DNA of 64,000 nt from NCBI GenBank assembly GCA_019637225.1, contig JAHBWC010000046.1:1-64000 (forward strand). Reading direction: 5' to 3'. The notes under the pieces were generated by a model that worked only from the letters and a program-made list of their open reading frames with translations, was not told the origin of the DNA and did not search any database. Within the stretch, counting starts at the first letter, position 1. The number at the start of each line of letters is the position of its first letter. The stretch comes from Labilithrix sp. (GTDB lineage Bacteria; Myxococcota_A; Polyangia; Polyangiales; Polyangiaceae). The position numbers and the translations under genes are program-made. Shown here one piece after another: positions 1 to 64,000 of this stretch.

Positions 1-347
1 GCTACGGCGGACCGCCGGGTGGCGGATTCGGCGGTCCCCCGCCGCAGGGCTTCGGACCTCCGGGCGGCTTCCCTCCGCCGGGCGGCCCCATGATGCCGGG
101 CGCCGGCGGGGACGTGAACACGACCCTGCCGCTCGTGCTCAGCATCGTGCAGCTCGTCGTCTGCTGTAACCTCCTCTTCGGCGGCATCGGCCTCCTGTTC
201 GCCATCCAGGCCGGCACGGCCAAGAAGACGGGCGATCTCCAGACCGCGCGCGCCAAGGCCAAGACGGCGATGATCGTCATCATCGTCGGCGCCGTGCTCG
301 AGACGATCGGCGTCGGTATCAACATCCTCGTCAGCGCGATGCACTGA
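1..347 (+). CDS. Dispanin/CD225-like small membrane protein (5' end missing)
   Basis: The reading frame enters from the left edge (first full codon at base 3) and ends at TGA 345-347. The visible N-terminal part is a Gly/Pro/Phe-rich tail of the YGGPPGGGFGGPPPQG type. It is followed by two hydrophobic segments separated by a short polar stretch containing GDLQTARAKAKTA. A double cysteine (VVCCNLL) lies in the first segment. This arrangement, a disordered Pro/Gly tail, CC in TM1 and a GD..A..KAK loop, matches the CD225/dispanin family found in many bacteria. Its function there is unknown, and it presumably sits in the inner membrane. A strong hairpin terminator follows. The true start lies outside the window. 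Confidence 0.75.
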   Translation, partial: YGGPPGGGFGGPPPQGFGPPGGFPPPGGPMMPGAGGDVNTTLPLVLSIVQLVVCCNLLFGGIGLLFAIQAGTAKKTGDLQTARAKAKTAMIVIIVGAVLETIGVGINILVSAMH

Positions 348-388
348 GTCGCCGCGCGGCGCGCGGCGGGGAGCGCGCCTCGTGATCG

Positions 389-423
389 AGAGGGAGAGCC
401 GAGACCCGGCTCTCCCTCTTTCG
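389..423. terminator. Rho-independent-type terminator between convergent genes
   Basis: A perfect 13-bp stem (389-401 with 407-419) closes a 5-nt loop AGACC and is followed by TTTCGTTT on the plus strand. It lies 42 bp after the dispanin-like gene and 26 bp beyond the end of the convergent lipoprotein gene, so it can serve both. Confidence 0.85.
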
Positions 424-448
424 TTTCAGGCCGCGGAGCGCGTGCGTG

Positions 449-3400
449 TCATGGTCGGGGCGTCGCCACGCTGCAGTCGAGCGCCTGACGCCACTCGATC
501 CCCTCGCTGACGCCGACGCGGGCGAACACCCCACCCCGCGCGACGAGCCACGTCGCGAACGTCACCTGCTCGTAGCCGCCGCCCCCCTGCGGCGCGCGCA
601 GCGTCGCGGCGGGCACGGCGACCTCGAAGCCTTCGAGGCAGACGCGCTTCGGCGTCCAGCGGACGCGCGCAATCATCGGCGCGTCCTCGACGCGCAGCTC
701 GGGGGTCGTGACGCGGATCCACGGCGCGGACGTCTGCAGCGTCGCGCGGTAGCCGCCCGGCTCCGCCTTGCAGGCAGGATCGTCCGCGAGCCGGAGCTCC
801 GACCACGGCGCGAGCGCCACGGGGGGCATCGACGGGACGACGACGAACGCCGGATCGAGCGCCGATGGCGGGTCGCTGCCGCTCGGGGTGCGGAGGACCG
901 CCAGCTCGCCCTTCGGACCGACGGCGAGCGCGTCGGGGTTGGCGGGGTAGTAGGCCTCGTTGCCGACGGCGCCGACGTCGAAGAGGTCCACGGCTCCGCC
1001 GGGTCCGACCTTGAACACGTGACCGGCGCCGCTCGCCTCGACCTCGAGGAACGCGATCTCGTCCTGCGGCAGCGCCGCGCCCGAGATGACGCTCGCGCCG
1101 TTCTGCGACGACCGGATCGCGACGCGCACGCGCTCGCCTCGCGCGATCGAGAGCAGCCCGTGCTCCACGTTGTGGAGCGCGATGTCCGACGGCGCGGACG
1201 GGTCCGACGGCGTGATCGGGACGACCACGCCGCTCTCGGTGAAGTCCTCGGCGAGGATCTCGTCCGTCGTCATGCCCGCGCGGCGCCCCGCGGCGACCAC
1301 GTCGCTCATCGCGACGCTCGTGCGCACGATCTTCCCGAGCGGATCGAACGGCGGGACGTACGAGAGCCCGCGGCGGAGCGCCATCGCGTTCTTGTTCGGT
1401 CCGGTCACCGTGATGACGTCGCCGTCGCTCGACGTCCCGAAGCCCGAGAGCAGCGCGCGGAGCGACGGCGTCGCCTCGGAGTCGTTCGTGGCCTCGTGGA
1501 TCGGGCTCACGATCCCGCGCGGGATCGGGCTCCGCAGGTAGCCCCAGTCGTTGCGGTCGTTCGCGACCGGGAGGCGAACGGCGCCGAGGCCGAGGTCCTC
1601 GGGGGAGTCGTTGGTGCGCGGCTGCACCGTCGAGCCGACCGCTCCCCTCGGACGACACGACAGCTCGAGCGCGCGCACGCGACGAACCTCGGGCGCCGCG
1701 GGCGCGAGCGTCTTCGGCGCGTCGACCCGGGGCGGACGAAGCGACCAGCCGACGCGGTAGAACGCGCCGAGGTCGCACCCCGCCGACGTGCAGCTCACGA
1801 GGTCGACGGCGTCGGCGCCCGACGGCGGGGCGGCCACCTCGGCCCAGGAGACGCCGTGATCGGCCGACTGGTAGAGGCGGCCGTCCTTCGAGCGCCCGAG
1901 GCCCATCGCGCCCACGAAGACGACCTCGAACGCGTAGGGCGAGCGCGTCAGCCTGCCGTCCTCGGAGATCTCGAAGCTCTCGCCGGCCCGCTGCCACCCC
2001 CGCAGCGTGTTGCCCGCGCCGAACGACCAGCTCGTGTCGACGATGCCCGCGGCGCCGAGCGCGCTCCGCTTGTGGCGGATGACGCGACCGCCCTTCGCGA
2101 GGTGGGTCGGGTACGTCGAGCCGCGACCGACGAGCGCGAGGGCCTCGCCGGCGATGGGCTGGAACCTCGCCGACCGCGGGTCGTAGATGCCACCGTTCGG
2201 CTCGGCGACGACGGCAACGACGTGCCCGTCGGAGCGCGGCACCCAGCGCGCGACGTTGATGTCCTGCGCGCCCGCGTCGGCGGAGAGCGCCGCGAGGTCG
2301 TGCTCCTCCCACAGGCCGCTCGGCAGGCGGACGCAGACCACCGGCACTCCCGTCGGGCTCGGCGGTACGCCCTGACACGATCCGGCGTAGGCGAGACCGC
2401 CGTCGCCGTCGGCGTAAAACTGCCCTCCGCTCACGAAGGTCTGCTCGACGCTCGGCGGCTCCGACGCGAGCGTCCGCGACACGACGAACGCGCTCCCGCC
2501 CGCGCTCCGCGCGACGCACGCGAAGAGGACGTCGCCGGCGACGGGGACGGCCTCGCACTGCGCGTCGGGAGGGAGCCGTCCGGGGACGACCGACAGGACC
2601 TCGCCGGTGTGCACGTCGAGCCGGACGACGTCGCCCGAGTCGACGACGATCGCGGTCGACTCGTCCACGGCCGCGCCGGCCTGGAAGGCCACGCGGAGCG
2701 GGTACTCGCTGCCGCGCCAGCGCGGATCCTTCGGGCGCAGCTCCGGCGCCGCGTCGGGCGGCGCCCGGTCGAACCAGGAGAGGCGCCCGTCGAGCTCGAG
2801 CCGGGAAGCGCCGGATCCCGAGTCGAACAGCCAGACGTCGCCGGCGACGATCGCGACCTTGGCGGGCGTGCCCTTCACCTGCGCCGTCGCGTCGATCCAG
2901 CGGGCGCCGTGATCGGTGCTCGTGAACACCGCGCCCTGATCGCCCAGCGCGATGGCGCGGCCGTCGTCGAGCGCCTGCACGTCGGCGACGCCGAGCGGCA
3001 CGATGGGAGCGCGCTCGCCGCCAGGGAGCCGGAGCGCCCACCGCTCGCCGTTGCGCGTCCGGACCACGACCGCCTTCGGCGCGAACACGATCGACTCGAT
3101 CGGATCGGGGACGCGCGCGAGCGGGACGAGCTTCGCGTCGAACGCGTCGGCCCGGTAGAGGGCGTTCGCCGTCCAGAAGAGAAAGCCTCCGCCGAACCGG
3201 CTCGGGAGCGCAGAGGCGCCGGCGATCGGCTCGGAGGTCGCGTCGGGCGCGACGAGCGGCTCCCCTGCCCGCGCGACCACGATGCGCCGCCTGTCGACGA
3301 CGAGGCCGTGGACGCCGGGCGCGCCGAGCGCGAGCGCCGGCACGCCCGCGCGCGCAGGCGACGGATCGGCGACGAGGTACTGCTGGCGACCGAGCGAAGA

Positions 3401-3523
3401 CGAGCGCGCCTCGGGCCTCGCCTCGCTCGCGGCCTCCGGGCCGACGGGCGCACGGCGCTCCTCGTGGACGCAAGCCACGACCGCGAGGGCGATCGTCACG
3501 AAGGTCGCAGTTCGAGCGCGCAT
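449..3523 (-). CDS. Large predicted lipoprotein with Asp-box (BNR/YCF48-like) repeats
   Basis: 1024 residues. The N-terminus MRARTATFVTIALAVVAC is a lipoprotein-type signal ending in cysteine 18, so the protein is predicted to be exported and lipidated. The body has many short beta-rich blocks. Two of these are Asp-box motifs, TSTDHGARW and QSADHGVSW, as seen in BNR/sialidase and YCF48-like beta-propellers. Some cysteine-containing loops suggest an oxidising compartment. No catalytic residues were recognised and the function is unknown. The ATG at 3523 starts the signal peptide directly. The gene is single and convergent with the dispanin-like gene, and a 14-bp GC palindrome (3584-3597) lies upstream. 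Long open frames on the opposite strand are GC-bias shadows. Confidence 0.8.
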   Translation of the reverse strand: MRARTATFVTIALAVVACVHEERRAPVGPEAASEARPEARSSSLGRQQYLVADPSPARAGVPALALGAPGVHGLVVDRRRIVVARAGEPLVAPDATSEPIAGASALPSRFGGGFLFWTANALYRADAFDAKLVPLARVPDPIESIVFAPKAVVVRTRNGERWALRLPGGERAPIVPLGVADVQALDDGRAIALGDQGAVFTSTDHGARWIDATAQVKGTPAKVAIVAGDVWLFDSGSGASRLELDGRLSWFDRAPPDAAPELRPKDPRWRGSEYPLRVAFQAGAAVDESTAIVVDSGDVVRLDVHTGEVLSVVPGRLPPDAQCEAVPVAGDVLFACVARSAGGSAFVVSRTLASEPPSVEQTFVSGGQFYADGDGGLAYAGSCQGVPPSPTGVPVVCVRLPSGLWEEHDLAALSADAGAQDINVARWVPRSDGHVVAVVAEPNGGIYDPRSARFQPIAGEALALVGRGSTYPTHLAKGGRVIRHKRSALGAAGIVDTSWSFGAGNTLRGWQRAGESFEISEDGRLTRSPYAFEVVFVGAMGLGRSKDGRLYQSADHGVSWAEVAAPPSGADAVDLVSCTSAGCDLGAFYRVGWSLRPPRVDAPKTLAPAAPEVRRVRALELSCRPRGAVGSTVQPRTNDSPEDLGLGAVRLPVANDRNDWGYLRSPIPRGIVSPIHEATNDSEATPSLRALLSGFGTSSDGDVITVTGPNKNAMALRRGLSYVPPFDPLGKIVRTSVAMSDVVAAGRRAGMTTDEILAEDFTESGVVVPITPSDPSAPSDIALHNVEHGLLSIARGERVRVAIRSSQNGASVISGAALPQDEIAFLEVEASGAGHVFKVGPGGAVDLFDVGAVGNEAYYPANPDALAVGPKGELAVLRTPSGSDPPSALDPAFVVVPSMPPVALAPWSELRLADDPACKAEPGGYRATLQTSAPWIRVTTPELRVEDAPMIARVRWTPKRVCLEGFEVAVPAATLRAPQGGGGYEQVTFATWLVARGGVFARVGVSEGIEWRQALDCSVATPRP

Positions 3524-3620
3524 GCGGGGCCGTCCAGTACGCGACTCTCGTCATAGCGGATCCTTGGCCGGCAGAGCAGAGCCAGGGGGCCGGCCCCCGG
3601 ACGGGCTCGAGGCTAAGTGT

Positions 3621-3947
3621 TTAGGCCTGCGCGGGATGCGTCGCTTCGACGCCCCGTGCCGCGGGCGCGCCGCGGAGCCCGCGGTGGACGAGGTAGGCGA
3701 GCACGGCGAGCGAGCCGAGCGGAAGGGACAGGACGTACGGCAGCGCGGGGATGCCGTGCCGCCTCGCGTCGCGGCGGATCCACGAGCCGATGAGGAACAT
3801 CGCGATCGTGAGGTCGAGCAGCATCTGCATCCCCCACGGCTCCCGCAGCGCGAGCGGCACGAAGCCGACGACGCCGTTCTCCGCGGCGACGATGGTGCTG
3901 AAGACGGCGAACGGGGCCAGGACCAACGCAGGGACGATCTTCTTCAT
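3621..3947 (-). CDS. Small membrane protein, DUF2834-like
   Basis: 108 residues from the ATG at 3947 (MKKIVPALVLAPF). Three hydrophobic segments are visible: residues 3-20, about 38-53 and about 70-87. The middle part, MQMLLDLTIAMFLIGSWIRRDARRHG, with LD before the second helix and RR.AR.HG after it, resembles DUF2834-type membrane proteins. The open frame extends upstream to 4247, but that part runs through the divergent regulator and has no signal-like character, so the internal ATG is preferred. The gene is divergent from the XRE/MmyB regulator and shares its operator region, so it is a likely target. Its function is unknown. Confidence 0.65.
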   Translation of the reverse strand: MKKIVPALVLAPFAVFSTIVAAENGVVGFVPLALREPWGMQMLLDLTIAMFLIGSWIRRDARRHGIPALPYVLSLPLGSLAVLAYLVHRGLRGAPAARGVEATHPAQA

Positions 3948-3966
3948 GAGCGGACTCTGAAGGCGG

Positions 3967-3999
3967 GAGGTCATGCAGGCCATGACCTCGGAGGTCATG
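3967..3999. promoter_or_regulatory. Palindromic operator between XRE regulator and DUF2834-like gene
   Basis: CATGACCTCGGAGGTCATG (3981-3999) is a perfect inverted repeat of two 9-bp half sites around one base. A third copy of the GAGGTCATG half site lies at 3967-3975, 24 bp upstream of the second, about two helical turns. The array lies in the divergent spacer just upstream of both proposed starts, the usual place for an autoregulatory operator. Binding by the neighbouring regulator is an inference. Confidence 0.6.
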
Positions 4000-4032
4000 T
4001 TCTCGGGGCGGCGTGCGGGTACTCTGCCTTTC

Positions 4033-4851
4033 GTGCCCATCGCATCGATCAAGACCGAGGCATCCGCGTTCGGCGCCGTCCTCCGCCGGCACCGGGCCGC
4101 TCGCGGCGTCAGCCAGGAGAGGCTCGCGCGCGACGCCGAGATCTCGACGCGCCACCTGAGCTGCCTCGAGACCGGCCGCGCGGCGCCGAGCAAGACGATG
4201 GTCCTCGTGCTCGGCTCGGCGCTCGATCTGCCGCTCCGCGAGCGCAACGCGCTGCTCGAGGCGGCGGGCTTCGTTGCCGCCTACCGCGACCTGCCGCTCG
4301 AGGCGCCGGAGGCGGCGGCGCTCCGGCGCGCGATCGATCTCATGCTCGACGGCATCGAGCCGAACGGCGCGATCGCGTGCGACCGGACCTGGAACCTGCT
4401 CCAGATGAACCAGGCCGCGACGCGGCTCTTCGCGGCGTTCGTCGATCTGGCCGCCGCGCCGCCCGAGGTCATGAGGAACGTCCTCGTGGCCACGCTCCAC
4501 CCTCTGGGGCTCCGCCCGGCGATCGTGAACTTCACCGAGGTGGCCGCCATGGCGCTCGATCGCGCGCGGCGCGAGGCGGCGGCGTTCTCCGACGATCCGG
4601 AGGTCGCGCGCATACGCGCCGCGGTCGCCGCGATCCCCGACCTCCCCGCGCCGGAGACGCCGCGCGGAGCCGAAGGGCCGTTCATCACGGTGCACCTCCG
4701 GAGAAACGGCGTCGAGGCGAGGCTCTTCACGACCATCGCGACCATCGGCACGCCGACCGACGCGACCGCCGAGGACATCCGCATCGAGACGTACTTCCCG
4801 GCCGACGAGGCCACCGCCGCGTGGATGCGCGCGCTCGCCCGCCCGGCGTGA
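4033..4851 (+). CDS. XRE-family regulator with MmyB-like ligand-binding domain
   Basis: 272 residues if it starts at GTG 4033. The frame is open from TTG/ATG codons near 3973, but that would place the operator palindrome inside the gene. Residues about 10-65 form an HTH_31/XRE helix-turn-helix (GAVLRRHRAARGVSQERLAR..EISTRHLSCLETGRAAPS). Residues about 95-265 match the MmyB-like (MLTR) ligand-binding fold, including the characteristic stretch WNLLQMNQAATRLF. Members of this family regulate adjacent genes in response to small molecules. A TACTCT box seven bases before the GTG would give a leaderless transcript. It is divergent from the DUF2834-like gene, the likely target. Confidence 0.8.
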   Translation: MPIASIKTEASAFGAVLRRHRAARGVSQERLARDAEISTRHLSCLETGRAAPSKTMVLVLGSALDLPLRERNALLEAAGFVAAYRDLPLEAPEAAALRRAIDLMLDGIEPNGAIACDRTWNLLQMNQAATRLFAAFVDLAAAPPEVMRNVLVATLHPLGLRPAIVNFTEVAAMALDRARREAAAFSDDPEVARIRAAVAAIPDLPAPETPRGAEGPFITVHLRRNGVEARLFTTIATIGTPTDATAEDIRIETYFPADEATAAWMRALARPA

Positions 4852-4948
4852 CCCTGGCCCGACCGGCCGCGACGACGAGCGCCCCGCGCTCCGCTTCACG
4901 ACCAGTTGGCGCTTGAACGCCCCGCGCTCCGGCGAAAGAATGTGCGCC

Positions 4949-5467
4949 ATGCAACATGGCTGGCAGAGCCCGCCGCCAGCGGCTCCGCAGTGGGGTTACC
5001 CGGCGCCCGGCGGACACGGGCCGATGCAGGGGTCGACGGTCGCGCGGGTTCCCCTGATGCCGGGCGAGCGAGTCATCTACTTCCGCAAACCCGATCAGGG
5101 CATGGCCCGCCTCGGGTACATCCTCGCCGGAGTCGTCCTCCTGCCCGTGCTCCTCGGGATCTACCTCCTCTACCTCGGCATCTTCTACGAGGAGAAGACG
5201 AACCACTACTACGTGGTCACGACGCTCCGGATCTTCACCGTCAACGCCCGCGGCACGATCCTGGAGCAGATCGGGATCCCGGAGATCACCGATCTGGTGC
5301 ATCGCATGGGCGCAGGCAAGAACGCGCTCGTCCTCCACTCGCCGCGCGCGTTCATCATGTTTCGCAGGGAGGAGCAGCACGACATCCCGAGGCTCAAGCC
5401 GCTGCTGGCGAGCCTGCGGGACCCGCATTTCTTGCAGCAAGCCCCGTCGGTCCAGTTCGAGCCCTGA
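4949..5467 (+). CDS. Membrane protein with bacterial PH-like domain
   Basis: About 172 residues. The first 35 are Pro/Gly/Gln-rich (MQHGWQSPPPAAPQWGYPAP). The motif MPGERVIYFRKPD follows, then a hydrophobic hairpin (LGYILAGVVLLPVLLGIYLLYLG) and a beta-rich segment, YYVVTTLRIFTVNARG, typical of bPH_2/DUF304 domains (ERV..Y...T..R). ATG 4940 is an alternative start, but the GAAAG ribosome-binding stretch is better spaced for 4949. Two copies of CGCCCCGCGCTCCG (4880-4893, 4918-4931) precede the gene. The molecular function is unknown. Confidence 0.65.
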   Translation: MQHGWQSPPPAAPQWGYPAPGGHGPMQGSTVARVPLMPGERVIYFRKPDQGMARLGYILAGVVLLPVLLGIYLLYLGIFYEEKTNHYYVVTTLRIFTVNARGTILEQIGIPEITDLVHRMGAGKNALVLHSPRAFIMFRREEQHDIPRLKPLLASLRDPHFLQQAPSVQFEP

Positions 5468-5509
5468 GCGCTGTTCCGCGCGTCGACGGCGCGGGCGTCG
5501 ACGGCTCCC

Positions 5510-8500
5510 TCAGAGCGTGTCCTTGGCTCGCGAAGAGTCGACGTCCCGCGGGACGTCGGCGCGGAGGCCGAGGACGGCGAGGTAGGCCGCGCGCACGTCC
5601 CGCGTCACGGCGCGGTAGCGCTCGACCAGCGCCTCCGACGCCGTGCCGGACGGCGTGTTGGCGCCGTCGCGGACGCCCATGCGGCGCGCGAGCGCGGCGA
5701 GCCCCGGAGCCCCCTCCTCGATCAGGTTCGCGCTCGTCCCGTGCACCACGCGCAGCGCCTGCTCGAGCCGCCGCAGCATCGCGTAGCCCTCGCGGAGGAC
5801 GGCAGCGAGGGACGGATCGAGGTAGCCGCAGGCCTCGAGCGCGCCGATGCCCGCCTCCGTGTCCGTCGTCCGCACGCGCGGGTCCGCCCCGTACTTCATC
5901 TGCAGCCACTGGACGGCGAACTCGACGTCGACGATCCCGCCGCGCCCGAGCTTCACGTCGTGCCGGCGCGGCCCCTCCTTCGCGAGCTCGCGCTCCATCC
6001 GCATCCGGAGGTGGTGCATGCTCGCCGCCTCGGGCGCGCCGCGCTCGTAGGCGACGCGCGAGGCGAGCGCGATGACCTTTCGACCGAGCTCGACGTCGCC
6101 GGCGCACGCCCGCGCCTTCACGAGCGCCTGCCGCTCCCAGTCCGCCGACCGGCGGAGGTCCTCCGCGACCGCCTCGGACGACGTCGTCGGATCGCCCTCG
6201 CGCGCGCGCGGATCGGTCCCGTCGCGCGAGAGGCCGTGGTAGCGCGCGAAGGCGTCGAGGCTCACGACGAGCAGGCCGTGGCTGCCCGACGGACGCAGGC
6301 GCGTGTCGAGCTCGTAGCCGGGGCCGTCGCCGTGCGGCGTGCTCACGAGCGAGAGCACGCGCTGCGCTGCGCGGACGTACTTCTCCGCGAGCTCGTCTTC
6401 CCTCCCCGGCGCGTCGTAGACGAAGAAGATGTCGAGGTCCGAGCCGTAGCCGATCTCACGGCCCCCGAGCTTTCCCATCGCGATCACGACGAGGCCGCCG
6501 TCGAGCCCGCGCTCCGCCAGCGCGCGACGGGTCGCGTGCTCGAGCGTGGCGTCGGCGAGCGCGCTCAGCACGAGCGTCGCGTCGCGCGTCTTGAGCTCGC
6601 CGGCGAGCTCGGCGAGGCCGACCTCCATCGTCACGCGCGCCTTCGCGTGGCGGAGCGCCCCGACGAAGGCCTCCTCTTGATCCACCCGCTCGTCGGCGAG
6701 GCGGCGCGCGACCGGAGCTCGCGGCGCGGTCGCCGCGGCGCTCGACGGCTCGCTCGACGGCTCGGGCGCCGTCGCCTCGAGGATCTCGGCCTCCACGTCG
6801 CTCCGCGTGATCTCGGGGGTCGGCGGGACCTTCGTGAAGACGACGCTGTCGACGAGCTCCGGCCGGTAGACGAGCGCCTCGCCGAGGAACGAGCTCGCGC
6901 CGAAGAGGCCGACGAGACGCCGCAGCACCTGCGTGTCCTCGCCCATCGCGCGCGCGTACACGCTCGGGGTGAGGAGGCGCGAGAAGAACGACGCGAGAAG
7001 GCGCGCGGCCTGCTCGGGATCGGCCGCGTCGGAGAGCGCCTCGAGCAGCGCCACGGCGAGGCCGGGGTGCCTGTCGCGCGTGCTCGCGCCCAGCGGGAAG
7101 TCGGGTCTCCGCGCGAGCGCGAGCAAGTGACGGGCGAGATCGGCCGGCGCGGTCGTCACGAAGTCGAGGCCGCCCGCGCCCTCGGTGATCGCGGTGAGGA
7201 CGATCACCTCCTCGCCCGAGTCGATCGCCGTGAGGAGCGGCTCGAGGCGCTCGACGCCGGACTCGTCGCCTCCCCACGAGCCGCGCGCCCCGGCGGAGGC
7301 CTCCTTCGTGAGCGAAGCGAGCCGCGCGGCGACGCGGCGGCGGATCTTGTCGATCTCACGCTCGAGCTCGTGACCGGAGGTGTGCCCGAGCGAGCGCGCG
7401 ACGGTCTCGAGCATCTCGCCGCGCGGGAGCTGATGGGTCTGGATCCCGGTCGCGAACTGCACGCGGTGCTCGAGGCGGCGGAGGGCGAGGTACGCGGCCT
7501 CGACCTCGCGGCTCTCGCGATCGGTCACGAGCCCGCGCGAGCGGAGCCGGCGGAGCGCCTCGAGCGTGTTCGTGTCACGGAGGCTCGGCTCGCGGCCGCC
7601 CCAGACGAGCTGGAGGGACTGGACGAAGAACTCGGCCTCGCGGATCCCGCCCGTCCCGAGCTTGAGGTCGCGCTCGGGGTCCTCCGACAGCTCGGCGCGC
7701 GCGCGCTGGACGAGCTGCGCCATCTCGCGGGCGATGCGCGGGTCGATCGCCTTGCGCCACACGAACGGCGCGAGCGCCTCGATCACGCGCGCGCCGAAGC
7801 CGGGGTGCCCGGCGACGGGACGGGCCCGGACGAGCGCCGCGCGCTCCCAGGTGCGCCCCCACGTCTCGTAGTAGCGCTCGGCGGCGGCGAGCGCGTTGAC
7901 GAGCGGCCCGCGCGAGCCCTCCGGCCGGAGGCGGAGATCGACGCGCCAGCAGGTCCCCTCGTCCGTGACGTCGTCGAGCGTCGCGGTGAACCGCTGCGTG
8001 ATCCGCGTGAAGTGCTCGTGGAGGGTCTGCTCGACGACGACGCCGTCCTTGACGACCTCGCCCTCGTCCGTCTCGTAGAACGGCAGGAGGTCGACGTCGC
8101 TCCCGCAGTTGAGCTCGCGGCCACCGAGCTTGCCCATGCCGAGCACGGTGAACGCGCAGCGCTCACCCGAAGAGGTCATCGGCGCGCCGAAGCGCGCCTC
8201 CGCCCAGCGCTGCGCCTCCGCGAGCGCGAGCTCGATGCAGACCTGCGCGAGGTCCGACAGCTCACGCGCGGTGACGTCGACGTCACCGGCCTCGCGCGCG
8301 CGGAGCTCGCGGGCCGCGACGCGCAGCCGCTCGCGCTGCGCGAAGAGCCGGAGGCCGCGCCGGACCTCGTCGTGGTCGTTGAGGTCGTGGACGAAGCCCG
8401 CGGCGAGCCGCCGGAAGGCGCGGAGGTCCTTGGCGATGCGGAGCCGCCCCTTGCCGATCGCGACCACGTCCTCGGGTCGGTGGAGGATCTGCGCGCGGAG

Positions 8501-8641
8501 GCCGGGGTAGGCCGTCATGAGCGCGGCCGCGAGCTCGACGGTGGCGTCGTCGAAGGTCAGCCCTCGCCCTCTCGCCGCCTCGGCCCAGGCGGCCGCGACG
8601 CTACCGCTGTCGCCTTGGCCAGACGTGGGCGCGCGTTTCAT
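5510..8641 (-). CDS. glnE: Glutamine synthetase adenylyltransferase/deadenylylase
   Basis: 1043 residues, slightly longer than the common ~950. It carries the two nucleotidyltransferase domains of GlnE. The N-terminal deadenylylase half has LGMGKLGGRELNCGSDVDLL with RVDLRLRPEGSRGPLV. The C-terminal adenylyltransferase half has IAMGKLGGREIGYGSDLDIF with LDTRLRPSGSHGLLV. Each half is followed by its helical domain (KLGTGGIREAEFFVQ and KLGRGGIVDVEFAVQ). The enzyme attaches AMP to, or removes it from, glutamine synthetase under PII control in the cytoplasm. It begins 18 bp after the stop of the propeptide-like lipoprotein, so it is probably the last gene of a three-gene transcript with the CAAX protease gene. 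Confidence 0.97.
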   Translation of the reverse strand: MKRAPTSGQGDSGSVAAAWAEAARGRGLTFDDATVELAAALMTAYPGLRAQILHRPEDVVAIGKGRLRIAKDLRAFRRLAAGFVHDLNDHDEVRRGLRLFAQRERLRVAARELRAREAGDVDVTARELSDLAQVCIELALAEAQRWAEARFGAPMTSSGERCAFTVLGMGKLGGRELNCGSDVDLLPFYETDEGEVVKDGVVVEQTLHEHFTRITQRFTATLDDVTDEGTCWRVDLRLRPEGSRGPLVNALAAAERYYETWGRTWERAALVRARPVAGHPGFGARVIEALAPFVWRKAIDPRIAREMAQLVQRARAELSEDPERDLKLGTGGIREAEFFVQSLQLVWGGREPSLRDTNTLEALRRLRSRGLVTDRESREVEAAYLALRRLEHRVQFATGIQTHQLPRGEMLETVARSLGHTSGHELEREIDKIRRRVAARLASLTKEASAGARGSWGGDESGVERLEPLLTAIDSGEEVIVLTAITEGAGGLDFVTTAPADLARHLLALARRPDFPLGASTRDRHPGLAVALLEALSDAADPEQAARLLASFFSRLLTPSVYARAMGEDTQVLRRLVGLFGASSFLGEALVYRPELVDSVVFTKVPPTPEITRSDVEAEILEATAPEPSSEPSSAAATAPRAPVARRLADERVDQEEAFVGALRHAKARVTMEVGLAELAGELKTRDATLVLSALADATLEHATRRALAERGLDGGLVVIAMGKLGGREIGYGSDLDIFFVYDAPGREDELAEKYVRAAQRVLSLVSTPHGDGPGYELDTRLRPSGSHGLLVVSLDAFARYHGLSRDGTDPRAREGDPTTSSEAVAEDLRRSADWERQALVKARACAGDVELGRKVIALASRVAYERGAPEAASMHHLRMRMERELAKEGPRRHDVKLGRGGIVDVEFAVQWLQMKYGADPRVRTTDTEAGIGALEACGYLDPSLAAVLREGYAMLRRLEQALRVVHGTSANLIEEGAPGLAALARRMGVRDGANTPSGTASEALVERYRAVTRDVRAAYLAVLGLRADVPRDVDSSRAKDTL

Positions 8642-8659
8642 CGAGGCGCCGATCTTAGC

Positions 8660-9703
8660 TCAGGGCCCGTCGTCGACCGCGCCCCAGATCGGCGGACGAG
8701 CGTCTTCGAGCACGTCGCCGGTGTCCGCGTCGACGACCCAGCGGAAGAAATGGAACTGCGGCGGGCTGGCCGCCCCGGAGGCGTCGACGCCGCCGAGGTC
8801 GTCGTCGAGCGCGACCGGCTTCGCGATCTCGATGAAGTAGGCGAGGCGGTAGGTGAGCCACGCGAGCGCCGGCCCCGTAGCGACGTGGATGACGAGCTGT
8901 ACGTGGGTGACGTCGTCGGCGCGGACCTGGCCGAGCGGGATGCGCGGAAGCTCGCGAACAGGACGAGGCGGCCCGCCGAGCGCACGCGCGTCGAGCGCGA
9001 ACAGCCGGCGGCCGACGAGCTTCGCGAGGAGACGCGGATCGTCCTCCGACAGCGCGGGCCGGGTGTCGATCGTCAGGTGCGGATGGATCCGCGACAGGTT
9101 GACGAACGAGCTCACCTCGCCGTCGTCGTCGACGAACACCTCGACGTCGGCGGCGTTGTCGATCTCCTTGAAGGCCTCGTACCCCTTGCTCGCGAACGAT
9201 GCGTCGAAGCGGACCGCCCACGCGGCGCGCGGCGGGGCGTGGTCGGCCGGCTCGACGGCGCGGACGCGCTCGGCCAGCGCCGGCACGACGTGGCGCGGGA
9301 GCCCGAGGAGGTCCGCGTTCCGCTTGACGAAGGCGCGCGCACTTTCGGCGGCCGCGGCGCCGGAGAGCGCGCCGCCCTCACGCGGCGCCCGCACGGTGAT
9401 CTCGCGCCGCGCCCTCCGGAGGAAGCCGGCGAAGGGATCGACGACGGTGAGGCTCCCGCTGAGGGCCTCTTCGTTCACGATCCAGCGCGAGCCCAGCGGC
9501 GCCGGGTTGCGGTCGCGGAGGCGATCGACGAGCGCGCGCCGCGCGGGCGTCGTCATCGCGTGGACGACGTCGACGTGGCGCGGCCGCGCGGTCACGCCGG
9601 CGACGGGCCGCGCTCGACCCGCGGTCGCACCGCACCCGACCGTCGCGGTCGCGAGCGCGGCGACGACCACGCGGACGAACCCGCTCAGACGCTCGGCCCC
9701 CAC
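8660..9703 (-). CDS. Lipoprotein resembling metalloprotease propeptides (FTP/PepSY-like)
   Basis: 347 residues from GTG 9703. It opens with a hydrophobic signal (FVRVVVAALATATVGC) whose cysteine suggests lipidation, although the lipobox is weak. The region AESARAFVKRNADLLGLPRH and the following beta-rich DGEVSSFVN and VDADTGDVLEDARPP stretches resemble the FTP/PepSY propeptides of thermolysin- and fungalysin-type proteases. No peptidase domain follows, so it may act as a free inhibitor or chaperone, or be something unrelated. The start overlaps the end of the CAAX protease gene by 19 bp, indicating translational coupling. The open frame runs much further upstream through that gene, and that part was discarded. 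Confidence 0.6.
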   Translation of the reverse strand: MGAERLSGFVRVVVAALATATVGCGATAGRARPVAGVTARPRHVDVVHAMTTPARRALVDRLRDRNPAPLGSRWIVNEEALSGSLTVVDPFAGFLRRARREITVRAPREGGALSGAAAAESARAFVKRNADLLGLPRHVVPALAERVRAVEPADHAPPRAAWAVRFDASFASKGYEAFKEIDNAADVEVFVDDDGEVSSFVNLSRIHPHLTIDTRPALSEDDPRLLAKLVGRRLFALDARALGGPPRPVRELPRIPLGQVRADDVTHVQLVIHVATGPALAWLTYRLAYFIEIAKPVALDDDLGGVDASGAASPPQFHFFRWVVDADTGDVLEDARPPIWGAVDDGP

Positions 9704-10371
9704 AGCCTGAACATCATGATCACGGTCCAGTCGAAGAGCACGTGCGAAAAGACGCTGGGCAAGAGCCGCTCGAACCTCCGGGCCATGCCACCCCACACGA
9801 GCCCGCAGCCGAGGGCGGCGAGGACGATGACGGGGTTCGGCCCGGCGACGGGGTCGCGGAGCGCCCAGATCGTCGGGGCGTGAGCGACGGCGTAGAGCAC
9901 GGCCGCCCAGACCCACGCCCGGTGCGAGCCGATCTGCTCCTCGAGCAGCGAGACCACGAGGCCGCGCCAGACGAGCTCTTCGGCGATCGCGATGACGATG
10001 ATCGCGACGACCACCACCCCGACGTTCTTCCGGAGCGCCGTCGGATCGCCGAGCTGCAGGTAGAGTCGCGCGAGCCAGCTGGCGCGGATCGACTCGGGCG
10101 GCGCGACGACCCGGGTGAAGGCGTAGGCCGCGCCGAAGAGGACCGCGGCGCCGGCGAACCCTCGGCTGAAGTCGCCGCTCTTCACGGAGACCCAGCTCTT
10201 CAGGATGCCGTCGTGCCTCGCCCGGAGGACGCCGAGCACCGCGAGCGCGACCGTCGGGACGGCCATGACGAGGAAGAAGCTCGAGGTGCCGGCGCGGGAA
10301 AGCTCGAACGCGAAGTGCGAGGCCACGGCGACGGTGGCGACGATTGCGGCGAGGTAGGCGACGTTTCGCAC
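9685..10371 (-). CDS. CPBP-family intramembrane glutamic protease (CAAX protease-like)
   Basis: 228 residues with about six membrane helices. It carries the family signature: motif 1 EELVWRG (EExxxR), motif 2 AVLYAVAHAPTIW (with the conserved histidine), and a final SHVLFDWTV (HxxxD, where many members have HxxxN). These glutamate/histidine residues build the active site of Rce1/CPBP intramembrane proteases. In bacteria these act in peptide maturation or bacteriocin immunity, and the substrate here is unknown. The start is GTG 10371, and it is the first gene of the operon with the propeptide-like lipoprotein and glnE. Confidence 0.85.
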   Translation of the reverse strand: MRNVAYLAAIVATVAVASHFAFELSRAGTSSFFLVMAVPTVALAVLGVLRARHDGILKSWVSVKSGDFSRGFAGAAVLFGAAYAFTRVVAPPESIRASWLARLYLQLGDPTALRKNVGVVVVAIIVIAIAEELVWRGLVVSLLEEQIGSHRAWVWAAVLYAVAHAPTIWALRDPVAGPNPVIVLAALGCGLVWGGMARRFERLLPSVFSHVLFDWTVIMMFRLWGPSV

Positions 10372-10451
10372 GACGCGAGGCTTCTAACACGGCGCGGTGT
10401 TCGCTCGCGAGCGGGGAACGAGCGGGAGCGTGATGCGTCCCGGCGCCCGGC

Positions 10452-11285
10452 TCAGGGGGCGAAGTGGTAGCCGACGCTTAGGCCGAGCGCGAAGTGCATC
10501 GCCTGGTGCGCGCTCGCGATGTCGCCGTCGACCGACCCGCCGACCGAGCTGTACTCGACCTTCTTGAACTGGCCGAGGTCGGCGCCGAAGCGGAGGTCGA
10601 GCGCCGTGGTCGCGGCCTTGTCGGACGCGGCGCCCATCGGGAAGCGGTAGCCGGCGCCGACCTTGAAGTCGACGGGCGCCGAGACCTTGAGCGCCTCGGG
10701 GCTGTCGCCGCTGTCGCTCTTGGTGCTCCCGCCGTAGGTCGTGAAGAGCGCGAGGCCACCCTCGACGTACGCGCCGCGGCTGCGATCCTTGAACGCGTAC
10801 TGGGCGACGACGGGGATCTGGTAGGCGTACCCGTTCGAGCACGTGCCCGCGCAGCCCTCGATGAGCGCGCCGTAGCCGCCCTGAAGGCCCGCCATGATCC
10901 CGAACTGCGGCGTGAGGTAGCCGCCGAGCTTGACGTCGAAGGTCACGAGCGCGGACGCGATGTCGATCCCCTCGACGGCCTCACCGCCGAGGAAGCCGGC
11001 GCCGCTGCCGATCGTGAGGACGAAGCCCGTGCCGGCCGTCGGCGGCTCGTCGCTCGCGGGCGCCGCGGCGCTCTTGTCCTTGCTCGGCGGCGCCTCGACG
11101 ACCGGCGCCGGCGCGGGCGCCGCAGGCTCGGCCGGGGGCAGCTCGGGCAAGGGCTCGGCCGCGGCGACGAGCACGGGCTCCGGCGCCTTCTCCTTCCCCT
11201 TCTTCGTCTTGGCGGGCCCCTTCGCGAGCGCGACGGAGCCGGTGGTGAGGGTCAGGAGGACGGCGGCGAGGGTAACGGTGCGCAT
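10452..11285 (-). CDS. Outer-membrane beta-barrel protein with Ala/Pro-rich linker
   Basis: 277 residues from ATG 11285 (MRTVTLAAVLLTLTTGSVALAKG), a clear Sec signal peptide. Residues about 25-95 are rich in Pro/Ala/Glu/Lys, like a periplasmic spacer. The rest alternates polar and hydrophobic residues in strands with many Gly/aromatic residues and ends in GLSVGYHFAP, the terminal aromatic-strand pattern of outer-membrane barrels. A cysteine pair (EGCAGTCSNG) sits in one loop. The annotated open frame starts 24 bp earlier, but the internal ATG gives the better signal peptide. Ligand and role are unknown. Confidence 0.7.
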   Translation of the reverse strand: MRTVTLAAVLLTLTTGSVALAKGPAKTKKGKEKAPEPVLVAAAEPLPELPPAEPAAPAPAPVVEAPPSKDKSAAAPASDEPPTAGTGFVLTIGSGAGFLGGEAVEGIDIASALVTFDVKLGGYLTPQFGIMAGLQGGYGALIEGCAGTCSNGYAYQIPVVAQYAFKDRSRGAYVEGGLALFTTYGGSTKSDSGDSPEALKVSAPVDFKVGAGYRFPMGAASDKAATTALDLRFGADLGQFKKVEYSSVGGSVDGDIASAHQAMHFALGLSVGYHFAP

Positions 11286-11443
11286 GGTGTCCGCCTGTCG
11301 GCCCCCCACCGACGAGGTTGCTCGAAAAGCGACGTCGAGCGTCGAGGCGGCCGGTTCGCACAGGGCAACGACGATCCCACGCCCCGGGCGAAATCGTGCG
11401 CACCCGTCGGCTCGAGCGGCCGACAGGCCGCACGGAGGCGATC

Positions 11444-12220
11444 ATGAGCGAAGTCAGTGGAATCGGGGCGCGACGGCACTTCTCGGCAGAGGAAGAGGAG
11501 GCGCTCCGCCGAGACGAGTCGACGAGCAGCATCGTGAAACGTGACGCGAAGACGAATGTGGAGATCTACGGAACGGACCGCTCCTGGGTCGCCACGAAGC
11601 ACCATCAACAGAGCCCGTGTCATGACCCCGTCGCGAGCGCGCTCGAAATCGGTCACGCCGGCGTCGAGGGACTCGAGATCGCTGGCCTCGTTCACCTCGG
11701 CGTAGCCGGAGCCGTCGGCGGCCCGCTCGTCGGCCTCGCGCTCGGGACCTACACGCTCGCCGAGGCCCACGTAAAAGCAGACGAGCAGGCACGCGCGCTC
11801 GCGAAGGACAACGCTCACGTCGCGTTGATCGGCGCGCTCGACCTCCCCACGTCCTACAAGGCCGCGCGCCTGGACGGCGAGTACAAGCACGTCGCGAGGG
11901 GAGCGAACACCCCTGCGTTCAAGATGACGGAGGCTGTTCTCGCCGACAAGAAGGGCAGGGCGACGCTCCAGCTCCATGCGGACCGTGGAATGCACGCGGC
12001 GCGCGACCTGACGCGCTCTGGCGTAACCGCCGAGCAGTACTTGAAGCAACATCCGAAGATCGCCGACACCTACGCTCGGGACGCCGCGTTTCGCGAGGGG
12101 TTCGACGCCTACCTCCACGCGGCCGCCGCTCTCGCTCCCGCAGAGATGAAAGCGTTCGAGGCGAAGAGCGCCGAGCGAGACGGATGGTACGCGCAGAGCC
12201 AGATAAGCTTCCGGGTGTGA
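11444..12220 (+). CDS. Hypothetical protein, 258 aa
   Basis: The start is ATG 11444, with GGAGG five to ten bases upstream. The upstream open frame to 11318 is not needed. The protein is mostly helical and Ala/Glu/His-rich. A hydrophobic, glycine-rich stretch (residues about 77-100, GLVHLGVAGAVGGPLVGLALG) could be a membrane hairpin. A histidine-rich region (residues about 45-60, TKHHQQSPCHDP) precedes it. The GC level and codon use are slightly lower than those of the neighbours. The stop overlaps the GTG of the next gene (GTGA), so the two are translationally coupled. No family was recognised. Confidence 0.6.
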   Translation: MSEVSGIGARRHFSAEEEEALRRDESTSSIVKRDAKTNVEIYGTDRSWVATKHHQQSPCHDPVASALEIGHAGVEGLEIAGLVHLGVAGAVGGPLVGLALGTYTLAEAHVKADEQARALAKDNAHVALIGALDLPTSYKAARLDGEYKHVARGANTPAFKMTEAVLADKKGRATLQLHADRGMHAARDLTRSGVTAEQYLKQHPKIADTYARDAAFREGFDAYLHAAAALAPAEMKAFEAKSAERDGWYAQSQISFRV

Positions 12221-12780
12221 AGCGGGAGCGAGCAGTGGCGGCGTCGCCCTATCGCGCCGCGGGGGCACGTCTCGAGGCCCCGCGGCCGCTCGAGCCGGAG
12301 GACGAGATGCGCCTCGCGCTCGACGCACCGGAGTGGCCTCGCGGAGCGCGCAAGCTCGCCCTCTACGGCGTGACGCTCCTCGGGCTCGCGATGGTGATCT
12401 TCGCCGCGTCCGCCGGCTCGGTGACGAACATCGTCCTCGCGTGCGCGCTGGCATCACGTCTCTTCCTACCGATGGCGAGCTTGCTCGTGCGCGGGGTGAG
12501 ACGCCGGCGGCACATCGCTCGACTTCGCTCGGAGGGCTACGACGTCGACGGTGTCCCCCTTCGACTCCGCGTCCCCGTTGACGGCGACGCGGACGCCGCC
12601 CTGGAGACTCGAGTCCGCGTCGCCTTTGACGACGGCGAGCACGACGACGCCTCGAGGCGCGACGACGCGAACGCCTGCTCCTCTGCGAGTATTGCGAGCG
12701 TCCAGGCGGCTCGTGCGGAGATCAGAACGGAGGGGCCTCCGGTGCGGTCGTCGGATCGGGGGTCGTCGGGCGGCGGGTGA
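12217..12780 (+). CDS. Hypothetical membrane protein, 187 aa
   Basis: It starts at GTG 12217, overlapping the previous stop by four bases. Residues about 45-90 hold two hydrophobic segments (LALYGVTLLGLAMVIFAAS and NIVLACALASRLFLPMASLLV), followed by a basic RGVRRRRHIARLR turn. The C-terminal half is acidic and low-complexity (VDGDADAAL, DDGEHDDASRRDD). Its last 59 bp overlap, tail to tail, the end of the large convergent membrane-protein gene, so the exact C-terminus is doubtful. It is probably co-expressed with the preceding hypothetical gene, and its function is unknown. Confidence 0.5.
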   Translation: MKRERAVAASPYRAAGARLEAPRPLEPEDEMRLALDAPEWPRGARKLALYGVTLLGLAMVIFAASAGSVTNIVLACALASRLFLPMASLLVRGVRRRRHIARLRSEGYDVDGVPLRLRVPVDGDADAALETRVRVAFDDGEHDDASRRDDANACSSASIASVQAARAEIRTEGPPVRSSDRGSSGGG

Positions 12781-14863
12781 GGCGCTCGGCGATCTTGGCC
12801 TTGAGCGCGAGGAGGCGGTCCTTGTGCGCCCAGAAGAGGAGCGCCACGAGGGCGAGCCAGACCGCGTGCAGGCCGGCGATGAAGGTGTTCGTCACGTAGA
12901 CGATGCGCGGCGTGAAGGGGCGCTCGCTCGACACGAGCTGGCGGCTCGCCTGGACGTAGCGCTCCGACGTCGGGAACGAGAGCGAGACGGGCGTGATGTC
13001 CGTCTTCGGGTCGCCCGAGAACATCGGCTGCGATCCGCCGGGCGCCTCCGGGCGCGGCAGATCGGGACGCTCGACGAACATCTCGTGCGCCGGCTCGACG
13101 GTCGCGTCCGACGAGAGCGCGAAGCGCCCGCCGAGGAGCGCGACCACCGTGAGCACGCCCGAAGCGACGAGCAGCCACGTGCCGCGAACGAAGCGTGACG
13201 CGAGGAAGACCGCGCCGGCGAGGAAGAGCCCCGAGGTCGCGATGACGAAGCCCTCGCGCGAGACGAACCAGAGCCCCGCGGTGCACAGGCCGGCGATCGC
13301 GCGGGTCTTCGTCGTCCGGAAGCCGAAGCACGCGAGCGCGATGCCGAGCACGATCGCGACGAGGTCGCCGCGCGCGAAGGCCCAGCGGACGCGGTCGCCG
13401 CCGAGCACCGCGATCGGGCGGACGAACTCCGGGAGGCCCACGGTCGTCTCCGCCGAGCTCGTCGCGAGCGGATGGGTCGTCGACGGGATCGTGACGGCTC
13501 CGGCGATCGGCCAGAGGCTCGCCTCGTTCAGCGACTGGACGCGGAGCTGGTGCGTCCCGCCGCGCACCGGCACGAGGACCTCCTTCGCGCCCGCCTCGGT
13601 GTGGAGGATGCGCTGCGCGTTCTGGTCGGTCGAGAGGTACATGGCCTTGCCCGCCGGCGTGAGCATCAGGTGATCGAGGCCGTTGTTGTCGTAGCTGATG
13701 GTCTCGTCGCTGATGAGCTCGCCTCGCCCGGTGATGGCGACGAAGCGGCGATGCGTCCGCGCGACGGCGGCGAGGACGTCGCCGCGGACGAGGGAGCGCG
13801 CGTCGACCTCGAGCGCCTGCCCCTTCTGCACGAGGTACACGCGCGCTCCGGGGAACGTCGGTGGGATCGGCGACTGCGAGGTCTCGACGAGCTTCGCCTC
13901 GCCGCCCGCCTCGACGCGGTGCTCGGGATCGGCCTCGACGAGCCACCACTCGTACGCCGAGCGGCCGTCCGGCGAGAACGTCTTGAGGCTCCCGACCGAC
14001 GACGGCGGGAGCGTCCCCGCGATCGTGATCTCGGCCTCGTGGCCGCCCGTCGGGAGGAGGAGCTCCTCGCCTTCGACGGTCCACCCGGTCGACCCCTGCA
14101 CGTCGCTCACCTTCTCGCCGTAGCGAAGCGGCAGGCGGATCGTCCCGAGATCGGTGCTCTGCGACGCGGTGAGCTTGTAGCTGAAGCCCGTCTCCCTCCC
14201 GAAGCGAAGCGCGCGCGCCAACCGGAAGATCGGCGGCGCCGTGGGCTTCGCTTCGCCCGCGGTCATCGGATCGAAGTGCAGCACCGCGCCCGTGACGCCG
14301 CTGAGGCGCTCGCCCTCGATGAGGCGTCCGCTCGTGAGGAGCGCGTCGACCGCGACCACGGGGCCGGGCACCGCGAGCATCTGGTCGGATCCCACCGTGA
14401 TGCGTCCGCGGATCGTGAACGAGCGCGCGGACGTGAACACGTGGTAGCGATCGCCGTCGAAGCCGATCGCCGCCGGCGCTCCGTCGATCGTGACGTCGTC
14501 GAGGCGGACCTGCCCCGGCGGGCCGAAAAGCGGCACCTTGATCTGCTCGTTCGCGCGCACGCCTCCCTTCAGCTCGAAGGTCATCGACGTGCTCACGGAT
14601 CCTCGCAGGACCAGCGTCGAGAGGAGGTAGCAGTCCTCCGTGCACGGCTCGGGCGGCGGCGCGGGCTCCGGCTTGTCGCCGGCCGGAACGCCCGAGTAGA
14701 GGACGCCGATCGGGTGATGCTGCCCGCGCGCCTCGCCGGGCGCGGCGGCGAGCGCGGCGAGCGCGGCGAGCGCGGCGACGGCGCGCTTGCCCGGCAGGCG
14801 GGCGAGCCGCGAGAGACGCTTCGAGAACGAACAGGCGCGCTCGCCTTCGTGGGCTGACGACAT
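12722..14863 (-). CDS. Large exported membrane protein of unknown function
   Basis: 713 residues. An Ala-rich signal peptide (KRAVAALAALAALAAAPGEARG) is followed by about 450 residues of predominantly beta structure, presumably periplasmic. A cluster of four or five membrane helices spans residues about 500-590 (VAIVLGIALACFGF to LLVASGVLTVVALLGGRF). A soluble stretch follows, then one further helix (TFIAGLHAVWLALVALLFWAHK) and a basic tail. A cysteine pair (CTEDCYLL) follows the signal. No enzyme motif was seen. It may anchor or sense something at the inner membrane, but that is a guess. Confidence 0.65.
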   Translation of the reverse strand: MSSAHEGERACSFSKRLSRLARLPGKRAVAALAALAALAAAPGEARGQHHPIGVLYSGVPAGDKPEPAPPPEPCTEDCYLLSTLVLRGSVSTSMTFELKGGVRANEQIKVPLFGPPGQVRLDDVTIDGAPAAIGFDGDRYHVFTSARSFTIRGRITVGSDQMLAVPGPVVAVDALLTSGRLIEGERLSGVTGAVLHFDPMTAGEAKPTAPPIFRLARALRFGRETGFSYKLTASQSTDLGTIRLPLRYGEKVSDVQGSTGWTVEGEELLLPTGGHEAEITIAGTLPPSSVGSLKTFSPDGRSAYEWWLVEADPEHRVEAGGEAKLVETSQSPIPPTFPGARVYLVQKGQALEVDARSLVRGDVLAAVARTHRRFVAITGRGELISDETISYDNNGLDHLMLTPAGKAMYLSTDQNAQRILHTEAGAKEVLVPVRGGTHQLRVQSLNEASLWPIAGAVTIPSTTHPLATSSAETTVGLPEFVRPIAVLGGDRVRWAFARGDLVAIVLGIALACFGFRTTKTRAIAGLCTAGLWFVSREGFVIATSGLFLAGAVFLASRFVRGTWLLVASGVLTVVALLGGRFALSSDATVEPAHEMFVERPDLPRPEAPGGSQPMFSGDPKTDITPVSLSFPTSERYVQASRQLVSSERPFTPRIVYVTNTFIAGLHAVWLALVALLFWAHKDRLLALKAKIAERLTRRPTTPDPTTAPEAPPF

Positions 14864-15150
14864 GGAATGGACCTCGTAGGCGCGCGGCGCGCGCGCGACG
14901 GCGTCGCCTCGGCGAGCGTTCGCCGGGCGACGAGATGCGGCACGCGAGCGGAGCGGAGTGGACGGATCGGGACGAGCGGGAGCGGAGCCGGCGCGCCGAT
15001 CTCGGTCGTCGGCCCACGCGTCGAGTTCGACCGCGGCCTTCCGAATTTGTTCCGCGCGGTCGCGATCCCGACGCCGCCCTCCACGGGCGGCGGCCCGCGG
15101 CGTCGGCAGGGCGCGCCCGCCGTGGGGCTCGCGGACGCTCTCGAAGAATT
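14864..15150. other. Intergenic region upstream of the divergent membrane-protein and DUF2239 genes
   Basis: No convincing gene is present. It holds GC-rich inverted motifs and the presumed promoter of the minus-strand membrane-protein gene. The AT-rich promoter and operator of the DUF2239 gene begins at its right end. Confidence 0.5.
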
Positions 15151-15153
15151 TTA

Positions 15154-15196
15154 CCAGGGTAATATTGACTTCAAATATTACCCTGGCAATATTGCC
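15154..15196 (+). promoter_or_regulatory. Promoter and palindromic operator of the DUF2239 gene, leaderless start
   Basis: CCAGGGTAATATT (15154-15166) is repeated inverted as AATATTACCCTGG (15174-15186) with a 7-nt spacer, a perfect 13-bp inverted repeat. The second arm overlaps another 12-bp palindrome, GGCAATATTGCC (15185-15196). Within this AT-rich island, TTGACT (15165-15170) and AATATT (15188-15193) are separated by 17 bp, an acceptable -35/-10 pair. The ATG at 15202 lies about 8 nt past the -10, where transcription should begin, and there is no ribosome-binding site, so the mRNA is predicted to be leaderless. Confidence 0.7.
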
Positions 15197-15201
15197 CCCT
15201 C

Positions 15202-15846
15202 ATGGAACTCGAACGGACTTTCACGGCTTTTTCGGGACACCGCCGCATCGCCTCGGGCGCCGTCCGGGAGACGCTGCTCGAGACGAAGGCCTGGCTCGAC
15301 CGCGGGGAAGCCGACCCGCTCCTCATCTTCGAGGACGCGACCGGCAGCCCCGTCGACTTCGATCTGCGCGGCACGCCCGAGGAGGCGCTCGAGCGCCTCT
15401 CGTCGCATCCGCTCGTCGGCGGAGAAGCGGACGAAGCACCGCCGCGCCGCGCGGGGCCGGGACGCCCCAAGCTCGGCGTCGTCTCGCGCGAGGTGTCGCT
15501 CCTGCCCCGGCACTGGGCGTGGCTCGAGGATCAGCGCGGCGGGATCTCGGTCGCGCTGCGGGCGCTCATCGACGAGGCGCGCAAGCGCGGGCAGTCGCGT
15601 CAGCTCGCGCGCAAAGCGCGCGAGGCGGCCGGCAAGTTCATGTGGACGATCGCCGGCGATCTCCCGGGCTTCGAGGAAGCCTCGCGCGCGCTCTACGCGC
15701 GGGACGACGCGAGGCTCGGCGCGCTGACGCGATCGTGGCCGAAGGACATCGCGGCGCACGTCGCCGCGCTCGTCGCCCACGCCAAGCGGCTCGAGGAGGA
15801 GGCCGCGCTCGAGGAGCGTCGCGCGACGCCGACCGCCGCGACGTGA
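15202..15846 (+). CDS. DUF2239 family protein
   Basis: 214 residues beginning MELERTFTAFSGHRRIASG, the usual start of DUF2239 proteins, followed by family blocks such as LIFEDATGSPVDFDLRG, GPGRPKLGVVSREVSLLPRH and WLEDQRGGISVALRALIDEAR. The part after GRPKLGVV looks like a small DNA-binding ribbon/helix unit, as in families that regulate themselves, but this is inferred. It is cytoplasmic and its biochemical role is unknown. An exact 50-bp tandem duplication begins inside the last codons and carries the stop codon into both copies. Confidence 0.85.
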   Translation: MELERTFTAFSGHRRIASGAVRETLLETKAWLDRGEADPLLIFEDATGSPVDFDLRGTPEEALERLSSHPLVGGEADEAPPRRAGPGRPKLGVVSREVSLLPRHWAWLEDQRGGISVALRALIDEARKRGQSRQLARKAREAAGKFMWTIAGDLPGFEEASRALYARDDARLGALTRSWPKDIAAHVAALVAHAKRLEEEAALEERRATPTAAT

Positions 15847-15902
15847 ACGCGTCCGCGCTCGAGGAGCGTCGCGCGACGCCGACCGCCGCGACGTGAACGC
15901 GT
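15803..15902. repeat. Exact 50-bp tandem duplication spanning a stop codon
   Basis: Bases 15803-15852 are repeated without change at 15853-15902. The first copy encodes the C-terminal residues of the DUF2239 protein and its TGA, and the second lies after the stop. The duplication is recent, since no substitutions separate the copies. Confidence 0.9.
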
Positions 15903-16130
15903 CGCCGCGACGTCGCGGTGGACCGTCCGCGCGCGTGCGCATCGAACGCTGCGTAAGATGATTACGACAGGCCGCAGCGTGTCCTGAAAACGTGCCGACG
16001 ACGCGGCGAAAGCCGTTTCGCCGGCTGGTTCGCGATCGATCGTCTGCTATGAGACCGCCGCCTCGCGAGGCGAGCCGTCGGCATCGGGGGAGCCTTCGGG
16101 ATCGTGTCTCGCAGCGAGGCAGGAGGACGA

Positions 16131-17948
16131 ATGAAGCTCGCCCACTTCTCTCTGCTCGGCTCGCTGCTCGCCGCCGCCGCCGTCGTCGCCTGCGGGGACG
16201 CCGGTCTCGACGGCGAAGGCGAGTCGACGTCGTCCGCCGAGCCCGAGCCGGAGATCGCCACGAGCGCCGTCGGCAGCGTCGTCGCCGATCTCCGCGCGGA
16301 CACCAACCGCGACGGCGTCATCAGCTTCACCGATCCGACCGACGACGTCGGCGAAGACGTCTGGAACGCCGACCACGGCGCCGTGTTCCTCGCCAACATC
16401 GACGACGATCAGGAGCGCTGCTCGATCGACCTCGACGACGTCGATCTCCCGAAGTGCAACGACGCCGCCGACGAGATCGTCAACGGCGCGGACGACGCCC
16501 TCGACCTCGCCCGGCTGAAGACCAGGCCGTGGCCGGCCGCGCCCTCCGACGCAGCCGGACGCGTCACCTTCACCGCGCCCGACAGGGTGCGGCTCTTCAA
16601 GGTCGCCGGCTCGCAGTTCAGGGCGATCCAGAGCGGCGCGGCGCTCTCGCTCGCCGAGATCCGGAGCGGCGTCGAGCTCGCGATCGAGGGCAAGGACATC
16701 GTCAGGAACCCCGCCGTGTGGAACGGGTTCGTCGACGTCACGCTGACGGTCCGCGCCGAAGGCAACACCGGATCGGACACGGTCCGGATGCGCGTCGCGC
16801 CGGTCATCACCTTCCACCACGCACTCACCGCGGAGCAGACGTGGGTCTCGCGCTTCAACGCCGCCGGCAACGTCGCGATGCGGAACGACCTCGCGACGGC
16901 GGCGGCGGCGGCGGGCGTCCCCGCTCCGAGGCACATCAACACGAGCGATCCGTGGACGCAGGACTTCTTCGAGCCCGCGTTCATGTCGATGCCGGCGCCG
17001 AACGGCAAGCAGCACGTCATCCGGGTGAACCTCCGCTCGGCGAACGTCGAGTCGAGCGATCGGCGGAACCCGCTCCGCGACGCAGGCCGCGTCGTCTTCG
17101 CCCTTCGCGGCAAGGACGTCGCCGGCATCCAGGAGTACGACCCGCAGCGAAACGGAGCTCACGACACGCTCAACTCGTTCGGCAACCTCGAGACGGTGCC
17201 GCCGTACACGCACGCGGGCAAGAGCTACCCGATGGGCCGGGTGATCCGCGGGAGCGTCCCCAGCTTCTTCACCGACAAGGTCTTCACACGGACGATGGAG
17301 GCTCAGCGCGTCCAGCCTCCGATCTACGTCGACACCTCGTGGCTGCTCGTCGCCCACATCGACGAGACGATCTCGTTCGTCAAGGCGAACACGCGCCGCG
17401 GGTGGGTCCTCCTCGTGAACGACGCGAACCTCGCGCGGACGATGCTCGTCCAGCAGTCGAACGCGGGCCGCGGCAACGTACCGATGCACGTCGGCAAGTT
17501 CTGGTCGAGCGGCGCGTCGGCCCGCGCGACCATCGATCAGGTGCTCGCCGATCCGGACGTCATGTCCGCGAGCGCCGAGGCGGTCTTCGAGGTGAACGCG
17601 CAGCTCGCCATCATCAAGGCGGAGACCGGCCTCACCGACGCCGAGATCGTCCGGGTCCCGTTCCTCCACATGACCGTGGACGGCCACTCGGTCGCGTACC
17701 AGCCGGGGATGGTCAACGGGCTCTACATCGCCGACGGGCACTTCGTCGCGCCCGACCCGCACGGCCCGGTGATCGGCGGCAAGGACATCTTCAAGACGGC
17801 GATGCAGAACGCCCTCGCGCCGGTCGGCGTCACCGTCCACTTCGCCGAGGACTGGGACACCTACCACCGCAACCTGGGCGAGGTGCACTGCGGCACCAAC
17901 GCGACCCGGCGGATCCCGACCGCCAAGTGGTGGGAGTCGGGCCGCTGA
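16131..17948 (+). CDS. Protein-arginine deiminase (PAD) lipoprotein
   Basis: 605 residues from ATG 16131, with AGGAGG five bases upstream. The N-terminus (LLAAAAVVAC, cysteine 21) is a lipoprotein signal, so the enzyme is predicted to be exported and lipidated. An acidic DTNRDG block (residues 57-62) and the following DDD-rich segment look like calcium sites of the PAD middle domain. The C-terminal catalytic domain has the vertebrate-type PAD residues: aspartate in PWTQDFFE (D278), HIDE (H409 and D411) and cysteine in EVHCGTN (C587). PADs convert peptidyl-arginine to citrulline with Ca2+. All catalytic positions are intact. It is an isolated gene followed by a GC hairpin (17959-17974). Confidence 0.88.
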   Translation: MKLAHFSLLGSLLAAAAVVACGDAGLDGEGESTSSAEPEPEIATSAVGSVVADLRADTNRDGVISFTDPTDDVGEDVWNADHGAVFLANIDDDQERCSIDLDDVDLPKCNDAADEIVNGADDALDLARLKTRPWPAAPSDAAGRVTFTAPDRVRLFKVAGSQFRAIQSGAALSLAEIRSGVELAIEGKDIVRNPAVWNGFVDVTLTVRAEGNTGSDTVRMRVAPVITFHHALTAEQTWVSRFNAAGNVAMRNDLATAAAAAGVPAPRHINTSDPWTQDFFEPAFMSMPAPNGKQHVIRVNLRSANVESSDRRNPLRDAGRVVFALRGKDVAGIQEYDPQRNGAHDTLNSFGNLETVPPYTHAGKSYPMGRVIRGSVPSFFTDKVFTRTMEAQRVQPPIYVDTSWLLVAHIDETISFVKANTRRGWVLLVNDANLARTMLVQQSNAGRGNVPMHVGKFWSSGASARATIDQVLADPDVMSASAEAVFEVNAQLAIIKAETGLTDAEIVRVPFLHMTVDGHSVAYQPGMVNGLYIADGHFVAPDPHGPVIGGKDIFKTAMQNALAPVGVTVHFAEDWDTYHRNLGEVHCGTNATRRIPTAKWWESGR

Positions 17949-17958
17949 CGCGGGGGCG

Positions 17959-17974
17959 GCCCCGCCCGCGGGGC
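17959..17974 (+). terminator. GC-rich hairpin after the PAD gene
   Basis: GCCCCG and CGGGGC form a 6-bp stem around a CCCG loop eleven bases after the stop codon. There is no T-run, so it is only a weak candidate for a terminator. Confidence 0.35.
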
Positions 17975-18187
17975 GCCGCGCAAGTGCTGGGAATTTCGTC
18001 GTCGATGCATCCTCCACGCACCGGGGGGCCCTCGGAGCCTCCCGAGAGAAGCTGAAAAGCCTCAGGAGCGGCTGGCACATCGACCGAGAGCGCGCTAGCA
18101 CTGCGTCGCTCGAACCGACGTGGACGAGTCCAGCGCGGCTGGACGGCGCGCCGCGGGCCCCGAGCACTCGGCGGAAGGCGAAGCTCA

Positions 18188-19180
18188 TTGAACTTCGGTA
18201 GCGACGAACGGGTCCGAAACGCATTCCGCGCGACGCTGCTCGACGAGCCGTCGAGCGCGGGCGTCCTTGGGACGCAGGAGATCGACGCGGCCGACGTCCT
18301 CGAGGTGACCGACCTCGCGCACGCGATCGCCAAGGCCGAAGAGGTCATTCGCGCCCGGAGCAGCCGCGCCCTCGGCGGCGGCCCCGACTCGTCGGCCGAG
18401 CCGTTCGATCGCGCCGGGGACATCTTCGACAAGCTCGTCGCCACCGACGACGCGGTCGGTCCCGCCGTTCACGCGCCGTATCGCCCCACGCCGTTGCCGC
18501 CCCGGACGTCGCCGATCCCGCTGCCGCCCGGCGTCCTTCGCCCGGCCACGCTGCTCCGCGCGCCCGAGGCCGTGACCGCGACGCCGATCCCGGTCGCCGT
18601 GACGCCGACCCCCGTGACGGCTCCGGTGGCGCCGGTCTCCGCCGCGCCGGCGCTCACGCCCGCGCCGCTGCCGAGCTCGCCGGGCGCGACGCAGCCGCTC
18701 GCGGCGCTCGCGATCCCCCCCGCGCCGCGCACGGCGCCGATCCTCATCCTCGACGAGGACGCGTTTTACCATCCGGCCGGCCGCATCCGCTCGTTCGCCG
18801 ACGCGACGCTCGACGGCTACCGCCCCGAGCCCACGTTGATGGTGCGGATCCGCGAGCGTCGCCACACGCTCTCGCTGGGCGTCGGCCTCGTGCTCGTCCC
18901 GCTGGCGTTGCTCGCCATCTTCGCGGTCGCGGTCGGGTTCGGTCGCGCGAGCGCCGCGCATGACGGCGAGGTCGTGACGGCGAAGGCGCCCACCGTCGCC
19001 GTGACCGCCGCCGCCGCGCCGAAGCCGACGGCCGCGGTCGCGTCGCCCGCGACGACGGCCACCATGAGCACGACGACCGCGACGCCGGTCGAGACGCGCG
19101 CGACGCCCGCGTCGGAGGTCCCCGTCTTCGACGTGAACAGCCTGAAGAGCGCGCCCCCGGCCGGAAAAACGCGCCGCTAA
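18188..19180 (+). CDS. Pro/Ala/Thr-rich single-pass membrane protein
   Basis: 330 residues with a TTG start at 18188. The N-terminal ~95 residues are acidic and helical. Residues about 95-185 are an extended Pro/Ala/Thr linker with recurring TPxP and APxP units. One membrane helix follows (residues about 238-258, LGVGLVLVPLALLAIFAVAVGF), preceded by basic residues (RIRERRHTL), and the tail is again Ala/Thr/Pro-rich. This topology, cytoplasmic N-terminus and extended periplasmic tail, is common among myxobacterial proteins of unknown role. No catalytic motif was found. The codon positions behave as in the neighbouring genes, which supports translation. Confidence 0.6.
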   Translation: MNFGSDERVRNAFRATLLDEPSSAGVLGTQEIDAADVLEVTDLAHAIAKAEEVIRARSSRALGGGPDSSAEPFDRAGDIFDKLVATDDAVGPAVHAPYRPTPLPPRTSPIPLPPGVLRPATLLRAPEAVTATPIPVAVTPTPVTAPVAPVSAAPALTPAPLPSSPGATQPLAALAIPPAPRTAPILILDEDAFYHPAGRIRSFADATLDGYRPEPTLMVRIRERRHTLSLGVGLVLVPLALLAIFAVAVGFGRASAAHDGEVVTAKAPTVAVTAAAAPKPTAAVASPATTATMSTTTATPVETRATPASEVPVFDVNSLKSAPPAGKTRR

Positions 19181-19274
19181 GGCCGCGCGCCCCGCCCGGC
19201 GCGCTCGGCTCGGGAGAGCCCCGCCGCGCGAGCGCCGTCCGCCCGCGCTCGGCCTGCGGCTCCGAAGGTCACGT

Positions 19275-19303
19275 TTGACGCCCGCCCCGTTGGGGGGTAT
19301 GCC
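19275..19303 (+). promoter_or_regulatory. Sigma-70-type promoter candidate for the HARE/Mrr-like operon
   Basis: TTGACG (19275-19280) and TATGCC (19298-19303) are separated by exactly 17 bp in the 327-bp gene-free stretch 19181-19507. It would give a leader of about 200 nt before the HARE-HTH gene. Nothing else was recognised in that stretch. Confidence 0.5.
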
Positions 19304-19507
19304 ACGGGTCGCGAGCTCAGGTGGGTGCCCCCCGAGCGCTCGAGGCGCTTCGAGTCCGGGCGAGTTTGGCGGGCCGCCGCTCGGTGTTCGCAGGGAATCC
19401 GAAAATCAGTGCCGCATGCTGCGGGGGCGTGGGCGGATCGAACGCATGAAGCGTCACTCCGCGAGCCCCGAGAGCGCGTCAGGCACCTCCAGCAAGAGAT
19501 ACCGAAC

Positions 19508-21103
19508 ATGACGTTCACGGAAGCCGCAGCCGAAGTGCTGCGCATCGCCGGCAAGCCCCTCCACTACAAGGAGATCACGGAGCTCGCCATCGAGCAGAAC
19601 CTCCTCTCCCACGTGGGCAAGAGCCCCGAGGTGACGATGGGAGCCCGCCTCGCCGCGCTCCTCAAGAAAGAGGACAAGGAGAACCCCATCGTCCGCGTGA
19701 AGCCCGGCGTCTTCGCCCTCCGCGAGTGGGACGGAAAGAAGAAGAAGCGGGGCGCGAGCGTCGACGAGGCTCCGGCGGAGTCGGAGGAGAGCGCCGCGGT
19801 CGAGGTCAACGCGCTCGAGCTCGAGGCCGCCGCGCGTGGCGCCGCGCCGGACGCGGGCGACGACGAGGACGACGAGCCGATCGAGGTCTCGGGCGAAGAC
19901 GCGCTCCGCGCCGATCTCGCCGCCAGCGGCGCCGAGATGTTCGACGACGAGGACGACGACGATCAGCCCATCCTCTCGTCGCCCAGCAGCGCCGAGGCGA
20001 CGCGGGCGCAGGACGCGCGCGCAGGAGTCGCGGGTGGTGAGGACGGCGGGCGCCGTCGTCGCCGCCGCCGCCGCCGCCGTGGCGGTCGAGGCGAGGGCGA
20101 GGGCGATCGCGCCTCCGGACCGCGCGTCGAGGTCATCAGCCCGACCGCGATCGTGTCCGTCGACGTCGACTCGTCGATCGACACCTCGCGCGATCCGCTC
20201 GCGCCCGCGCCGCGCCCGATGATCCGCGACCGCCACCAGATCATGGCCGGCGGGGCGCCGACCGGAATCGACCTCCCGGCCGGAGAGCAGGAAGAGCTCT
20301 CGGGTCGCGAGCTCGCCGACGCGACGGTGATGATCCTCTCGAGCTTCGATCGCACGCAGGGCCCCGTCCAGGTGCGCTCGGTCGTCGACGCCCTCCTTCG
20401 CCGTGGCCGCCTCGCGGGCGACACGATGATGGCGTCGGCGCAGCTCACCGCCTCGCTCCGCGCGGACAACCTCCGTCGCAACGCGAACGGCCAGCGCCCG
20501 CGCTTCCGCTTCGCCGGAGCCGGCGGCCGCCAGGACGGCGCGCGCATCGCGCTCACCGACTGGACGCTCTCGTCGGACCTCGTGCGCCTCGAGCTCGACG
20601 CGATCTCCGCGATCGAGCGCTACCGCGAGGCCGCGCGCCGCACGATGCTCCGCAAGCTCCAGGAGCTCCCCGGTCACGCGCTCATCGAGCTCGTGCTCCT
20701 CGGCCTCGAGCGCGTCGGCATGACGAACGTGCGCACGATCCGTCGCGCGGGCGCTCCCGGCGGCGAGGCGCACTTCGCCGCGCTCCACCGCAACGGCACC
20801 GACGAGATCCGCACCGCCATCGTCGTCCGCAAGGACGGCCGCGAGGTCGGTCGCGAGCGCGTCAGCGATCTCCGCGGTGCGCTGCACCACTACGGCCCGG
20901 CCTCGGCGGGCTGGCTCATCACGACCGGTCAGGTGCTGAGCGGCGCTCGCGAAGAGGCCGGCGCGCCGGCGGCGCCCATCGCGCTCTTCGACGGCGTCTC
21001 GCTCTGCCGCCTGCTCGAGGAGAACGACGTCGGCGTCATTCGCACGCACCTCACGACGGCGATCCCGGACCTGGAGCTCTACGAGACCCTCCGCGGAGGC
21101 TGA
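19508..21103 (+). CDS. HARE-HTH protein with C-terminal Mrr-like nuclease-fold domain
   Basis: 531 residues from ATG 19508. Residues 1-75 (MTFTEAAAEVLRIAGKPLHY..EITELA, ending VKPGVFALREW) match the HARE-HTH winged helix, as in RNA polymerase delta and restriction-associated proteins. Residues about 80-175 are acidic, and about 180-195 hold a run of ten arginines next to a GRGEGEGD segment. Residues about 375-515 follow the Mrr restriction-endonuclease pattern (ELPGHALIELVLLGLERVGM..., ending IALFDGVSLCRLL). The expected Asp/Gln-x-Lys active site is altered: only AIVVRKDG is seen. It may therefore bind DNA without cutting. It is followed two bases later by an exported-protein gene. Confidence 0.75.
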   Translation: MTFTEAAAEVLRIAGKPLHYKEITELAIEQNLLSHVGKSPEVTMGARLAALLKKEDKENPIVRVKPGVFALREWDGKKKKRGASVDEAPAESEESAAVEVNALELEAAARGAAPDAGDDEDDEPIEVSGEDALRADLAASGAEMFDDEDDDDQPILSSPSSAEATRAQDARAGVAGGEDGGRRRRRRRRRRGGRGEGEGDRASGPRVEVISPTAIVSVDVDSSIDTSRDPLAPAPRPMIRDRHQIMAGGAPTGIDLPAGEQEELSGRELADATVMILSSFDRTQGPVQVRSVVDALLRRGRLAGDTMMASAQLTASLRADNLRRNANGQRPRFRFAGAGGRQDGARIALTDWTLSSDLVRLELDAISAIERYREAARRTMLRKLQELPGHALIELVLLGLERVGMTNVRTIRRAGAPGGEAHFAALHRNGTDEIRTAIVVRKDGREVGRERVSDLRGALHHYGPASAGWLITTGQVLSGAREEAGAPAAPIALFDGVSLCRLLEENDVGVIRTHLTTAIPDLELYETLRGG

Positions 21104-21105
21104 CC

Positions 21106-22278
21106 GTGACGGACGCTCGGTGTCGCTTGACGAGGGGACGACGGCACCGACGGCACGGGCTCGTGGCCTCGACGTGTGGGCTCGCGCTGCTGACGACCTC
21201 GGTCGCCAGCACGGGAGCCCCCACGAAGGAGCGCGAGCCCGAGCTCCCGCCGGCGCAGGTCGCGTTCAAGGTGACGCCGGACTCGAACGGCGGGCCGTGG
21301 CAGCTCCGCATCGAGAACGTCGGTGAGGGTCCGGTCCGCGTCCCGGCCGATCCGCGCCTGCTCATCCTCGAGCTGACGCCCACGCCGGACGCCGCGACCG
21401 CGACCAAGGACAAGAAGGCCACGGCGGCGCCGCGCTGCATCTTGCCGGCGGACGCGCGTCCGGCGACCGACGACGGGAGCGATCTCGTGATCCCGCCGAA
21501 GCGCTCGTGGTCCGCCACGTTCGATCCGCTGTTTTACTGCTTCGGCGCGCGCGAGCGCGCCGCGCTCGTGGCCGGCACTGCGGTGAAGGCGCGCTTCGGC
21601 TGGCCCGCTCCCGCGCCGCGCGCCGGGGCGAAGCCCGCCGCGAAGGCGCCGTCGCCGCCGTTCGCGGTCACGCCCGTGGGCGCGTCGGTAGGCAAGGTCG
21701 CGCCCGCGAAGGCGCTCGAAGCCGACGCCTTCTTGCTCACCGCGCCGGTGATCGTCGCCAGGCCCGGCGGCGAGACGGCGTGGGGCGGCGACGTCTCCGC
21801 GAAGGACAAGGAGAGCGACGCGGCTCCGAGCGGCGTGACGCTGTCGATCCCCGAGGCGCTCGACGCGGCGCGCGGCGGCGAGCTCGCGACGACCGTGACG
21901 CTCACGAACGGGACCGATCGCCCGATCACCCTGCTCTACCGCCCCGACATGCTCCAGTTCGCGGTGAGCGGCCCTGGCGGCAGCGTCTCGTGCGGCCTGC
22001 CGCGGAGCGTGGCCGCGCCGATCCGCGAGCTCTTCATCACCGTCCCCGTGAAGGGAAAGACGACGACGTCGGTGCTCCTGACGACGACGTGTCCGGCAGG
22101 GACCTTCGACGAGCCCGGTATTTACCGCGTGACGCCGCGGCTCGACACGACGGGCGCCTCGGGCCGCTCGATCGGCCTCCGCACGTGGGACGGCCTGGCC
22201 GCCGGGAAGGCTCCGCTGCTCGTTCGGGTACGTTCGCCGCGCAATCCCGCGCTCCCGCCCCGACCGACGCTAGACTGA
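21106..22278 (+). CDS. Exported hypothetical protein, 390 aa
   Basis: The GTG start at 21106 lies two bases after the preceding stop and has GCGGAGGC in front, so the gene is co-transcribed and probably coupled. A basic N-terminus and hydrophobic segment (GLVASTCGLALLTTSVAS) form a signal peptide. The mature part is beta-rich, with two similar blocks around LRIENVGEGPVRV and VTLTNGTDRPITL, which look like Ig-like or DUF11-style strands. Several cysteines (PRCILP, FYCFGA, SCGLP, TTCPAG) may form disulphides. No known family was recognised. Its pairing with a DNA-associated HARE/Mrr protein has no obvious functional logic. Confidence 0.6.
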   Translation: MTDARCRLTRGRRHRRHGLVASTCGLALLTTSVASTGAPTKEREPELPPAQVAFKVTPDSNGGPWQLRIENVGEGPVRVPADPRLLILELTPTPDAATATKDKKATAAPRCILPADARPATDDGSDLVIPPKRSWSATFDPLFYCFGARERAALVAGTAVKARFGWPAPAPRAGAKPAAKAPSPPFAVTPVGASVGKVAPAKALEADAFLLTAPVIVARPGGETAWGGDVSAKDKESDAAPSGVTLSIPEALDAARGGELATTVTLTNGTDRPITLLYRPDMLQFAVSGPGGSVSCGLPRSVAAPIRELFITVPVKGKTTTSVLLTTTCPAGTFDEPGIYRVTPRLDTTGASGRSIGLRTWDGLAAGKAPLLVRVRSPRNPALPPRPTLD

Positions 22279-22297
22279 AGGCGGGCCGAGGCCTGCC

Positions 22298-23734
22298 ATG
22301 CAGCGAGAAGAGCTTCCATTCGTCGCGACGGGGGAAGACGAGGTCGAGCTCACCGTCGTCGACCTCGGCGTCGCGCGCGCGCTCTGGGAGGGCGTGCCGA
22401 GCGCGCGGCTCCTCGCCCGCATCCGGCTGCACCGCGACGAGCGCGACCTCGTCGATCTCGATCAACGCGCGAGCGGAGTCGACTTCGACGACGCATCCTG
22501 GGACATCACCCTCGCGCGGCTCCTCGCGGCGGCGCCCGCCTCGCTCGAGCGCCTGAAGCGCGCCGTCGCCCGCCACGCGCGCGCGGCCTCCGACGAGGGC
22601 TCGCTCGCGGCCAGCGAGACGACCATCGCGACGCTCGTCCACGCCCACCTCTCGGGCTCCGACGTCGACGCCTCGCCGGCCGAGGGCGCGAACGAGGCCG
22701 GCGCGATCGAGGACTCCGTCCGCGTCGCCTGCGCGCGCTTCGACGAGCGCCTCGGGCGCACCTCCGGCGGCCGCACCGGCGTCTACTTCGAGGCGTGCCT
22801 CGAGCTCGCCCGGCGCGGCGCGGCGCCGCCGTGGCCGCTCGACGCGCTCCGCTCCGCCCTCGGCGGCCTCGCGGCGATGAAGGACGCGGCCATCCACGAC
22901 AGCGGCGGCTACCCGGATCTCGACGCGCTCCCGACGACGCTGACGGGATCGAGCGCGACGCTCTACCCGTGGGCCGACGACGGCGACGTCCTCGTCGCCG
23001 ATCGCCGAGCGTGTCTCCTCGATCGGGCGAGCGTCGAGCGCGTCGTCCAGGTCCCCGAGCGCGACCTCGCCGCGCTGGTCGCGCGCGCGGCGGCGCGTTA
23101 CCCCGGTATCCCGATCGCGAAGATCGTCGCCGAGGTCTCCACCTGCCTCACGAAGCACGGCGCGCTCCTCCTCGTCGCGACGCGCGAGCCTCGCTCGCAG
23201 CGGGAGGCGCCGCGGCTCCCGCCGGCGTCGTGGGCGCCCGCCGACCTCGACGCGCCCGAGACGGCGCTCACGCTGGCGTCGGCGCTCGAGCGCGGGTCCC
23301 TCACGGCGCCGCGCGCCCGCGCCGTTCTCCTCCGCGGGGGTGACCTCGCGCTCGACGCGATCGGCAAGGAGATGCTCAACGTCGCCGCGCACCCCTTCGC
23401 GAGCGCCGTCTTCGCGGAGCTGCTCGCTCCGTTCGCGCGCGAGCGTGACGTCGTCCGCCTGGTGACCTACTTCGCGATCGCGCCCGATCCGCGCGCCGCC
23501 GCGCGCGCGCTCGACCTGTGCAGCGCGCGAGAGGTCGTCTCGGCCGTGCTCGAGGCGTGGCTCACCACGATGCTGCCCGCCGACGGCGCGCTCGCCGAGC
23601 CCGGCGTCGATCCCGACACCTCCGCGAGCGCGCGCGTCGCGTCGTGCATCGAGGCGCTTCGTCCCTACCCGGCGCTCTATCAGGTCGTCGAGCCGCTGCT
23701 CTCGCGCCTGAGCGAGCTGCCGGCGAGCGTCTAG
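22298..23734 (+). CDS. Hypothetical cytoplasmic protein, 478 aa
   Basis: ATG 22298 lies 19 bp after the previous stop, suggesting the same transcript. There is no signal or membrane segment. The protein is Ala/Leu/Arg/Asp-rich and predominantly helical. A conspicuous FYFEACLELARRG-like helix (VYFEACLELARRG) and a tryptophan/aspartate loop (YPWADDGDVLVADRRACLL) are the most distinctive parts. The C-terminal 130 residues may contain repeated helices. No family was recognised and no catalytic residues can be proposed. Confidence 0.55.
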   Translation: MQREELPFVATGEDEVELTVVDLGVARALWEGVPSARLLARIRLHRDERDLVDLDQRASGVDFDDASWDITLARLLAAAPASLERLKRAVARHARAASDEGSLAASETTIATLVHAHLSGSDVDASPAEGANEAGAIEDSVRVACARFDERLGRTSGGRTGVYFEACLELARRGAAPPWPLDALRSALGGLAAMKDAAIHDSGGYPDLDALPTTLTGSSATLYPWADDGDVLVADRRACLLDRASVERVVQVPERDLAALVARAAARYPGIPIAKIVAEVSTCLTKHGALLLVATREPRSQREAPRLPPASWAPADLDAPETALTLASALERGSLTAPRARAVLLRGGDLALDAIGKEMLNVAAHPFASAVFAELLAPFARERDVVRLVTYFAIAPDPRAAARALDLCSAREVVSAVLEAWLTTMLPADGALAEPGVDPDTSASARVASCIEALRPYPALYQVVEPLLSRLSELPASV

Positions 23735-23760
23735 CGTCCCCGCTGCTCCCGCGGAGCCGG

Positions 23761-23808
23761 CGCGTCACGCGTCGGGCGCGTCACGCGTCGGGCGCGTCAC
23801 ACGTCGGA
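23761..23808. repeat. Three 16-bp tandem repeats
   Basis: Three consecutive copies of CGCGTCACGCGTCGGG are present, the third with two changes. They lie between the hypothetical gene and the convergent yaeQ gene, and the last copy overlaps the yaeQ stop codon. Confidence 0.8.
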
Positions 23809-24342
23809 CGCGAGCGTCGTCCGCGTCAGCGTCGTGTCGAGCGTGACTCCGTCGATCGTCACGTAGAGCGCGCCGTCGGTGCGCGTGAGCTCGAGTCGCG
23901 CGCGTCGTCCGACCTTCGCGGCGAGGGCGTCGAGGAACGACGGATCGATCGCCCACACGTCGATGGCCTCGGCCTTGTGGACGTTCTGTCCCTCGGTCTG
24001 ACGACGGAGCTGCGCGAGATCGTGCGTGTAGACGGCCACGCGCGCGGACTTCGACGCTTTGTGGAGGCGCTCCGCGGAAGGCGCGCCGATGTCGATCCAC
24101 CACACGAGGAGCCCCGTCGCGTCGCGGATCGCGATCGGCGCCTCGTCGGTCGACGAGAGACCGCCCTTGCTGAACGCGATCCCCTCCTCGTAAGCGAGGC
24201 AATAGGCGAGCGTCCGCGTGAGGAGCCAGCGCGTGGTCTCGGACGGATGCTGCGCCACACGGAAGTCGAGGGTCGCGTAGACGTTGCGATCGACGTCGGA
24301 GAGCGAGACCTCGAAGTGATGAACCGTCGCCGTCAGCGCCAT
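23797..24342 (-). CDS. yaeQ: YaeQ family protein
   Basis: 181 residues. It begins MALTATVHHFEVSLSDVDRNVY and continues RVAQHPSETTRWLLTRTLAYCL, with EEGIAFSKGGLSSTDEAPI, the characteristic YaeQ blocks. The family has a PD-(D/E)XK nuclease-like fold, and the conserved E/D and W-W-I-D-I-G (VWWIDIGAPSAERLHKAS) residues are present. In enterobacteria YaeQ was linked to suppression of RfaH loss, but its function is not established. It is a single gene whose C-terminus lies in a short tandem repeat. Confidence 0.9.
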   Translation of the reverse strand: MALTATVHHFEVSLSDVDRNVYATLDFRVAQHPSETTRWLLTRTLAYCLAYEEGIAFSKGGLSSTDEAPIAIRDATGLLVWWIDIGAPSAERLHKASKSARVAVYTHDLAQLRRQTEGQNVHKAEAIDVWAIDPSFLDALAAKVGRRARLELTRTDGALYVTIDGVTLDTTLTRTTLASDV

Positions 24343-24508
24343 GCGCGCGAGACTACCTCAGGCGCCACCAGCCGGTCAGGAGACCAAAGCGACGCTTCGT
24401 CCTCCTCTCGTAAGAAGCCGAAGGCGGGAGCAGCGGACTTTGGGCGCAAGTGAGCGCCGCTTTAGCCGTCGCCTGGTTCGCCCTGCGAGGCCGTGCTACT
24501 CGACCGTG

Positions 24509-25021
24509 ATGCTCGAGCAGCTCTGGATCGACGTCGAGCGTGCCATCGTCGCGGCGTCACTCGGTGAGCTCACACCCGAAGACGCGCGTGAGCGGATGTG
24601 CGGCGCGCTCTCGAAGCAACTCGGCGTGAGCTGCGTGCTCGTCGAGGGTCACCACCCGAGCGGAGAGGACGGCGTGATGCGCGCCCTCATCGGAAGCTCG
24701 GTCGACGGGACAGCCACGACGTTGATCGTCTCGAGGACGGACGCGCTCGAGACCGCTGCGCTCGCGCGGCTCGCGCGGCTGTTCGATCTGCTCCTCGAGA
24801 GCACGAACCCGGCCGCGAGGAGCGCGAGCGCCCTCCATCGACTGCGCAACGACCTGGCCGCGGTGCAAGTGAACGTGGAGTTCGTCGAGATGGTGATGTC
24901 GGACGCCGAGGCCGAGCCGACGCCGGAGCGACGCGGCGAGGTGATGACCGCGCTCGCCCACGCCGCGAGGGTGTGTCGCGCGCTGTCGAGGTCGCTGCGT
25001 CCGCTCGCCCCTTCCGCCTAG
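24509..25021 (+). CDS. Stand-alone DHp-like (histidine kinase phosphotransfer) protein
   Basis: 170 residues. The start is ATG 24509 (GTG 24506 is equally possible). Residues about 1-100 form a small sensor-like or GAF-like region (LGVSCVLVEGHHPSGEDGV...TTLIVSRTDAL). Residues about 110-165 read ALHRLRNDLAAVQVNVEFVE, an H-box with the H-x-x-R-N pattern of histidine-kinase dimerisation domains, followed by a second helix (RRGEVMTALAHAARVCRAL). There is no HATPase domain, so it cannot phosphorylate by itself. It could relay phosphate or dimerise with a kinase. It lies at the left edge of the GTPase/Roadblock signalling island and ends at a hairpin shared with the convergent PDZ gene. Confidence 0.6.
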   Translation: MLEQLWIDVERAIVAASLGELTPEDARERMCGALSKQLGVSCVLVEGHHPSGEDGVMRALIGSSVDGTATTLIVSRTDALETAALARLARLFDLLLESTNPAARSASALHRLRNDLAAVQVNVEFVEMVMSDAEAEPTPERRGEVMTALAHAARVCRALSRSLRPLAPSA

Positions 25022-25050
25022 GGCAGAACCTCCGCCGAGCGCTCCTCGCG

Positions 25051-25072
25051 CGCGGACCTCAGGAGGTCCGCG
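25051..25072. terminator. Bidirectional hairpin with a stop codon in the loop
   Basis: CGCGGACCT (25051-25059) and AGGTCCGCG (25064-25072) form a 9-bp stem around CAGG. The minus-strand stop codon of the PDZ gene (25059-25061) overlaps the loop. It sits between two convergent genes. No T-run is seen. Confidence 0.6.
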
Positions 25073-25409
25073 ACGGGTCCTTCTCTTCCTCGACTTCGCC
25101 CGCCAGCCGCAGCGTGACGAGCTCCGCGAGGATCGCCGCCGGATCGGCCGCTCTCCCCGGCTCGCTGTACGAGAGCTCGGCGACGCGCTCCTCCCCCGCG
25201 CGGAAGACGACCACCTCCATGCCGTCGTCGCGGAGACTCTTCGCCTCCACGTAGTCCATGACCGTGCGCGTCCGCATCCCGTTGACCGAGAGGAGGATGT
25301 CACCGTAGCGAACCCCCGCGCGCGCGGCTGGCGTTCCCTCGAGCGCGCCGAGGACCGGCAGCCCCTCGAGCGCCTTGGCGAGATCGAACAGCGGTTTGCG
25401 CGCGATCAT
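25059..25409 (-). CDS. Small single-PDZ-domain protein
   Basis: 116 residues from ATG 25409, with GGAGG upstream. The longer open frame reaches through the hairpin spacer and was rejected. Residues about 15-90 form a PDZ domain: GLPVLGALEGTPAARAGVRYGDILLSVNGMRTRTV with the canonical G-x-R-x-GD motif, then YVEAKSLRDDGMEVVVFRAGEE. There is no signal peptide, so it is cytoplasmic, and it may scaffold C-terminal tails of neighbours. It lies downstream of the response-regulator/PATAN/Roadblock gene in the same direction, separated by a spacer with three hairpins. It may be expressed from the same transcript at a different level. Confidence 0.8.
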   Translation of the reverse strand: MIARKPLFDLAKALEGLPVLGALEGTPAARAGVRYGDILLSVNGMRTRTVMDYVEAKSLRDDGMEVVVFRAGEERVAELSYSEPGRAADPAAILAELVTLRLAGEVEEEKDPSRTS

Positions 25410-25443
25410 CCGAGGCCTCCTCCAGTCTGTCCCGACCTCTTCG

Positions 25444-25517
25444 CCGGCGCACGCACAATCCCTCGTGCGCCGGGGTGCCGGAGCGGAGGCAGCTCCGCTC
25501 CGGTGGACGGAGTCCAC
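25444..25517 (-). other. Three successive perfect hairpins in an operon spacer
   Basis: Hairpin 1: CCGGCGCACG (25444-25453) pairs with 25464-25473. Hairpin 2: CCGGAGCGGAG (25478-25488) pairs with 25493-25503 across GCAG. Hairpin 3: GTGGAC (25503-25508) pairs with 25512-25517. They fill most of the 124-bp gap between the response-regulator gene and the PDZ gene. They could terminate, attenuate or process the transcript. Confidence 0.6.
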
Positions 25518-25533
25518 GGAGGTGACGGGCGCT

Positions 25534-25893
25534 TCAGACCTGGAGTTCCTTCTCCACGTCGGCGAGCGCGATGCGCGCCATCGCGAGGTTCGAGCGCTGG
25601 CGATCGAGCGCGAGGTAGAAGAAGATCGTGGAGCGCGCGCGGAGGGGGCGGATCAGGTGGTACTGCTTGCCGAGCGTGATGAGGATGTCCTCGATGCCGT
25701 CCTTCAGCGCGAGGTTGCCCATCGTCTTGCGCTTCGCGCGGACGACCTCCGTGTTGCCCGCGGCCGCGACCTCCAGGTTGATGCCTCCTCCTCCTTCCGA
25801 GCCGAGGAGCATGCCGCTCTCGGAGTCGACCAGCGCCGCGCCGACGAATCCGTCGATCTGATTGAGCTTCGTGAGACTGTCCTTGATGTTCAT
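25534..25893 (-). CDS. Possible internal-start Roadblock/LC7 protein
   Basis: An in-frame ATG at 25893 (MNIKDSLTKLNQIDGFVG) is preceded by GGAGG (25899-25903 on the minus strand), five bases away. This is a better ribosome-binding site than that of the full-length gene. The 119-residue product would be a complete stand-alone Roadblock, closely comparable in layout to the separate Roadblock gene at 28411. Dual products from one gene, a receiver-coupled and a free form, are inferred. Annotation pipelines would miss the short form. Confidence 0.5.
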   Translation of the reverse strand: MNIKDSLTKLNQIDGFVGAALVDSESGMLLGSEGGGGINLEVAAAGNTEVVRAKRKTMGNLALKDGIEDILITLGKQYHLIRPLRARSTIFFYLALDRQRSNLAMARIALADVEKELQV

Positions 25894-26760
25894 GGTGACC
25901 TCCGGTGGCTGCACATGCCGTGGTGATGGGTATGTCGTCGATGAGATGCCCTGAGGGCTGCTCTCGTCCGTGAGCTGATCGAAGAAGGCGTCGACGTCGC
26001 TCTCGGGTGGAGGCGGCGCCTGGGACTGGGTCCAGCCCTTCGTGGTCGAGTGAGGCTCGTCGCGGCGGCGACGCTCGTCGATGCGGCGGCAGCTCTCCAT
26101 GAGGAGCTCCTGCCAGTCGGATTGAATGGAGCGCTCCGGCGCCTTCGCGCCGATCCGCATGCGGAACTCGCCTCCGCTCCACATCATGATCTGGTAAAAA
26201 GCGTCGTCACCGCGCGCGTCCACCGTGGCCGCGTGGAGGATCGCTCCGCGGTCGAACCACAGGCGCCCTTCGCCCGAGTGGTGGTCGACGACCAGCATTC
26301 CGGTCGCGCTCGAGAGCACGTAGAGCTGCACGATGTCCGGCAGCGTCTGCACGGAGATCGCGCCCGAGAAGCCGACCGGCCGAGCCGCGAGCGACTCGTC
26401 GACGAGCTCGAGGAATCGCTCGAACTCGAAGGGCTTCTCGATGAAGCCCGTGTAGGGCGCTCCGACGATGCGCTGGATGTCCGCCGTCTGGAACGCCGTC
26501 ATGACGACGACCGACAGCTCGGGCTGCTCGAGGCGCGCGGCGAGGATCAGATCGATGCCGCTCATGCCGGGCATGCGAACGTCGGCGACGAGCAGATCGA
26601 CCTGACCCTTGCGCAGCCGTTCGAGCGCGGCCTCGGCCGTGTTCTCCGTGTCGACGATCCAACTTGGACGAGCGCGCCCGAGCCGGTTCGAGAGAGACCA
26701 TGCGAGGACCTCCTCGTCGTCGACGAGGACGATCCTGCGTGAGTCCGCCGTCATCGTCAT
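25534..26760 (-). CDS. Response regulator - PATAN (DUF4388) - Roadblock fusion protein
   Basis: 408 residues from ATG 26760. Residues 1-125: receiver domain with acidic pocket VDDEE, phospho-acceptor D60 (LLVADVRMPG), T (MTAF) and K (EKPF). Residues about 135-240: PATAN/DUF4388 (LSSATGMLVVDHHSGEGRLWFDRGAILHAATVDARGDDAF). A Pro/Ser linker follows. Residues about 290-408: Roadblock/LC7 (KLNQIDGFVGAALVDSESGMLLGS, with ITLGKQYHLIRPL). Phosphorylation at D60 could control GTPase-binding Roadblock activity. A strong internal start (see separate entry) can also give the Roadblock part alone. It is divergent from the coiled-coil GTPase gene. Confidence 0.88.
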   Translation of the reverse strand: MTMTADSRRIVLVDDEEVLAWSLSNRLGRARPSWIVDTENTAEAALERLRKGQVDLLVADVRMPGMSGIDLILAARLEQPELSVVVMTAFQTADIQRIVGAPYTGFIEKPFEFERFLELVDESLAARPVGFSGAISVQTLPDIVQLYVLSSATGMLVVDHHSGEGRLWFDRGAILHAATVDARGDDAFYQIMMWSGGEFRMRIGAKAPERSIQSDWQELLMESCRRIDERRRRDEPHSTTKGWTQSQAPPPPESDVDAFFDQLTDESSPQGISSTTYPSPRHVQPPEVTMNIKDSLTKLNQIDGFVGAALVDSESGMLLGSEGGGGINLEVAAAGNTEVVRAKRKTMGNLALKDGIEDILITLGKQYHLIRPLRARSTIFFYLALDRQRSNLAMARIALADVEKELQV

Positions 26761-27021
26761 CGCGCTCGACGCGAAGCACCCCGTGTGCCATCGCGAAACG
26801 CGCGTCTCCGCGGATCGTGGGCTTCGCGCGTGACCGCCTGCCGTGTCCCGATTCTGCACAAGGCGTCCAGCGCATGGACGAGCGACCGGTCGCGGGCCCG
26901 CCGTGCGCCGCGCCCGCCGCCACCGCTACCGCGGATCGCCGCGCGCGCTCCGCGTGGAACGCTCGTTGCGAGGGACACCGACTCGAGCCGGCCCGACGGT
27001 GGGCGCGCTCGAGAGGACACG

Positions 27022-28368
27022 ATGGCCTACCTCAACGTCCGCGAGCGTAAGATCGAGACGAAGATCGCGTACGTCGGCCCCGGCCTCGCCGGCAAGACGA
27101 CCAGCCTTCATCGCATCAAGAGCGACGAGGCGCGAGGACGAGCCGGCGACGTCGCGCTCGAGGGCGACACGCTCTCGCTCGAATGGCGCCCTCTCCAGAT
27201 GGACCGGTTCAACGACTGCGACCTCGCGGTGAAGCTCGTCGCCTCGAAAGGAGCGATCTCGACCGATCGGCTGGACGGGCTGCTCGAAGACGCCGACGGC
27301 GTCGTCGTGGTCGTCGACGCGACGCCGTCCGCTCAAGAGGAGAATCGACGCGCCGTGATGCTCGTGCGCGAGGCGCTCTCGCGAACGAGCGCCCCGTCGG
27401 TGCCCGTCGTCGTGCAGCTGAACAAGAGCGACCTCGCGGACGCGCTCCCCGCCAGCGAGGTCGCCAGGGCAATCGCGGTGAGTGAGGACGACGCCGAGCG
27501 CGAGTGGCCCGTGGTCACGGCTTCGGCGGTGCGCGGCGAGGGCGTCGTCGAGGCGCTCGAGATCGCGCTCGCCAGCGTCATCGAGGCGATGAAGGCGAAG
27601 GCCCAGGCCGGCTCGACCGCCGCGATCGCGCCTAAGATCGAGCACAATCCGCTGCTCGGCGCGCTCCGCGACATCCTTCGCGAGACGGTGTCGGAGCACA
27701 TGGCCGCGGTGAGGCACGAGATCGCGGAGGCCGTGACCGCGAAGCTCGGACAGGCGCACGACGCGATCGAGGAGCTCCGCGCGGAGATGCGGATGCTCGC
27801 GAAGGAGAGAGAGAGAGCGGTCGAGGCCCAAGCGGCCGCGATCACGGAGCTCGCGCGCCTGGTCGCGGAGGTCCACGCTGCGTCGCTCCAGGGTTGCACG
27901 CTCGAGGACCTCGCCGCGAGCGAGGCGCGCCTCAGGGACGGCATGGCCTCGCAGTCGCGGGTCGATCGCGAGCACATCACATCCGTCGCCTCGGTGCTCC
28001 GGAGGAGCGTCGAGACCATCGCGGTGGACGTGAAGAAGCAGGACACGCTCGAGCGACAGACGCGACTCTTGACGGAGCTCGGCGCGCTTCAGGCGAAGGT
28101 CGACGCGCTGTCGGCCGCGGTCGAGCCCGCCGCCGTCGCCGTCAGGGGCGTACCGGCTCAGATCGGCGCGCTGGAAAAGGTCGTGGAGCGCGGCCTCCAC
28201 GGCACGCTCGTGCCGCGGCTCGCGAAGCTCGAGGACTCGGTGCAAGTCATGCACGTCGACTCGAGCGAATCGTTCCAGCGCACCGACGCACGCACGAGCG
28301 AGATTCAGGGTGGCCTGAACGAGCTCCTCGAAGAGCTCAGGCGCCGCAAGAAGGGCTGGTTCAGCTGA
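27022..28368 (+). CDS. MglA-like small GTPase with degenerate G3 and long coiled-coil tail
   Basis: 448 residues from ATG 27022. Residues 1-185 are an MglA/Ras-like G domain: P-loop GPGLAGKT (19-26), NKSD (134-137) and a TASA-type G5. At the G3 position, where MglA has VPGQ, it reads VASKGAIS (73-80), so the usual switch II motif is absent and hydrolysis or switching is doubtful. Residues about 205-440 are long amphipathic helices (AEMRMLAKERERAVEAQAAAITELARLV), a coiled coil for oligomerisation. It ends in RRRKKGWFS. The next gene is a Roadblock protein 42 bp downstream. MglA-type GTPases use Roadblock proteins such as MglB as partners in polarity and motility. Confidence 0.82.
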   Translation: MAYLNVRERKIETKIAYVGPGLAGKTTSLHRIKSDEARGRAGDVALEGDTLSLEWRPLQMDRFNDCDLAVKLVASKGAISTDRLDGLLEDADGVVVVVDATPSAQEENRRAVMLVREALSRTSAPSVPVVVQLNKSDLADALPASEVARAIAVSEDDAEREWPVVTASAVRGEGVVEALEIALASVIEAMKAKAQAGSTAAIAPKIEHNPLLGALRDILRETVSEHMAAVRHEIAEAVTAKLGQAHDAIEELRAEMRMLAKERERAVEAQAAAITELARLVAEVHAASLQGCTLEDLAASEARLRDGMASQSRVDREHITSVASVLRRSVETIAVDVKKQDTLERQTRLLTELGALQAKVDALSAAVEPAAVAVRGVPAQIGALEKVVERGLHGTLVPRLAKLEDSVQVMHVDSSESFQRTDARTSEIQGGLNELLEELRRRKKGWFS

Positions 28369-28410
28369 CCGAACGGCTGAACGCGAACGACAACCGGAGG
28401 AGAGACATCC

Positions 28411-28782
28411 ATGGCCAACGACAAGGAAGTGACCGAAGTCTTCGAGCACTTCGCCAATGACATTCCCGGCTTCATCGGGGCATCGCTCGTCGACCTCGAC
28501 TCGGGCATGACGCTCGCCGTGAAGGCGAGTCGACCGGACTTCGATCTGGCCGTCGCGAGCGCCTACAACAGCGAGCTCGTGAAGCAGAAGATGAAGATCA
28601 TGAAGGCTCTCAACCTCAAGACCAACCTCGAGGACATGATCCTCACGCTCGGTGACCAGATCCATTTCTTGAGGATCGTCTCGCCCACGATGTTCATCTA
28701 TCTCGCCGCCGAGCGCTCGGTCGCGAACATCGCGATCGTCCGCACGGTCGTCAACAAGCACGCCGCGCGCGTGATGGACTGA
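28411..28782 (+). CDS. Roadblock/LC7 (MglB-like) protein
   Basis: 123 residues; GGAGGAGA precedes the ATG. It is a complete Roadblock/LC7 domain: FANDIPGFIGASLVDLDSGMTLAVKAS, central helix, then ILTLGDQIHFLRIVSPTMFIYLAAERSVANIAIVRTVV. Roadblock proteins bind small GTPases, and MglB activates MglA in Myxococcus. Here it follows the coiled-coil GTPase and precedes a second, Roadblock-like small gene in a plus-strand series. It closely resembles the Roadblock part of the response-regulator fusion. It is cytoplasmic. Which of the two island GTPases it serves cannot be told from sequence. Confidence 0.9.
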   Translation: MANDKEVTEVFEHFANDIPGFIGASLVDLDSGMTLAVKASRPDFDLAVASAYNSELVKQKMKIMKALNLKTNLEDMILTLGDQIHFLRIVSPTMFIYLAAERSVANIAIVRTVVNKHAARVMD

Positions 28783-28793
28783 CGGAGCCGGTC

Positions 28794-29171
28794 GTGAACC
28801 TCGACGGCATCATGGAAGATGCGCTGAAAGGGGGCCCTGACGCCGTCGCGATCGCGTGCGCGGACGTGCGCGCCGGTTTCGTGCTCGGGGCCTCGGCTCG
28901 CGGCGACGCCGAGCGCGATGCGGCGACCAGCGCGGCGGCGTGCGCCGCGCAGCTCTGCGCGACGCCACGGCTCGGCGCCGATCCCGACTGTGACGAGGAC
29001 GTCGACGGAACGAGCGCGCTCGTCGTCTCCTCGAGCTGGATCCACGCGTACGCCCGCGTCGCTCGGAAGCCGGAGCTCGTCATCGTCGGCGTTGCTCGAG
29101 GCGACGCCAACGTCGCCCTCCTCCTCGACTGGGTGAAACGCGTCGCGGGTGGGCTCGAGGCCGTGGCGTGA
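28794..29171 (+). CDS. Small protein, possibly a divergent Roadblock fold
   Basis: 125 residues; GTG start at 28794, twelve bases after the previous stop. The layout, IMEDALKGGPDAVAIACADVRAGFVLG followed by ELVIVGVARGDANVALLLDWVKRV, recalls the beta-alpha-beta pattern of Roadblock proteins (final strand, then N.a.LL helix), but identity is low. The stop overlaps the GTG of the PATAN gene (GTGA), so the two are coupled. If it is Roadblock-like, the operon has two partner modules in tandem. The function is otherwise unknown. Confidence 0.5.
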   Translation: MNLDGIMEDALKGGPDAVAIACADVRAGFVLGASARGDAERDAATSAAACAAQLCATPRLGADPDCDEDVDGTSALVVSSSWIHAYARVARKPELVIVGVARGDANVALLLDWVKRVAGGLEAVA

Positions 29172-30034
29172 CGGCGCCGGTCTCCTCCCGAGAGACCGGC
29201 CTCCAGTTCGCGGTGCGCAACGCCGTCGACGTCTGCGCGTTCGTCGATCGTCTCTCCCACGACGCCGCGGGCGAGATCCTCGTCGCGCGCGAGGGCACCT
29301 TGGCCCGCGGTGCCGTCTTCGTCGAGGGTGGACGGGTGTGCTGGGCCGCGGCGCGCGGCCTCGCGCCCCGACTCACCGAGCTGCTGATCAGGTCGTCGGG
29401 CGTCGACGCCGAGACCATGGAATCGAACTTTCGTCACTGCAAGCTCGCGGGAGTCCCGCTCGGCGAGCTGCTCGTCGCGCGCGGGCTCGTGCGCGACGCC
29501 GAGCTTCGCGCCGCGCTCCTCCAGCACACGATCGAGTCGATGGACGCACTGTGCCACGAGGACGCTTCGGCCTCCTGGCGTCCCCGTCCCGGCGGGTACA
29601 GCCCACGGTTCACGTTCACGACCTCCGAGGTCCTCGCCCGTTCGCTGGGGCACGCGCACCGCGGGCTCGCGGCCGCCTCCGATCGCGCGCTCGACGTCTT
29701 CTCGAACGCTCCTCCGGGCGAGTGGGGCGCTGCGTTCATCCGGGGCGGGGCATTCGCTGCGCCGTCGCCGATCGCCGCGCGCGGCTTCCTGCCCGAGACG
29801 GCGGCCGCCGTGCTGCGCGTAGGCAAGTGGGCGGCATCGGCGCTCGATGTCGCGGCCACGTTCCAGAGCGAGGACGCCTTTCTCACGGCGATGGAGGCCG
29901 GCGGATCCTCGCTCGTCGCCTGGCGCCACGACCAGACGATCATCGCCGGTCGCGTGTGGGCGCAGGGCCCCGCGCGCATCCTCAACCACCGCGCGACGCT
30001 GCGACGGCGCGCGCGAACGGCTTCCCAGGACTGA
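29168..30034 (+). CDS. PATAN/DUF4388-type protein
   Basis: 288 residues; it starts at GTG 29168 overlapping the previous stop. Residues about 30-80 (GEILVAREGTLARGAVFVEGGRVCWAAARG) have the DUF4388/PATAN look: strand, G-x-x-G, E-x-G-R-x-x-x-A. The following helices (LLIRSSGVDAETMESNF...LGELLVARGLVRDAELRAALLQHT) resemble the general secretion pathway E-like N-terminal/PATAN helical extension. The rest is helical without known motifs. PATAN domains accompany receivers, Roadblocks and GTPases in myxobacteria and cyanobacteria. It lies between the Roadblock pair and the second GTPase. Confidence 0.6.
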   Translation: MTAPVSSRETGLQFAVRNAVDVCAFVDRLSHDAAGEILVAREGTLARGAVFVEGGRVCWAAARGLAPRLTELLIRSSGVDAETMESNFRHCKLAGVPLGELLVARGLVRDAELRAALLQHTIESMDALCHEDASASWRPRPGGYSPRFTFTTSEVLARSLGHAHRGLAAASDRALDVFSNAPPGEWGAAFIRGGAFAAPSPIAARGFLPETAAAVLRVGKWAASALDVAATFQSEDAFLTAMEAGGSSLVAWRHDQTIIAGRVWAQGPARILNHRATLRRRARTASQD

Positions 30035-30079
30035 GCGGTCCGAAGCCGAGCGTGAGGCTCCCAAGACCGAGGCGTGAAG

Positions 30080-31603
30080 ATGGCTGTCTTCGATCCGTCG
30101 GAACAGAGAATATGCGTGCGCGTCGTCTACGACGGCGCCGCGGGCGCCGGCAAGACGACCAACCTGAGGCAGCTCGGAGGTCATTTCGCCGCGCAGCGGA
30201 CGACGGAGGTCTCGTCCCCCGCCGAGCTCCGTGGACGCACGCTCTACTTCGACTGGCTGCAGATCGCTGCAGGCGCAGTCTGCGGCTTCCCGCTCATCTG
30301 TCAGGTCATCAGCGTTCCGGGCCAGGCCGCCTTCACGGCGCGTCGCCGTCACTTGCTCGCCGCCGCAGACGTCGTCGTCTTCGTCTGCGACAGCTCGCGG
30401 AGCGCGGTGCGACGCGCGCTCGATGCCCTCCTGCTCGCAGACGAGCTGATCCTGCCCACGGGCGAGCCCATGCCGGTCGTGATCCAGGCGAACAAGCAGG
30501 ACCGGGTCGACGCGATCGACGGCAAGGCGCTGCTCGCGGCCGTACAGCGCCCCTCCGTCCACGTCGTGGAGGCGATCGCGACGGAGGGCATCGGCGTCCT
30601 CGACACGTTCGTCTCCGCCGTCAGGACGGCGGCGCGGGCCATCCAGGGTCGCGTCGATCGCGATGAGCTGCGCATCCCCGTGCGGCGCGCGGAGGACGAG
30701 CACCAGCTGCTCGCGCAGGTGGCGTCGGTCCCCATCGATCGCTACGGCGCCGCCGAGCTCTTGCTCGAAGAGGCGAGCGCCGCGTGCCTCATGGAGGTCG
30801 AGCCGAGGCCCCAGGCGATCGTCGTGGAGCCTACCGACGAGCGCCGGAGGCCCGCCGAGTCGGGGAGCGTCGACGTGGCGCCGCTGCCGAACGCCGAGGT
30901 CCCCACCGGATTCATCTGGCCAGCGCACACCGGGCGCGCGATGTTGCGCACCCTCGGCCTCGACGAGGTGGTCACCGTGGGGCCGACCGGGGTAAGCCAC
31001 GCCACCGAAGGGCACGTCCTGTCGACGTCGCTCGAGTCGTGCTTCGCCGACCCCGACGCCGCGCGACAAGCGCTCGTCCGCGCGGCGCGGGAACGAACGC
31101 AGCTCGAGTCGCTCCTCGTGAGCGACACCGTTCTGGTCGTGCAGCCCGCGGAGAGCGGCTCGTTTTGGCTCTGGACGGTCACTCCGCGAACCGATCTCGT
31201 CGCGAAGTGGCTCGCCCACGATCGTCCCACGCGGACCGAGCTGCTCGGCTCGGCGATCGTGAGCGCGGTGTCGGTCGCGCTGCGTCACGGGCTCGCGTTC
31301 ACGCCGAGCATCCACGCGTTCGGGGTGCAGCGAGGCAGCGTTCGGTACGCGGGCGCGACCGCCGCCACGGAGGCGCGGGTCGAGTCGGCGATCGCCCTGC
31401 TCCTCGGAGCGATCGCCGACGTCTCGAAGATCGACGACGCCGACGTGGACCTCTTCGTCGAGGTGCTCGAGCGCAGGATCGAGACCCAGCTGAGCGCCGA
31501 CGAGATCGCCGCGATCGCCGGCGACTGTCCTCCAGCGGCCGGCCTCGACGGGGCGAGGGCCCGCCTCATCCGTACGATCCGACGCGTCGGCGAGGCAGCA
31601 TGA
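30080..31603 (+). CDS. MglA-like small GTPase with long C-terminal extension
   Basis: 507 residues from ATG 30080 (GTG 30074 is an alternative; GAGG is better spaced for the ATG). The G domain is intact: P-loop GAAGAGKT (19-26), VPGQ (79-82), VFVCDSS after it, NKQD (138-141). As in MglA, TLYFDWL precedes switch II. Residues about 200-505 contain a domain beginning TGFIWPAHTGRAMLRTL, seen in other myxobacterial GTPases but unnamed, with a Trp-rich strand block (FWLWTVTPRTDLV). It is cytoplasmic. Its stop overlaps the histidine-kinase start (ATGA), tying GTPase and kinase output together. Confidence 0.85.
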   Translation: MAVFDPSEQRICVRVVYDGAAGAGKTTNLRQLGGHFAAQRTTEVSSPAELRGRTLYFDWLQIAAGAVCGFPLICQVISVPGQAAFTARRRHLLAAADVVVFVCDSSRSAVRRALDALLLADELILPTGEPMPVVIQANKQDRVDAIDGKALLAAVQRPSVHVVEAIATEGIGVLDTFVSAVRTAARAIQGRVDRDELRIPVRRAEDEHQLLAQVASVPIDRYGAAELLLEEASAACLMEVEPRPQAIVVEPTDERRRPAESGSVDVAPLPNAEVPTGFIWPAHTGRAMLRTLGLDEVVTVGPTGVSHATEGHVLSTSLESCFADPDAARQALVRAARERTQLESLLVSDTVLVVQPAESGSFWLWTVTPRTDLVAKWLAHDRPTRTELLGSAIVSAVSVALRHGLAFTPSIHAFGVQRGSVRYAGATAATEARVESAIALLLGAIADVSKIDDADVDLFVEVLERRIETQLSADEIAAIAGDCPPAAGLDGARARLIRTIRRVGEAA

Positions 31604-32805
31604 TGCGGTGGACGACCGACCACCCACGCCTCGTCGCGGCGATCCGTCGCGCGTCCGACGCTCGGCGTCCGTCGACCGCCGCCGTGCAGGCCGTCAACAG
31701 CTCGACAGAGGCGCTGGCGGAGAGGATGCTCGCGCGTGAAGCGTTCCACCACGCCGTCCTCGACGGCATCGAGATGGGCATCGTCACGACGGACCCTTCG
31801 GGGACGATCACCTTCGTCAACCGTACCGGCCGCGATCTGTTGCACCTGAGCGAGGCGAGCGGCGGTGACGTGCGCGGCATCCTCGGTCTCCGACGCTCGC
31901 CCGAGGAGCTCTTGCAGGCCACGCCGAAGCTCGCCTACGTGCTCACCACGCTGGCCGGCCACGAGATCGACCTCGAGCTCTCCGTGAGCCGCGCCGACGG
32001 ACGGGGCGGCGAGGCGGGCTACTTCTTCATCTTCCGTGACATGCGCGAGGAGAAGACGCGCTCGGCGGAGCGCGAGCGCTTCGAGCGACTCGTCGCCATC
32101 GGCACGATGGTGGCGGGCTTCGCGCACGAGGTGCGCAATCCGGTCGCCGCCCTTCGCTCCCTCGCGGAGTCTCTCGCCGAGGAGCTGTCGGACGCGAAGG
32201 TGACGGTGCCGCACGTCAGCCGGATGCTCCAGGTCCTCGAGCGGATCGAGCGACTGGTGCGTACGTCGCTCCAGTTCGGCCGGCCGGCAGCGCCGCGACG
32301 CACGCGAAAGCGCCCGTGGACGCTGGTCGCCGAGGCCCTCGGCGAGACCGGTGTCCGAACGCGCGCGCTGGGTGGAGAGATTCGGCTCGACATCGGACCC
32401 GAGCTCCCCGACGTCTTCGTCGACGATACGCAGCTCGTCCAGGTGCTCGTCATCCTGATCGACAACGCCCTCGACTCGACCGGTTCACCGGGCGGCGTGC
32501 TGGTACGCGTGGTGCGCGGACACTCGACGCGCGACGCGCTACCCCTCGCGCAGGATCGAGCGAAGGACGACAGCCCGCCACCGAACAGGCCCGTCGTGCG
32601 CTTCGAGGTTCGCGACAACGGTCCCGGAGTCCCCGCGGAGATCCTCGGACGCATCTTCGACCCCTTCTTCACGACGAAGGCCTCCGGGACGGGACTCGGC
32701 CTGTCGATCGCTCAGCACATCGTGAGCGAAAACGGCGGATCGCTCGAGGTGAGCTCGCCACGTGGAGGCCCGACGACCTTCGCGGTCGTCATCCCGGCGA
32801 GCTGA
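31600..32805 (+). CDS. PAS-domain sensor histidine kinase
   Basis: 401 residues; ATG 31600 overlaps the GTPase stop by four bases. PAS domain about 45-150 (AVLDGIEMGIVTTDPSGTITFVNRTGRDLL). DHp with H176 in MVAGFAHEVRNPVAALRSL. CA domain with N-box (LIDNALDST), G1 (DNGPGVP), F-box (FDPFFTTK) and G2 (GTGLGLSIAQH). There is no membrane segment, so it is a cytoplasmic NtrB-type kinase. The next gene, on the opposite strand and convergent, is a sigma-54 activator, its most likely response regulator. Translational coupling to the GTPase suggests GTPase-modulated kinase activity, which is an inference. Confidence 0.92.
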   Translation: MMRWTTDHPRLVAAIRRASDARRPSTAAVQAVNSSTEALAERMLAREAFHHAVLDGIEMGIVTTDPSGTITFVNRTGRDLLHLSEASGGDVRGILGLRRSPEELLQATPKLAYVLTTLAGHEIDLELSVSRADGRGGEAGYFFIFRDMREEKTRSAERERFERLVAIGTMVAGFAHEVRNPVAALRSLAESLAEELSDAKVTVPHVSRMLQVLERIERLVRTSLQFGRPAAPRRTRKRPWTLVAEALGETGVRTRALGGEIRLDIGPELPDVFVDDTQLVQVLVILIDNALDSTGSPGGVLVRVVRGHSTRDALPLAQDRAKDDSPPPNRPVVRFEVRDNGPGVPAEILGRIFDPFFTTKASGTGLGLSIAQHIVSENGGSLEVSSPRGGPTTFAVVIPAS

Positions 32806-32826
32806 GCCGACGAGGCGACGAGCGCC

Positions 32827-34260
<1,434 letters not shown>

Positions 34261-34602
34261 GAGGCCAACGCTCACTATAACTCGAGAGCACCTCGGGCCT
34301 CGACCGGTTCTTGCTGCGGCGGAGGCAGATGCGAGAGCGATCCGCGCTCGCGACGACGGATTCTCGCGAATACGAAGCGCGTTCCGCGAGCGCGGAGAGA
34401 CTTGTCCAGATTCTGGACTGACGTCGTTCGATGACAGCTGAGCTGCGGACGCGCTTCGCAGACTCGACCGTGCAGTCGGCGGGAGGCTCTCGGTGACGGG
34501 TGCGCTAGCATCGCGCCGATGCTCGCCGTGACCTCGAGCGGGCATCCTCCCTCTCGTGCCTTCGATGGGCCGTGAGGCGGCGCTGCCCTCTCTCCGCGGT
34601 CG
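34261..34602. other. Divergent intergenic region with one palindrome
   Basis: No gene was found. The stretch holds the minus-strand start region of the sigma-54 activator (TATAGT on the minus strand, 34274-34279) and a 15-bp palindrome GTCCAGATTCTGGAC (34404-34418). The hybrid-kinase gene starts at its right end. Confidence 0.5.
34404..34418. promoter_or_regulatory. Palindrome GTCCAG-ATT-CTGGAC, possible operator
   Basis: Perfect 6-bp arms around ATT, in the spacer between the divergent sigma-54 activator and hybrid kinase genes. The position suits an enhancer or operator site for the adjacent NtrC-type regulator. Binding is inferred only. Confidence 0.45.
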
Positions 34603-36963
34603 ATGACGAGCAACACGCAGCACCTGCATTCTCCGGTCGGGGTGATCTCCGGTGTCGACGACGAGATCACGTCCGCCGACGACACGTTCCTCCAGATGCT
34701 CGGGTACAGCCGGGAGGAGTTCGAACGCGACGGGCTCGACTGGCGGAAGCTCACGCCGCCGCAGTACGCCGTTCGCGACGATGCCCAGATGCGCCGCGCG
34801 CTCGAGAGTCTCTCGTCCGGAGGATTCACCGAGCCGTACCAGAAGGCGTTCATCCGCAAGGACGGCACGCTCGTGCCCGTGCTCGCCCTCGGCGCCTACG
34901 TCGACGGCTCGAAGAGCGCGTGGCTCGGCTACGTCGTCGACCTCTCGTCACCGCCCGGGCTCGCGTCACCGCCCGAGCCCGTCGCGCGGATCGGGCAGCC
35001 GCGACCCGAGGAGTTCTACGCGCGCCTGCTTCGCGAGCTCGTGCGCGAGCGGACCCGCATGGTGGCGATGCTCGACAACACCCACGCGCTCATCTGGGGC
35101 GTGGACAACGAGGGGCGCCTCCTCGCGGCCAACGCCGCGTTCCAGGCGGCGCAGCGGATCGTCACAGGTCGCGACGTCTCGGTCGGCGAGACGCTGCTCG
35201 GTCCGCCGCACCTCCCGCCCGAAGTGGTCGAAGTCTGGCGATCCGGGCTCGCCCAGGCGCTGGCGGGAGAGCGCGTCTCGAAGCGGGGCATCCTCGCCAC
35301 GCCCGAACGACAGCTTCACTTCGACAGCGTGTTCTCGCCCATCGTCGATCACCAACAGGGCGTCGCGGGTGTCGCGGTGGTCGCGCACGACGTGAGCGAG
35401 CGCGTTCAGGTCGAGGACGCGCTTCGAAAGAGCGAAGCGCGCTTTCGAACCCTCGCCGCCGCTTCACCGACCGGAGTCTTCCTGACCGACGCGACCGGCT
35501 CGGTCCTCTACGTGAACCCTCGAATCGCGCGCATCTGGGCCATGGACCCGGAAGAGATGTTCGGCCGCGGATGGACACGTCGAATCCATCCGGACGATCG
35601 CGATCGCGTCGAGCGCGAGACGCAGCTCGACGCCCCCGAGGACCGCGACTACGAGCAAGAGTACCGGCTGCTCCTCCCCGACGGGTCGGAGCGGCACGTC
35701 CACGCGTGGATCGCGCCCGTCCGCGAGGGCGCGAGCATCACCGGCTTCGTCGGCTGCGTCCAGGACGAGACCGAGCGCCATGCCGTCGCCCTCCAGACGC
35801 GACAGCGCGAGAAGATGGAGTCGCTCGGCCGTCTCGCCGGGGGCATCGCGCACGACTTCAACAACATGCTCGCGGTCGTCTTCTCGCACGTCGAGAGCGC
35901 GATGGAGGAGACGCGCCCCGACGCGAGCTTGCGATCGAGCCTCGAGGAGATCCTCGTCGCGGCTCGGCGCGCCCGTGACCTCGTGCGCCAGATCCTCACC
36001 TTCAGTCGGAGATCCGACCGGTCGCTGGCGCTCGTCGACCTTCGTGCCGTCGTCCTCGAGGGGCTCCGGCTCCTTCGCTCGACGCTCCCGGCGACGATCG
36101 CGCTCGCGACGAAGACGCCGTCGGTCCCGGTCGTCGTCCGCGGCGACGCGACGGGCCTGCAGCAGATCCTGGTGAACCTGTGCACGAACTCGGCCCGCGC
36201 GATGAGCAATCGAGGGACCATCTCGGTCCGACTCGACGCTGTCGGCTGCCCGCCGGACGGAAACGCGGTCCTCACCGTCTCCGACACCGGGTGCGGGATG
36301 ACCCCCAAGGTCCAGGCGCGCATCTTCGAGCCCTTCTTCACGACGAGCAGCGTCGGCCAGGGCACGGGAATGGGACTCGCTGTCGTCCACGGCGTCGTCA
36401 CGGCTCACGGCGGAACCATCGACGTCTCGAGCGCGCCGAAGAAGGGAGCGACCTTCCGTGTGTCGATCCCACTGGTCCGCGGCGTCGTGAACAAGAGCGC
36501 ACCGCCGCCCCCCTCACCTTCCGTCGCGCGCAAGGGGCGCGTCCTGCTCGTCGAGGACGACCGCGGCGTCGCGCACGGCGCGACGGCGCTCCTGAAGCGC
36601 TCCGGCTACGACGTCACGCACGCCGCCAACGGCATCGAAGCGCTCCGGGTCTTCTCGGCCGCCCCCGCGGCGATCGACGTCGTCTTGAGCGATCTCGCGA
36701 TGCCGGACCTCGCCGGCGACAAGCTTGCACAGACGATCCACATCGTGCGGCCCTCGTTGCCCATCGTGCTGATGACCGGCTTCAGCGAGCTCTTGAACAC
36801 CGACGACCTCCGCGATCTCGGAGTGATCGCGACCCTCGCGAAGCCGTGGACCTCGAACGAGCTCCTCACCTGCATCCAGGAGGCCCTCGAGGGTGTCCCG
36901 GAGACGGAGGGCGACGGGTGCGCCGATCCGGGAGAGGCGCCGCGAGACGATCCCTCTTCGTGA
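34603..36963 (+). CDS. Hybrid histidine kinase (three PAS, HisKA, HATPase, receiver)
   Basis: 786 residues. PAS1 about 8-112 (TFLQMLGYSREEFERDG), PAS2 about 145-260 (MLDNTHALIWGVDNEGRLLAANAAF), PAS3 about 278-395 (TGVFLTDATGSVLYVNPRIARIWAM). DHp with H417 in RLAGGIAHDFNNMLAVV, the HDFNN type typical of hybrid kinases. CA domain with N-box, SDTGCGM (G1), FEPFFTT and GTGMGLAVVHG. C-terminal receiver about 645-765 with D697 (VVLSDLAMPD) and K (AKPWT). There are no membrane segments. The kinase would autophosphorylate and pass phosphate to its own receiver, with the onward partner unknown. It is divergent from the sigma-54 activator. Confidence 0.92.
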   Translation: MTSNTQHLHSPVGVISGVDDEITSADDTFLQMLGYSREEFERDGLDWRKLTPPQYAVRDDAQMRRALESLSSGGFTEPYQKAFIRKDGTLVPVLALGAYVDGSKSAWLGYVVDLSSPPGLASPPEPVARIGQPRPEEFYARLLRELVRERTRMVAMLDNTHALIWGVDNEGRLLAANAAFQAAQRIVTGRDVSVGETLLGPPHLPPEVVEVWRSGLAQALAGERVSKRGILATPERQLHFDSVFSPIVDHQQGVAGVAVVAHDVSERVQVEDALRKSEARFRTLAAASPTGVFLTDATGSVLYVNPRIARIWAMDPEEMFGRGWTRRIHPDDRDRVERETQLDAPEDRDYEQEYRLLLPDGSERHVHAWIAPVREGASITGFVGCVQDETERHAVALQTRQREKMESLGRLAGGIAHDFNNMLAVVFSHVESAMEETRPDASLRSSLEEILVAARRARDLVRQILTFSRRSDRSLALVDLRAVVLEGLRLLRSTLPATIALATKTPSVPVVVRGDATGLQQILVNLCTNSARAMSNRGTISVRLDAVGCPPDGNAVLTVSDTGCGMTPKVQARIFEPFFTTSSVGQGTGMGLAVVHGVVTAHGGTIDVSSAPKKGATFRVSIPLVRGVVNKSAPPPPSPSVARKGRVLLVEDDRGVAHGATALLKRSGYDVTHAANGIEALRVFSAAPAAIDVVLSDLAMPDLAGDKLAQTIHIVRPSLPIVLMTGFSELLNTDDLRDLGVIATLAKPWTSNELLTCIQEALEGVPETEGDGCADPGEAPRDDPSS

Positions 36964-37034
36964 TCGGCCACGTGTCCCTCGAGGTTCGACCGCCGCGCTA
37001 GGACGCGCGCGCCGGGCTTGGTATTGCGGTAGCC

Positions 37035-39191
37035 GTGAAGGTTCCTGCGCTCTCCCCCGGAAGGTGGCTTCTGGTCGGAGCGGTCGGCTGCCTGCTCGCT
37101 GCCGTCCTGACGGTGTTCGCGGCCACGCGCGCGCCGTGGCTCGGCCTCACGCTCGCGCCGCCGTCGACGGAGGGTGAGGCCGGCGTGCGGATCGTGTCGG
37201 CGCGCGGCCCGTCGGCGGAGGTGCCCGCCGGCACGACGCTCGTCTCCGTCGCCGTCGAAGGAGGACCGTCGGTCGAGCTCGAGCGCACCGACCTGATCGA
37301 GGAGCCGGACTACTTCGATCGGTACGCCGACATGGCCAGGTTCTTCCACCGGCAGTCGGAGCTCGTGGAGGTGCTCCGGCACCCTCGCGTCGTGCTCGCC
37401 CTCCGGTACGACGGCGGCCCGACCGAGTCGTTCGTCGTGGAGCCCGCCGCGCGCCGTCCGCTCTCGGCGTTGCCGGGCGTCTTCTGGTTCCAGCTCTCGG
37501 CGGGGAGCATCGGCTTCTTCGTCTCGCTCTGGGTCTTCGTGCTCCGGCCGCGTGTCGTCGGCGTCCAGATGTTCGCCCTCGCGGGAGCGATGATCCTCGG
37601 CTTCACGGCGCCCGCCGCGATCTACAGCACGCGCGAGCTCGCCATCGACGGCGGGCTCTTCCGTCTCCTGTCGTCGATGAACCACCTCGGGGCGAACGTC
37701 TTCGGGATCGGGCTCGTCGGCATCTTCGTGGTGTTCCCGGCGCCGCTCGCGAGGCCTCGCGCGCTCTGGCTCCTCCCGGCCGTCTTCATCCCCTGGTTCG
37801 TCCTCGACGCCACGTGGCTGGCGCGCGACCAGAGCTGGGGCTCGCGCGCGCCGATCGTGCTCGAGCTCTTGCTCGCGGTCGCCTTCGCCGTCGTCCAGTG
37901 GCGACGCGCGCGCAGCGATCCGAGGGCGCGCGCGTCGCTCCGCTGGTTCGGCGTCTGCGTCCTGACCGGCGCCGGCCTCTTCGTGGTGAGCGTCGTCGGC
38001 ACGTCTCTCCTCGGGATGTTCCCGCCCATCCCGCAGGGATATTCGTTCGGCTTCTTCCTGCTGATGCACGTCGGCCTCGCGCTCGGCCTGCGGCAGACGC
38101 GGCTCTTCGAGCTCGACGAGCTCGCCTACGTCGTCCTCTTCTGGGTCGTCGGCGCGCTCGCGCTGGTCGGGCTCGACGCCGCGCTCCTTCTCCTCCTCGA
38201 CACGAACCGCCTGCTCTCGTCCGCGCTGGCGCTGTTCGTGCTCGGCCTCGCGTACCTGCCCGTGCGCTCGTGGGTGTGGTCGAGGGCGCTCTCGCGGCGC
38301 ACCGTCGACGAGGAGCGGCTCTTCCGGAGCGTCCTCGACGTCGTCTTCGCCGCGATCCCGGAGGACCGGGTCCGCCGCTACCGTGAGCTTTTCGACGCGC
38401 TCTTCTCGCCTCTCGAGATCGAGCCGGCGGGCGAGGGTGAGGTCCGCGAGGTCGCGGTGACGGACGGCGGCCTCCGCATGATCGTTCCCGCCGTCAGCTC
38501 GCTCCCGGCCCTGCGCCTCGCGTTCCCGTGGCGCGGGCGCGGCCTCTTCGGCGAGCGGCACGCCAAGCTGACGGTGTTGCTCCTCGAGCTCGCCGAGCAC
38601 GCGGAGAACGCACGCAGCGCCTTCGACCGGGGCGTGCGCGAAGAGCGCGCGCGTGTGGCGCGCGATCTCCACGACGACGTCGGCGCCGCGCTCACCACCG
38701 CGCTCTACCACGAGGATCCCGACGAGATCCGCCAGACCGTGCGCCTCGCGATCGGGGAGATGCGCTCGATGGTCGATCAGCTCACGGGCTCGAGACCGCG
38801 GCTCTCCGACATTCTGGGTAACCTTCGACACGAGACGACCCAGCGCCTCGCGGCCGCGCGCATTGCGCCGAAGTGGCCGCTGCTCGACTTCGGCGACGCG
38901 ACGATGCACCCGGCGGTCGCCCGCAACTTCACCTCGATGGTGCGCGAGATCGTCTCGAACGTCGTGCGCCACGCCGGCGCGAGCACGCTGACCGTCGAGG
39001 TCCGCCGCGACGGCGAGGAGTTCGTCGCGACGCTCACGGACGACGGGAGCGGCTTCGACGTCGACGCGCCCGGCGAAGGCAACGGCCTCCGCAACCTGCG
39101 TCGCCGCGCCAAGGACGTCGGTGGCACGATCCGGTTCGCGCGGCGCGACCTCGGTACCGAGGTGACGATCGCGCTACCTCTCGACGTCTAG
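37035..39191 (+). CDS. Membrane histidine kinase of the HisKA_3 (NarL-partner) type
   Basis: 718 residues; GTG start. One helix (residues 12-30) is followed by a periplasmic ~100-residue segment resembling a degenerate PDZ domain (GLTLAPPSTEGEAGVRIVSARGPSAEV). Seven or eight helices then lie between about 150 and 410. H-box RVARDLHDDVGAALTT with H546. The DHp is short: after ALYHEDPDE it goes directly to the second helix. HATPase with EIVSNVVRHAG, DDGSGFD and GNGLRNL. Such kinases normally pair with LuxR/NarL regulators, and none is adjacent, so it is an orphan. The signal is unknown. Confidence 0.88.
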   Translation: MKVPALSPGRWLLVGAVGCLLAAVLTVFAATRAPWLGLTLAPPSTEGEAGVRIVSARGPSAEVPAGTTLVSVAVEGGPSVELERTDLIEEPDYFDRYADMARFFHRQSELVEVLRHPRVVLALRYDGGPTESFVVEPAARRPLSALPGVFWFQLSAGSIGFFVSLWVFVLRPRVVGVQMFALAGAMILGFTAPAAIYSTRELAIDGGLFRLLSSMNHLGANVFGIGLVGIFVVFPAPLARPRALWLLPAVFIPWFVLDATWLARDQSWGSRAPIVLELLLAVAFAVVQWRRARSDPRARASLRWFGVCVLTGAGLFVVSVVGTSLLGMFPPIPQGYSFGFFLLMHVGLALGLRQTRLFELDELAYVVLFWVVGALALVGLDAALLLLLDTNRLLSSALALFVLGLAYLPVRSWVWSRALSRRTVDEERLFRSVLDVVFAAIPEDRVRRYRELFDALFSPLEIEPAGEGEVREVAVTDGGLRMIVPAVSSLPALRLAFPWRGRGLFGERHAKLTVLLLELAEHAENARSAFDRGVREERARVARDLHDDVGAALTTALYHEDPDEIRQTVRLAIGEMRSMVDQLTGSRPRLSDILGNLRHETTQRLAAARIAPKWPLLDFGDATMHPAVARNFTSMVREIVSNVVRHAGASTLTVEVRRDGEEFVATLTDDGSGFDVDAPGEGNGLRNLRRRAKDVGGTIRFARRDLGTEVTIALPLDV

Positions 39192-39638
39192 GGGGCGTCT
39201 CTACTCCGGTCGAGGTGATCAGAAGAGAGAGCGGGCACGGGCACGGGCACGGGCACGGGCACGTGGGAGAGGAGACGAGAGGCGCGTCGTGTTGTGTGGC
39301 GGCTTTGCTGTGCACATCGCACGCGCGATCCAGGCAAGACACTGCGCAACTACGCGGCGGTCGTCGCGCGCGCGCTGCTGTGGCTCAGAAACTGATCGAG
39401 GACCATCTCCTCGCTTCGGCCCATCGCGCCAAAGGTTGCCTCTGCTCGTGACGCAAGCGAGCTCCCTCTCGTCTCCCACGTGCCCGTGCCCGTGCCCGTG
39501 CCCGTGCCCGATCTCATCTCGGGCATCCATCGCGACAGCAAAGGGGTAGCGCGCTCTAGGCGACGTCGCACGACATCCGCTCGCGCGCGTGCCCGAGCTG
39601 GCATCGCGGTTGCTCGAGCATCGAGCCGAGGTGCTCCC
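39192..39638. other. 447-bp non-coding region dominated by an inverted hexamer repeat
   Basis: It contains the repeat structure described separately and a 201-nt inner part. Open frames crossing it on both strands encode only (PC)n or (PV)n runs from the hexamer and have untypical third-position composition, so they are not taken as genes. Confidence 0.7.
39233..39509. repeat. Perfect 38-bp inverted repeat made of five GGGCAC hexamers per arm
   Basis: The left arm is (GGGCAC)5 followed by GTGGGAGA (39233-39270). The right arm is TCTCCCAC followed by (GTGCCC)5 (39472-39509), its exact reverse complement. Pairing continues imperfectly on both sides (39227-39231 with 39511-39515; 39272-39275 with 39467-39470). 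The 201-nt interior contains a smaller CGAGGA/TCCTCG hairpin. It could be a non-autonomous element with long terminal inverted repeats, or a large structured RNA. Confidence 0.9.
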
Positions 39639-40229
39639 ATGCTTCCCCGCCGTTCGCCGGTCGCGTCCACGATCGTCATCGCCAGCGCCGCCTCGCCCGT
39701 ACGCCTGGCCGCCACCGAGTTCGTTCGCGGAACGACGTTCGGGTGGGGCAAGCGCGAGCTCGCGGCGTGGCTCGTGTGTCACTACGCCCCGTGCCTCGCG
39801 TCCGACGCGGTCGTTCATCCCGACGGCGCGGGCCCTAGGTCGACGACGCACTCGGGGCCCCTCTCCACCACGTCGGCGCACCTCGACGGCGACCGCGTCG
39901 AGCGCTTGATCCTCGAGGCGCGCTCGAGCGTCCTCCGCCTCCTCGCGGATCTCGCGTGGCCGTCGCAGGCGGCCGTCAGGGCACGGAGCGCGATCGCCGC
40001 CGGCTTCGTGATCGAGACGCGCGCTCCGCGCGCCGAGAGCGTCTGGGCACCCGTCGGGCGCAAGAGGATGCGCCTCGCCGACCGCGTCGCCTCGCTCTTC
40101 ATCGCAGACGCGATCGACAACCCGCACGACTACCGCGGGCTCTCGCTCTGCCGCGCCTGCGGCGAGGTCGGCTTCGGCGGCGACGCCGCGCACGAGCCGT
40201 CGTGCGAACGGGCACGCCACGTCGCCTGA
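39639..40229 (+). CDS. Hypothetical protein with CxxC zinc-like tail
   Basis: 196 residues from ATG 39639, with GAGG seven bases upstream. The frame is open from 39480, but the first part only translates the repeat into Pro/Val and has poor codon use. A short N-terminal hydrophobic stretch (STIVIASAASPVRLA) is not a convincing signal. The C-terminus, SLCRACGEVGFGGDAAHEPSC, offers Cys and His ligands for one zinc, suggesting nucleic-acid or protein contact. No family was recognised. A 16-bp palindrome overlaps the stop codon. Confidence 0.6.
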   Translation: MLPRRSPVASTIVIASAASPVRLAATEFVRGTTFGWGKRELAAWLVCHYAPCLASDAVVHPDGAGPRSTTHSGPLSTTSAHLDGDRVERLILEARSSVLRLLADLAWPSQAAVRARSAIAAGFVIETRAPRAESVWAPVGRKRMRLADRVASLFIADAIDNPHDYRGLSLCRACGEVGFGGDAAHEPSCERARHVA

Positions 40230-40244
40230 CGGCCACGTGGCCGT
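40229..40244. other. Perfect 16-bp palindrome at a gene end
   Basis: ACGGCCACGTGGCCGT can form a 6-bp stem with an ACGT loop and overlaps the TGA of the preceding gene. It may terminate transcription between the convergent hypothetical gene and glnS, and no T-run follows. Confidence 0.4.
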
Positions 40245-40400
40245 TCGTGACGGGCGAGGCGAACCGGCACACACGGACCGGACGCGACGCAGCGGGCCGG
40301 AGGCGCGATCGGACGCGACGCCACGCGGCGGACCGATCGCGCGATCGCCGGCGACGCGCGGCGGGCCGGACGCGTCAGACGCGCGGCGCGCCCGACGACG

Positions 40401-42734
40401 TCACGCGAGCTTCTTCTCGAGGAGCTCCTTGACGAGCTTCGCGTTCGCCCGGCCGCCCGACTTCTTCATCACCATGCCGACGAGCGCACCGACGACGTTC
40501 ACGTTGCCGGCCTTGTAGCGACCGACCGCGTCCGCGTTGTCGGCGAGGACCTGCTCGACGATGGGCCCGAGCGCGTCGGCGCTCGCGATCTGCGCGAGCC
40601 CCTTGTCCGCGACGATCGCTCGGGGCGACTTGCCCGAGGCGAGCATCGCGGCGAGCACCTCCTTGGTCTGCGCGCTGCCGATCGTCCCGTCCTTGACGAG
40701 ATCGGCGAGCTCGACGAGCGCGGGCCCGTCGAACGGCACCGCCTCGAGGCGCTTCGAGCGGAGCTCGCCGAGCACGTCGTTGGCGAGGAGCGTCGCGACG
40801 GCCTTCGCGAGCTCCTTGCCCTTCGGCGCTTCGGTCGCGCCGGCGAAGAGCGCCGCGAGGAGCGCCTCCTGCGCGATCACGCGAGCGGTCTCGGGCGGGA
40901 GGCCGTGTGCGTCGCGGAGGGCGATCGCCTCCGGCGACAGCTCGACCGGCGCCGCCTCGACGGGCGCGGCGGGCTTCTTCTCCCGCTTCTCCTTCTTCGA
41001 GTCCGGGGTCTTCGGCGCCGCGGGCTCGGCCCTCGCGACCACCTTCTGCCACGAGTCCTTGAGCGCCACGGTGCGGCTGAGGACGATCGCGCCGGGCGCG
41101 GTGTCCTCGTCGACGACGAAGAACCCGACGCGCTCGAGCTGGAAGCGCTCGCCCACGGTCGCCGCCGCGAGGCTCGGCTCGGCCTTTCCGACGAGCACGG
41201 CGAGCGACGCGGGGTTGAGCTCGGTGAGGTAGTCGGCGTCTCCCTCTCCAGGGTTCTCGGAGACGAACAGCCGATCGTAGAGGCGCACCTCGACGTCGGC
41301 GGCGCGCTCGGCCGACACCCAGTGGAGCGTCCCGTCGACGCGCTCGCCCGCCGGCGCGTTGCCGCCCCGCGTCGCCGGATCGTGCGTGCAGTGGACGCGC
41401 ACGATCGCGCCCGTCTCGTCCTTGTCCACGCTCGTGCACGTGACGATGTACGCGTGGCGGAGGCGCACCCTGCGTCCAGGCGCGAGCCGGTGCCAGCCCT
41501 TCGGCGGCGCCTCGGCGAAGTCCTCGCGATCGATGAAGACGCGGCGCGAGAACGCGAGCTTCCGGCTGCCCGTCCGCGCGACGTCGGCGGCGGGCTCGGT
41601 GCCGGGCGGCCAGTAGGGCGCGTCGATCTCCTCGAGCTCGCCCTCCGGAAAGCTGTCGATGACGACCTCGAGCGGACGGAGGACGGCCATCACGCGCGGC
41701 GACCGCCGATCGAGGTCCTCGCGCACCGTGTGCTCGAGCAGCGCGATGTCGACCGTCGAGATGTTCTTCGCGACGCCGACGCGCCCGATGAACTCGCGGA
41801 TTGCCTCCGGCGTGTAGCCGCGGCGACGGAGGCCCGCGATCGTGGGCATCCGCGGGTCGTCCCAGCCGCGGACGTGCTTGCCCTCGACGAGCTGGAGGAG
41901 CTTCCGCTTGCTCATCACCATGTACGTGATGTTCAGGCGGGCGAACTCGGTCTGCCGCGGGACGTGCGGGACCTCGGTCGCCTGGATGACCCAGTCGTAG
42001 AGCTCGCGCGCGCTCTCGAACTCGAGCGTGCAGAGCGAGTGCGTCACGCCCTCGAAGGAGTCCTCGAGGCAGTGCGCGTAGTCGTAGAGCGGGTAGATGC
42101 ACCACGTGTTCTCGGTGCGGTAGTGGTGCGCGTGCTTGATGCGGACGAGCGGCGGATCGCGCATCTTCATGTTCGGCGACGTCATGTCGATCCGCGCGCG
42201 GAGGACCTTCGCGCCGTCGGCGAACTCGCCGGCGCGCATCCGACGGAAGAGATCGAGGTTCTCCTCGACGCTGCGCGCCCGGTACGGACTCTCCTTGCCG
42301 TGCTCGGTGATCGTGCCGCGGTACTCCTTCGAGAAGGTCTCCTCGGGCAGATCGCAGACGTACGCCCGGCCGCGCTCGATGAGCTTCTCGCCGAGGTAGT
42401 AGAAGCGCTCGAAGTAGTCCGACGCGTAATAGAGGTGCTCGCCCCAGTCGAAGCCCAGCCAGCGCACGTCGCGCTTGATCGCCTCGACGTACTCCATGTC
42501 CTCCGTCGTCGGGTTCGTGTCGTCCATCCGGAGGTGGCAGCGCCCACCCATCTCCTTGGCGATCCCGAAGTCGATGCAGATCGCCTTGGCGTGTCCGATG
42601 TGGAGGTAGCCGTTGGGCTCGGGCGGGAAGCGCGTGACGACCTGACCGCCGTGCCTCTTGGCCGCGACGTCGGCGCGGATCATCTCGCGGATGAAGTCGG
42701 TGGGCTCCGGCCTTCGCGTCTCGCCGTCGGACAT
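40401..42734 (-). CDS. glnS: Glutaminyl-tRNA synthetase with C-terminal YqeY-like domain
   Basis: 777 residues from ATG 42734; the open frame reaches 42974 but the family begins here. Class I signatures: RFPPEPNGYLHIGHAKA (HIGH) and YMVMSKRKLLQLV (KMSKS-like), with the catalytic core up to about residue 340 and the anticodon-binding beta-barrels to about 560. A charged linker (KKEKREKKPAAP) leads to a ~170-residue C-terminal domain (LLANDVLGELRSKR...VVGALVGMVMKKSGGRANAKLV) homologous to YqeY/GatB tails, as known from Deinococcus GlnRS, where it assists tRNA binding. It is cytoplasmic and essential for translation. The gene stands alone. Confidence 0.97.
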   Translation of the reverse strand: MSDGETRRPEPTDFIREMIRADVAAKRHGGQVVTRFPPEPNGYLHIGHAKAICIDFGIAKEMGGRCHLRMDDTNPTTEDMEYVEAIKRDVRWLGFDWGEHLYYASDYFERFYYLGEKLIERGRAYVCDLPEETFSKEYRGTITEHGKESPYRARSVEENLDLFRRMRAGEFADGAKVLRARIDMTSPNMKMRDPPLVRIKHAHHYRTENTWCIYPLYDYAHCLEDSFEGVTHSLCTLEFESARELYDWVIQATEVPHVPRQTEFARLNITYMVMSKRKLLQLVEGKHVRGWDDPRMPTIAGLRRRGYTPEAIREFIGRVGVAKNISTVDIALLEHTVREDLDRRSPRVMAVLRPLEVVIDSFPEGELEEIDAPYWPPGTEPAADVARTGSRKLAFSRRVFIDREDFAEAPPKGWHRLAPGRRVRLRHAYIVTCTSVDKDETGAIVRVHCTHDPATRGGNAPAGERVDGTLHWVSAERAADVEVRLYDRLFVSENPGEGDADYLTELNPASLAVLVGKAEPSLAAATVGERFQLERVGFFVVDEDTAPGAIVLSRTVALKDSWQKVVARAEPAAPKTPDSKKEKREKKPAAPVEAAPVELSPEAIALRDAHGLPPETARVIAQEALLAALFAGATEAPKGKELAKAVATLLANDVLGELRSKRLEAVPFDGPALVELADLVKDGTIGSAQTKEVLAAMLASGKSPRAIVADKGLAQIASADALGPIVEQVLADNADAVGRYKAGNVNVVGALVGMVMKKSGGRANAKLVKELLEKKLA

Positions 42735-43139
42735 GGCACCCGAAGCTAGTAGAACCGGGCCGTTTTCGCGAGGGTCGTCCACACGCGCCCCGAGGAGCGC
42801 CGCTGTGCCGCGTCGGCCTTGGCTCCCGGCCGCGGCGCCGTCATCCGGGCTCGCTCGCCCGCGCCGGGTCGCGCACAGCGCTCCGGCGGCCGTCCGCGCA
42901 GCGTCGTGAGCCGTGTCGCGACCGGCCGCGGAGCCGCCGGATCCGCGGGACGCGATCGACGTCCACGGCCCCACACCGCCCTCGGTGGTTGCACGTTACA
43001 TGAAAGCGCCCAGGCCCTGGCGAAGCGTCGTTCAACCTGACACTTATCTCGTAATTCCAACACGTTAGTACCTGGTCCGTTCGGGATCCGCCGCTAGAGT
43101 TTTCTGGCTGGGCGGGAATCGAAACGCTGGAGGTCTGCG
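42735..43139. other. 405-bp divergent intergenic region
   Basis: It lies between glnS (minus) and the VWA lipoprotein gene (plus). A relatively AT-rich stretch, about 43020-43110, marks the likely promoter zone, but no clear -35/-10 pair was found. No gene was recognised. Confidence 0.5.
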
Positions 43140-44333
43140 ATGTCACGGATGGGCTCTTTGAAGGTGATGCTGAGCGCTTCCTCGATGGTGGTGGCGACCC
43201 TTCTCTTCGCAGGCTGCGGATCCAGCGGTGAGAGCACCTTCGGCGGCGGAGGCGACGGCGACGGCGACGGCAGCGGCAGCGGCGGACCGAGCTTCGGCGA
43301 CGGCAACGGCGACGGCACGGGTGGTGACGGCAAGGGCAAGGGCAACGGCAACGGCGGAGCCGGCAACGTCGGCAACGTCGATCCGAGCTCCGCGTGCGCG
43401 ACGGCGAGCGACGGCGCCGAGCTCCCGCCGATCAGCCTGGTCTTCATGATCGATCGGTCGGGGAGCATGTCGCGCGACAACAACGCGTCCACCCTCGAAG
43501 TGCGCTGGAACCCGGTCAAGGACGGCCTCGGCGCCTTCTTCGGCGACCCGGCGTCGAGGAACATCAGCGCGTCGCTCGCCTTCTTCCCGATCCGGAACGG
43601 CAACACGACGACGTGCAGCTCGACGGACTACCAGTCGGCGGTCGTCGGCATGACCCAGCTACCGAACGGCGGCGCGTTCTCGTCGGCCTTCAGCGAGGCC
43701 CCCGCAGGCAACACGCCGACGGTGCCCGCGCTGCAGGGCGCGCTCGACGCGGCGCGCGCGGTGAAGGCGAGCGGCAAGAACGTCGCCGTGGTGCTCGCGA
43801 CCGACGGACAGCCGAACGGCTGCAGCTCGAACACGTCGGGCGTCGAGACGGTCGCCGCCGCGGGCGCCACCGACGGCATCAAGACGTACGTCATCGGCGT
43901 CGGCCCGAGCACGGGCAACCTGAACAGCTTCGCCGCCAGCGGCGGAACGGCCGCGGCCATCATGATCCCGACGAACGACGCCGCGCAGGTCAGCGCGGAC
44001 CTGCAGAAGGCGATCGGCCAGATCGCGAGCTCGCTCCTCGGGTGCAGCTACGGCCTGCCTGCGCCCCCGACGGGACAGACGCTCGACGTCAACGCGGTGA
44101 ACGTGAACTACACCCCGCCGGGAGGCGCGTCGAAGACGCTCGGCTACAGCGCCGACTGCAAGGACAAGAAGGGCTGGCGCTACGACAGCGTCACGGCGCC
44201 GAAGGAGATCATCCTCTGCGCGGACAGCTGCACGACCGCGAAGGCCGAGGCCGGCGCGAAGCTCGACATCATCTTCGGCTGCGCGACCGCGGTCCCGCCG
44301 GGCGAGATCGATCCGGACGGCAACATCCGCTGA
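43140..44333 (+). CDS. VWA-domain lipoprotein
   Basis: 397 residues. Signal MVVATLLFAGC gives cysteine 26 as the lipidation site. Residues about 35-82 form a Gly/Asp/Asn-rich spacer (GGGDGDGDGSGSGG). A von Willebrand A domain follows, with an intact MIDAS: DRSGSMS, TPT and ATDGQPNG. The C-terminal part is cysteine-rich (LGCSYGLP, SADCKDKKG, LCADSCTTAKA, FGCATA), likely disulphide-bonded. It is predicted to be exposed on the outer membrane and to bind a metal-dependent ligand or partner. It is a single gene ending in a hairpin shared with the carboxyltransferase gene. Confidence 0.9.
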   Translation: MSRMGSLKVMLSASSMVVATLLFAGCGSSGESTFGGGGDGDGDGSGSGGPSFGDGNGDGTGGDGKGKGNGNGGAGNVGNVDPSSACATASDGAELPPISLVFMIDRSGSMSRDNNASTLEVRWNPVKDGLGAFFGDPASRNISASLAFFPIRNGNTTTCSSTDYQSAVVGMTQLPNGGAFSSAFSEAPAGNTPTVPALQGALDAARAVKASGKNVAVVLATDGQPNGCSSNTSGVETVAAAGATDGIKTYVIGVGPSTGNLNSFAASGGTAAAIMIPTNDAAQVSADLQKAIGQIASSLLGCSYGLPAPPTGQTLDVNAVNVNYTPPGGASKTLGYSADCKDKKGWRYDSVTAPKEIILCADSCTTAKAEAGAKLDIIFGCATAVPPGEIDPDGNIR

Positions 44334-44334
44334 T

Positions 44335-44362
44335 CGGCGGGGCGGCCGAGCCGCCTCCGCCG
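44335..44362. terminator. GC hairpin between convergent genes
   Basis: GGCGGC and GCCGCC pair around CGA, and pairing extends outwards with one bulge to about 12 bp. It lies between the VWA lipoprotein gene and the carboxyltransferase gene. There is no T-run. Confidence 0.5.
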
Positions 44363-44372
44363 GCGACCGACG

Positions 44373-45944
44373 TCAGACCGGGATGACGCCCCGCTTCTTC
44401 GCGGGGCGCTCGACCTTCTTGTGCCGCGCGAGCTCGAGCCCCCACGCGATCGCGCGGCGCGTGTCGCGAGGATCGATGACCTCGTCGACGAGGCCCCAGC
44501 CCGCGACCTTGTAGACGTCGATGTTCTTCTGGATCTGATCGACGATCATCTTCTTCGCCTCCGGCGGCGGCTCCTCCGCGCCGAAGAGCTTCCGCGCGGC
44601 GATGCCGACCATGCCTTCGGCGCCCATCACGGAGATCTCGCCGGTCGGCCACGACACGATGAGGTCCGGCTCGTACGCGCGCCCGCACATCACGTAGTAG
44701 CCCGCGCCGTAGGCCTTGCGGACGACGCAGGTGATCTTCGGCACCGTGGCGGCGCTCATCACGTGAAGGAGCTTCGCGCCGTGGCGGATGATGCCCGCGT
44801 GCTCGACCTTCGAGCCGACCATGAAGCCGGGCACGTCCTGGAGGAAGACGAGCGGCACGTTGAACGCGTCGCAGATCTGGATGAAGCGCGCCGCCTTGTC
44901 GGCCGAGTCGTTCTCGAGGATGCCGCCGAGCCAGTTGGGCTGGTTCGCGACGATGCCGACGCTCTTGCCGCCGATGCGCGCGAGGCACGTGATGATGCTC
45001 CGGCCGAAGCGCGGCTTGATGTCGAGGATGTCGCCGTGGTCGACGATCGCGCGGATCAGCTTGTACATGTCGTACGGCTTGCGCGTCGACTCGGGCAAGA
45101 GGTCGAGCAGCGACTCCTCGCGGCGATCGATCGGATCGGTGACGGGCAAGTCCGGCGGGCTCTCGTCGCAGCTCGACGGGAAGAACGAGAGGTACTTCTT
45201 CGTCGCCTGGATCGCGGCGGCGTCGCTCTCGTACTCGCCGTCGCCGACGCCGCTCGTCTCGGAGTGCACCTTCGAGCCGCCGAGCTCCTGCTCGCCGATG
45301 TCCTGACCGGTGACGGCCTTGACGAGCGGCGGCCCGCCGAGCGCGAGCGAGCCGACGTTCTTCACCATCGGCACGAAGTCGGCGAGGCCCGGGATGTACG
45401 CGGTGCCGGCGGCGCCGGGGCCGACCATCGCCGCGACCTGCGGGACGACGCCGCTCATCACGACCTGCTCGCGGAAGAGGTGCCCCGAGCCGGCGAAGAG
45501 CGAGATCATGTCGGCGTGGGCGGCGCCCGGATCGATGCGCGCGCCGGCGGAGTCGACGAGCCACACCATCGGCCAGCGGCCGCGGAGGCTCATCTGGCGG
45601 AGGCGCGTCACCTTCTCCTCGCCGGTGTAGCCGATGCTGCCGCCCTTCACCGTGAAGTCGTAAGCGGCGCAGCAGACCATCCGCCCGTCGACCTTGCCGA
45701 ACGCCGTCACGACGGCGTCCGCCGGCGGCTTGTCCGATCCGTCCGGCCCGGCGGCGAGCCCCATCTGCGTGCCGTGCGCGCCGAGCTCGAAGAAGACGCC
45801 GTCGTCGAACAGCGAAGCGACGCGCTCGCGCGCGGTCATCTTGCCGCGATCGTGCTGCTTCTTGATCTTGTCCGGACCGCCCATCTCGCGAATCTTCGCG
45901 CGGCGGGCCTCGAGGTCGGCGACGAGCTCTCGCATGTTCGGCAT
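44373..45944 (-). CDS. Acyl-CoA carboxylase carboxyltransferase (biotin-dependent, PccB/MmdA-type)
   Basis: 523 residues from ATG 45944 (MPNMRELVADLEARRAKI); ATG 45971 is an alternative but would place a regulatory palindrome inside the gene. It has the two crotonase-like halves of the family: the acyl-CoA-binding GSIGYTGEEKVTRLRQ and DSAGARIDPG with GAAGTAYIPG, then the carboxybiotin half with NQPNWLGG, FLQDVPGFMVGS and VVRKAYGAGYYVMCGRAYEPD. It transfers CO2 from carboxybiotin to a short acyl-CoA, probably propionyl-CoA or a branched acyl-CoA. No biotin carboxylase gene is nearby, so its partner is encoded elsewhere. Confidence 0.93.
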   Translation of the reverse strand: MPNMRELVADLEARRAKIREMGGPDKIKKQHDRGKMTARERVASLFDDGVFFELGAHGTQMGLAAGPDGSDKPPADAVVTAFGKVDGRMVCCAAYDFTVKGGSIGYTGEEKVTRLRQMSLRGRWPMVWLVDSAGARIDPGAAHADMISLFAGSGHLFREQVVMSGVVPQVAAMVGPGAAGTAYIPGLADFVPMVKNVGSLALGGPPLVKAVTGQDIGEQELGGSKVHSETSGVGDGEYESDAAAIQATKKYLSFFPSSCDESPPDLPVTDPIDRREESLLDLLPESTRKPYDMYKLIRAIVDHGDILDIKPRFGRSIITCLARIGGKSVGIVANQPNWLGGILENDSADKAARFIQICDAFNVPLVFLQDVPGFMVGSKVEHAGIIRHGAKLLHVMSAATVPKITCVVRKAYGAGYYVMCGRAYEPDLIVSWPTGEISVMGAEGMVGIAARKLFGAEEPPPEAKKMIVDQIQKNIDVYKVAGWGLVDEVIDPRDTRRAIAWGLELARHKKVERPAKKRGVIPV

Positions 45945-45955
45945 GGCCAAGATAC

Positions 45956-45967
45956 TTCGCACACGAA
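45956..45967. promoter_or_regulatory. Palindrome upstream of the carboxyltransferase gene, shared with the MarR promoter
   Basis: TTCGCACACGAA (minus strand TTCGTGTGCGAA), with GTATC after it, reads GTGTGCGAAGTATC. The MarR gene promoter has GCGTGCGAAATATC. Ten of twelve positions of the core agree. It lies 12 bp before the chosen start. Common control by the MarR regulator is inferred. Confidence 0.45.
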
Positions 45968-46050
45968 ACATTCCGTGGCAAGCGTGACCTCCGCGCCTCG
46001 GGAGGCCGCCGCTTGCGACACGTCGGCTCCTCTGCCAACGTCCGCGCGCG

Positions 46051-46944
46051 ATGACCGACCTCTACTTGATGTCGCCGCCGGGGACCGACTGGCAGATCCG
46101 CGGGCGCGCCAACTTCCGAAGCCGCGAAGCCGAGCCGGTCGACGCGGCGAAGGCGCGGCTCGAGTGGCTCGGCCTCGCCGAGGCGATCGAGCGGACCGGC
46201 GCGACGGTCATCGTCCAGCCGCCCGCGCCCGGACTGACGGGGATGCCGTACGCCGCCGAGTGCGGCCACGTCGTCCGCGCCGCGGACGGGCGCGCGCGCT
46301 TCCTCCTGCCGCGCATGTTCGCCGAGCACAGGAAGGGTGAGGCCGCGCACTGGGCGAAGCTCGCCGAGAAGCTCGGGTGGGAGGTCGTCGACCTCGGCGC
46401 CGGCACGTGGGAAGCGCAAGGCGACGTCGCCGTCTTCGACGGCGTCACGATGCTCTTCTTCGGCGGCCGCACCGATCGCGCGGGCTTCGAGCGCGCGCGC
46501 GAGCACTTCACCGGCGAGGTCCTCCCCGTCGAGGTCCGCGAGCCCGCGTTCCACGGGAACATGGCGCTCCTGCCGCTGCCCGCCGGCGATCGCGTCCTCG
46601 TGTGCCCCGAGGTGCTCGTCGGCGACTCGCTCGCGCGGCTCGAAGCGCGCTTCGGGCGCGAGCGCCTCGTTCACGTGACCGAGGCCGAGATCCGGAGCTA
46701 CGCGACGAACGGCCTGCCCGTCGGCAAGACGCTGCTCGCCCCGAGCCTCGTCCCGCCGCGAATCCGCGAGCTCGTCGCGAGCTTCGGCGTCGAAGTCGTT
46801 CTCCTGAAGATGGACGAGGTCTGCGGCAAGGCGGGCGGCGCGTCCCGCTGCCTCGTGTGCCACGTGCCGGACCCGCCCGAGACCCACGTCCCCGACGAGC
46901 ATCGCCTGGCGACCTTCGCCGCCGCGATCCGCGAGGTCGGATGA
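46051..46944 (+). CDS. Amidinotransferase/dimethylarginine hydrolase-like (pentein-fold) enzyme
   Basis: 297 residues with pentein-fold features: N-terminal MSPPGTDWQIRGRANF, GMPYAAECGHVV, WEAQGDVAVFDG (the E-G-G-D loop of DDAH and arginine deiminase-type enzymes), a histidine in PAFHGNMALLPL and a C-terminal cysteine in GGASRCLVCHVP. These are the places of the catalytic Glu/Asp-His-Cys triad that acts on guanidino groups. The substrate could be dimethylarginine, arginine or a related compound. The ATG of the next gene overlaps its stop (ATGA), so the two are made together. It is cytoplasmic. A second pentein enzyme, the PAD lipoprotein, occurs elsewhere in this window. Confidence 0.75.
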   Translation: MTDLYLMSPPGTDWQIRGRANFRSREAEPVDAAKARLEWLGLAEAIERTGATVIVQPPAPGLTGMPYAAECGHVVRAADGRARFLLPRMFAEHRKGEAAHWAKLAEKLGWEVVDLGAGTWEAQGDVAVFDGVTMLFFGGRTDRAGFERAREHFTGEVLPVEVREPAFHGNMALLPLPAGDRVLVCPEVLVGDSLARLEARFGRERLVHVTEAEIRSYATNGLPVGKTLLAPSLVPPRIRELVASFGVEVVLLKMDEVCGKAGGASRCLVCHVPDPPETHVPDEHRLATFAAAIREVG

Positions 46945-47792
46945 CGACGACGCTCGACGCTCTCGCGAGAGACTTCTTCGCGCGCCACCCCGAGCTCACG
47001 CTCGCCGCGCTCGGCGCGCGGGACAACGCCGCGGCCCTCGACACGAGCCCGTTCGGCGTGAAGGTCGACTACCGCGCGGCCGAGCAGCATCCCGATCTCG
47101 TCGAGCGGTACCGCGCCGCCAACGCGCACGCGTTCCCGGGCGAGCTCACGCTCCCCGGCTGGGTGCTCAGCGATCTCTACCTCTTGCCCGGCGCGATCGG
47201 CCTGCTCCTCTGCCGCGCGTCCTTGCTCGACGTCCCCACCCGCAAGCGCCTCGGGCTCGCGCCCGACGACGAGGCGATCGCCGCGGCCTACCTCGCGGCG
47301 CCCACGGTCATGCCGCGCGCGTTCGTCGGCGTCTCGCTCCTCAGCCTGGTGCCGAAGATCGTCGCCGGCGCGTGGGTCAAGGCGCTCACGCTCCGCATGC
47401 TCGGCGCGGAGAGGCTCCGCGGCGTCGCGCAGTGGGCGAACCCGAGCGTCCGCGTCCACACGCGCATGGGCCCAATCCGCGTCGTCTCGGCGGTGCCCGG
47501 CACCCACGAGTTTCGCGCGAAGAGCTTCGTCTACGAGAGCGATCTCTCCGACGAGGCGCGCTGGACCGCCGCGATGGCCCGGCGCGCCTCGCCGATGCCC
47601 GCGACCAAGATCCGCGCGACCGACGAGGCCGCGCTCGGCGCGCTGCTCACCCGCGCCGAGGCCGGCGAGCGGATCTACCTCGTGCCGCCCGGCCTCGACG
47701 CGAGCGGTCACCTGCTCGTGCACGTCGACGAGGCCCGCGCGCTCGGGGGCGGCCCCGCGAGCGTCGACGCCGCCGCTACGGAACGCGCCTGA
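46941..47792 (+). CDS. Hypothetical protein coupled to the pentein-fold enzyme
   Basis: 283 residues; ATG 46941 overlaps the previous stop by four bases. Mixed alpha/beta protein. A moderately hydrophobic segment (residues about 85-100, PGAIGLLLCRASLLDVP) is probably buried rather than membrane-spanning. Conspicuous blocks are WANPSVRVHTRMGPIRVVSAVPGTHEF, YESDLSDEARWTAAMARRA and IYLVPPGLDASGHLLVHVDEA. No known family was recognised. Tight coupling suggests a shared pathway, perhaps processing the product of the guanidino-modifying enzyme. Confidence 0.55.
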   Translation: MTTTLDALARDFFARHPELTLAALGARDNAAALDTSPFGVKVDYRAAEQHPDLVERYRAANAHAFPGELTLPGWVLSDLYLLPGAIGLLLCRASLLDVPTRKRLGLAPDDEAIAAAYLAAPTVMPRAFVGVSLLSLVPKIVAGAWVKALTLRMLGAERLRGVAQWANPSVRVHTRMGPIRVVSAVPGTHEFRAKSFVYESDLSDEARWTAAMARRASPMPATKIRATDEAALGALLTRAEAGERIYLVPPGLDASGHLLVHVDEARALGGGPASVDAAATERA

Positions 47793-47873
47793 CACGTGTC
47801 CGCCCCGACCGACGCCGCGTCAGGCCGAGCGCCATGGGCTTGCCCATCGGAGGCCGGACGCGGATAGTAAGGT

Positions 47874-48419
47874 GTGGTGTCCTCGTTCAAGCTCTGGCCG
47901 GCGCTCGCCGGGCTCGCCGCGGCCGTGTCGGCGACCTCCCTCTCCGCGGCGACGTTGACCGCGTGCGGCGATGACGGCGCGCCGCCCGAGGTCGAAGGAG
48001 AGGACGCCGCGCTCGACACCGGCGCCGAGCCGCCCCCTCCCCCGCCCGCGTCCGAGGGCGGCAGCGCGAACACGCCGCCGAAGATCGAGGTCGACTGCCC
48101 CGTCGGCACCGCCGTCGAGATCGAGGACAACGGCACGACCGCCACGGCGAACGAGCTCGACGGGGAGCTGTCGTTCTGCGGCGCGATCTCGCCCGGCTCC
48201 GACGTCGACTACTCGACGTTCACCACGCCCGCGGGCAAGAAGCTCGAGCTCTTCCAGGGCGTGATCGAGGGCGCCGTCGACTTCGACCTCATCGTGAACG
48301 GCAAGACGCTCCGGCCCGGCGAGGTGAAGAAGTTCGAGGCCGGCAAGTACCTGATCAAGGCCTACACGACGGATCAGAAGCCGGGGAAATACCGCTACCG
48401 GATCCAGTTCGCGCCCTGA
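47874..48419 (+). CDS. Lipoprotein, 181 aa
   Basis: GTG start at 47874 (a second GTG follows directly at 47877). The signal LAAAVSATSLSAATLTAC gives cysteine 31. Residues about 35-65 are acidic/Pro-rich (PPPPPPASEGGS), then comes a beta-rich domain with two cysteines (VDCPVG, LSFCGAISPGSDVDYSTF). It resembles small PPC-like domains (GSDVDYSTFTTPAG, then VDFDLIVNG), that is, bacterial pre-peptidase C-terminal folds. Function unknown. A good hairpin terminator follows. Confidence 0.65.
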   Translation: MVSSFKLWPALAGLAAAVSATSLSAATLTACGDDGAPPEVEGEDAALDTGAEPPPPPPASEGGSANTPPKIEVDCPVGTAVEIEDNGTTATANELDGELSFCGAISPGSDVDYSTFTTPAGKKLELFQGVIEGAVDFDLIVNGKTLRPGEVKKFEAGKYLIKAYTTDQKPGKYRYRIQFAP

Positions 48420-48422
48420 CCG

Positions 48423-48443
48423 AAGCGCCGCGCGGCGCTTTCG
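48423..48443. terminator. Hairpin terminator between convergent genes
   Basis: AAGCGCC (48423-48429) and GGCGCTT (48434-48440) form a 7-bp stem around GCGC, followed by TC on the plus strand. It lies directly between the lipoprotein stop and the enoyl-CoA hydratase stop. Confidence 0.6.
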
Positions 48444-48444
48444 A

Positions 48445-49248
48445 TCAACGCCCCTTCCAGACCGGCGCGCGCTTCTCCATGAAGGCCATGAGCCCCTCGC
48501 GCGCGTCCTCCGTCGCGAGGCACTCGCCGAGCTTTCCGCGGAGGAGCGGCAGCGCCGAGGCGAGGTCCATGTCGTCCTGCTCGGCGAACGCGCGGAGGCC
48601 GAGCGCGAGCGTCTTCGGGCTCTTCGACGCGAGCGCGTCGCAGAGCCGGCTCATCGCCCCGTCGAGGTCCGCCGACGCGACGACCTCGTTGACGATCCCG
48701 AGCGCGCGCGCCTCCGGGGCGTCGAGCTTCTTGCCGAGGAGCATCATGTCGAGGAGCGCCCGGCGCGGGACGAGCCGCGCGAGCACCGCCATGATCATCA
48801 TCGGGAAGAGCCCGACGTCGATCTCCGGCGTCCCCAGCTTCGCCGTGCTGTCGGCGATCGCGAACGTCGACGCCGCGACGAGGCCGAGGCCGCCGCCCAT
48901 CGCGTGACCGTTCACGCGCGCGACGATCGGTTTTTCGGCGCGGACCATCGCGAGCAGGAGATCGGCGTAGTCGCCCTTCGGCGGGAGCTCCGGCCCATCG
49001 GACGCCCCGCCGCTCATCGAGCCGAAGTCGCCGCCCGCGCAGAACGCCTTGCCCTCGCCCGTGAGGACGATGACCCGGACGTCGTCGTCCTCGTGCGCGT
49101 CGGCGAGCGCCCAGAGGAGCTCGTTGACCATCTGCGGCCCGATCGCGTTGCGGCGCTCGGGGTTGTAGAGCGTGATCGTCCGGACGGCCCCGGCGTCCGC
49201 CGTCCGGAGCTTCGCCCAGAGGCGCGTGGCAGGCTTGGTCTTGCTCAT
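48445..49248 (-). CDS. Enoyl-CoA hydratase/isomerase family protein (LiuC-like)
   Basis: 267 residues with crotonase-fold blocks: NPERRNAIGPQMVNEL, FCAGGDF (oxyanion), NGHAMGGGLGLVAAS and TPEIDVGLFPMM. Of the two glutamates of crotonase, the second (GTPEI) is kept. The first is replaced, as GGGLGL lacks the glutamate of GGGCEL. This pattern is common in methylglutaconyl-CoA hydratase-like members, so the true reaction may be hydration of a branched enoyl-CoA or isomerisation. It is the third gene of the operon with MarR and BKACE, 28 bp after the BKACE stop. Confidence 0.85.
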   Translation of the reverse strand: MSKTKPATRLWAKLRTADAGAVRTITLYNPERRNAIGPQMVNELLWALADAHEDDDVRVIVLTGEGKAFCAGGDFGSMSGGASDGPELPPKGDYADLLLAMVRAEKPIVARVNGHAMGGGLGLVAASTFAIADSTAKLGTPEIDVGLFPMMIMAVLARLVPRRALLDMMLLGKKLDAPEARALGIVNEVVASADLDGAMSRLCDALASKSPKTLALGLRAFAEQDDMDLASALPLLRGKLGECLATEDAREGLMAFMEKRAPVWKGR

Positions 49249-49276
49249 CCGCGATGCTCCGTCTCCGCGACCCGCG

Positions 49277-50197
49277 TCAGGACGCCAGCGTCGCCTGCGC
49301 CGCCGTCGCCGCGCCCGGCTTGACCTGATCGAGCGCGAGGATCTGCTTCGCTTGCTCCACCGTCGCGACCTTGCGGCCGCAGTCGCGCACCATCCGCGCG
49401 GCGACCTCGATGAGATCGCCGTTCGACCGCGCCATCTCGCCGCTCGGCAAGTACAGGTTGTCCTCGAGCCCCGCGCGGATGTTGCCGCCGAGCGCGAGCG
49501 CCGCGCCGATCATGCGCCAGCCGCTCTTCGAGATGCCGATCACCTCCCACTCGCTGCCGGGCGGCATGATCTTCGTCTGGAGCTGGAGGCTCTCGACGAG
49601 CGGCGGGATCCCGCCGAGCACGTTGACGATGAACGAGAACTGCAGCGGCTTCTTCAGCACGCCCATGTCGAGCAGCGGCCAGATCCCGTGGGTGTGCCCG
49701 GTGTCGAAGCACTCGAGCTCCGGCTTCACGCCGGCGGCGTTCATCGCCTCGAGCAGCTTGATGATCTTCGCGTACGTGTTCGGGAACACCATGTCGAAGA
49801 CGAACGACTTCTTGTTCTCGGAGTACTTCGAGTAGTTCATCGTGCCCATGTTGAGGGCGGCGATGTGCGGCCGGCTCTCGCCGATGTACGCGCACTGCTC
49901 GGAGACGTCCTCGAGGACCGTGCCCGTCGAGAAGTTCAGGAGGATCGGGCAGCGCTTGGTCACCTCCTCCTTGATGCGCGCGAAGACCTTCGGGTCGAAG
50001 GTCGGCGTGCCGTCGTCGCGCCGCGCGTGGATGTGCACGACCGCGGCGCCGGCGTCGTAGGCGCGCTTGCACTCGTCGCCGATCTCCTCCGGCGTGTAAG
50101 GGATCCCAGGGCACTGCTTGCGGTTCGCGAGCACGCCCGTGACGGCGCAGGTGATCACGCAGAGGTCCGGATCGCGCACGAAGGTCTGGCTCATCAT
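49277..50197 (-). CDS. Beta-keto acid cleavage enzyme (BKACE, DUF849)
   Basis: 306 residues with the DUF849/BKACE signatures: CVITCAVTGVLAN, AGAAVVHIHARRDDGTPT (metal-binding His pair), ILLNFSTG, PHIAALNMGTMNY, ELECFDTGHTHG, and NIRAGLEDNLYLPSGEMARSNGDLIE at the end. The fold is a Zn-binding TIM barrel. The family exchanges the acyl group of a beta-keto acid with acetyl-CoA, giving acetoacetate and a new acyl-CoA, and each member has its own substrate (aminohexanoate, carnitine-derived, branched). Starts at 50197 and 50194 are both possible. It is transcribed with MarR and ECH. The substrate is unknown. Confidence 0.92.
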   Translation of the reverse strand: MMSQTFVRDPDLCVITCAVTGVLANRKQCPGIPYTPEEIGDECKRAYDAGAAVVHIHARRDDGTPTFDPKVFARIKEEVTKRCPILLNFSTGTVLEDVSEQCAYIGESRPHIAALNMGTMNYSKYSENKKSFVFDMVFPNTYAKIIKLLEAMNAAGVKPELECFDTGHTHGIWPLLDMGVLKKPLQFSFIVNVLGGIPPLVESLQLQTKIMPPGSEWEVIGISKSGWRMIGAALALGGNIRAGLEDNLYLPSGEMARSNGDLIEVAARMVRDCGRKVATVEQAKQILALDQVKPGAATAAQATLAS

Positions 50198-50207
50198 CGT
50201 CTCCTGT

Positions 50208-50699
50208 TCATCCCTTGCCGGGATCGCCGGCGGTCTCGCGCCGCACCGTCTGCTGCACCCGGCGCGCCACCTTGCCGAGGATCTTCACGAGGTCGCGCAC
50301 CTCGGTGGCGCTGAGGCTCTCGAGCGCGCCGCGGAAGATCTCCATCGGCTCGATCGGGATCTCCTCGGCGAGGCGGCGCCCCTTCGTCGTCAGCCGGATG
50401 TAGACGACGCGACGGTCCTCCTTGGAGCGCTCGCGCGTGACGAGGTTCTCGCGCTCCATGCGGTCGATGATCCCCGTCACGGTGCTGTTCTGCGCCCGGA
50501 TGCGCTCCGACAGCTCGGAGAGCGACAGATCGCCGATCTGCTCGAGCATCTTCACGACGGTGAGCTGCGGTCCGGTGAGGTCGGCGCGACGCGCGAGCTC
50601 CTTCGTGAGGCGGCGGCTCTCCGTGTAGAGGTAGATGATGGCCTCGAGGACCTGGTCGACATCACTCTTGAATTCCGGGCTGACGGGCGGCGGCGGCAT
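50208..50699 (-). CDS. MarR-family transcriptional regulator
   Basis: 163 residues with the MarR winged helix: LTGPQLTVVKMLEQIGDLSLSELSERIRAQNSTVTGIIDRMERENLVTRERSKEDRRVVYIRLT. Helices at both ends form the dimer. Members usually repress their own operon and release DNA on binding a ligand such as an acyl-CoA or aromatic compound. It lies first in the operon with BKACE and ECH. Its promoter holds a palindrome that overlaps the -10, which is the natural autoregulatory site. Confidence 0.93.
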   Translation of the reverse strand: MPPPPVSPEFKSDVDQVLEAIIYLYTESRRLTKELARRADLTGPQLTVVKMLEQIGDLSLSELSERIRAQNSTVTGIIDRMERENLVTRERSKEDRRVVYIRLTTKGRRLAEEIPIEPMEIFRGALESLSATEVRDLVKILGKVARRVQQTVRRETAGDPGKG

Positions 50700-50700
50700 T

Positions 50701-50742
50701 ATTTAGCGTGCGAAATATCCGCTCTTTCAAGGTCGCCGTCAA
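50701..50742 (-). promoter_or_regulatory. MarR operon promoter with overlapping operator palindrome
   Basis: On the minus strand, TTGACG (50742-50737) and GATATT (50719-50714) are separated by 17 bp. The palindrome ATTTAGCGTGCGAAAT (50701-50716; pattern ATTTnGCnnGCnAAAT) overlaps the -10 and lies just before the MarR start, as expected for autorepression. A related sequence precedes the carboxyltransferase gene. Confidence 0.7.
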
Positions 50743-50817
50743 CAGCGCCCCGCCGGGCGAAGCAGAGAGCCGTCGCGGCGGCATCTCCCCGAAGGTCGGC
50801 TACGCTTCACGGGAGTC

Positions 50818-51351
50818 ATGGACGTCCTCGTCACGCCGAGGTTGATCCTCGAGCCGATCACGCTGCCGCTCGTCGAGGCGACGTTCCGCGGGGACCGCGC
50901 GGCGATCGAAGAGCTCGTGCACGCGAAGGTCCCCGACGCGTGGCCGGGCCGTGCGCTGGTCGAGCGCGCGTTCAGCGCGTCGCTCGAGCACATCCGCGCC
51001 GATCCCGCGACGCGCCTCTGGGGCGACCGCCTCATCATCACGAAGAGCGACGTCGACGGAGCGCGGATCGTCGTCGGCAGCGTCATCTTCCACGGCAAGC
51101 CCGAGGGCGGCGTGGCCGAGGTCGGCTACGGCGTGGAGGAGCGATGGCAGCGCCACGGCTTCGCGTCCGAGGCCACGAAGGTCTGCGTCGAGTGGGCGCT
51201 CGCGCAGCCGGGGATCGCCGGGGTGACGGCGACGACGCCGCCCTGGCACACCGCCTCGATCCGCGTCCTCGAGCGATCGGGCCTTCTGCGCGTGGGGATC
51301 GAAGAGCACGAGGCGCTCGGCGAGGTCCTCCGGTTCGAGCGCCGGCGCTGA
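50818..51351 (+). CDS. GNAT-family N-acetyltransferase (RimJ/RimL-like)
   Basis: 177 residues. It begins VTPRLILEPITLPLVEATFRGD, followed by GSVIFHGKPEGGVAEVGYGVEERWQRHGFASEATKVCVEWAL, with the R/Q-x-x-G-x-G/A acetyl-CoA-binding turn (RHGFAS), and ends VLERSGLLRVG. This is the RimJ/RimL-type GNAT subfamily that acetylates N-termini, amino sugars or small amines. The target cannot be named. It is divergent from the MarR gene, with the shared 118-bp spacer containing the MarR promoter, so it could also be under MarR control. Confidence 0.85.
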   Translation: MDVLVTPRLILEPITLPLVEATFRGDRAAIEELVHAKVPDAWPGRALVERAFSASLEHIRADPATRLWGDRLIITKSDVDGARIVVGSVIFHGKPEGGVAEVGYGVEERWQRHGFASEATKVCVEWALAQPGIAGVTATTPPWHTASIRVLERSGLLRVGIEEHEALGEVLRFERRR

Positions 51352-51464
51352 TCGACGGCGCGCGGTCGCGCTTCGGTCCGTGCTCGACCGTGCTCGATCC
51401 GTTCTGCGCCCGCGGGGCAGGAGTCGTGACAGATCGCGTCCTGGCGTTGTAAAGCCTTTAAGCG

Positions 51465-52307
51465 ATGCACGCCGTACGCCGCACCCTCGCCGCCGCGCCG
51501 CTCCTCCTCCTCCTCGGTGCCTCGGCGCTCCCGGCCCGTGGCGACGACGCGAAGAAGGAAAAGCCGCCGGAGGCGAAGGAGACGAAGGAGGCGAAGGCGG
51601 AGGCCGCACCCCCGAAGGATCCCGCTCCCGCGGCGCCGGGCAAGCTGACCGTCACGCTCGCGGACGGCAAGACCGCGCACTGCCGCGAGCAGAGCGCGCA
51701 GCCGTTCCTGATTCGCGGCAACTGGTTCCCGCGCACGAGCGACGCCGACAAGCTCAAGGAAGGGCGGAAGCTCCTCGAGGAAGCCATCAAGTACCGGACC
51801 GAGAAGTACGGCTACTTCGAGGGCTTCGGGAACCCGAAGTCGAACCCGCACCCGCCGAAGTACTACGCGAAGTCGACGTCGTTCATGGGGATGAGCGTCC
51901 AGGTCCACTCGAAGATCATCCCGGCGCTCAAGTGCGTCGAGGCCTCGCTGAAGGCCGGACCCGCGGGCGAGGCGTACAAGCCGCGCGCGATGGGCGGCAT
52001 TCGCTTCCACAACACCTACCGCGGCGTCGAGATCTCGAACCACGTCTACGGGATCGCCATCGACATCGAGCCCGACAAGAACACGTGCTGCGGCTGCGTC
52101 GCGCCGTGGAACAACCACCCGCTCTGCAAGCAGAAGGACAAGACGGTCTGGGACCGCATGGTCATGCCGCGCTCGTGGGTGGAGACGTTCGAGAAGTACG
52201 GCTTCTACTGGCTCGGCCACGACGTCCTGCAGGACACCATGCACTTCGAGTTCCTCGGCGATCCGGACAAGATCACCGAGCCGGCCGCCGACGTCGTCAC
52301 GAAGTGA
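51465..52307 (+). CDS. Exported M15-family D,D-carboxypeptidase-like protein
   Basis: 280 residues. Signal peptide (AAAPLLLLLGASALPARG), then a charged Lys/Glu/Pro linker (residues about 25-60). The catalytic domain has the M15/VanY zinc site: ISNHVYGIAIDIEPD (SxHxxGxAxD) and a C-terminal MHFEF (HxE/HFEF) with WLGHD in between. The cysteine pair CCGC and following residues may form a disulphide. It is expected to cleave the D-Ala-D-Ala terminus of peptidoglycan peptides in the periplasm. A basic/aromatic segment PKSNPHPPKYYAKS is unusual. Single gene. Confidence 0.85.
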   Translation: MHAVRRTLAAAPLLLLLGASALPARGDDAKKEKPPEAKETKEAKAEAAPPKDPAPAAPGKLTVTLADGKTAHCREQSAQPFLIRGNWFPRTSDADKLKEGRKLLEEAIKYRTEKYGYFEGFGNPKSNPHPPKYYAKSTSFMGMSVQVHSKIIPALKCVEASLKAGPAGEAYKPRAMGGIRFHNTYRGVEISNHVYGIAIDIEPDKNTCCGCVAPWNNHPLCKQKDKTVWDRMVMPRSWVETFEKYGFYWLGHDVLQDTMHFEFLGDPDKITEPAADVVTK

Positions 52308-52428
52308 CCCGGCCGGCGCGGGCGCCGCGACGCGAGACGGTCCCGCTCGGCGGCGGCGTGGCCGCGAAGCTCGGGCTTGCGCCGCGCCGCGGAATGCCTA
52401 TAAGTCCGCGCACGAGGCCCCTTTCGTC

Positions 52429-52968
52429 ATGAGCGCACACGAGTATTCCATCCCGGTGAGTGAGCTCGACGCGGGCGGCAAGGAGTACCGCTTCCCGGTA
52501 CGGGCCGCGTGGGTCCGCGGCGCTCTCGAGGGTCACGAGGCCACGACCGCCGGCACCGACGGCGCGCTCGTCGTCCGCGCGTCGAAGAGCGGCCACGACG
52601 TCGTCGTGCACGGGACGCTCGACGTCGGGCTGACGATGCCGTGCGCGCGCTGCCTCGAGCCCGCGAGCCTCACCGTCCACTCCGACCTCGGCGTGCTCTA
52701 CGTGCCGGCTTCGCGGCTCTCCGGCGAGGCCGACGGCGAGGGCGAGCTGACCGACGAAGAGGCCGACACCCTGCCCTTCGAGGGAGAGACCGTGGCCCTC
52801 GACGACCTCGTCCGGGACGAGCTCGTCCTCGAGATCCCCATGATCCCCTTGTGCTCGGAGGCTTGCCCAGGTATGTCCCCCGCCCCTGATGTGGAAAGGG
52901 CGGGCGACAAGCCCATCGACCCGCGGCTCGCGCCGCTGCTCGACTTCGCGGCGCGAAAGCCGAAGTGA
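52429..52968 (+). CDS. YceD/DUF177 family protein
   Basis: 179 residues. A conserved DUF177 core: PVRAAWVRGALEG, MPCARCLEPASL (the CARCL motif), then a second cysteine pattern PLCSEACPGM, with acidic middle (EGELTDEEADTLP). YceD proteins always lie just before rpmF, as here (56 bp gap), and are implicated in 23S rRNA accumulation. It ends in ARKPK. Cytoplasmic. Confidence 0.92.
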   Translation: MSAHEYSIPVSELDAGGKEYRFPVRAAWVRGALEGHEATTAGTDGALVVRASKSGHDVVVHGTLDVGLTMPCARCLEPASLTVHSDLGVLYVPASRLSGEADGEGELTDEEADTLPFEGETVALDDLVRDELVLEIPMIPLCSEACPGMSPAPDVERAGDKPIDPRLAPLLDFAARKPK

Positions 52969-53023
52969 AGAGCCCTCCCAAGCACGCACCTGACCTCGAA
53001 GAAGAAGTCCGAAGGAGTTAGCC

Positions 53024-53221
53024 GTGGCCGTCCCGAAGAGGCGAACCAGCCGATCGAAGCGCAACATGCGTCGCGCCAACCACGACAAGGTGACGCCCGT
53101 GCAGCTCATCGCTTGCCCGAACTGCGGCGAGCCGGTGACGCCCCACCGCGCGTGCGGATCCTGCGGCCACTACAAGGGCCGCGAGGTCAAGGCGACCAAG
53201 AAGACCGCCGCGAAGGCCTGA
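53024..53221 (+). CDS. rpmF: 50S ribosomal protein L32
   Basis: 65 residues; GTG start with GAAGGAG upstream. MAVPKRRTSRSKRNMRRANH is the standard L32 start, followed by a zinc site of CPNCGEPVTPHRACGSCGHYKGREV (two CxxC pairs), and a lysine-rich tail. Paired with yceD as in most bacteria; the following genes differ from the usual plsX-fabH. Confidence 0.98.
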   Translation: MAVPKRRTSRSKRNMRRANHDKVTPVQLIACPNCGEPVTPHRACGSCGHYKGREVKATKKTAAKA

Positions 53222-53405
53222 CGGCCCCGCGGCTGGTCTCGAGACGCTCGACCCGGCGCCCCCCGGTCGGAGGCGCTCGCCCGCGGCCAGCGCGCCGCGA
53301 GCGCGTCGTCGCGCGCTTCGCCTGCGGATCCGCGGGCGAAATCGCGCGGGCCGCGCGCTCGGGGCCGGCGCGCGGCGAGGGCGCAAGCTCGCGAGAAACT
53401 GCGCT

Positions 53406-54035
53406 ATGCTGGGGAGGATGACCTTCCGCAGACTCGGCGCGGCCGCGCTGCTCGGCACGCTCGTGACGAGCGCGCTGCCGGCGTGCTCCGCGACAGCGAA
53501 CGTCGGCGACGTGTGGATGTCGCTCGACGAGGACGGCGCGCGCCGCCGCAGCGTCTTTTTCACGGACTCCTCCGGCATCACGTGCGTCGCGGAGGTCGGT
53601 GTCGGTCGCCCGGACGTGACCGTCGAGATCCTCATCCGGCAGATCCGCGGCGCGCCGCTCGGGACCGACGACTTCGAGCCCATCGACGTCGTGGTCGTCG
53701 CCACGGACATCCGCCCGACCATCACGAAGGATAGGCCTGCGACCGTCAGCCTCACGCTGATCCCCACGTCGCTCGACGAAGAGGGCCGGCTGAAGGAAGA
53801 CCAGGAGGCGCCGTTCAGCCCCGGCAGCTACATCTGCGAGGTCATGCTGGACGGCGTGTTGCAGAAGAGCGTCGCCTTCAACGTCGACTACCCGCCCTGT
53901 CCGACGACGGTCATCCTGGAGAGCCGGCCGTGCCTCGGCTTCTACATGCTCGACCGCGAGTGCCCGGCGAGCGGCGCGACCGGTCAAGCCGAACCCACGT
54001 GCACGTGCGAAGCGAAGGGGTGGAACTGCCAATGA
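53406..54035 (+). CDS. Predicted lipoprotein, 209 aa
   Basis: Start ATG 53406 (ATG 53418 is possible; a GGGGAGG lies directly before it, too close to act). Signal AALLGTLVTSALPAC, cysteine about 27. A beta-rich domain (SVFFTDSSGITCVAEVGVGRP, then VVVVATDIRPT and YICEVMLDGVLQKS), with a run of cysteines at the end (PPCPTTV, RPCLGFYML, ECPASG, TCTCEAKGWNC), presumably disulphides. The ATG of the next gene overlaps its stop. It lies in a lipoprotein cluster between rpmF and fabD. Function unknown. Confidence 0.6.
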   Translation: MLGRMTFRRLGAAALLGTLVTSALPACSATANVGDVWMSLDEDGARRRSVFFTDSSGITCVAEVGVGRPDVTVEILIRQIRGAPLGTDDFEPIDVVVVATDIRPTITKDRPATVSLTLIPTSLDEEGRLKEDQEAPFSPGSYICEVMLDGVLQKSVAFNVDYPPCPTTVILESRPCLGFYMLDRECPASGATGQAEPTCTCEAKGWNCQ

Positions 54036-54337
54036 GCCGACCGTCCGCCACGCCGAAGCCCTCCCGACGGGTCCGGAAGCGCCGCCGCGTCGCGTTCAGC
54101 GCGGGCATGGCCGCGATGCTCGTGACGGCCGCGGCCGCCGTGGCGCTCGGCTCGGGCTGCATCTTCGACGAGGGCGGCTACGAGGGCGGCGGCCGTCGCA
54201 CGACCGCGCCCACGTCGACGGAGACGACGACGAGCGCACCGAACCCGCCCGCGACCTCGACGCCCACCGGCACGACCCCGACCTCGACGCCCGACACGGG
54301 CTCGCCGCAACAAGACTCCGGCTCGCTCGACAACTGA
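54032..54337 (+). CDS. Small Thr/Pro-rich lipoprotein
   Basis: 101 residues; ATG 54032 overlaps the previous stop (ATGA). A basic N-terminus (RRVRKRRRVAF) and hydrophobic segment (MLVTAAAAVALGSGC) give a lipoprotein signal. The remainder is low-complexity Thr/Ser/Pro (TSTETTTSAPNPPATSTPTG), a surface stalk. Coupled to the preceding lipoprotein and lying convergent with the solute-binding-protein gene. Function unknown. Confidence 0.55.
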   Translation: MSRPSATPKPSRRVRKRRRVAFSAGMAAMLVTAAAAVALGSGCIFDEGGYEGGGRRTTAPTSTETTTSAPNPPATSTPTGTTPTSTPDTGSPQQDSGSLDN

Positions 54338-54396
54338 TTCGGGCCCTCGAACGCGCCCGGAGCCGCGCCCCCGGCTCGCCGCCGGGAGCCGCGCGC

Positions 54397-55917
54397 TCAC
54401 TTCCGCAGATCGCCCGGCCGGAGATCGGGGATCGACACGAAGCCGTTCCCCGAGACCTTCCAGAGGATGACCTCGAGGGCCGTGTCGCCCTGGTCGTCGA
54501 TGTCGAAGGTCCCCGACGCGCCGGTGTAGTCGATGTCGCGGCCGCTCCGGACGGCGTTGAGCGCCTCCGCGAGCTGGCCCGGTCCGTAGGAGTCCCCCGG
54601 CGGCGAGGAGACCTCGTAGAGCGCGTCCCGGATCGCGACGCGATTGTCGAGGTTGCCCGCCTTCTCGATCGCGAGCGCGAGGAGGATGACCGAGTCGTAG
54701 ATCTGCGGGATCGGCGACGGGAGGTTGCCCGCGTCGGCGGCGGGCGGGAACTGCGACCGGTAGAGCGCGTTGAAGCGCGCCCACTCGGGGCTCGTGTCGC
54801 GCTCCTGGTTGCAGGCCGCGCCGAGGACGCCGTCGACCTTCGACAGCTCGTTCGTGTTCTTCGCGTCGACGCGGCCCGCCTCGATGAACCCCTGCTGGTA
54901 GAAGCGGATGAACCCGAAGGTCGCGAAGCTCGTCGGCGAGAACGCGCCCTGGCCCTCCGTCGCGCTGCGGAACTCGCGCATGTACTTGCCGCCGTCGGCG
55001 GCGAACATGAGCAGCGTCTGGCACTCGACCTCGCCGGCCTCCGCGGCCTTGATCACGCTCGCGGCCTCCGCCGCGTAGGTGGCGGCCCCCGGCTTGATGA
55101 TGAAGTCCTTGAGGACGCCGCCGAACCGCGAGTACTCCGCCCGGAGCGACTCGATCGTCGCGCTCCCCTTGCCTGGAGCGTCTTCGGCGAAGAGCACCGC
55201 CATCTTCGTGCAGGCCCGGAACGGAGGCTGGGACCCGGCGTCGGCGACGGGCGCCGGCTCTTCGCCGCCGTCGGCGTCGGCGTCGGCCGCTCCCGAGTCC
55301 TTCGGCTCGGGCTCGCTCGGCGAGACGACGCCGGGCGGCGCGAAGGAGCCGCCGAGCGCGTAGCGGGCGATCGCGCGCGCCTGGTACTCGACCGCGCACG
55401 AGGTGCGGAACAGGTAGCGGTCCTTCCCGTCCTGGAGCAGCGGCACCTCGGGTGACGTCGCGAAGGGCGTGAGGATCGGGATGCGCGCGTCCCTGAACGC
55501 CGCGTGCATGTTCTTGAGGGCGTCGGTGGTGCTCGGACCGACGAAGCCCGCCACGCCGCGCTCGATGAAGTCCGCCGCGATGGGCCCGATGAGCGAGCCG
55601 TCGCCTCCGTCGTCGCGGATGTCGAGCACGACGCGCCGCCCGAGGACGCCGCCGACGGCGTTGAGCTGCTGCTCGGCGACGCGGAGCACGCGCTGCGAGC
55701 CCGCGCCGAAGTCCTTCTGCTTCGTCAGGTCGACGGTCGCGCCGATCACGATCGGCGGGTCGGCGACGACCACCTTCGGCTCGGTGCAGGCCTGGTTCGA
55801 TCCGAAGGCCAGGAGCCCGATCGGGATCGCGACGAGCGCGAGGGCGACCGCCGAGAGGCCTCTCGGCCTGCCACCCAGCAGCGACCAGCGGGACGAACAC
55901 GAGGTGGGGCCAGCCAT
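54397..55917 (-). CDS. Branched-chain-amino-acid-type solute-binding protein (Peripla_BP_6-like)
   Basis: 506 residues. A hydrophobic signal (LSAVALALVAIPIGLLAFG) ends at NQAC, a possible lipidation site. Two-lobed periplasmic-binding fold: IVIGATVDLTKQKDFGAGSQRVLRVAEQQLNAVGGVLGR, SLIGPIAADFIERGVAGFVGPSTTDAL, VPLLQDGKDRYLFRTSC, and PQIYDSVILLALAIEKAG near the end. An acidic Asp/Ala/Glu insert (residues about 205-230) is unusual. No permease or ATPase gene is adjacent, so it is either an orphan receptor or serves a distant ABC system. It is transcribed against the surrounding genes. Confidence 0.85.
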   Translation of the reverse strand: MAGPTSCSSRWSLLGGRPRGLSAVALALVAIPIGLLAFGSNQACTEPKVVVADPPIVIGATVDLTKQKDFGAGSQRVLRVAEQQLNAVGGVLGRRVVLDIRDDGGDGSLIGPIAADFIERGVAGFVGPSTTDALKNMHAAFRDARIPILTPFATSPEVPLLQDGKDRYLFRTSCAVEYQARAIARYALGGSFAPPGVVSPSEPEPKDSGAADADADGGEEPAPVADAGSQPPFRACTKMAVLFAEDAPGKGSATIESLRAEYSRFGGVLKDFIIKPGAATYAAEAASVIKAAEAGEVECQTLLMFAADGGKYMREFRSATEGQGAFSPTSFATFGFIRFYQQGFIEAGRVDAKNTNELSKVDGVLGAACNQERDTSPEWARFNALYRSQFPPAADAGNLPSPIPQIYDSVILLALAIEKAGNLDNRVAIRDALYEVSSPPGDSYGPGQLAEALNAVRSGRDIDYTGASGTFDIDDQGDTALEVILWKVSGNGFVSIPDLRPGDLRK

Positions 55918-55951
55918 TTCGCTTGGGCGTCATGGTAGCATTTCCCGACCG

Positions 55952-56476
55952 ATGCGCGCCTTCCCCCACCCGCGCTCGCCCCTTGGCTCGGGGCGCGCTC
56001 TCGTCCTCGCCGCGCTCGCCGTGCTCGCCCCGACGGCGGCGGGGTGCGCGAAGGAGGCGGAGGCGAGCGTCCAGCTCGAGGTCGTCTTCCCGTCGACGGC
56101 GATGGCGATCGCGTCGAGCGACGTGAAGTTCGTCGTCTACGACGATCCGGCCCCCGGCGGATGCCAGCGCATCTACTTGAAGCGAATCACCAACCAGACC
56201 GATCTCCCGCCGGTCGTGCTCGACCCGCCCTCGGTTCCGGTCTGCGACATCGCCTTCGGGCTCGCGCCGCCGCTGGTGCTCCCGCTCGGCAAGCACTCGA
56301 TCCTCGCGATCGCCTCGCGCGGCGCCGACGATCTGCTCGTGGGCTGCTCGGATGTCGCCGTCTCGGCCGAGGGAGGCGTGGCGGTCATCAACCTCGCGCT
56401 CCCGAGCGCCACCCCGGTGCCTCCGCTCAGCACGTGCCCTTCCCTCCGCGACGCCTGCGACGACCGCTGCCGGTGA
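55952..56476 (+). CDS. Predicted lipoprotein, 174 aa
   Basis: Start ATG 55952. Signal ALAVLAPTAAGC gives cysteine about 32. A beta-rich domain (VQLEVVFPSTAMAIASSDVKFVVYDD), several cysteines (GGCQRIYL, PVCDIAFG, VGCSDVAV, STCPSLRDACDDRC). Divergent from the solute-binding gene over a 34-bp spacer, so the two may share control. The long open frame running upstream to 55469 is a shadow of that gene. Function unknown. Confidence 0.65.
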   Translation: MRAFPHPRSPLGSGRALVLAALAVLAPTAAGCAKEAEASVQLEVVFPSTAMAIASSDVKFVVYDDPAPGGCQRIYLKRITNQTDLPPVVLDPPSVPVCDIAFGLAPPLVLPLGKHSILAIASRGADDLLVGCSDVAVSAEGGVAVINLALPSATPVPPLSTCPSLRDACDDRCR

Positions 56477-56566
56477 GCGCCGGGCTGCCGCCGGCGCGCG
56501 CGGCAGCGTTTCGCGCTCGCCGCCGGCGCTTGGCGGGGCCCCCAACCTGCGCTATCTCGCGCGCCG

Positions 56567-57538
56567 ATGATGCTCGCGTGGTTGTTTCCCGGCCAGGGCT
56601 CGCAGTCGGTCGGAATGGGACGAGATCTCGTCGAGGCGTCGCGCGCCGCGAAGGACGTGTTCGACCGCGCCGACGCCGCGCTCGGCGAGCCGCTCTCGAA
56701 GCTGATCCTCGAGGGGCCCGAGGCCGACCTCACGCTCACCGCGAACGCGCAGCCCGCGATCGTGACGACGAGCATCGCGGCCCTGGCGGCCGTCCGCGAG
56801 CGCTACCCCGACCTCGAGGCGCCGCGCTTCGCCGCCGGGCACTCGCTCGGCGAGTACTCGGCGCTCGTCGCCGCCGGCGCGCTCACGCTCGAGGACGCCG
56901 TGCGCATCGTCCGCGCCCGCGGCCGCGCGATGCAGGACGCGGTCCCGCCCGGCGTCGGCGCGATGGCCGCGATCATGGGGCTCGAGGCCGGCCGTCTCGA
57001 GGAGCTCTGCAAGGAAGTCGAGGCCGAAAAGGACGAGGCCGGCGCGCCGCTCGGCGTCGTGTCGTGCGCGAACTTCAACGCGCCGGGGCAGATCGTGATC
57101 GCCGGCTCCGCGAAGGCGGTCGCGCGCGTGTCGGTGCGCGCCGGCGACGAGAAGGGCAAGGCGATCCCGCTCAAGGTGAGCGCGCCCTTCCACTGCGCGC
57201 TGATGAGGCCCGCCGGCGCGGTCGTCGCCGCCGAGCTCGAGAAGGTCGACGTGAAGCCGCTCGCGTTCCCGGTGGTGGCGAACGTCGACGCGCGGCCCAA
57301 CACCGATCCCGCGCGCGTGAAGGAGCTGCTCGTCCGGCAGGTCGACGGCGCGGTGCGCTGGGAGCAGGCCGTGCGGCTGATGCACCTCGAAGGCATCACG
57401 CACGCGATCGAGATCGGTCCGGGCAAGGTGCTCGCCGGCCTCGGCAAGCGCATCGCCAAGGAGATGAAGATCGCGAGCGTGGGTGACGTCACGAGCCTCG
57501 ACGGGCTCGGCGCGTTCCTCGCGCCCCCGGCTTCCTGA
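56567..57538 (+). CDS. fabD: Malonyl-CoA:ACP transacylase
   Basis: 323 residues. [10 protein letters not shown] at the N-terminus, [10 protein letters not shown] with the catalytic serine, and the histidine in APFHCALM. The C-terminus carries [11 protein letters not shown]. It transfers malonyl from CoA to ACP to feed fatty-acid elongation in the cytoplasm. First gene of the fab operon; 11 bp separate it from fabG. The usual upstream neighbours plsX and fabH are missing. Confidence 0.98.
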
Positions 57539-57549
57539 GGAGACCCGCA

Positions 57550-58296
57550 ATGTTCAAGCTCGATGGAAAAGTTGCCCTCGTCACCGGCGGCTCGCGCGGC
57601 ATCGGCCGGGCGTGCTGCGAGGCGCTCGCCGAGCACGGCGCGACCGTGATCGTGAACTACGTGAAGGGCGAGGCCGCTGCGCGCGAGGTCGCGGACGCGA
57701 TCGTGAAGGCCGGCGGCAAGGCCGAGATCAGCGGCTTCGACGTCGCCGATCCGAAGGCGTGCGAGGCGGCGATCGAGGACATCACCAAGCGCCACGGTCG
57801 CCTCGACGTGCTCGTCGCGAACGCCGGCATCTCGATCGACGGGCTGCTCCTCCGGCTGAAGGACGAGGACCTCGACCGGCTCTGGCAGGTCAACGTGAAG
57901 GGCGCCCTCGCCTGCGCCAAGGCCGCGGTGAAGACGATGATGCGTGCGAAGACCGGCCGCATCGTCTTCATGTCGAGCGTCGTCGGCGAGATGGGCAACG
58001 TCGGCCAGACGGCCTACGCCGCGTCGAAGGCCGCCCTCATCGGCGCGGCCAAGTCGATCGGCCGCGAGTACGCCACGCGCAACATCACCGTGAACGTCAT
58101 CGCGCCGGGCTTCATCGACACGGACATGACCAGCACGATGACCGACGCGATGAAGGAGCAGCTCGTGAAGGTCGTGCCGCTCGGCCGCACCGGCACGGCG
58201 CGCGAGATCGCCGGCGCGTGCGTCTACCTCGCCAGCGACGAGGCCGCCTACGTCACCGGTCAGGTCCTCCGCGTCAACGGGGGCATGTACGTCTGA
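57550..58296 (+). CDS. fabG: 3-oxoacyl-ACP reductase
   Basis: 248 residues; SDR fold. [10 protein letters not shown] (NADP-binding), NAGIS, serine in [15 protein letters not shown] (Y/K catalytic pair), and RVNGGMYV end. It reduces the beta-ketoacyl-ACP. GAGGAGAC precedes the ATG. It is followed by a 204-bp spacer with a GC hairpin (58328-58355) and a promoter candidate for acpP. Confidence 0.97.
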
Positions 58297-58383
58297 CGCG
58301 CTCTAACGCGCGACGTCGTAGGCGCGCGCCGGGCCGCGGGGCTCCGCGGCGGGGCCCGAAGCTCGAACCCCGAGCTTGCGTGG

Positions 58384-58412
58384 TTGCGGTCCCCGGCAAG
58401 GCTGTGTAGAAA
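58384..58412 (+). promoter_or_regulatory. Promoter candidate for acpP
   Basis: TTGCGG (58384-58389) and TAGAAA (58407-58412) are separated by 17 bp. It lies in the fabG-acpP spacer, about 90 bp before the acpP ATG, giving ACP its own transcript next to readthrough from fabDG. Confidence 0.5.
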
Positions 58413-58500
58413 GCGCCCACGAAGCTCCCTCGACCCACGCTGCGGACCGCCGCAGGCTGGGCGCTGAACCGAACGTAGAAATCGACGAGGCATAAGGAAA

Positions 58501-58743
58501 ATGGCCCAGGACATCGCGAGCGAGGTCAAGCGCATCATCAAGGAGCAGCTGGACGTCGAGGAGAAGGACATCAAGCCCGAGTCCACGTTCATCGAGGACC
58601 TCGGCGCGGACTCCCTCGGTCTGGTCGAGCTCGTCCTCGCGTTCGAGGAGGCCTTCGAGATCGACATTCCGGACGAGGACACCGAGAAGATCCGCACCGT
58701 CCAGGACGCGATCGACTACATCGAGAAGCACGCGAAGAAGTAA
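58501..58743 (+). CDS. acpP: Acyl carrier protein
   Basis: 80 residues, acidic. The phosphopantetheine attachment serine lies in [13 protein letters not shown], and the family sequence [23 protein letters not shown] precedes it. It carries acyl chains on its pantetheine arm during synthesis. A strong hairpin with a short T-rich tail follows the gene, as often found after this highly expressed gene. Confidence 0.98.
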
Positions 58744-58775
58744 GGCTGCCGCCGTCGGCCTCGCCTTCTCTTCCG

Positions 58776-58800
58776 CCGACCGCCCTGCGGTCGGGTTCTT
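58776..58800 (+). terminator. Hairpin terminator after acpP
   Basis: CCGACCGC (58776-58783) and GCGGTCGG (58787-58794) form a perfect 8-bp stem around CCT, followed by GTTCTT. It may end most acpP transcripts and reduce the amount of fabF message. Confidence 0.65.
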
Positions 58801-58844
58801 CGCAATCGCAGAGGATCCACGAACGAGAGGACCGAGGACTGATC

Positions 58845-60089
58845 ATGCATCGCGTCGTCATCACGGGTATCGGGCTCGTCACTCCGGTCGCCATCGGCCG
58901 CGCGGAGTCCTGGGAGGCTCTGCTCGCAGGCAAGAGCGGCGCAGGTCCCATCACCCTGTTCGACGCGTCCGCCTTCCGCGTCCGCCTCGCCGCCGAGGTG
59001 AAGGGCTGGGACGGGACGCGCTTCGTCGAGAAGAAGAAGCTGAAGGAGATGGACCGCTTCATCGAGTTCGCGTGCGGCGCGGCTCAGATGGCGATCCAGG
59101 AAGCTCAGCTGGAGCTCACCGACGAGGAGCGCGACGAGGCGGGCTGCTTCATCGGCGTCGGCCTCGGCGGCCTCGCCACGCTCGAGCGGACGAAGCAGAC
59201 GATCATCGACAAGGGCCCGCAGAAGGTCAGCCCGTACTCGATCCCCGGCATCATCGCGAACCTCGCCGCCGGCCAGGTCTCGATGATGCACGGGCTCAAG
59301 GGCCCGAGCTACTGCACCACGAGCGCGTGCTCGAGCGGCGCGCACGCCCTCGGCGAGGCCTTCGAGTGGATCCGGCGCGGACGCGCCCAGGTGATGGTCA
59401 CCGGCGGGGCCGAAGCCACCGTCACACCGGTCGGCATCGGCGGCTTCGAGGCCATGTACGCCCTGTCCCGCCGCAACGAGGAGCCCGAGAAGGCGAGCCG
59501 TCCGTTCGACAAGGGCCGCGACGGCTTCGTCTGCGGCGAAGGCGCGGGCGTGCTCGTCCTCGAGACGCTCGAGCGCGCGACGAAGCGCGGCGCGAAGATC
59601 TACGCCGAGGTGACGGGCTACGGCGCCTCGAGCGACGCGAACCACCTCACGCAGCCCGCGCCGCACGGCGAGGGCGCCCAGCGCTCGATGCGGATGGCGC
59701 TGAAGGACGCGGGCCTCTCGCCCGACCAGATCGACTACCTCAACGCGCACGGGACCTCGACGCCGGTAGGCGACATCGCCGAGACCGAGGCGATGATCGA
59801 GGTCTTCAAGGCCCACGCGACCGACAAGAAGCTCTGGGTGAGCTCGACCAAGTCGATGATGGGTCACCTCCTCGGCGCGGCCGGCGCCGTCGAGAGCGCG
59901 ATCTGCGCGCTCGCGATCTCGGAGGGCAAGATCCCGCCGACGATCAACCTGACCGATCCCGATCCCGCCTGCCCGCTCGACTACGTGCCGCTCACGGCGC
60001 GCGAGCGCCCGATCAAGCACGCGCTGAACAACTCGTTCGGCTTCGGCGGCACCAACTGCTCGCTCGTCTTCTCCCGGTACGAGGGCTGA
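58845..60089 (+). CDS. fabF: 3-oxoacyl-ACP synthase II
   Basis: 414 residues, KASII type. Catalytic Cys in [12 protein letters not shown], His in [11 protein letters not shown] and His in [12 protein letters not shown], with [15 protein letters not shown] at the C-terminus. It condenses malonyl-ACP with the growing acyl chain. GAGAGGACC lies before the ATG. The following rpiB starts six bases after the stop. Confidence 0.98.
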
Positions 60090-60095
60090 GTCGTC

Positions 60096-60548
60096 GTGCG
60101 CATCGGCATCGCCTCCGATCACGGTGGGTTCCGGCTCAAGTCGGAGCTCGTGCCCGTGCTGCGCGAGCGCCCCGGCGCCGAGGTCCTCGACCTCGGCACG
60201 ACCTCGGACGCGAGCACCGACTACCCCGACTACGCTCACCGGCTCGCGACCGCGATCCTCGAGGGCAAGCTCGACCGCGGGATCCTCGTGTGCGGAACCG
60301 GCGTCGGGATGTCGATCGCCGCCAACCGCCACGCGGGCATCCGCTGCGTCGTGTGCTCCGACACCTACACGGCGCGGCTCTCGCGGCAGCACAACGACAC
60401 GAACATCCTCGCGCTCGGCGAGCGCGTCGTCGGCAAGGGCCTCGCGCTCGACATCGTCGCCGCGTGGCTCGACGAAGCCGCCGACATGGATCCCCGCCAC
60501 GCCCGCCGTCGCGAGAAGATCGAACCGAACCGGGGCGGAGCCCCGTGA
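60096..60548 (+). CDS. rpiB: Ribose-5-phosphate isomerase B
   Basis: 150 residues; GTG start 6 bp after fab[13 protein letters not shown] and [13 protein letters not shown] (the active-site cysteine) with [30 protein letters not shown] are the RpiB signatures. It interconverts ribulose 5-phosphate and ribose 5-phosphate. The C-terminal tail is basic. Confidence 0.97.
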
Positions 60549-60600
60549 ACATGTGTCCAAGGTCGCGAGCGACCGTGGCGAGGCCAAGGTCGAGCCCATC

Positions 60601-61128
60601 GTGAAGTGTCCCTTCTGCGGCCAACTCGAGAGCAAGGTCACCGACTCGCGCGCCGGTACGGCCGGTGACGTCATCCGTCGCCGCCGCGAGTGCGAGACCT
60701 GCGCGCGGCGCTTCACCACCTACGAGCGCGTGGAAGAGGTCGTCCCGCTCGTCGTGAAGAAGGACGGCCGCCGCGAGACCTTCGAGCGGCAGAAGGCGCT
60801 GTCCGGTCTCCGCCGCGCCTGCGACAAGCGGGCCGTCCCGCTCGAGCGCATCGAGCAGATCGTCGACGCCATCGAGCGCGAGCTCATCGATTCGGGGGAG
60901 AAAGAGATCCCCTCCGAGAAGGTCGGAGAGCGGGTGATGCGGCACCTCCGCGAGGTCGATCCCGTGGCCTACGTTCGGTTCGCGAGCGTGTACCGGCAGT
61001 TCAAGGACATCGACGAGCTCCGCTCGGAGATCGATCAGCTCTCGAGCGGGCGCTCCGTGCTGACGCGCCCCGAGGCCGCGAACGACAAGACCGCGAGCGA
61101 AGACAACGGCGAGGGCGCGCAGCCATGA
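60601..61128 (+). CDS. nrdR: NrdR transcriptional repressor of ribonucleotide reductase genes
   Basis: 175 residues from GTG 60601 ([17 protein letters not shown]), the canonical family start. An in-frame GTG at 60553 would add 16 residues. Zinc ribbon CPFC...CETC with [18 protein letters not shown], then the ATP-cone [28 protein letters not shown]. The C-terminal tail ([20 protein letters not shown]) is longer than the usual ~150-residue protein. It senses (d)ATP and represses nrd genes. The stop overlaps ribD (ATGA). Confidence 0.96.
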
Positions 61129-62291
61129 CCGACGCCGAGCAGAAGTCGAAGCGACCGTCCCAGCTGCCGCCGCCGGCGTCGGCAGACCCGCAGACGCTCG
61201 AGGACGAGCGCTGGATGGATCTGGCCCTCGTCCACGCCAAGAGCGGACGCCCTTCGCCGAACCCGCACGTCGGCGCCGTGGTCGTGAAGAACAACGAGCT
61301 CGTCGCGACCGGCCACCACGAGCGCGCGGGCACCGAGCACGCGGAGACCTCGGCCGTCCGCGCCGCCGGCGAGCGCGCGGCGGGCGGCACGCTCTACGTC
61401 ACGCTCGAGCCCTGCAACCACCACGGGCGCACGCCGCCCTGCACCGACGTCATCATCGCGGCGAAGATCGCGCGCGTCGTCGTCGGCTGCCGCGACCCCA
61501 ACCCTCACGTCGACGGCGGCGGCATCGAGGCGCTGAAGGCCGCGGGCGTCGAGGTCGCGCTCGGCGTCCGCGAAGCGCAGTGCCGGACCCAGATCCTGCC
61601 GTGGACGAAGCACGTCACGACGGGGCTGCCGTACGTGTCGCTCAAGCTCGCGCTCTCGCTCGACGGCCGCATCGCCACGCGCTCGGGCGCGTCGAAGTGG
61701 GTGACCGGACCGGACGCCCGCGCGAAGGTCCACCTCCTCAGGTCGCGCTCCGACGCGGTCGCGGTCGGGATCGGCACGGCCGTCGCCGACGATCCGCACC
61801 TCACCGTGCGCGACGCGCCCGGCGAGAGCCCGCTCCGCGTCGTGCTCGACACGAACCTCCGCCTCGTCCCCGAGTCCCGCCTCGCGCAGACGGCGCGCGA
61901 GATCCCGACGCTCGTGCTCTGCGGTCCCGACGCGAGCTCCGAGGCCGAGGATGCCCTGACCAACCTCGGCGTCGAGTGCATCCGGATGCCGCTCTCGGCG
62001 GAGGGCCGCCTCGACGTCGTCGCCGCGCTCCGCATGCTCGCCCAGCGCGGCGTCGTCACGATGCTCGTCGAGGGCGGCGCGGAGCTCGCGGGCAGCTTCC
62101 TCGCGGGTCGGCTCGCGGATGAGCTCCACGCATTCCTCGCGCCGATCCTGCTCGGTCCGCGCGGGCGGCCGGGCGCGGTCGACTGGGCCGGGCCTGACAC
62201 GCCGCAGCAGGCGCCGCGAATCGCCGCGCCGTCGTGGGAGCTCGTCGGCGAGGACGCGTACGTCCACGGCCGCATCGTCTACCCGGACTGA
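61125..62291 (+). CDS. ribD: Bifunctional diaminohydroxyphosphoribosylaminopyrimidine deaminase/reductase
   Basis: 388 residues; the start overlaps the nrdR stop by four bases. N-terminal zinc deaminase: HAETSAV and [11 protein letters not shown] ligands with [15 protein letters not shown]-terminal reductase: [26 protein letters not shown] and [12 protein letters not shown]. It catalyses two consecutive steps of riboflavin synthesis in the cytoplasm. The other rib genes are not in the window. NrdR-RibD adjacency is common. Confidence 0.97.
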
Positions 62292-62408
62292 CGGCCGCCC
62301 GGAGCGATCGGCCGAGAGCGCCCACCCGCCGCGGTGTCCTCCGCGCCGCGGCTTCCGCCGTGACCCACTCGCGCCGCACCGGTTTGCGGGTTAGGCTCTC
62401 GGGGAGTC

Positions 62409-62921
62409 ATGATTCGCACCATCCTCCACTACCCGGACAAGCGCCTGCGCGAGCGCGGCGAGCGGGTCGAGGCCATCACGCCCGAAATCCAGAAGCTCGT
62501 CGATGACATGGCCGAGACCATGTACGCGGCCCCCGGCGTCGGCCTCGCGGCGACGCAGATCGGCGAGGCGCTCCAGCTCTTCATCGTCGACGTCGCCGAG
62601 GAGAACGCGCCGAGCGATCTCCGCGTCTTCATCAACCCGGAGATCCTCGAGCGCGAGGGGGAGATCGCCTGGCAGGAGGGCTGCCTCAGCTTCCCCGGCG
62701 TCCAGGAAGAGGTCGACCGCGCGGCGCACGTGCGCGTCCGGGCGCAGGACCGTGCCGGCGCGTGGTTCGAGCTCGAGGCCGAGGGCCTGCTCGCCGTCGC
62801 GATCCAGCACGAGTACGACCACCTCCAGGGCGTCTTGATGATCGACCACATGGGCCCGCTCAAGAAGCGCCTCACCCACCGCAAGATGGTGAAGCGCGCC
62901 GAGGAGCAGGCCTCGACCTGA
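62409..62921 (+). CDS. def: Peptide deformylase
   Basis: 170 residues with all three motifs: GVGLAATQIG, EGCLSFPG (metal Cys) and HEYDHLQG (metal His pair and catalytic Glu). It removes the formyl group from nascent proteins. The C-terminal helix is basic (KRLTHRKMVKRAEEQAST). Preceded by a 117-bp spacer after ribD, followed by four hairpin-forming tandem repeats. Confidence 0.98.
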   Translation: MIRTILHYPDKRLRERGERVEAITPEIQKLVDDMAETMYAAPGVGLAATQIGEALQLFIVDVAEENAPSDLRVFINPEILEREGEIAWQEGCLSFPGVQEEVDRAAHVRVRAQDRAGAWFELEAEGLLAVAIQHEYDHLQGVLMIDHMGPLKKRLTHRKMVKRAEEQAST

Positions 62922-62930
62922 GGTCGTCGG

Positions 62931-63046
62931 CGCGGCGACGCGCCGGCCGAAGATGAGGGCGCGGCGACGCGCCGGCCGGAGATGAGGGCGCGGCGACGCG
63001 CCGGCCGGAGATGAGGGCGCGGCGACGCGCCGACCGGACTCAGCGC
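62931..63046. repeat. Four 29-bp tandem repeats, each with a GNRA-loop hairpin
   Basis: Period 29, copies starting at 62931, 62960, 62989 and 63018, nearly identical. Each holds GGCGCG-GCGA-CGCGCC, a 6-bp stem with a GCGA tetraloop. They fill the space between def and the convergent CpaF-like gene, whose stop lies in the fourth copy. They may terminate transcription or stabilise both mRNA ends. Confidence 0.85.
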
Positions 63047-64000
63047 CCCGATCGCTTGAAGAGCGACGCGTCGAGCTTCATGCCGCGCGCGGCGAGCTCG
63101 TTGGCGATGCGCGGGACCACACCCGTCGCGCTGAAGCTGCCCTCGCCGCCCGCGGGGTCGGCGTTGAAGACGAACAGGTCGCGCGCGACGATGCCCTTGG
63201 CGTCCGCGCCGCCGAGCTCGGCGATGCGCGTCACGCGGAGGCGGCCATCCGGGAAGGCGCCGATCTCGACCGCGATGTCGAAGGCCTCGCCCACGACCTC
63301 GCGCATCCCCTCGAGCGAGAGCCCGGGGCGGTAGAGGACGAGCTGCGCCACGAGGCGCCCGATGCCCTGACGGAGCGTCGGCGCGACGAGCGCCGCGAGC
63401 ACGCCGTCGCTGCCCTCCGCCATCGCGTCGACGGTCGCCGCCGCCACGCCGCCCGCGAGCTGCGTGACGATGAGCCGATCGGCGCGGAGCTTCGAGCCGG
63501 CGCGCACGCACTCCTCGCCGAGCTTCCGCGTGTCGCCGAGCGAGAGGTTCGCGGCGTGCGCGTTGCCGACGCCGATCTCCTCGACGTCCTGGACGACGAC
63601 GACGCGCTCGCCGCCTGCGCCGCCGGCCGCCGCGAGCGCCGCGAGCAGCGGCAGCGGCGAGCTGCCGGAGACGAGGACGTTGGCGCGCGCCGCGACGCAG
63701 GCCTCGAGGAACTGCGCCATCGCCTTCGACACCGAGCCGGCGCGCGTGAGCTCCTCGAGCGTCGCCTCGACGCGACGCCGCTTGCGGATGGAGACCACGT
63801 GGTTCGCCGCGGCCGGGGGCGCGATCGCGACGAGCGCGGCGCGCGGGAGTCGCCGCTCGACGACGGTCTCGCCCGGCCTCCAGGGATCGCCGCTCTGCTG
63901 CGCGAGGCGCGCGATGACCCGGTAGAGCGCCTCCTCGCTGCTGAACGCGGTGGGCTCGGCGCCGACGCTCGCGCCCCCGCGGATCGTGAAGAGCTGATCG
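63040..64000 (-). CDS. CpaF/TadA-like secretion ATPase lacking Walker motifs (5' end missing)
   Basis: The frame runs off the right edge, so the N-terminus is absent. About 319 C-terminal residues are visible. It aligns by pattern with CpaF: VVERRLPRAALVAIAPPAAANHVVSIRKRRRVEATLEEL, then AQFLEACVAARANVLVSG, RADRLIVTQLAGG and RVTRIAELGG...DLFVFNADP. Where CpaF has GGTGSGKTT, it reads GSSPLPLLAA, without GKT. Also the GEVRG and HAN residues are absent (TQLAGGVAAA). It is therefore a probable pseudo-ATPase, perhaps a regulatory partner of an active homologue of the Tad/Flp pilus system. Confidence 0.75.
   Translation of the reverse strand, partial: DQLFTIRGGASVGAEPTAFSSEEALYRVIARLAQQSGDPWRPGETVVERRLPRAALVAIAPPAAANHVVSIRKRRRVEATLEELTRAGSVSKAMAQFLEACVAARANVLVSGSSPLPLLAALAAAGGAGGERVVVVQDVEEIGVGNAHAANLSLGDTRKLGEECVRAGSKLRADRLIVTQLAGGVAAATVDAMAEGSDGVLAALVAPTLRQGIGRLVAQLVLYRPGLSLEGMREVVGEAFDIAVEIGAFPDGRLRVTRIAELGGADAKGIVARDLFVFNADPAGGEGSFSATGVVPRIANELAARGMKLDASLFKRSGR

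Follow-up and report, generated by a model that had tools for sequence, protein, structure and literature searches.

A conserved polyangial gene cluster that may connect a sensor kinase to Roadblock proteins and an MglA-like GTPase with a predicted kinase-fold tail

A 64,000-nt stretch of Labilithrix sp. DNA (GCA_019637225.1, JAHBWC010000046.1; called here the window) carries a signalling cluster whose core runs from a PDZ protein gene at 25059 to a sigma-54 regulator gene at 34251. Between these lie the genes for a receiver-PATAN-Roadblock fusion, two MglA-like proteins (GTP1 and GTP2), a free Roadblock protein (Rb2), a remote Roadblock-like protein (Rb3), a second PATAN protein (PATAN2), and a PAS histidine kinase. 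Relatives that belong to several genera, and to two families or more, keep the order of these genes, as seen in comparisons of 20 loci and of 11 loci, each no longer than about 21 kb and all from Myxococcota-type assemblies; this comparison had been set beforehand as a check on the original prediction. A further family has a related operon with the order histidine kinase, receiver-PATAN-Roadblock, Rb3, PATAN2, GTPase-kinase. GTP1, PDZ, Rb2, Rb3 or PATAN2 is missing from some related loci, and an Rb2-like match is absent from 7 of the 11 other same-genus genomes searched. Within the cluster, stop and start codons overlap as originally described, with GTGA at 29168 joining Rb3 to PATAN2 and ATGA at 31600 joining GTP2 to the PAS kinase.

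The original prediction drew the unit wider, as a 15-kb island that also held a DHp-only protein and two more histidine kinases. The PDZ protein, all three kinases and the sigma-54 activator do exist as genes by Pfam, but the unit so drawn is too wide. The hybrid kinase (34603-36963) has just partial matches of 25-31% identity in the 20 + 11 related loci, and the kinase at 37035-39191 has none listed there, although with loci of this length copies of both may lie elsewhere in those genomes. The DHp-like protein (HisKA E 0.057) was likewise rejected as a core member, since L044 is the sole relative in which it adjoins the cluster.

The fusion protein (25534..26760, minus strand; 408 aa) is recognized by Pfam in its receiver and PATAN domains and is kept at full length in relatives. 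Its receiver domain (about 26401-26733, minus strand; Response_reg, PF00072, E 6.6e-18) has the motifs DDE, VADV, MTA and EKP in translation, which supply the acidic pocket, the phosphoacceptor Asp, the Thr and the Lys. This is followed by a PATAN domain (about 26071-26364, minus strand; DUF4388, PF14332, E 1.2e-18) that, at 67.7 bits, lies above the Pfam cut-off of 25, and then by a Roadblock domain (25534..25893, minus strand) that is homologous to Rb2 (44% identical). In L034, L046 and probably L033, a Roadblock unit of the fusion type stands as a gene by itself. In L084 and L085 the receiver-PATAN and Roadblock parts are separate genes within one cluster; the fusion is thus a Rosetta-stone link between them.

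The Roadblock domain of the fusion may also be made as a free protein of 119 aa. A GGAGGT Shine-Dalgarno sequence (25898..25903, minus strand; dG -10.4) precedes an internal ATG (25891-25893) at the domain boundary, and a Shine-Dalgarno site is found at this start in 8/8 fused loci of the close set. When 17 fused loci are each counted once, the boundary ATG is present in 15 (it is absent in L045 and L097), and in 13 of these 15 the dG is -6 or lower, the exceptions being L041 and L094; with L135 (dG -5.6) and L136 (dG -7.4) added, 14 of 19 fused loci reach this value. Support for the internal start comes from comparing these counts, taken from related and hence non-independent loci, with two backgrounds: internal ATGs of window genes, where the motif word occurs at 12 of 207 and a dG of -6 or lower at 14.5%, and linker positions, where 14% of 645 reach that dG. 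A recoding control on the internal Shine-Dalgarno site in the 15 fused loci other than L045 and L097 gave a combined p of 0.26, a non-significant result that is explained by a Glu codon at this position that nearly forces the motif. From the sequence, then, a short free Roadblock form is possibly started within the fusion. This start signal, like the tail of GTP2 described below, had been missed by the original prediction.

Rb2 (28411..28782, plus strand) has a predicted structure that matches MglB and MglC, as well as the Roadblock domains of Ragulator and Rag proteins, consistent with a Roadblock fold. Together with its identity to the domain in the fusion, this bears out the earlier claim of two clear Roadblock modules, one of them joined to a receiver and a PATAN domain. 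Pfam Robl_LC7 (PF03259) recognizes neither of the two; its single match in the genome searched is at C148, where an mglBA-like pair is located. Pfam and NCBIfam offer no family for Rb2 or Rb3. Rb3 (28794..29171, plus strand), which is kept in the cluster, can be assigned tentatively to the Roadblock proteins through a chain of BLAST matches, with E-values calculated for a set of ten sequences: Rb3 matches a protein of L135 (E 4e-9), that protein shares 31% identity (E 5e-20) with the Roadblock domain of the protein next to it in L135, and this second domain matches the Roadblock domain in the window (E 2.5e-4). Direct profile comparison of Rb3 with Roadblock is weak (E 0.0039, probability 8.7), and PDB profile and sequence searches with Rb3 and its L135 counterpart gave no Roadblock match, so that the remote relationship proposed originally is tentative and draws its support from intermediates. 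For PATAN2 (29168..30034, plus strand), the window copy, at 14.2 bits, falls under the DUF4388 cut-off of 25, but a relative in L135 that is 42% identical over 112 residues passes it at 26.5 bits.

Both MglA-like proteins have MglA as their best PDB match, which bears out the earlier claim of two MglA-like GTPases, but GTP1 is degenerate. GTP2 (30074..31603, plus strand) has the intact motifs of a Group 1 type MglA within its GTPase domain (about 30080-30643; E 1.8e-23), namely GAAGAGKTT, RTLYFDW, SVPGQ and NKQD. Among 15 GTP2-like proteins, the P-loop is found in all 15, VPGQ in 13 (VPGH and VPGL in the others), NKxD in 14 (NHQD in the other), and the Arg-Thr pattern of G2 in 13, with RTLFYDW in L084 and HTLYFDW in L034. 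Unlike the single-domain MglA of about 200 aa, GTP2 has 509 aa and ends in a predicted protein-kinase-like (pseudokinase) domain (30866..31552, plus strand).

The kinase fold of this tail is predicted from one structural model, which has two lobes, and from motif agreement in two relatives. Against kinases, the model reaches Foldseek TM-scores of about 0.3-0.4, which is low (the best E is 6.4e-4); the tail has no Pfam kinase match and no NCBIfam family, and PDB searches with the tail profile and with the L124 tail returned nothing relevant. The tails in L124 and L125 have the lysine, the catalytic aspartate, the asparagine and the metal aspartate. None of the 11 GTP2s of the window's lineage has all four residues, and both the lysine and the metal aspartate are absent from all 11; the catalytic-Asp column is still Asp in 3/11 and the Asn column is still Asn in 1/11, indicating either that loss has been uneven or that the alignment is uncertain. 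Two lineage GTP2s, in L046 and L117, have no tail. A calcineurin-like phosphoesterase is encoded beside the GTPase-kinase version that has kept its catalytic residues.

GTP1 (27022..28368, plus strand) consists of a degenerate MglA-like domain (about 27022-27606; E 1.8e-21 to MglA), a variable part that by eye has the look of a coiled coil, and the C-terminal end KKGWFS. It lacks switch II: VPGQ is absent in 8/8 aligned rows and in four other GTP1s read by eye. Among 11 GTP1s with an N-terminus, just one, the window copy itself, has a full P-loop. By its sequence, GTP1 is not a normal GTPase, as the family does not keep the intact P-loop and switch II of MglA. Pfam and NCBIfam gave nothing useful outside the G domain; however, the end of the protein (28348..28365, plus strand) is conserved as K[KT]xWFx in 13/13 orthologues, the window's included, and this pattern before a TAA or TGA stop has no match besides GTP1 in the genome, which is 83% complete. 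The single-domain PDZ protein (25059..25409, minus strand; 116 aa; PDZ_6, E 3.8e-9), whose orthologues adjoin the Roadblock gene in relatives, is a candidate partner for this end, although PDZ domains do not usually bind ligands whose last residue is S, T, A or G. Using limits chosen after the lists were known (E <= 1e-30 for PDZ, more than 120 bits for GTP1), 8 of 96 genomes, including that of the window, have both proteins, 3 have GTP1 only, 1 has PDZ only, and 84 have neither; this says little about binding, because the two are cluster neighbours.

The PAS histidine kinase (31600..32805, plus strand; HisKA and HATPase_c) is kept in relatives. The NtrC-type sigma-54 response regulator, identified by Pfam, is a neighbour in relatives as well (32827..34251, minus strand; its frame is open to 34629, but a start near 34251 agrees with relatives). 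These two could form an NtrB/NtrC pair that lies by chance next to an unrelated GTPase/Roadblock operon. In G003 and G006 the gene set is indeed scattered over several loci; G003 keeps DHp, PDZ, receiver-PATAN-Roadblock, Rb3, the PAS kinase and the sigma-54 regulator together, with GTP1 and GTP2 at two other loci. Nevertheless, a chance arrangement is very unlikely, given the stop/start overlap between GTP2 and the PAS kinase, the repeated co-occurrence across families, and the fusion of a receiver to a Roadblock domain. The original idea of a two-component link to a GTPase/Roadblock/PATAN switch is strengthened by the conserved order, the related operon and the Rosetta-stone fusion, and is weakened by a unit drawn too wide, by the degenerate state of one GTPase and by the split in two genomes.

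Another reading is that the histidine kinase and the Roadblock proteins regulate the GTPase directly, so that the output ends at the GTPase and the sigma-54 regulator is no more than a frequent neighbour. The sigma-54 gene does vary in side and orientation among loci, and 73 matches to the activator domain of sigma-54 regulators occur in the genome. Conservons would provide a precedent, since they group a histidine kinase and a small GTPase with a Roadblock protein and a fourth protein of unknown domain type (PMC4316618; PMC13343842). We consider this reading unlikely, since the cluster includes receivers of its own, PATAN proteins and a GTPase tail predicted to have a kinase fold. In addition, the conservon operon of histidine kinase, Roadblock, CvnC domain and GTPase is incomplete here: DUF742, which we take to be the CvnC domain, is not among the Pfam matches given for the cluster proteins (for one protein, the best 25 families).

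The cluster might instead be an additional MglA-type polarity switch that regulates cell polarity, pili or gliding. MglA, MglB, MglC and response regulators govern polarity in M. xanthus (PMC7949163), and two PATAN proteins are described among the candidates that yielded the type IV pilus regulator SopA (PMC11580455). However, no pilus or gliding gene was recognized among the cluster proteins scanned, and the genome already has the mglBA-like pair at C148, making this role quite improbable.

Taken together, these observations lead us to favour, with a little more confidence than doubt, a conserved polyangial module that begins with the PAS kinase. This soluble, NtrB-like kinase would drive both the NtrC-like sigma-54 regulator, giving a transcriptional output, and the receiver-PATAN-Roadblock protein. 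Once phosphorylated, the receiver would alter how the attached Roadblock domain pairs with Rb2, with Rb3 and perhaps with the short form begun at the inner ATG, and this pairing would in turn set the nucleotide state of GTP2, presumably through Roadblock-GTPase binding, GTP2 being the one member of the set predicted to work as a Ras-like GTPase. GTP2 would hand its nucleotide state to its own kinase-fold tail; in L124 and L125 such a tail may be catalytic, and here it may be a pseudokinase that binds proteins. GTP1, whose MglA domain has decayed and whose long C-terminal part closes with KKxWF, could be a scaffold that does not switch and that the PDZ protein may hold. A more far-reaching version, which we regard as doubtful, places Ras and kinase in a single polypeptide: under the drive of the histidine kinase, a receiver-Roadblock protein would act on the Ras-like GTPase and through it on the attached Ser/Thr-kinase-like domain, with the phosphoesterase adjoining the version that has kept the catalytic residues, and with the kinase turned pseudokinase and a second GTPase turned scaffold in the window's lineage. 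If true, it would constitute a two-component-to-GTPase-to-kinase relay. Should the GTPase-kinase fusion prove active in the relatives, a bacterium would possess a Ras-to-kinase relay, and GTP1, an MglA that has decayed and has a fixed tail, would be a pseudo-GTPase scaffold of bacterial origin.

In the literature covered (titles and the opening of abstracts, mostly of open-access papers), there is no description of a bacterial pseudoGTPase like GTP1, no report of Roadblock, PATAN and response regulator that matches the cluster, nothing on internal translation with a Roadblock domain, and no GTPase-kinase fusion of this kind. The combination, a sensor-kinase system apparently wired to a Ras-like switch with a predicted kinase-shaped tail, appears new. 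Its value is that a concrete, conserved gene set physically joins a phosphorelay, Roadblock proteins and a Ras-like GTPase, and cross-talk from a two-component system to an MglA-type switch is therefore testable with few purified proteins.

Several known systems share parts of this arrangement. Rag GTPases on Ragulator are small GTPases on Roadblock-fold platforms, and the Roadblock domains of Rag proteins are fused to the GTPases; the likeness to Rb2, which comes from its predicted structure, is at the level of the fold. Within the myxobacteria, the response regulator RomR of M. xanthus recruits the Roadblock protein MglC (PMC7949163), resembling a split version of the fusion described here. 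Relative to MglA/MglB/MglC-RomR, the cluster has receiver and Roadblock in one polypeptide, a GTPase with a predicted kinase-fold tail together with an extra decayed GTPase, and a PAS kinase and a sigma-54 regulator within the cluster, and the genome carries its mglBA-like pair at a separate place. Conservons (CvnABCD) also place a histidine kinase, Roadblock and a Ras-like GTPase in one operon (PMC4316618; PMC13343842), but they are known from Actinomycetota, whereas the relatives found for this cluster are of Myxococcota type, and the cluster has receivers, PATAN, PDZ and a predicted pseudokinase, with no CvnC-type domain among the Pfam matches given. Finally, some Group 1 and Group 5 mglA genes adjoin PATAN genes (PMC4316618, citing Makarova 2006); that report describes an occasional proximity, whereas here this proximity is accompanied by a receiver-PATAN-Roadblock fusion, a predicted GTPase-kinase fusion, a pseudo-MglA and a possible internal start, none of which is named in its passages on this proximity.

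Judged from gene order and sequence, the cluster is a real, conserved though patchy module. Its gene calls were redone using codon-position G+C together with the relatives. A single-domain PDZ protein (25059-25409) and a receiver-PATAN-Roadblock fusion (25534-26760) are encoded on the minus strand, followed by GTP1, a degenerate MglA-like protein (27022-28368); Rb2, a free Roadblock protein (28411-28782); Rb3, a remote Roadblock-like protein (28794-29171); PATAN2, a second PATAN protein (29168-30034); GTP2, an MglA-like GTPase with a predicted kinase-fold C-terminal domain (30074-31603); and a PAS kinase (31600-32805). A sigma-54 regulator (32827 to about 34251) lies on the minus strand, and past it come a hybrid kinase and then one more kinase. 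The G+C of the window is about 70-75% in 2-kb steps; the genome is an 8.2-Mb draft of 182 contigs, 83% complete. Residues 68-117 of PATAN2 (29369-29518) resemble an MshE-type cyclic di-GMP motif, though below the cut-off (20.7 vs 38 bits).

Gene order was compared using 20 loci picked from 43 Rb2-like matches in 96 relatives, and 11 named loci from a GTP2 profile, several of which lie on contigs already among the 20. The named relatives bearing the cluster are Labilithrix, Polyangiaceae, Myxococcales, and Deltaproteobacteria metagenome assemblies. Beyond the window's genome, the middle of the cluster including PATAN2 is present in seven distinct loci (L031, L032, L035, L036, L037, L039, L052), and the conservation by which the original prediction was to be checked is seen: the run GTP1-Rb2-Rb3-PATAN2-GTP2 is full and in order in six of these, the exception (L039) missing Rb2 only. 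The PAS kinase follows GTP2 in six of seven, the L037 contig stopping after GTP2; the divergent fusion and PDZ genes are found in all five loci whose contig is long enough; and a sigma-54 regulator adjoins or is near the cluster in all but L037 (six loci), its side and strand varying. Because amino-acid identities to the window proteins run from about 29% (GTP1) to 85% (Rb2), the cluster in relatives is not a recent copy. Split or reduced sets are found in G003 (L044, L046, L116), G006 (L034, L040), and a second cluster of G012 (L033), while L117 of G048 holds the fusion, GTP1, a short GTP2, and the PAS kinase, with no Rb2, Rb3, or PATAN2 match at the locus.

The distribution is patchy. An Rb2-like match of any kind occurs in 23 of 96 relatives and is absent from 7 of 11 other genomes of the genus; in a sample drawn from the phylum, the count at E 1e-12 or better is 22 of 377 genomes, including that of the window.

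The proposal that two-component proteins are joined to a GTPase/Roadblock/PATAN switch is supported as to genes and domains, but the island drawn for it, 24509-39191, was too wide. At 24509-25021 is a DHp-like protein with an HRLRN box and without an ATPase domain, one orthologue of which adjoins the cluster (L044). The genome has 73 sigma-54 activator domain matches, so an argument from the sigma-54 neighbour alone is weakened. On another contig (C148) a Roadblock gene, the genome's sole PF03259 match, adjoins an MglA-like gene; the cluster is therefore not the organism's mglBA.

A free Roadblock is likely made from the fusion gene as well. Its Roadblock domain starts at an ATG with GGAGGT just ahead, and such an internal site is present in all eight close fused genes; among internal ATGs of window genes the motif word occurs in 12 of 207, and a dG at or below -6 in 14.5%. 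All 17 fused genes read comprise 13 with a boundary ATG and strong site, two with a weak site, and two without the ATG (L045, L097); with L135 and L136 included, the strong site is found in 14 of 19. The linker peptides differ, bar one Glu whose codon is part of the motif. Counting against an internal start, random recoding of the same linker peptides yields sites that are just as good (p 0.26). In L034 and L046 the Roadblock stands as a gene of its own, as it probably does in L033, where the frame is open upstream without receiver similarity.

GTP1 is MglA-like in sequence, yet switch II is absent in 8/8 aligned rows, and a complete P-loop consensus remains in one of the 11 GTP1s having an N-terminus, the window copy. 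Complete orthologues are 279-485 residues long; despite this, all 13 orthologues whose ends were compared, the window copy included, finish in K[KT]xWFx, a motif with one coded occurrence in the window's genome (83% complete). Left out of these 13, a protein of another genome (L118:2060-5770) carries an intact MglA domain and, after it, about 1000 further residues, coiled-coil-like by eye, with a terminus, EKKGWWRA, resembling the GTP1 tail. This protein suggests an old origin for the tail and a decay of GTP1 from a switch that once worked.

The same parts recur in other arrangements. Two loci from another family of the same taxonomic order (L084, L085) have as neighbours GTP2, Rb2, a free Roadblock, a histidine kinase, PATAN2, an unfused receiver-PATAN, and a sigma-54 regulator; elsewhere in those genomes (L135, L136) is an operon of histidine kinase, receiver-PATAN-Roadblock, Rb3, PATAN2, GTPase-kinase, and calcineurin-like phosphoesterase. 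Thus, the association of histidine kinase, receiver-PATAN, Roadblock, PATAN, and GTPase extends over more than one family. Neither GTP1 nor PDZ was found in these four loci, and both appear to have been added in the lineage of the window. The phosphoesterase (L135:6580-7323) immediately follows a GTPase-kinase bearing all four kinase residues, and a similar protein follows that of L136. Read from its translation, a single open frame in Holophagaceae (L060:6525-8918), with an intact MglA-like G domain, PAS-like and kinase-like parts, and a receiver, would be another direct GTPase/two-component fusion. One genome has six consecutive Roadblock matches within 7.7 kb (L090:1-7740).

In the open-access listings and the passages of papers searched, neither the receiver-PATAN-Roadblock and GTPase-kinase fusions nor a pseudo-MglA or the internal start was found described. 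Passages of Wuichet and Sogaard-Andersen (PMC4316618) place some Group 1 and 5 mglA genes near PATAN genes and describe conservons, and the candidates named in a part of the SopA paper (PMC11580455) include two PATAN proteins that are less conserved. According to excerpts of PMC7949163, the response regulator RomR recruits MglC, and MglC no longer binds MglA.
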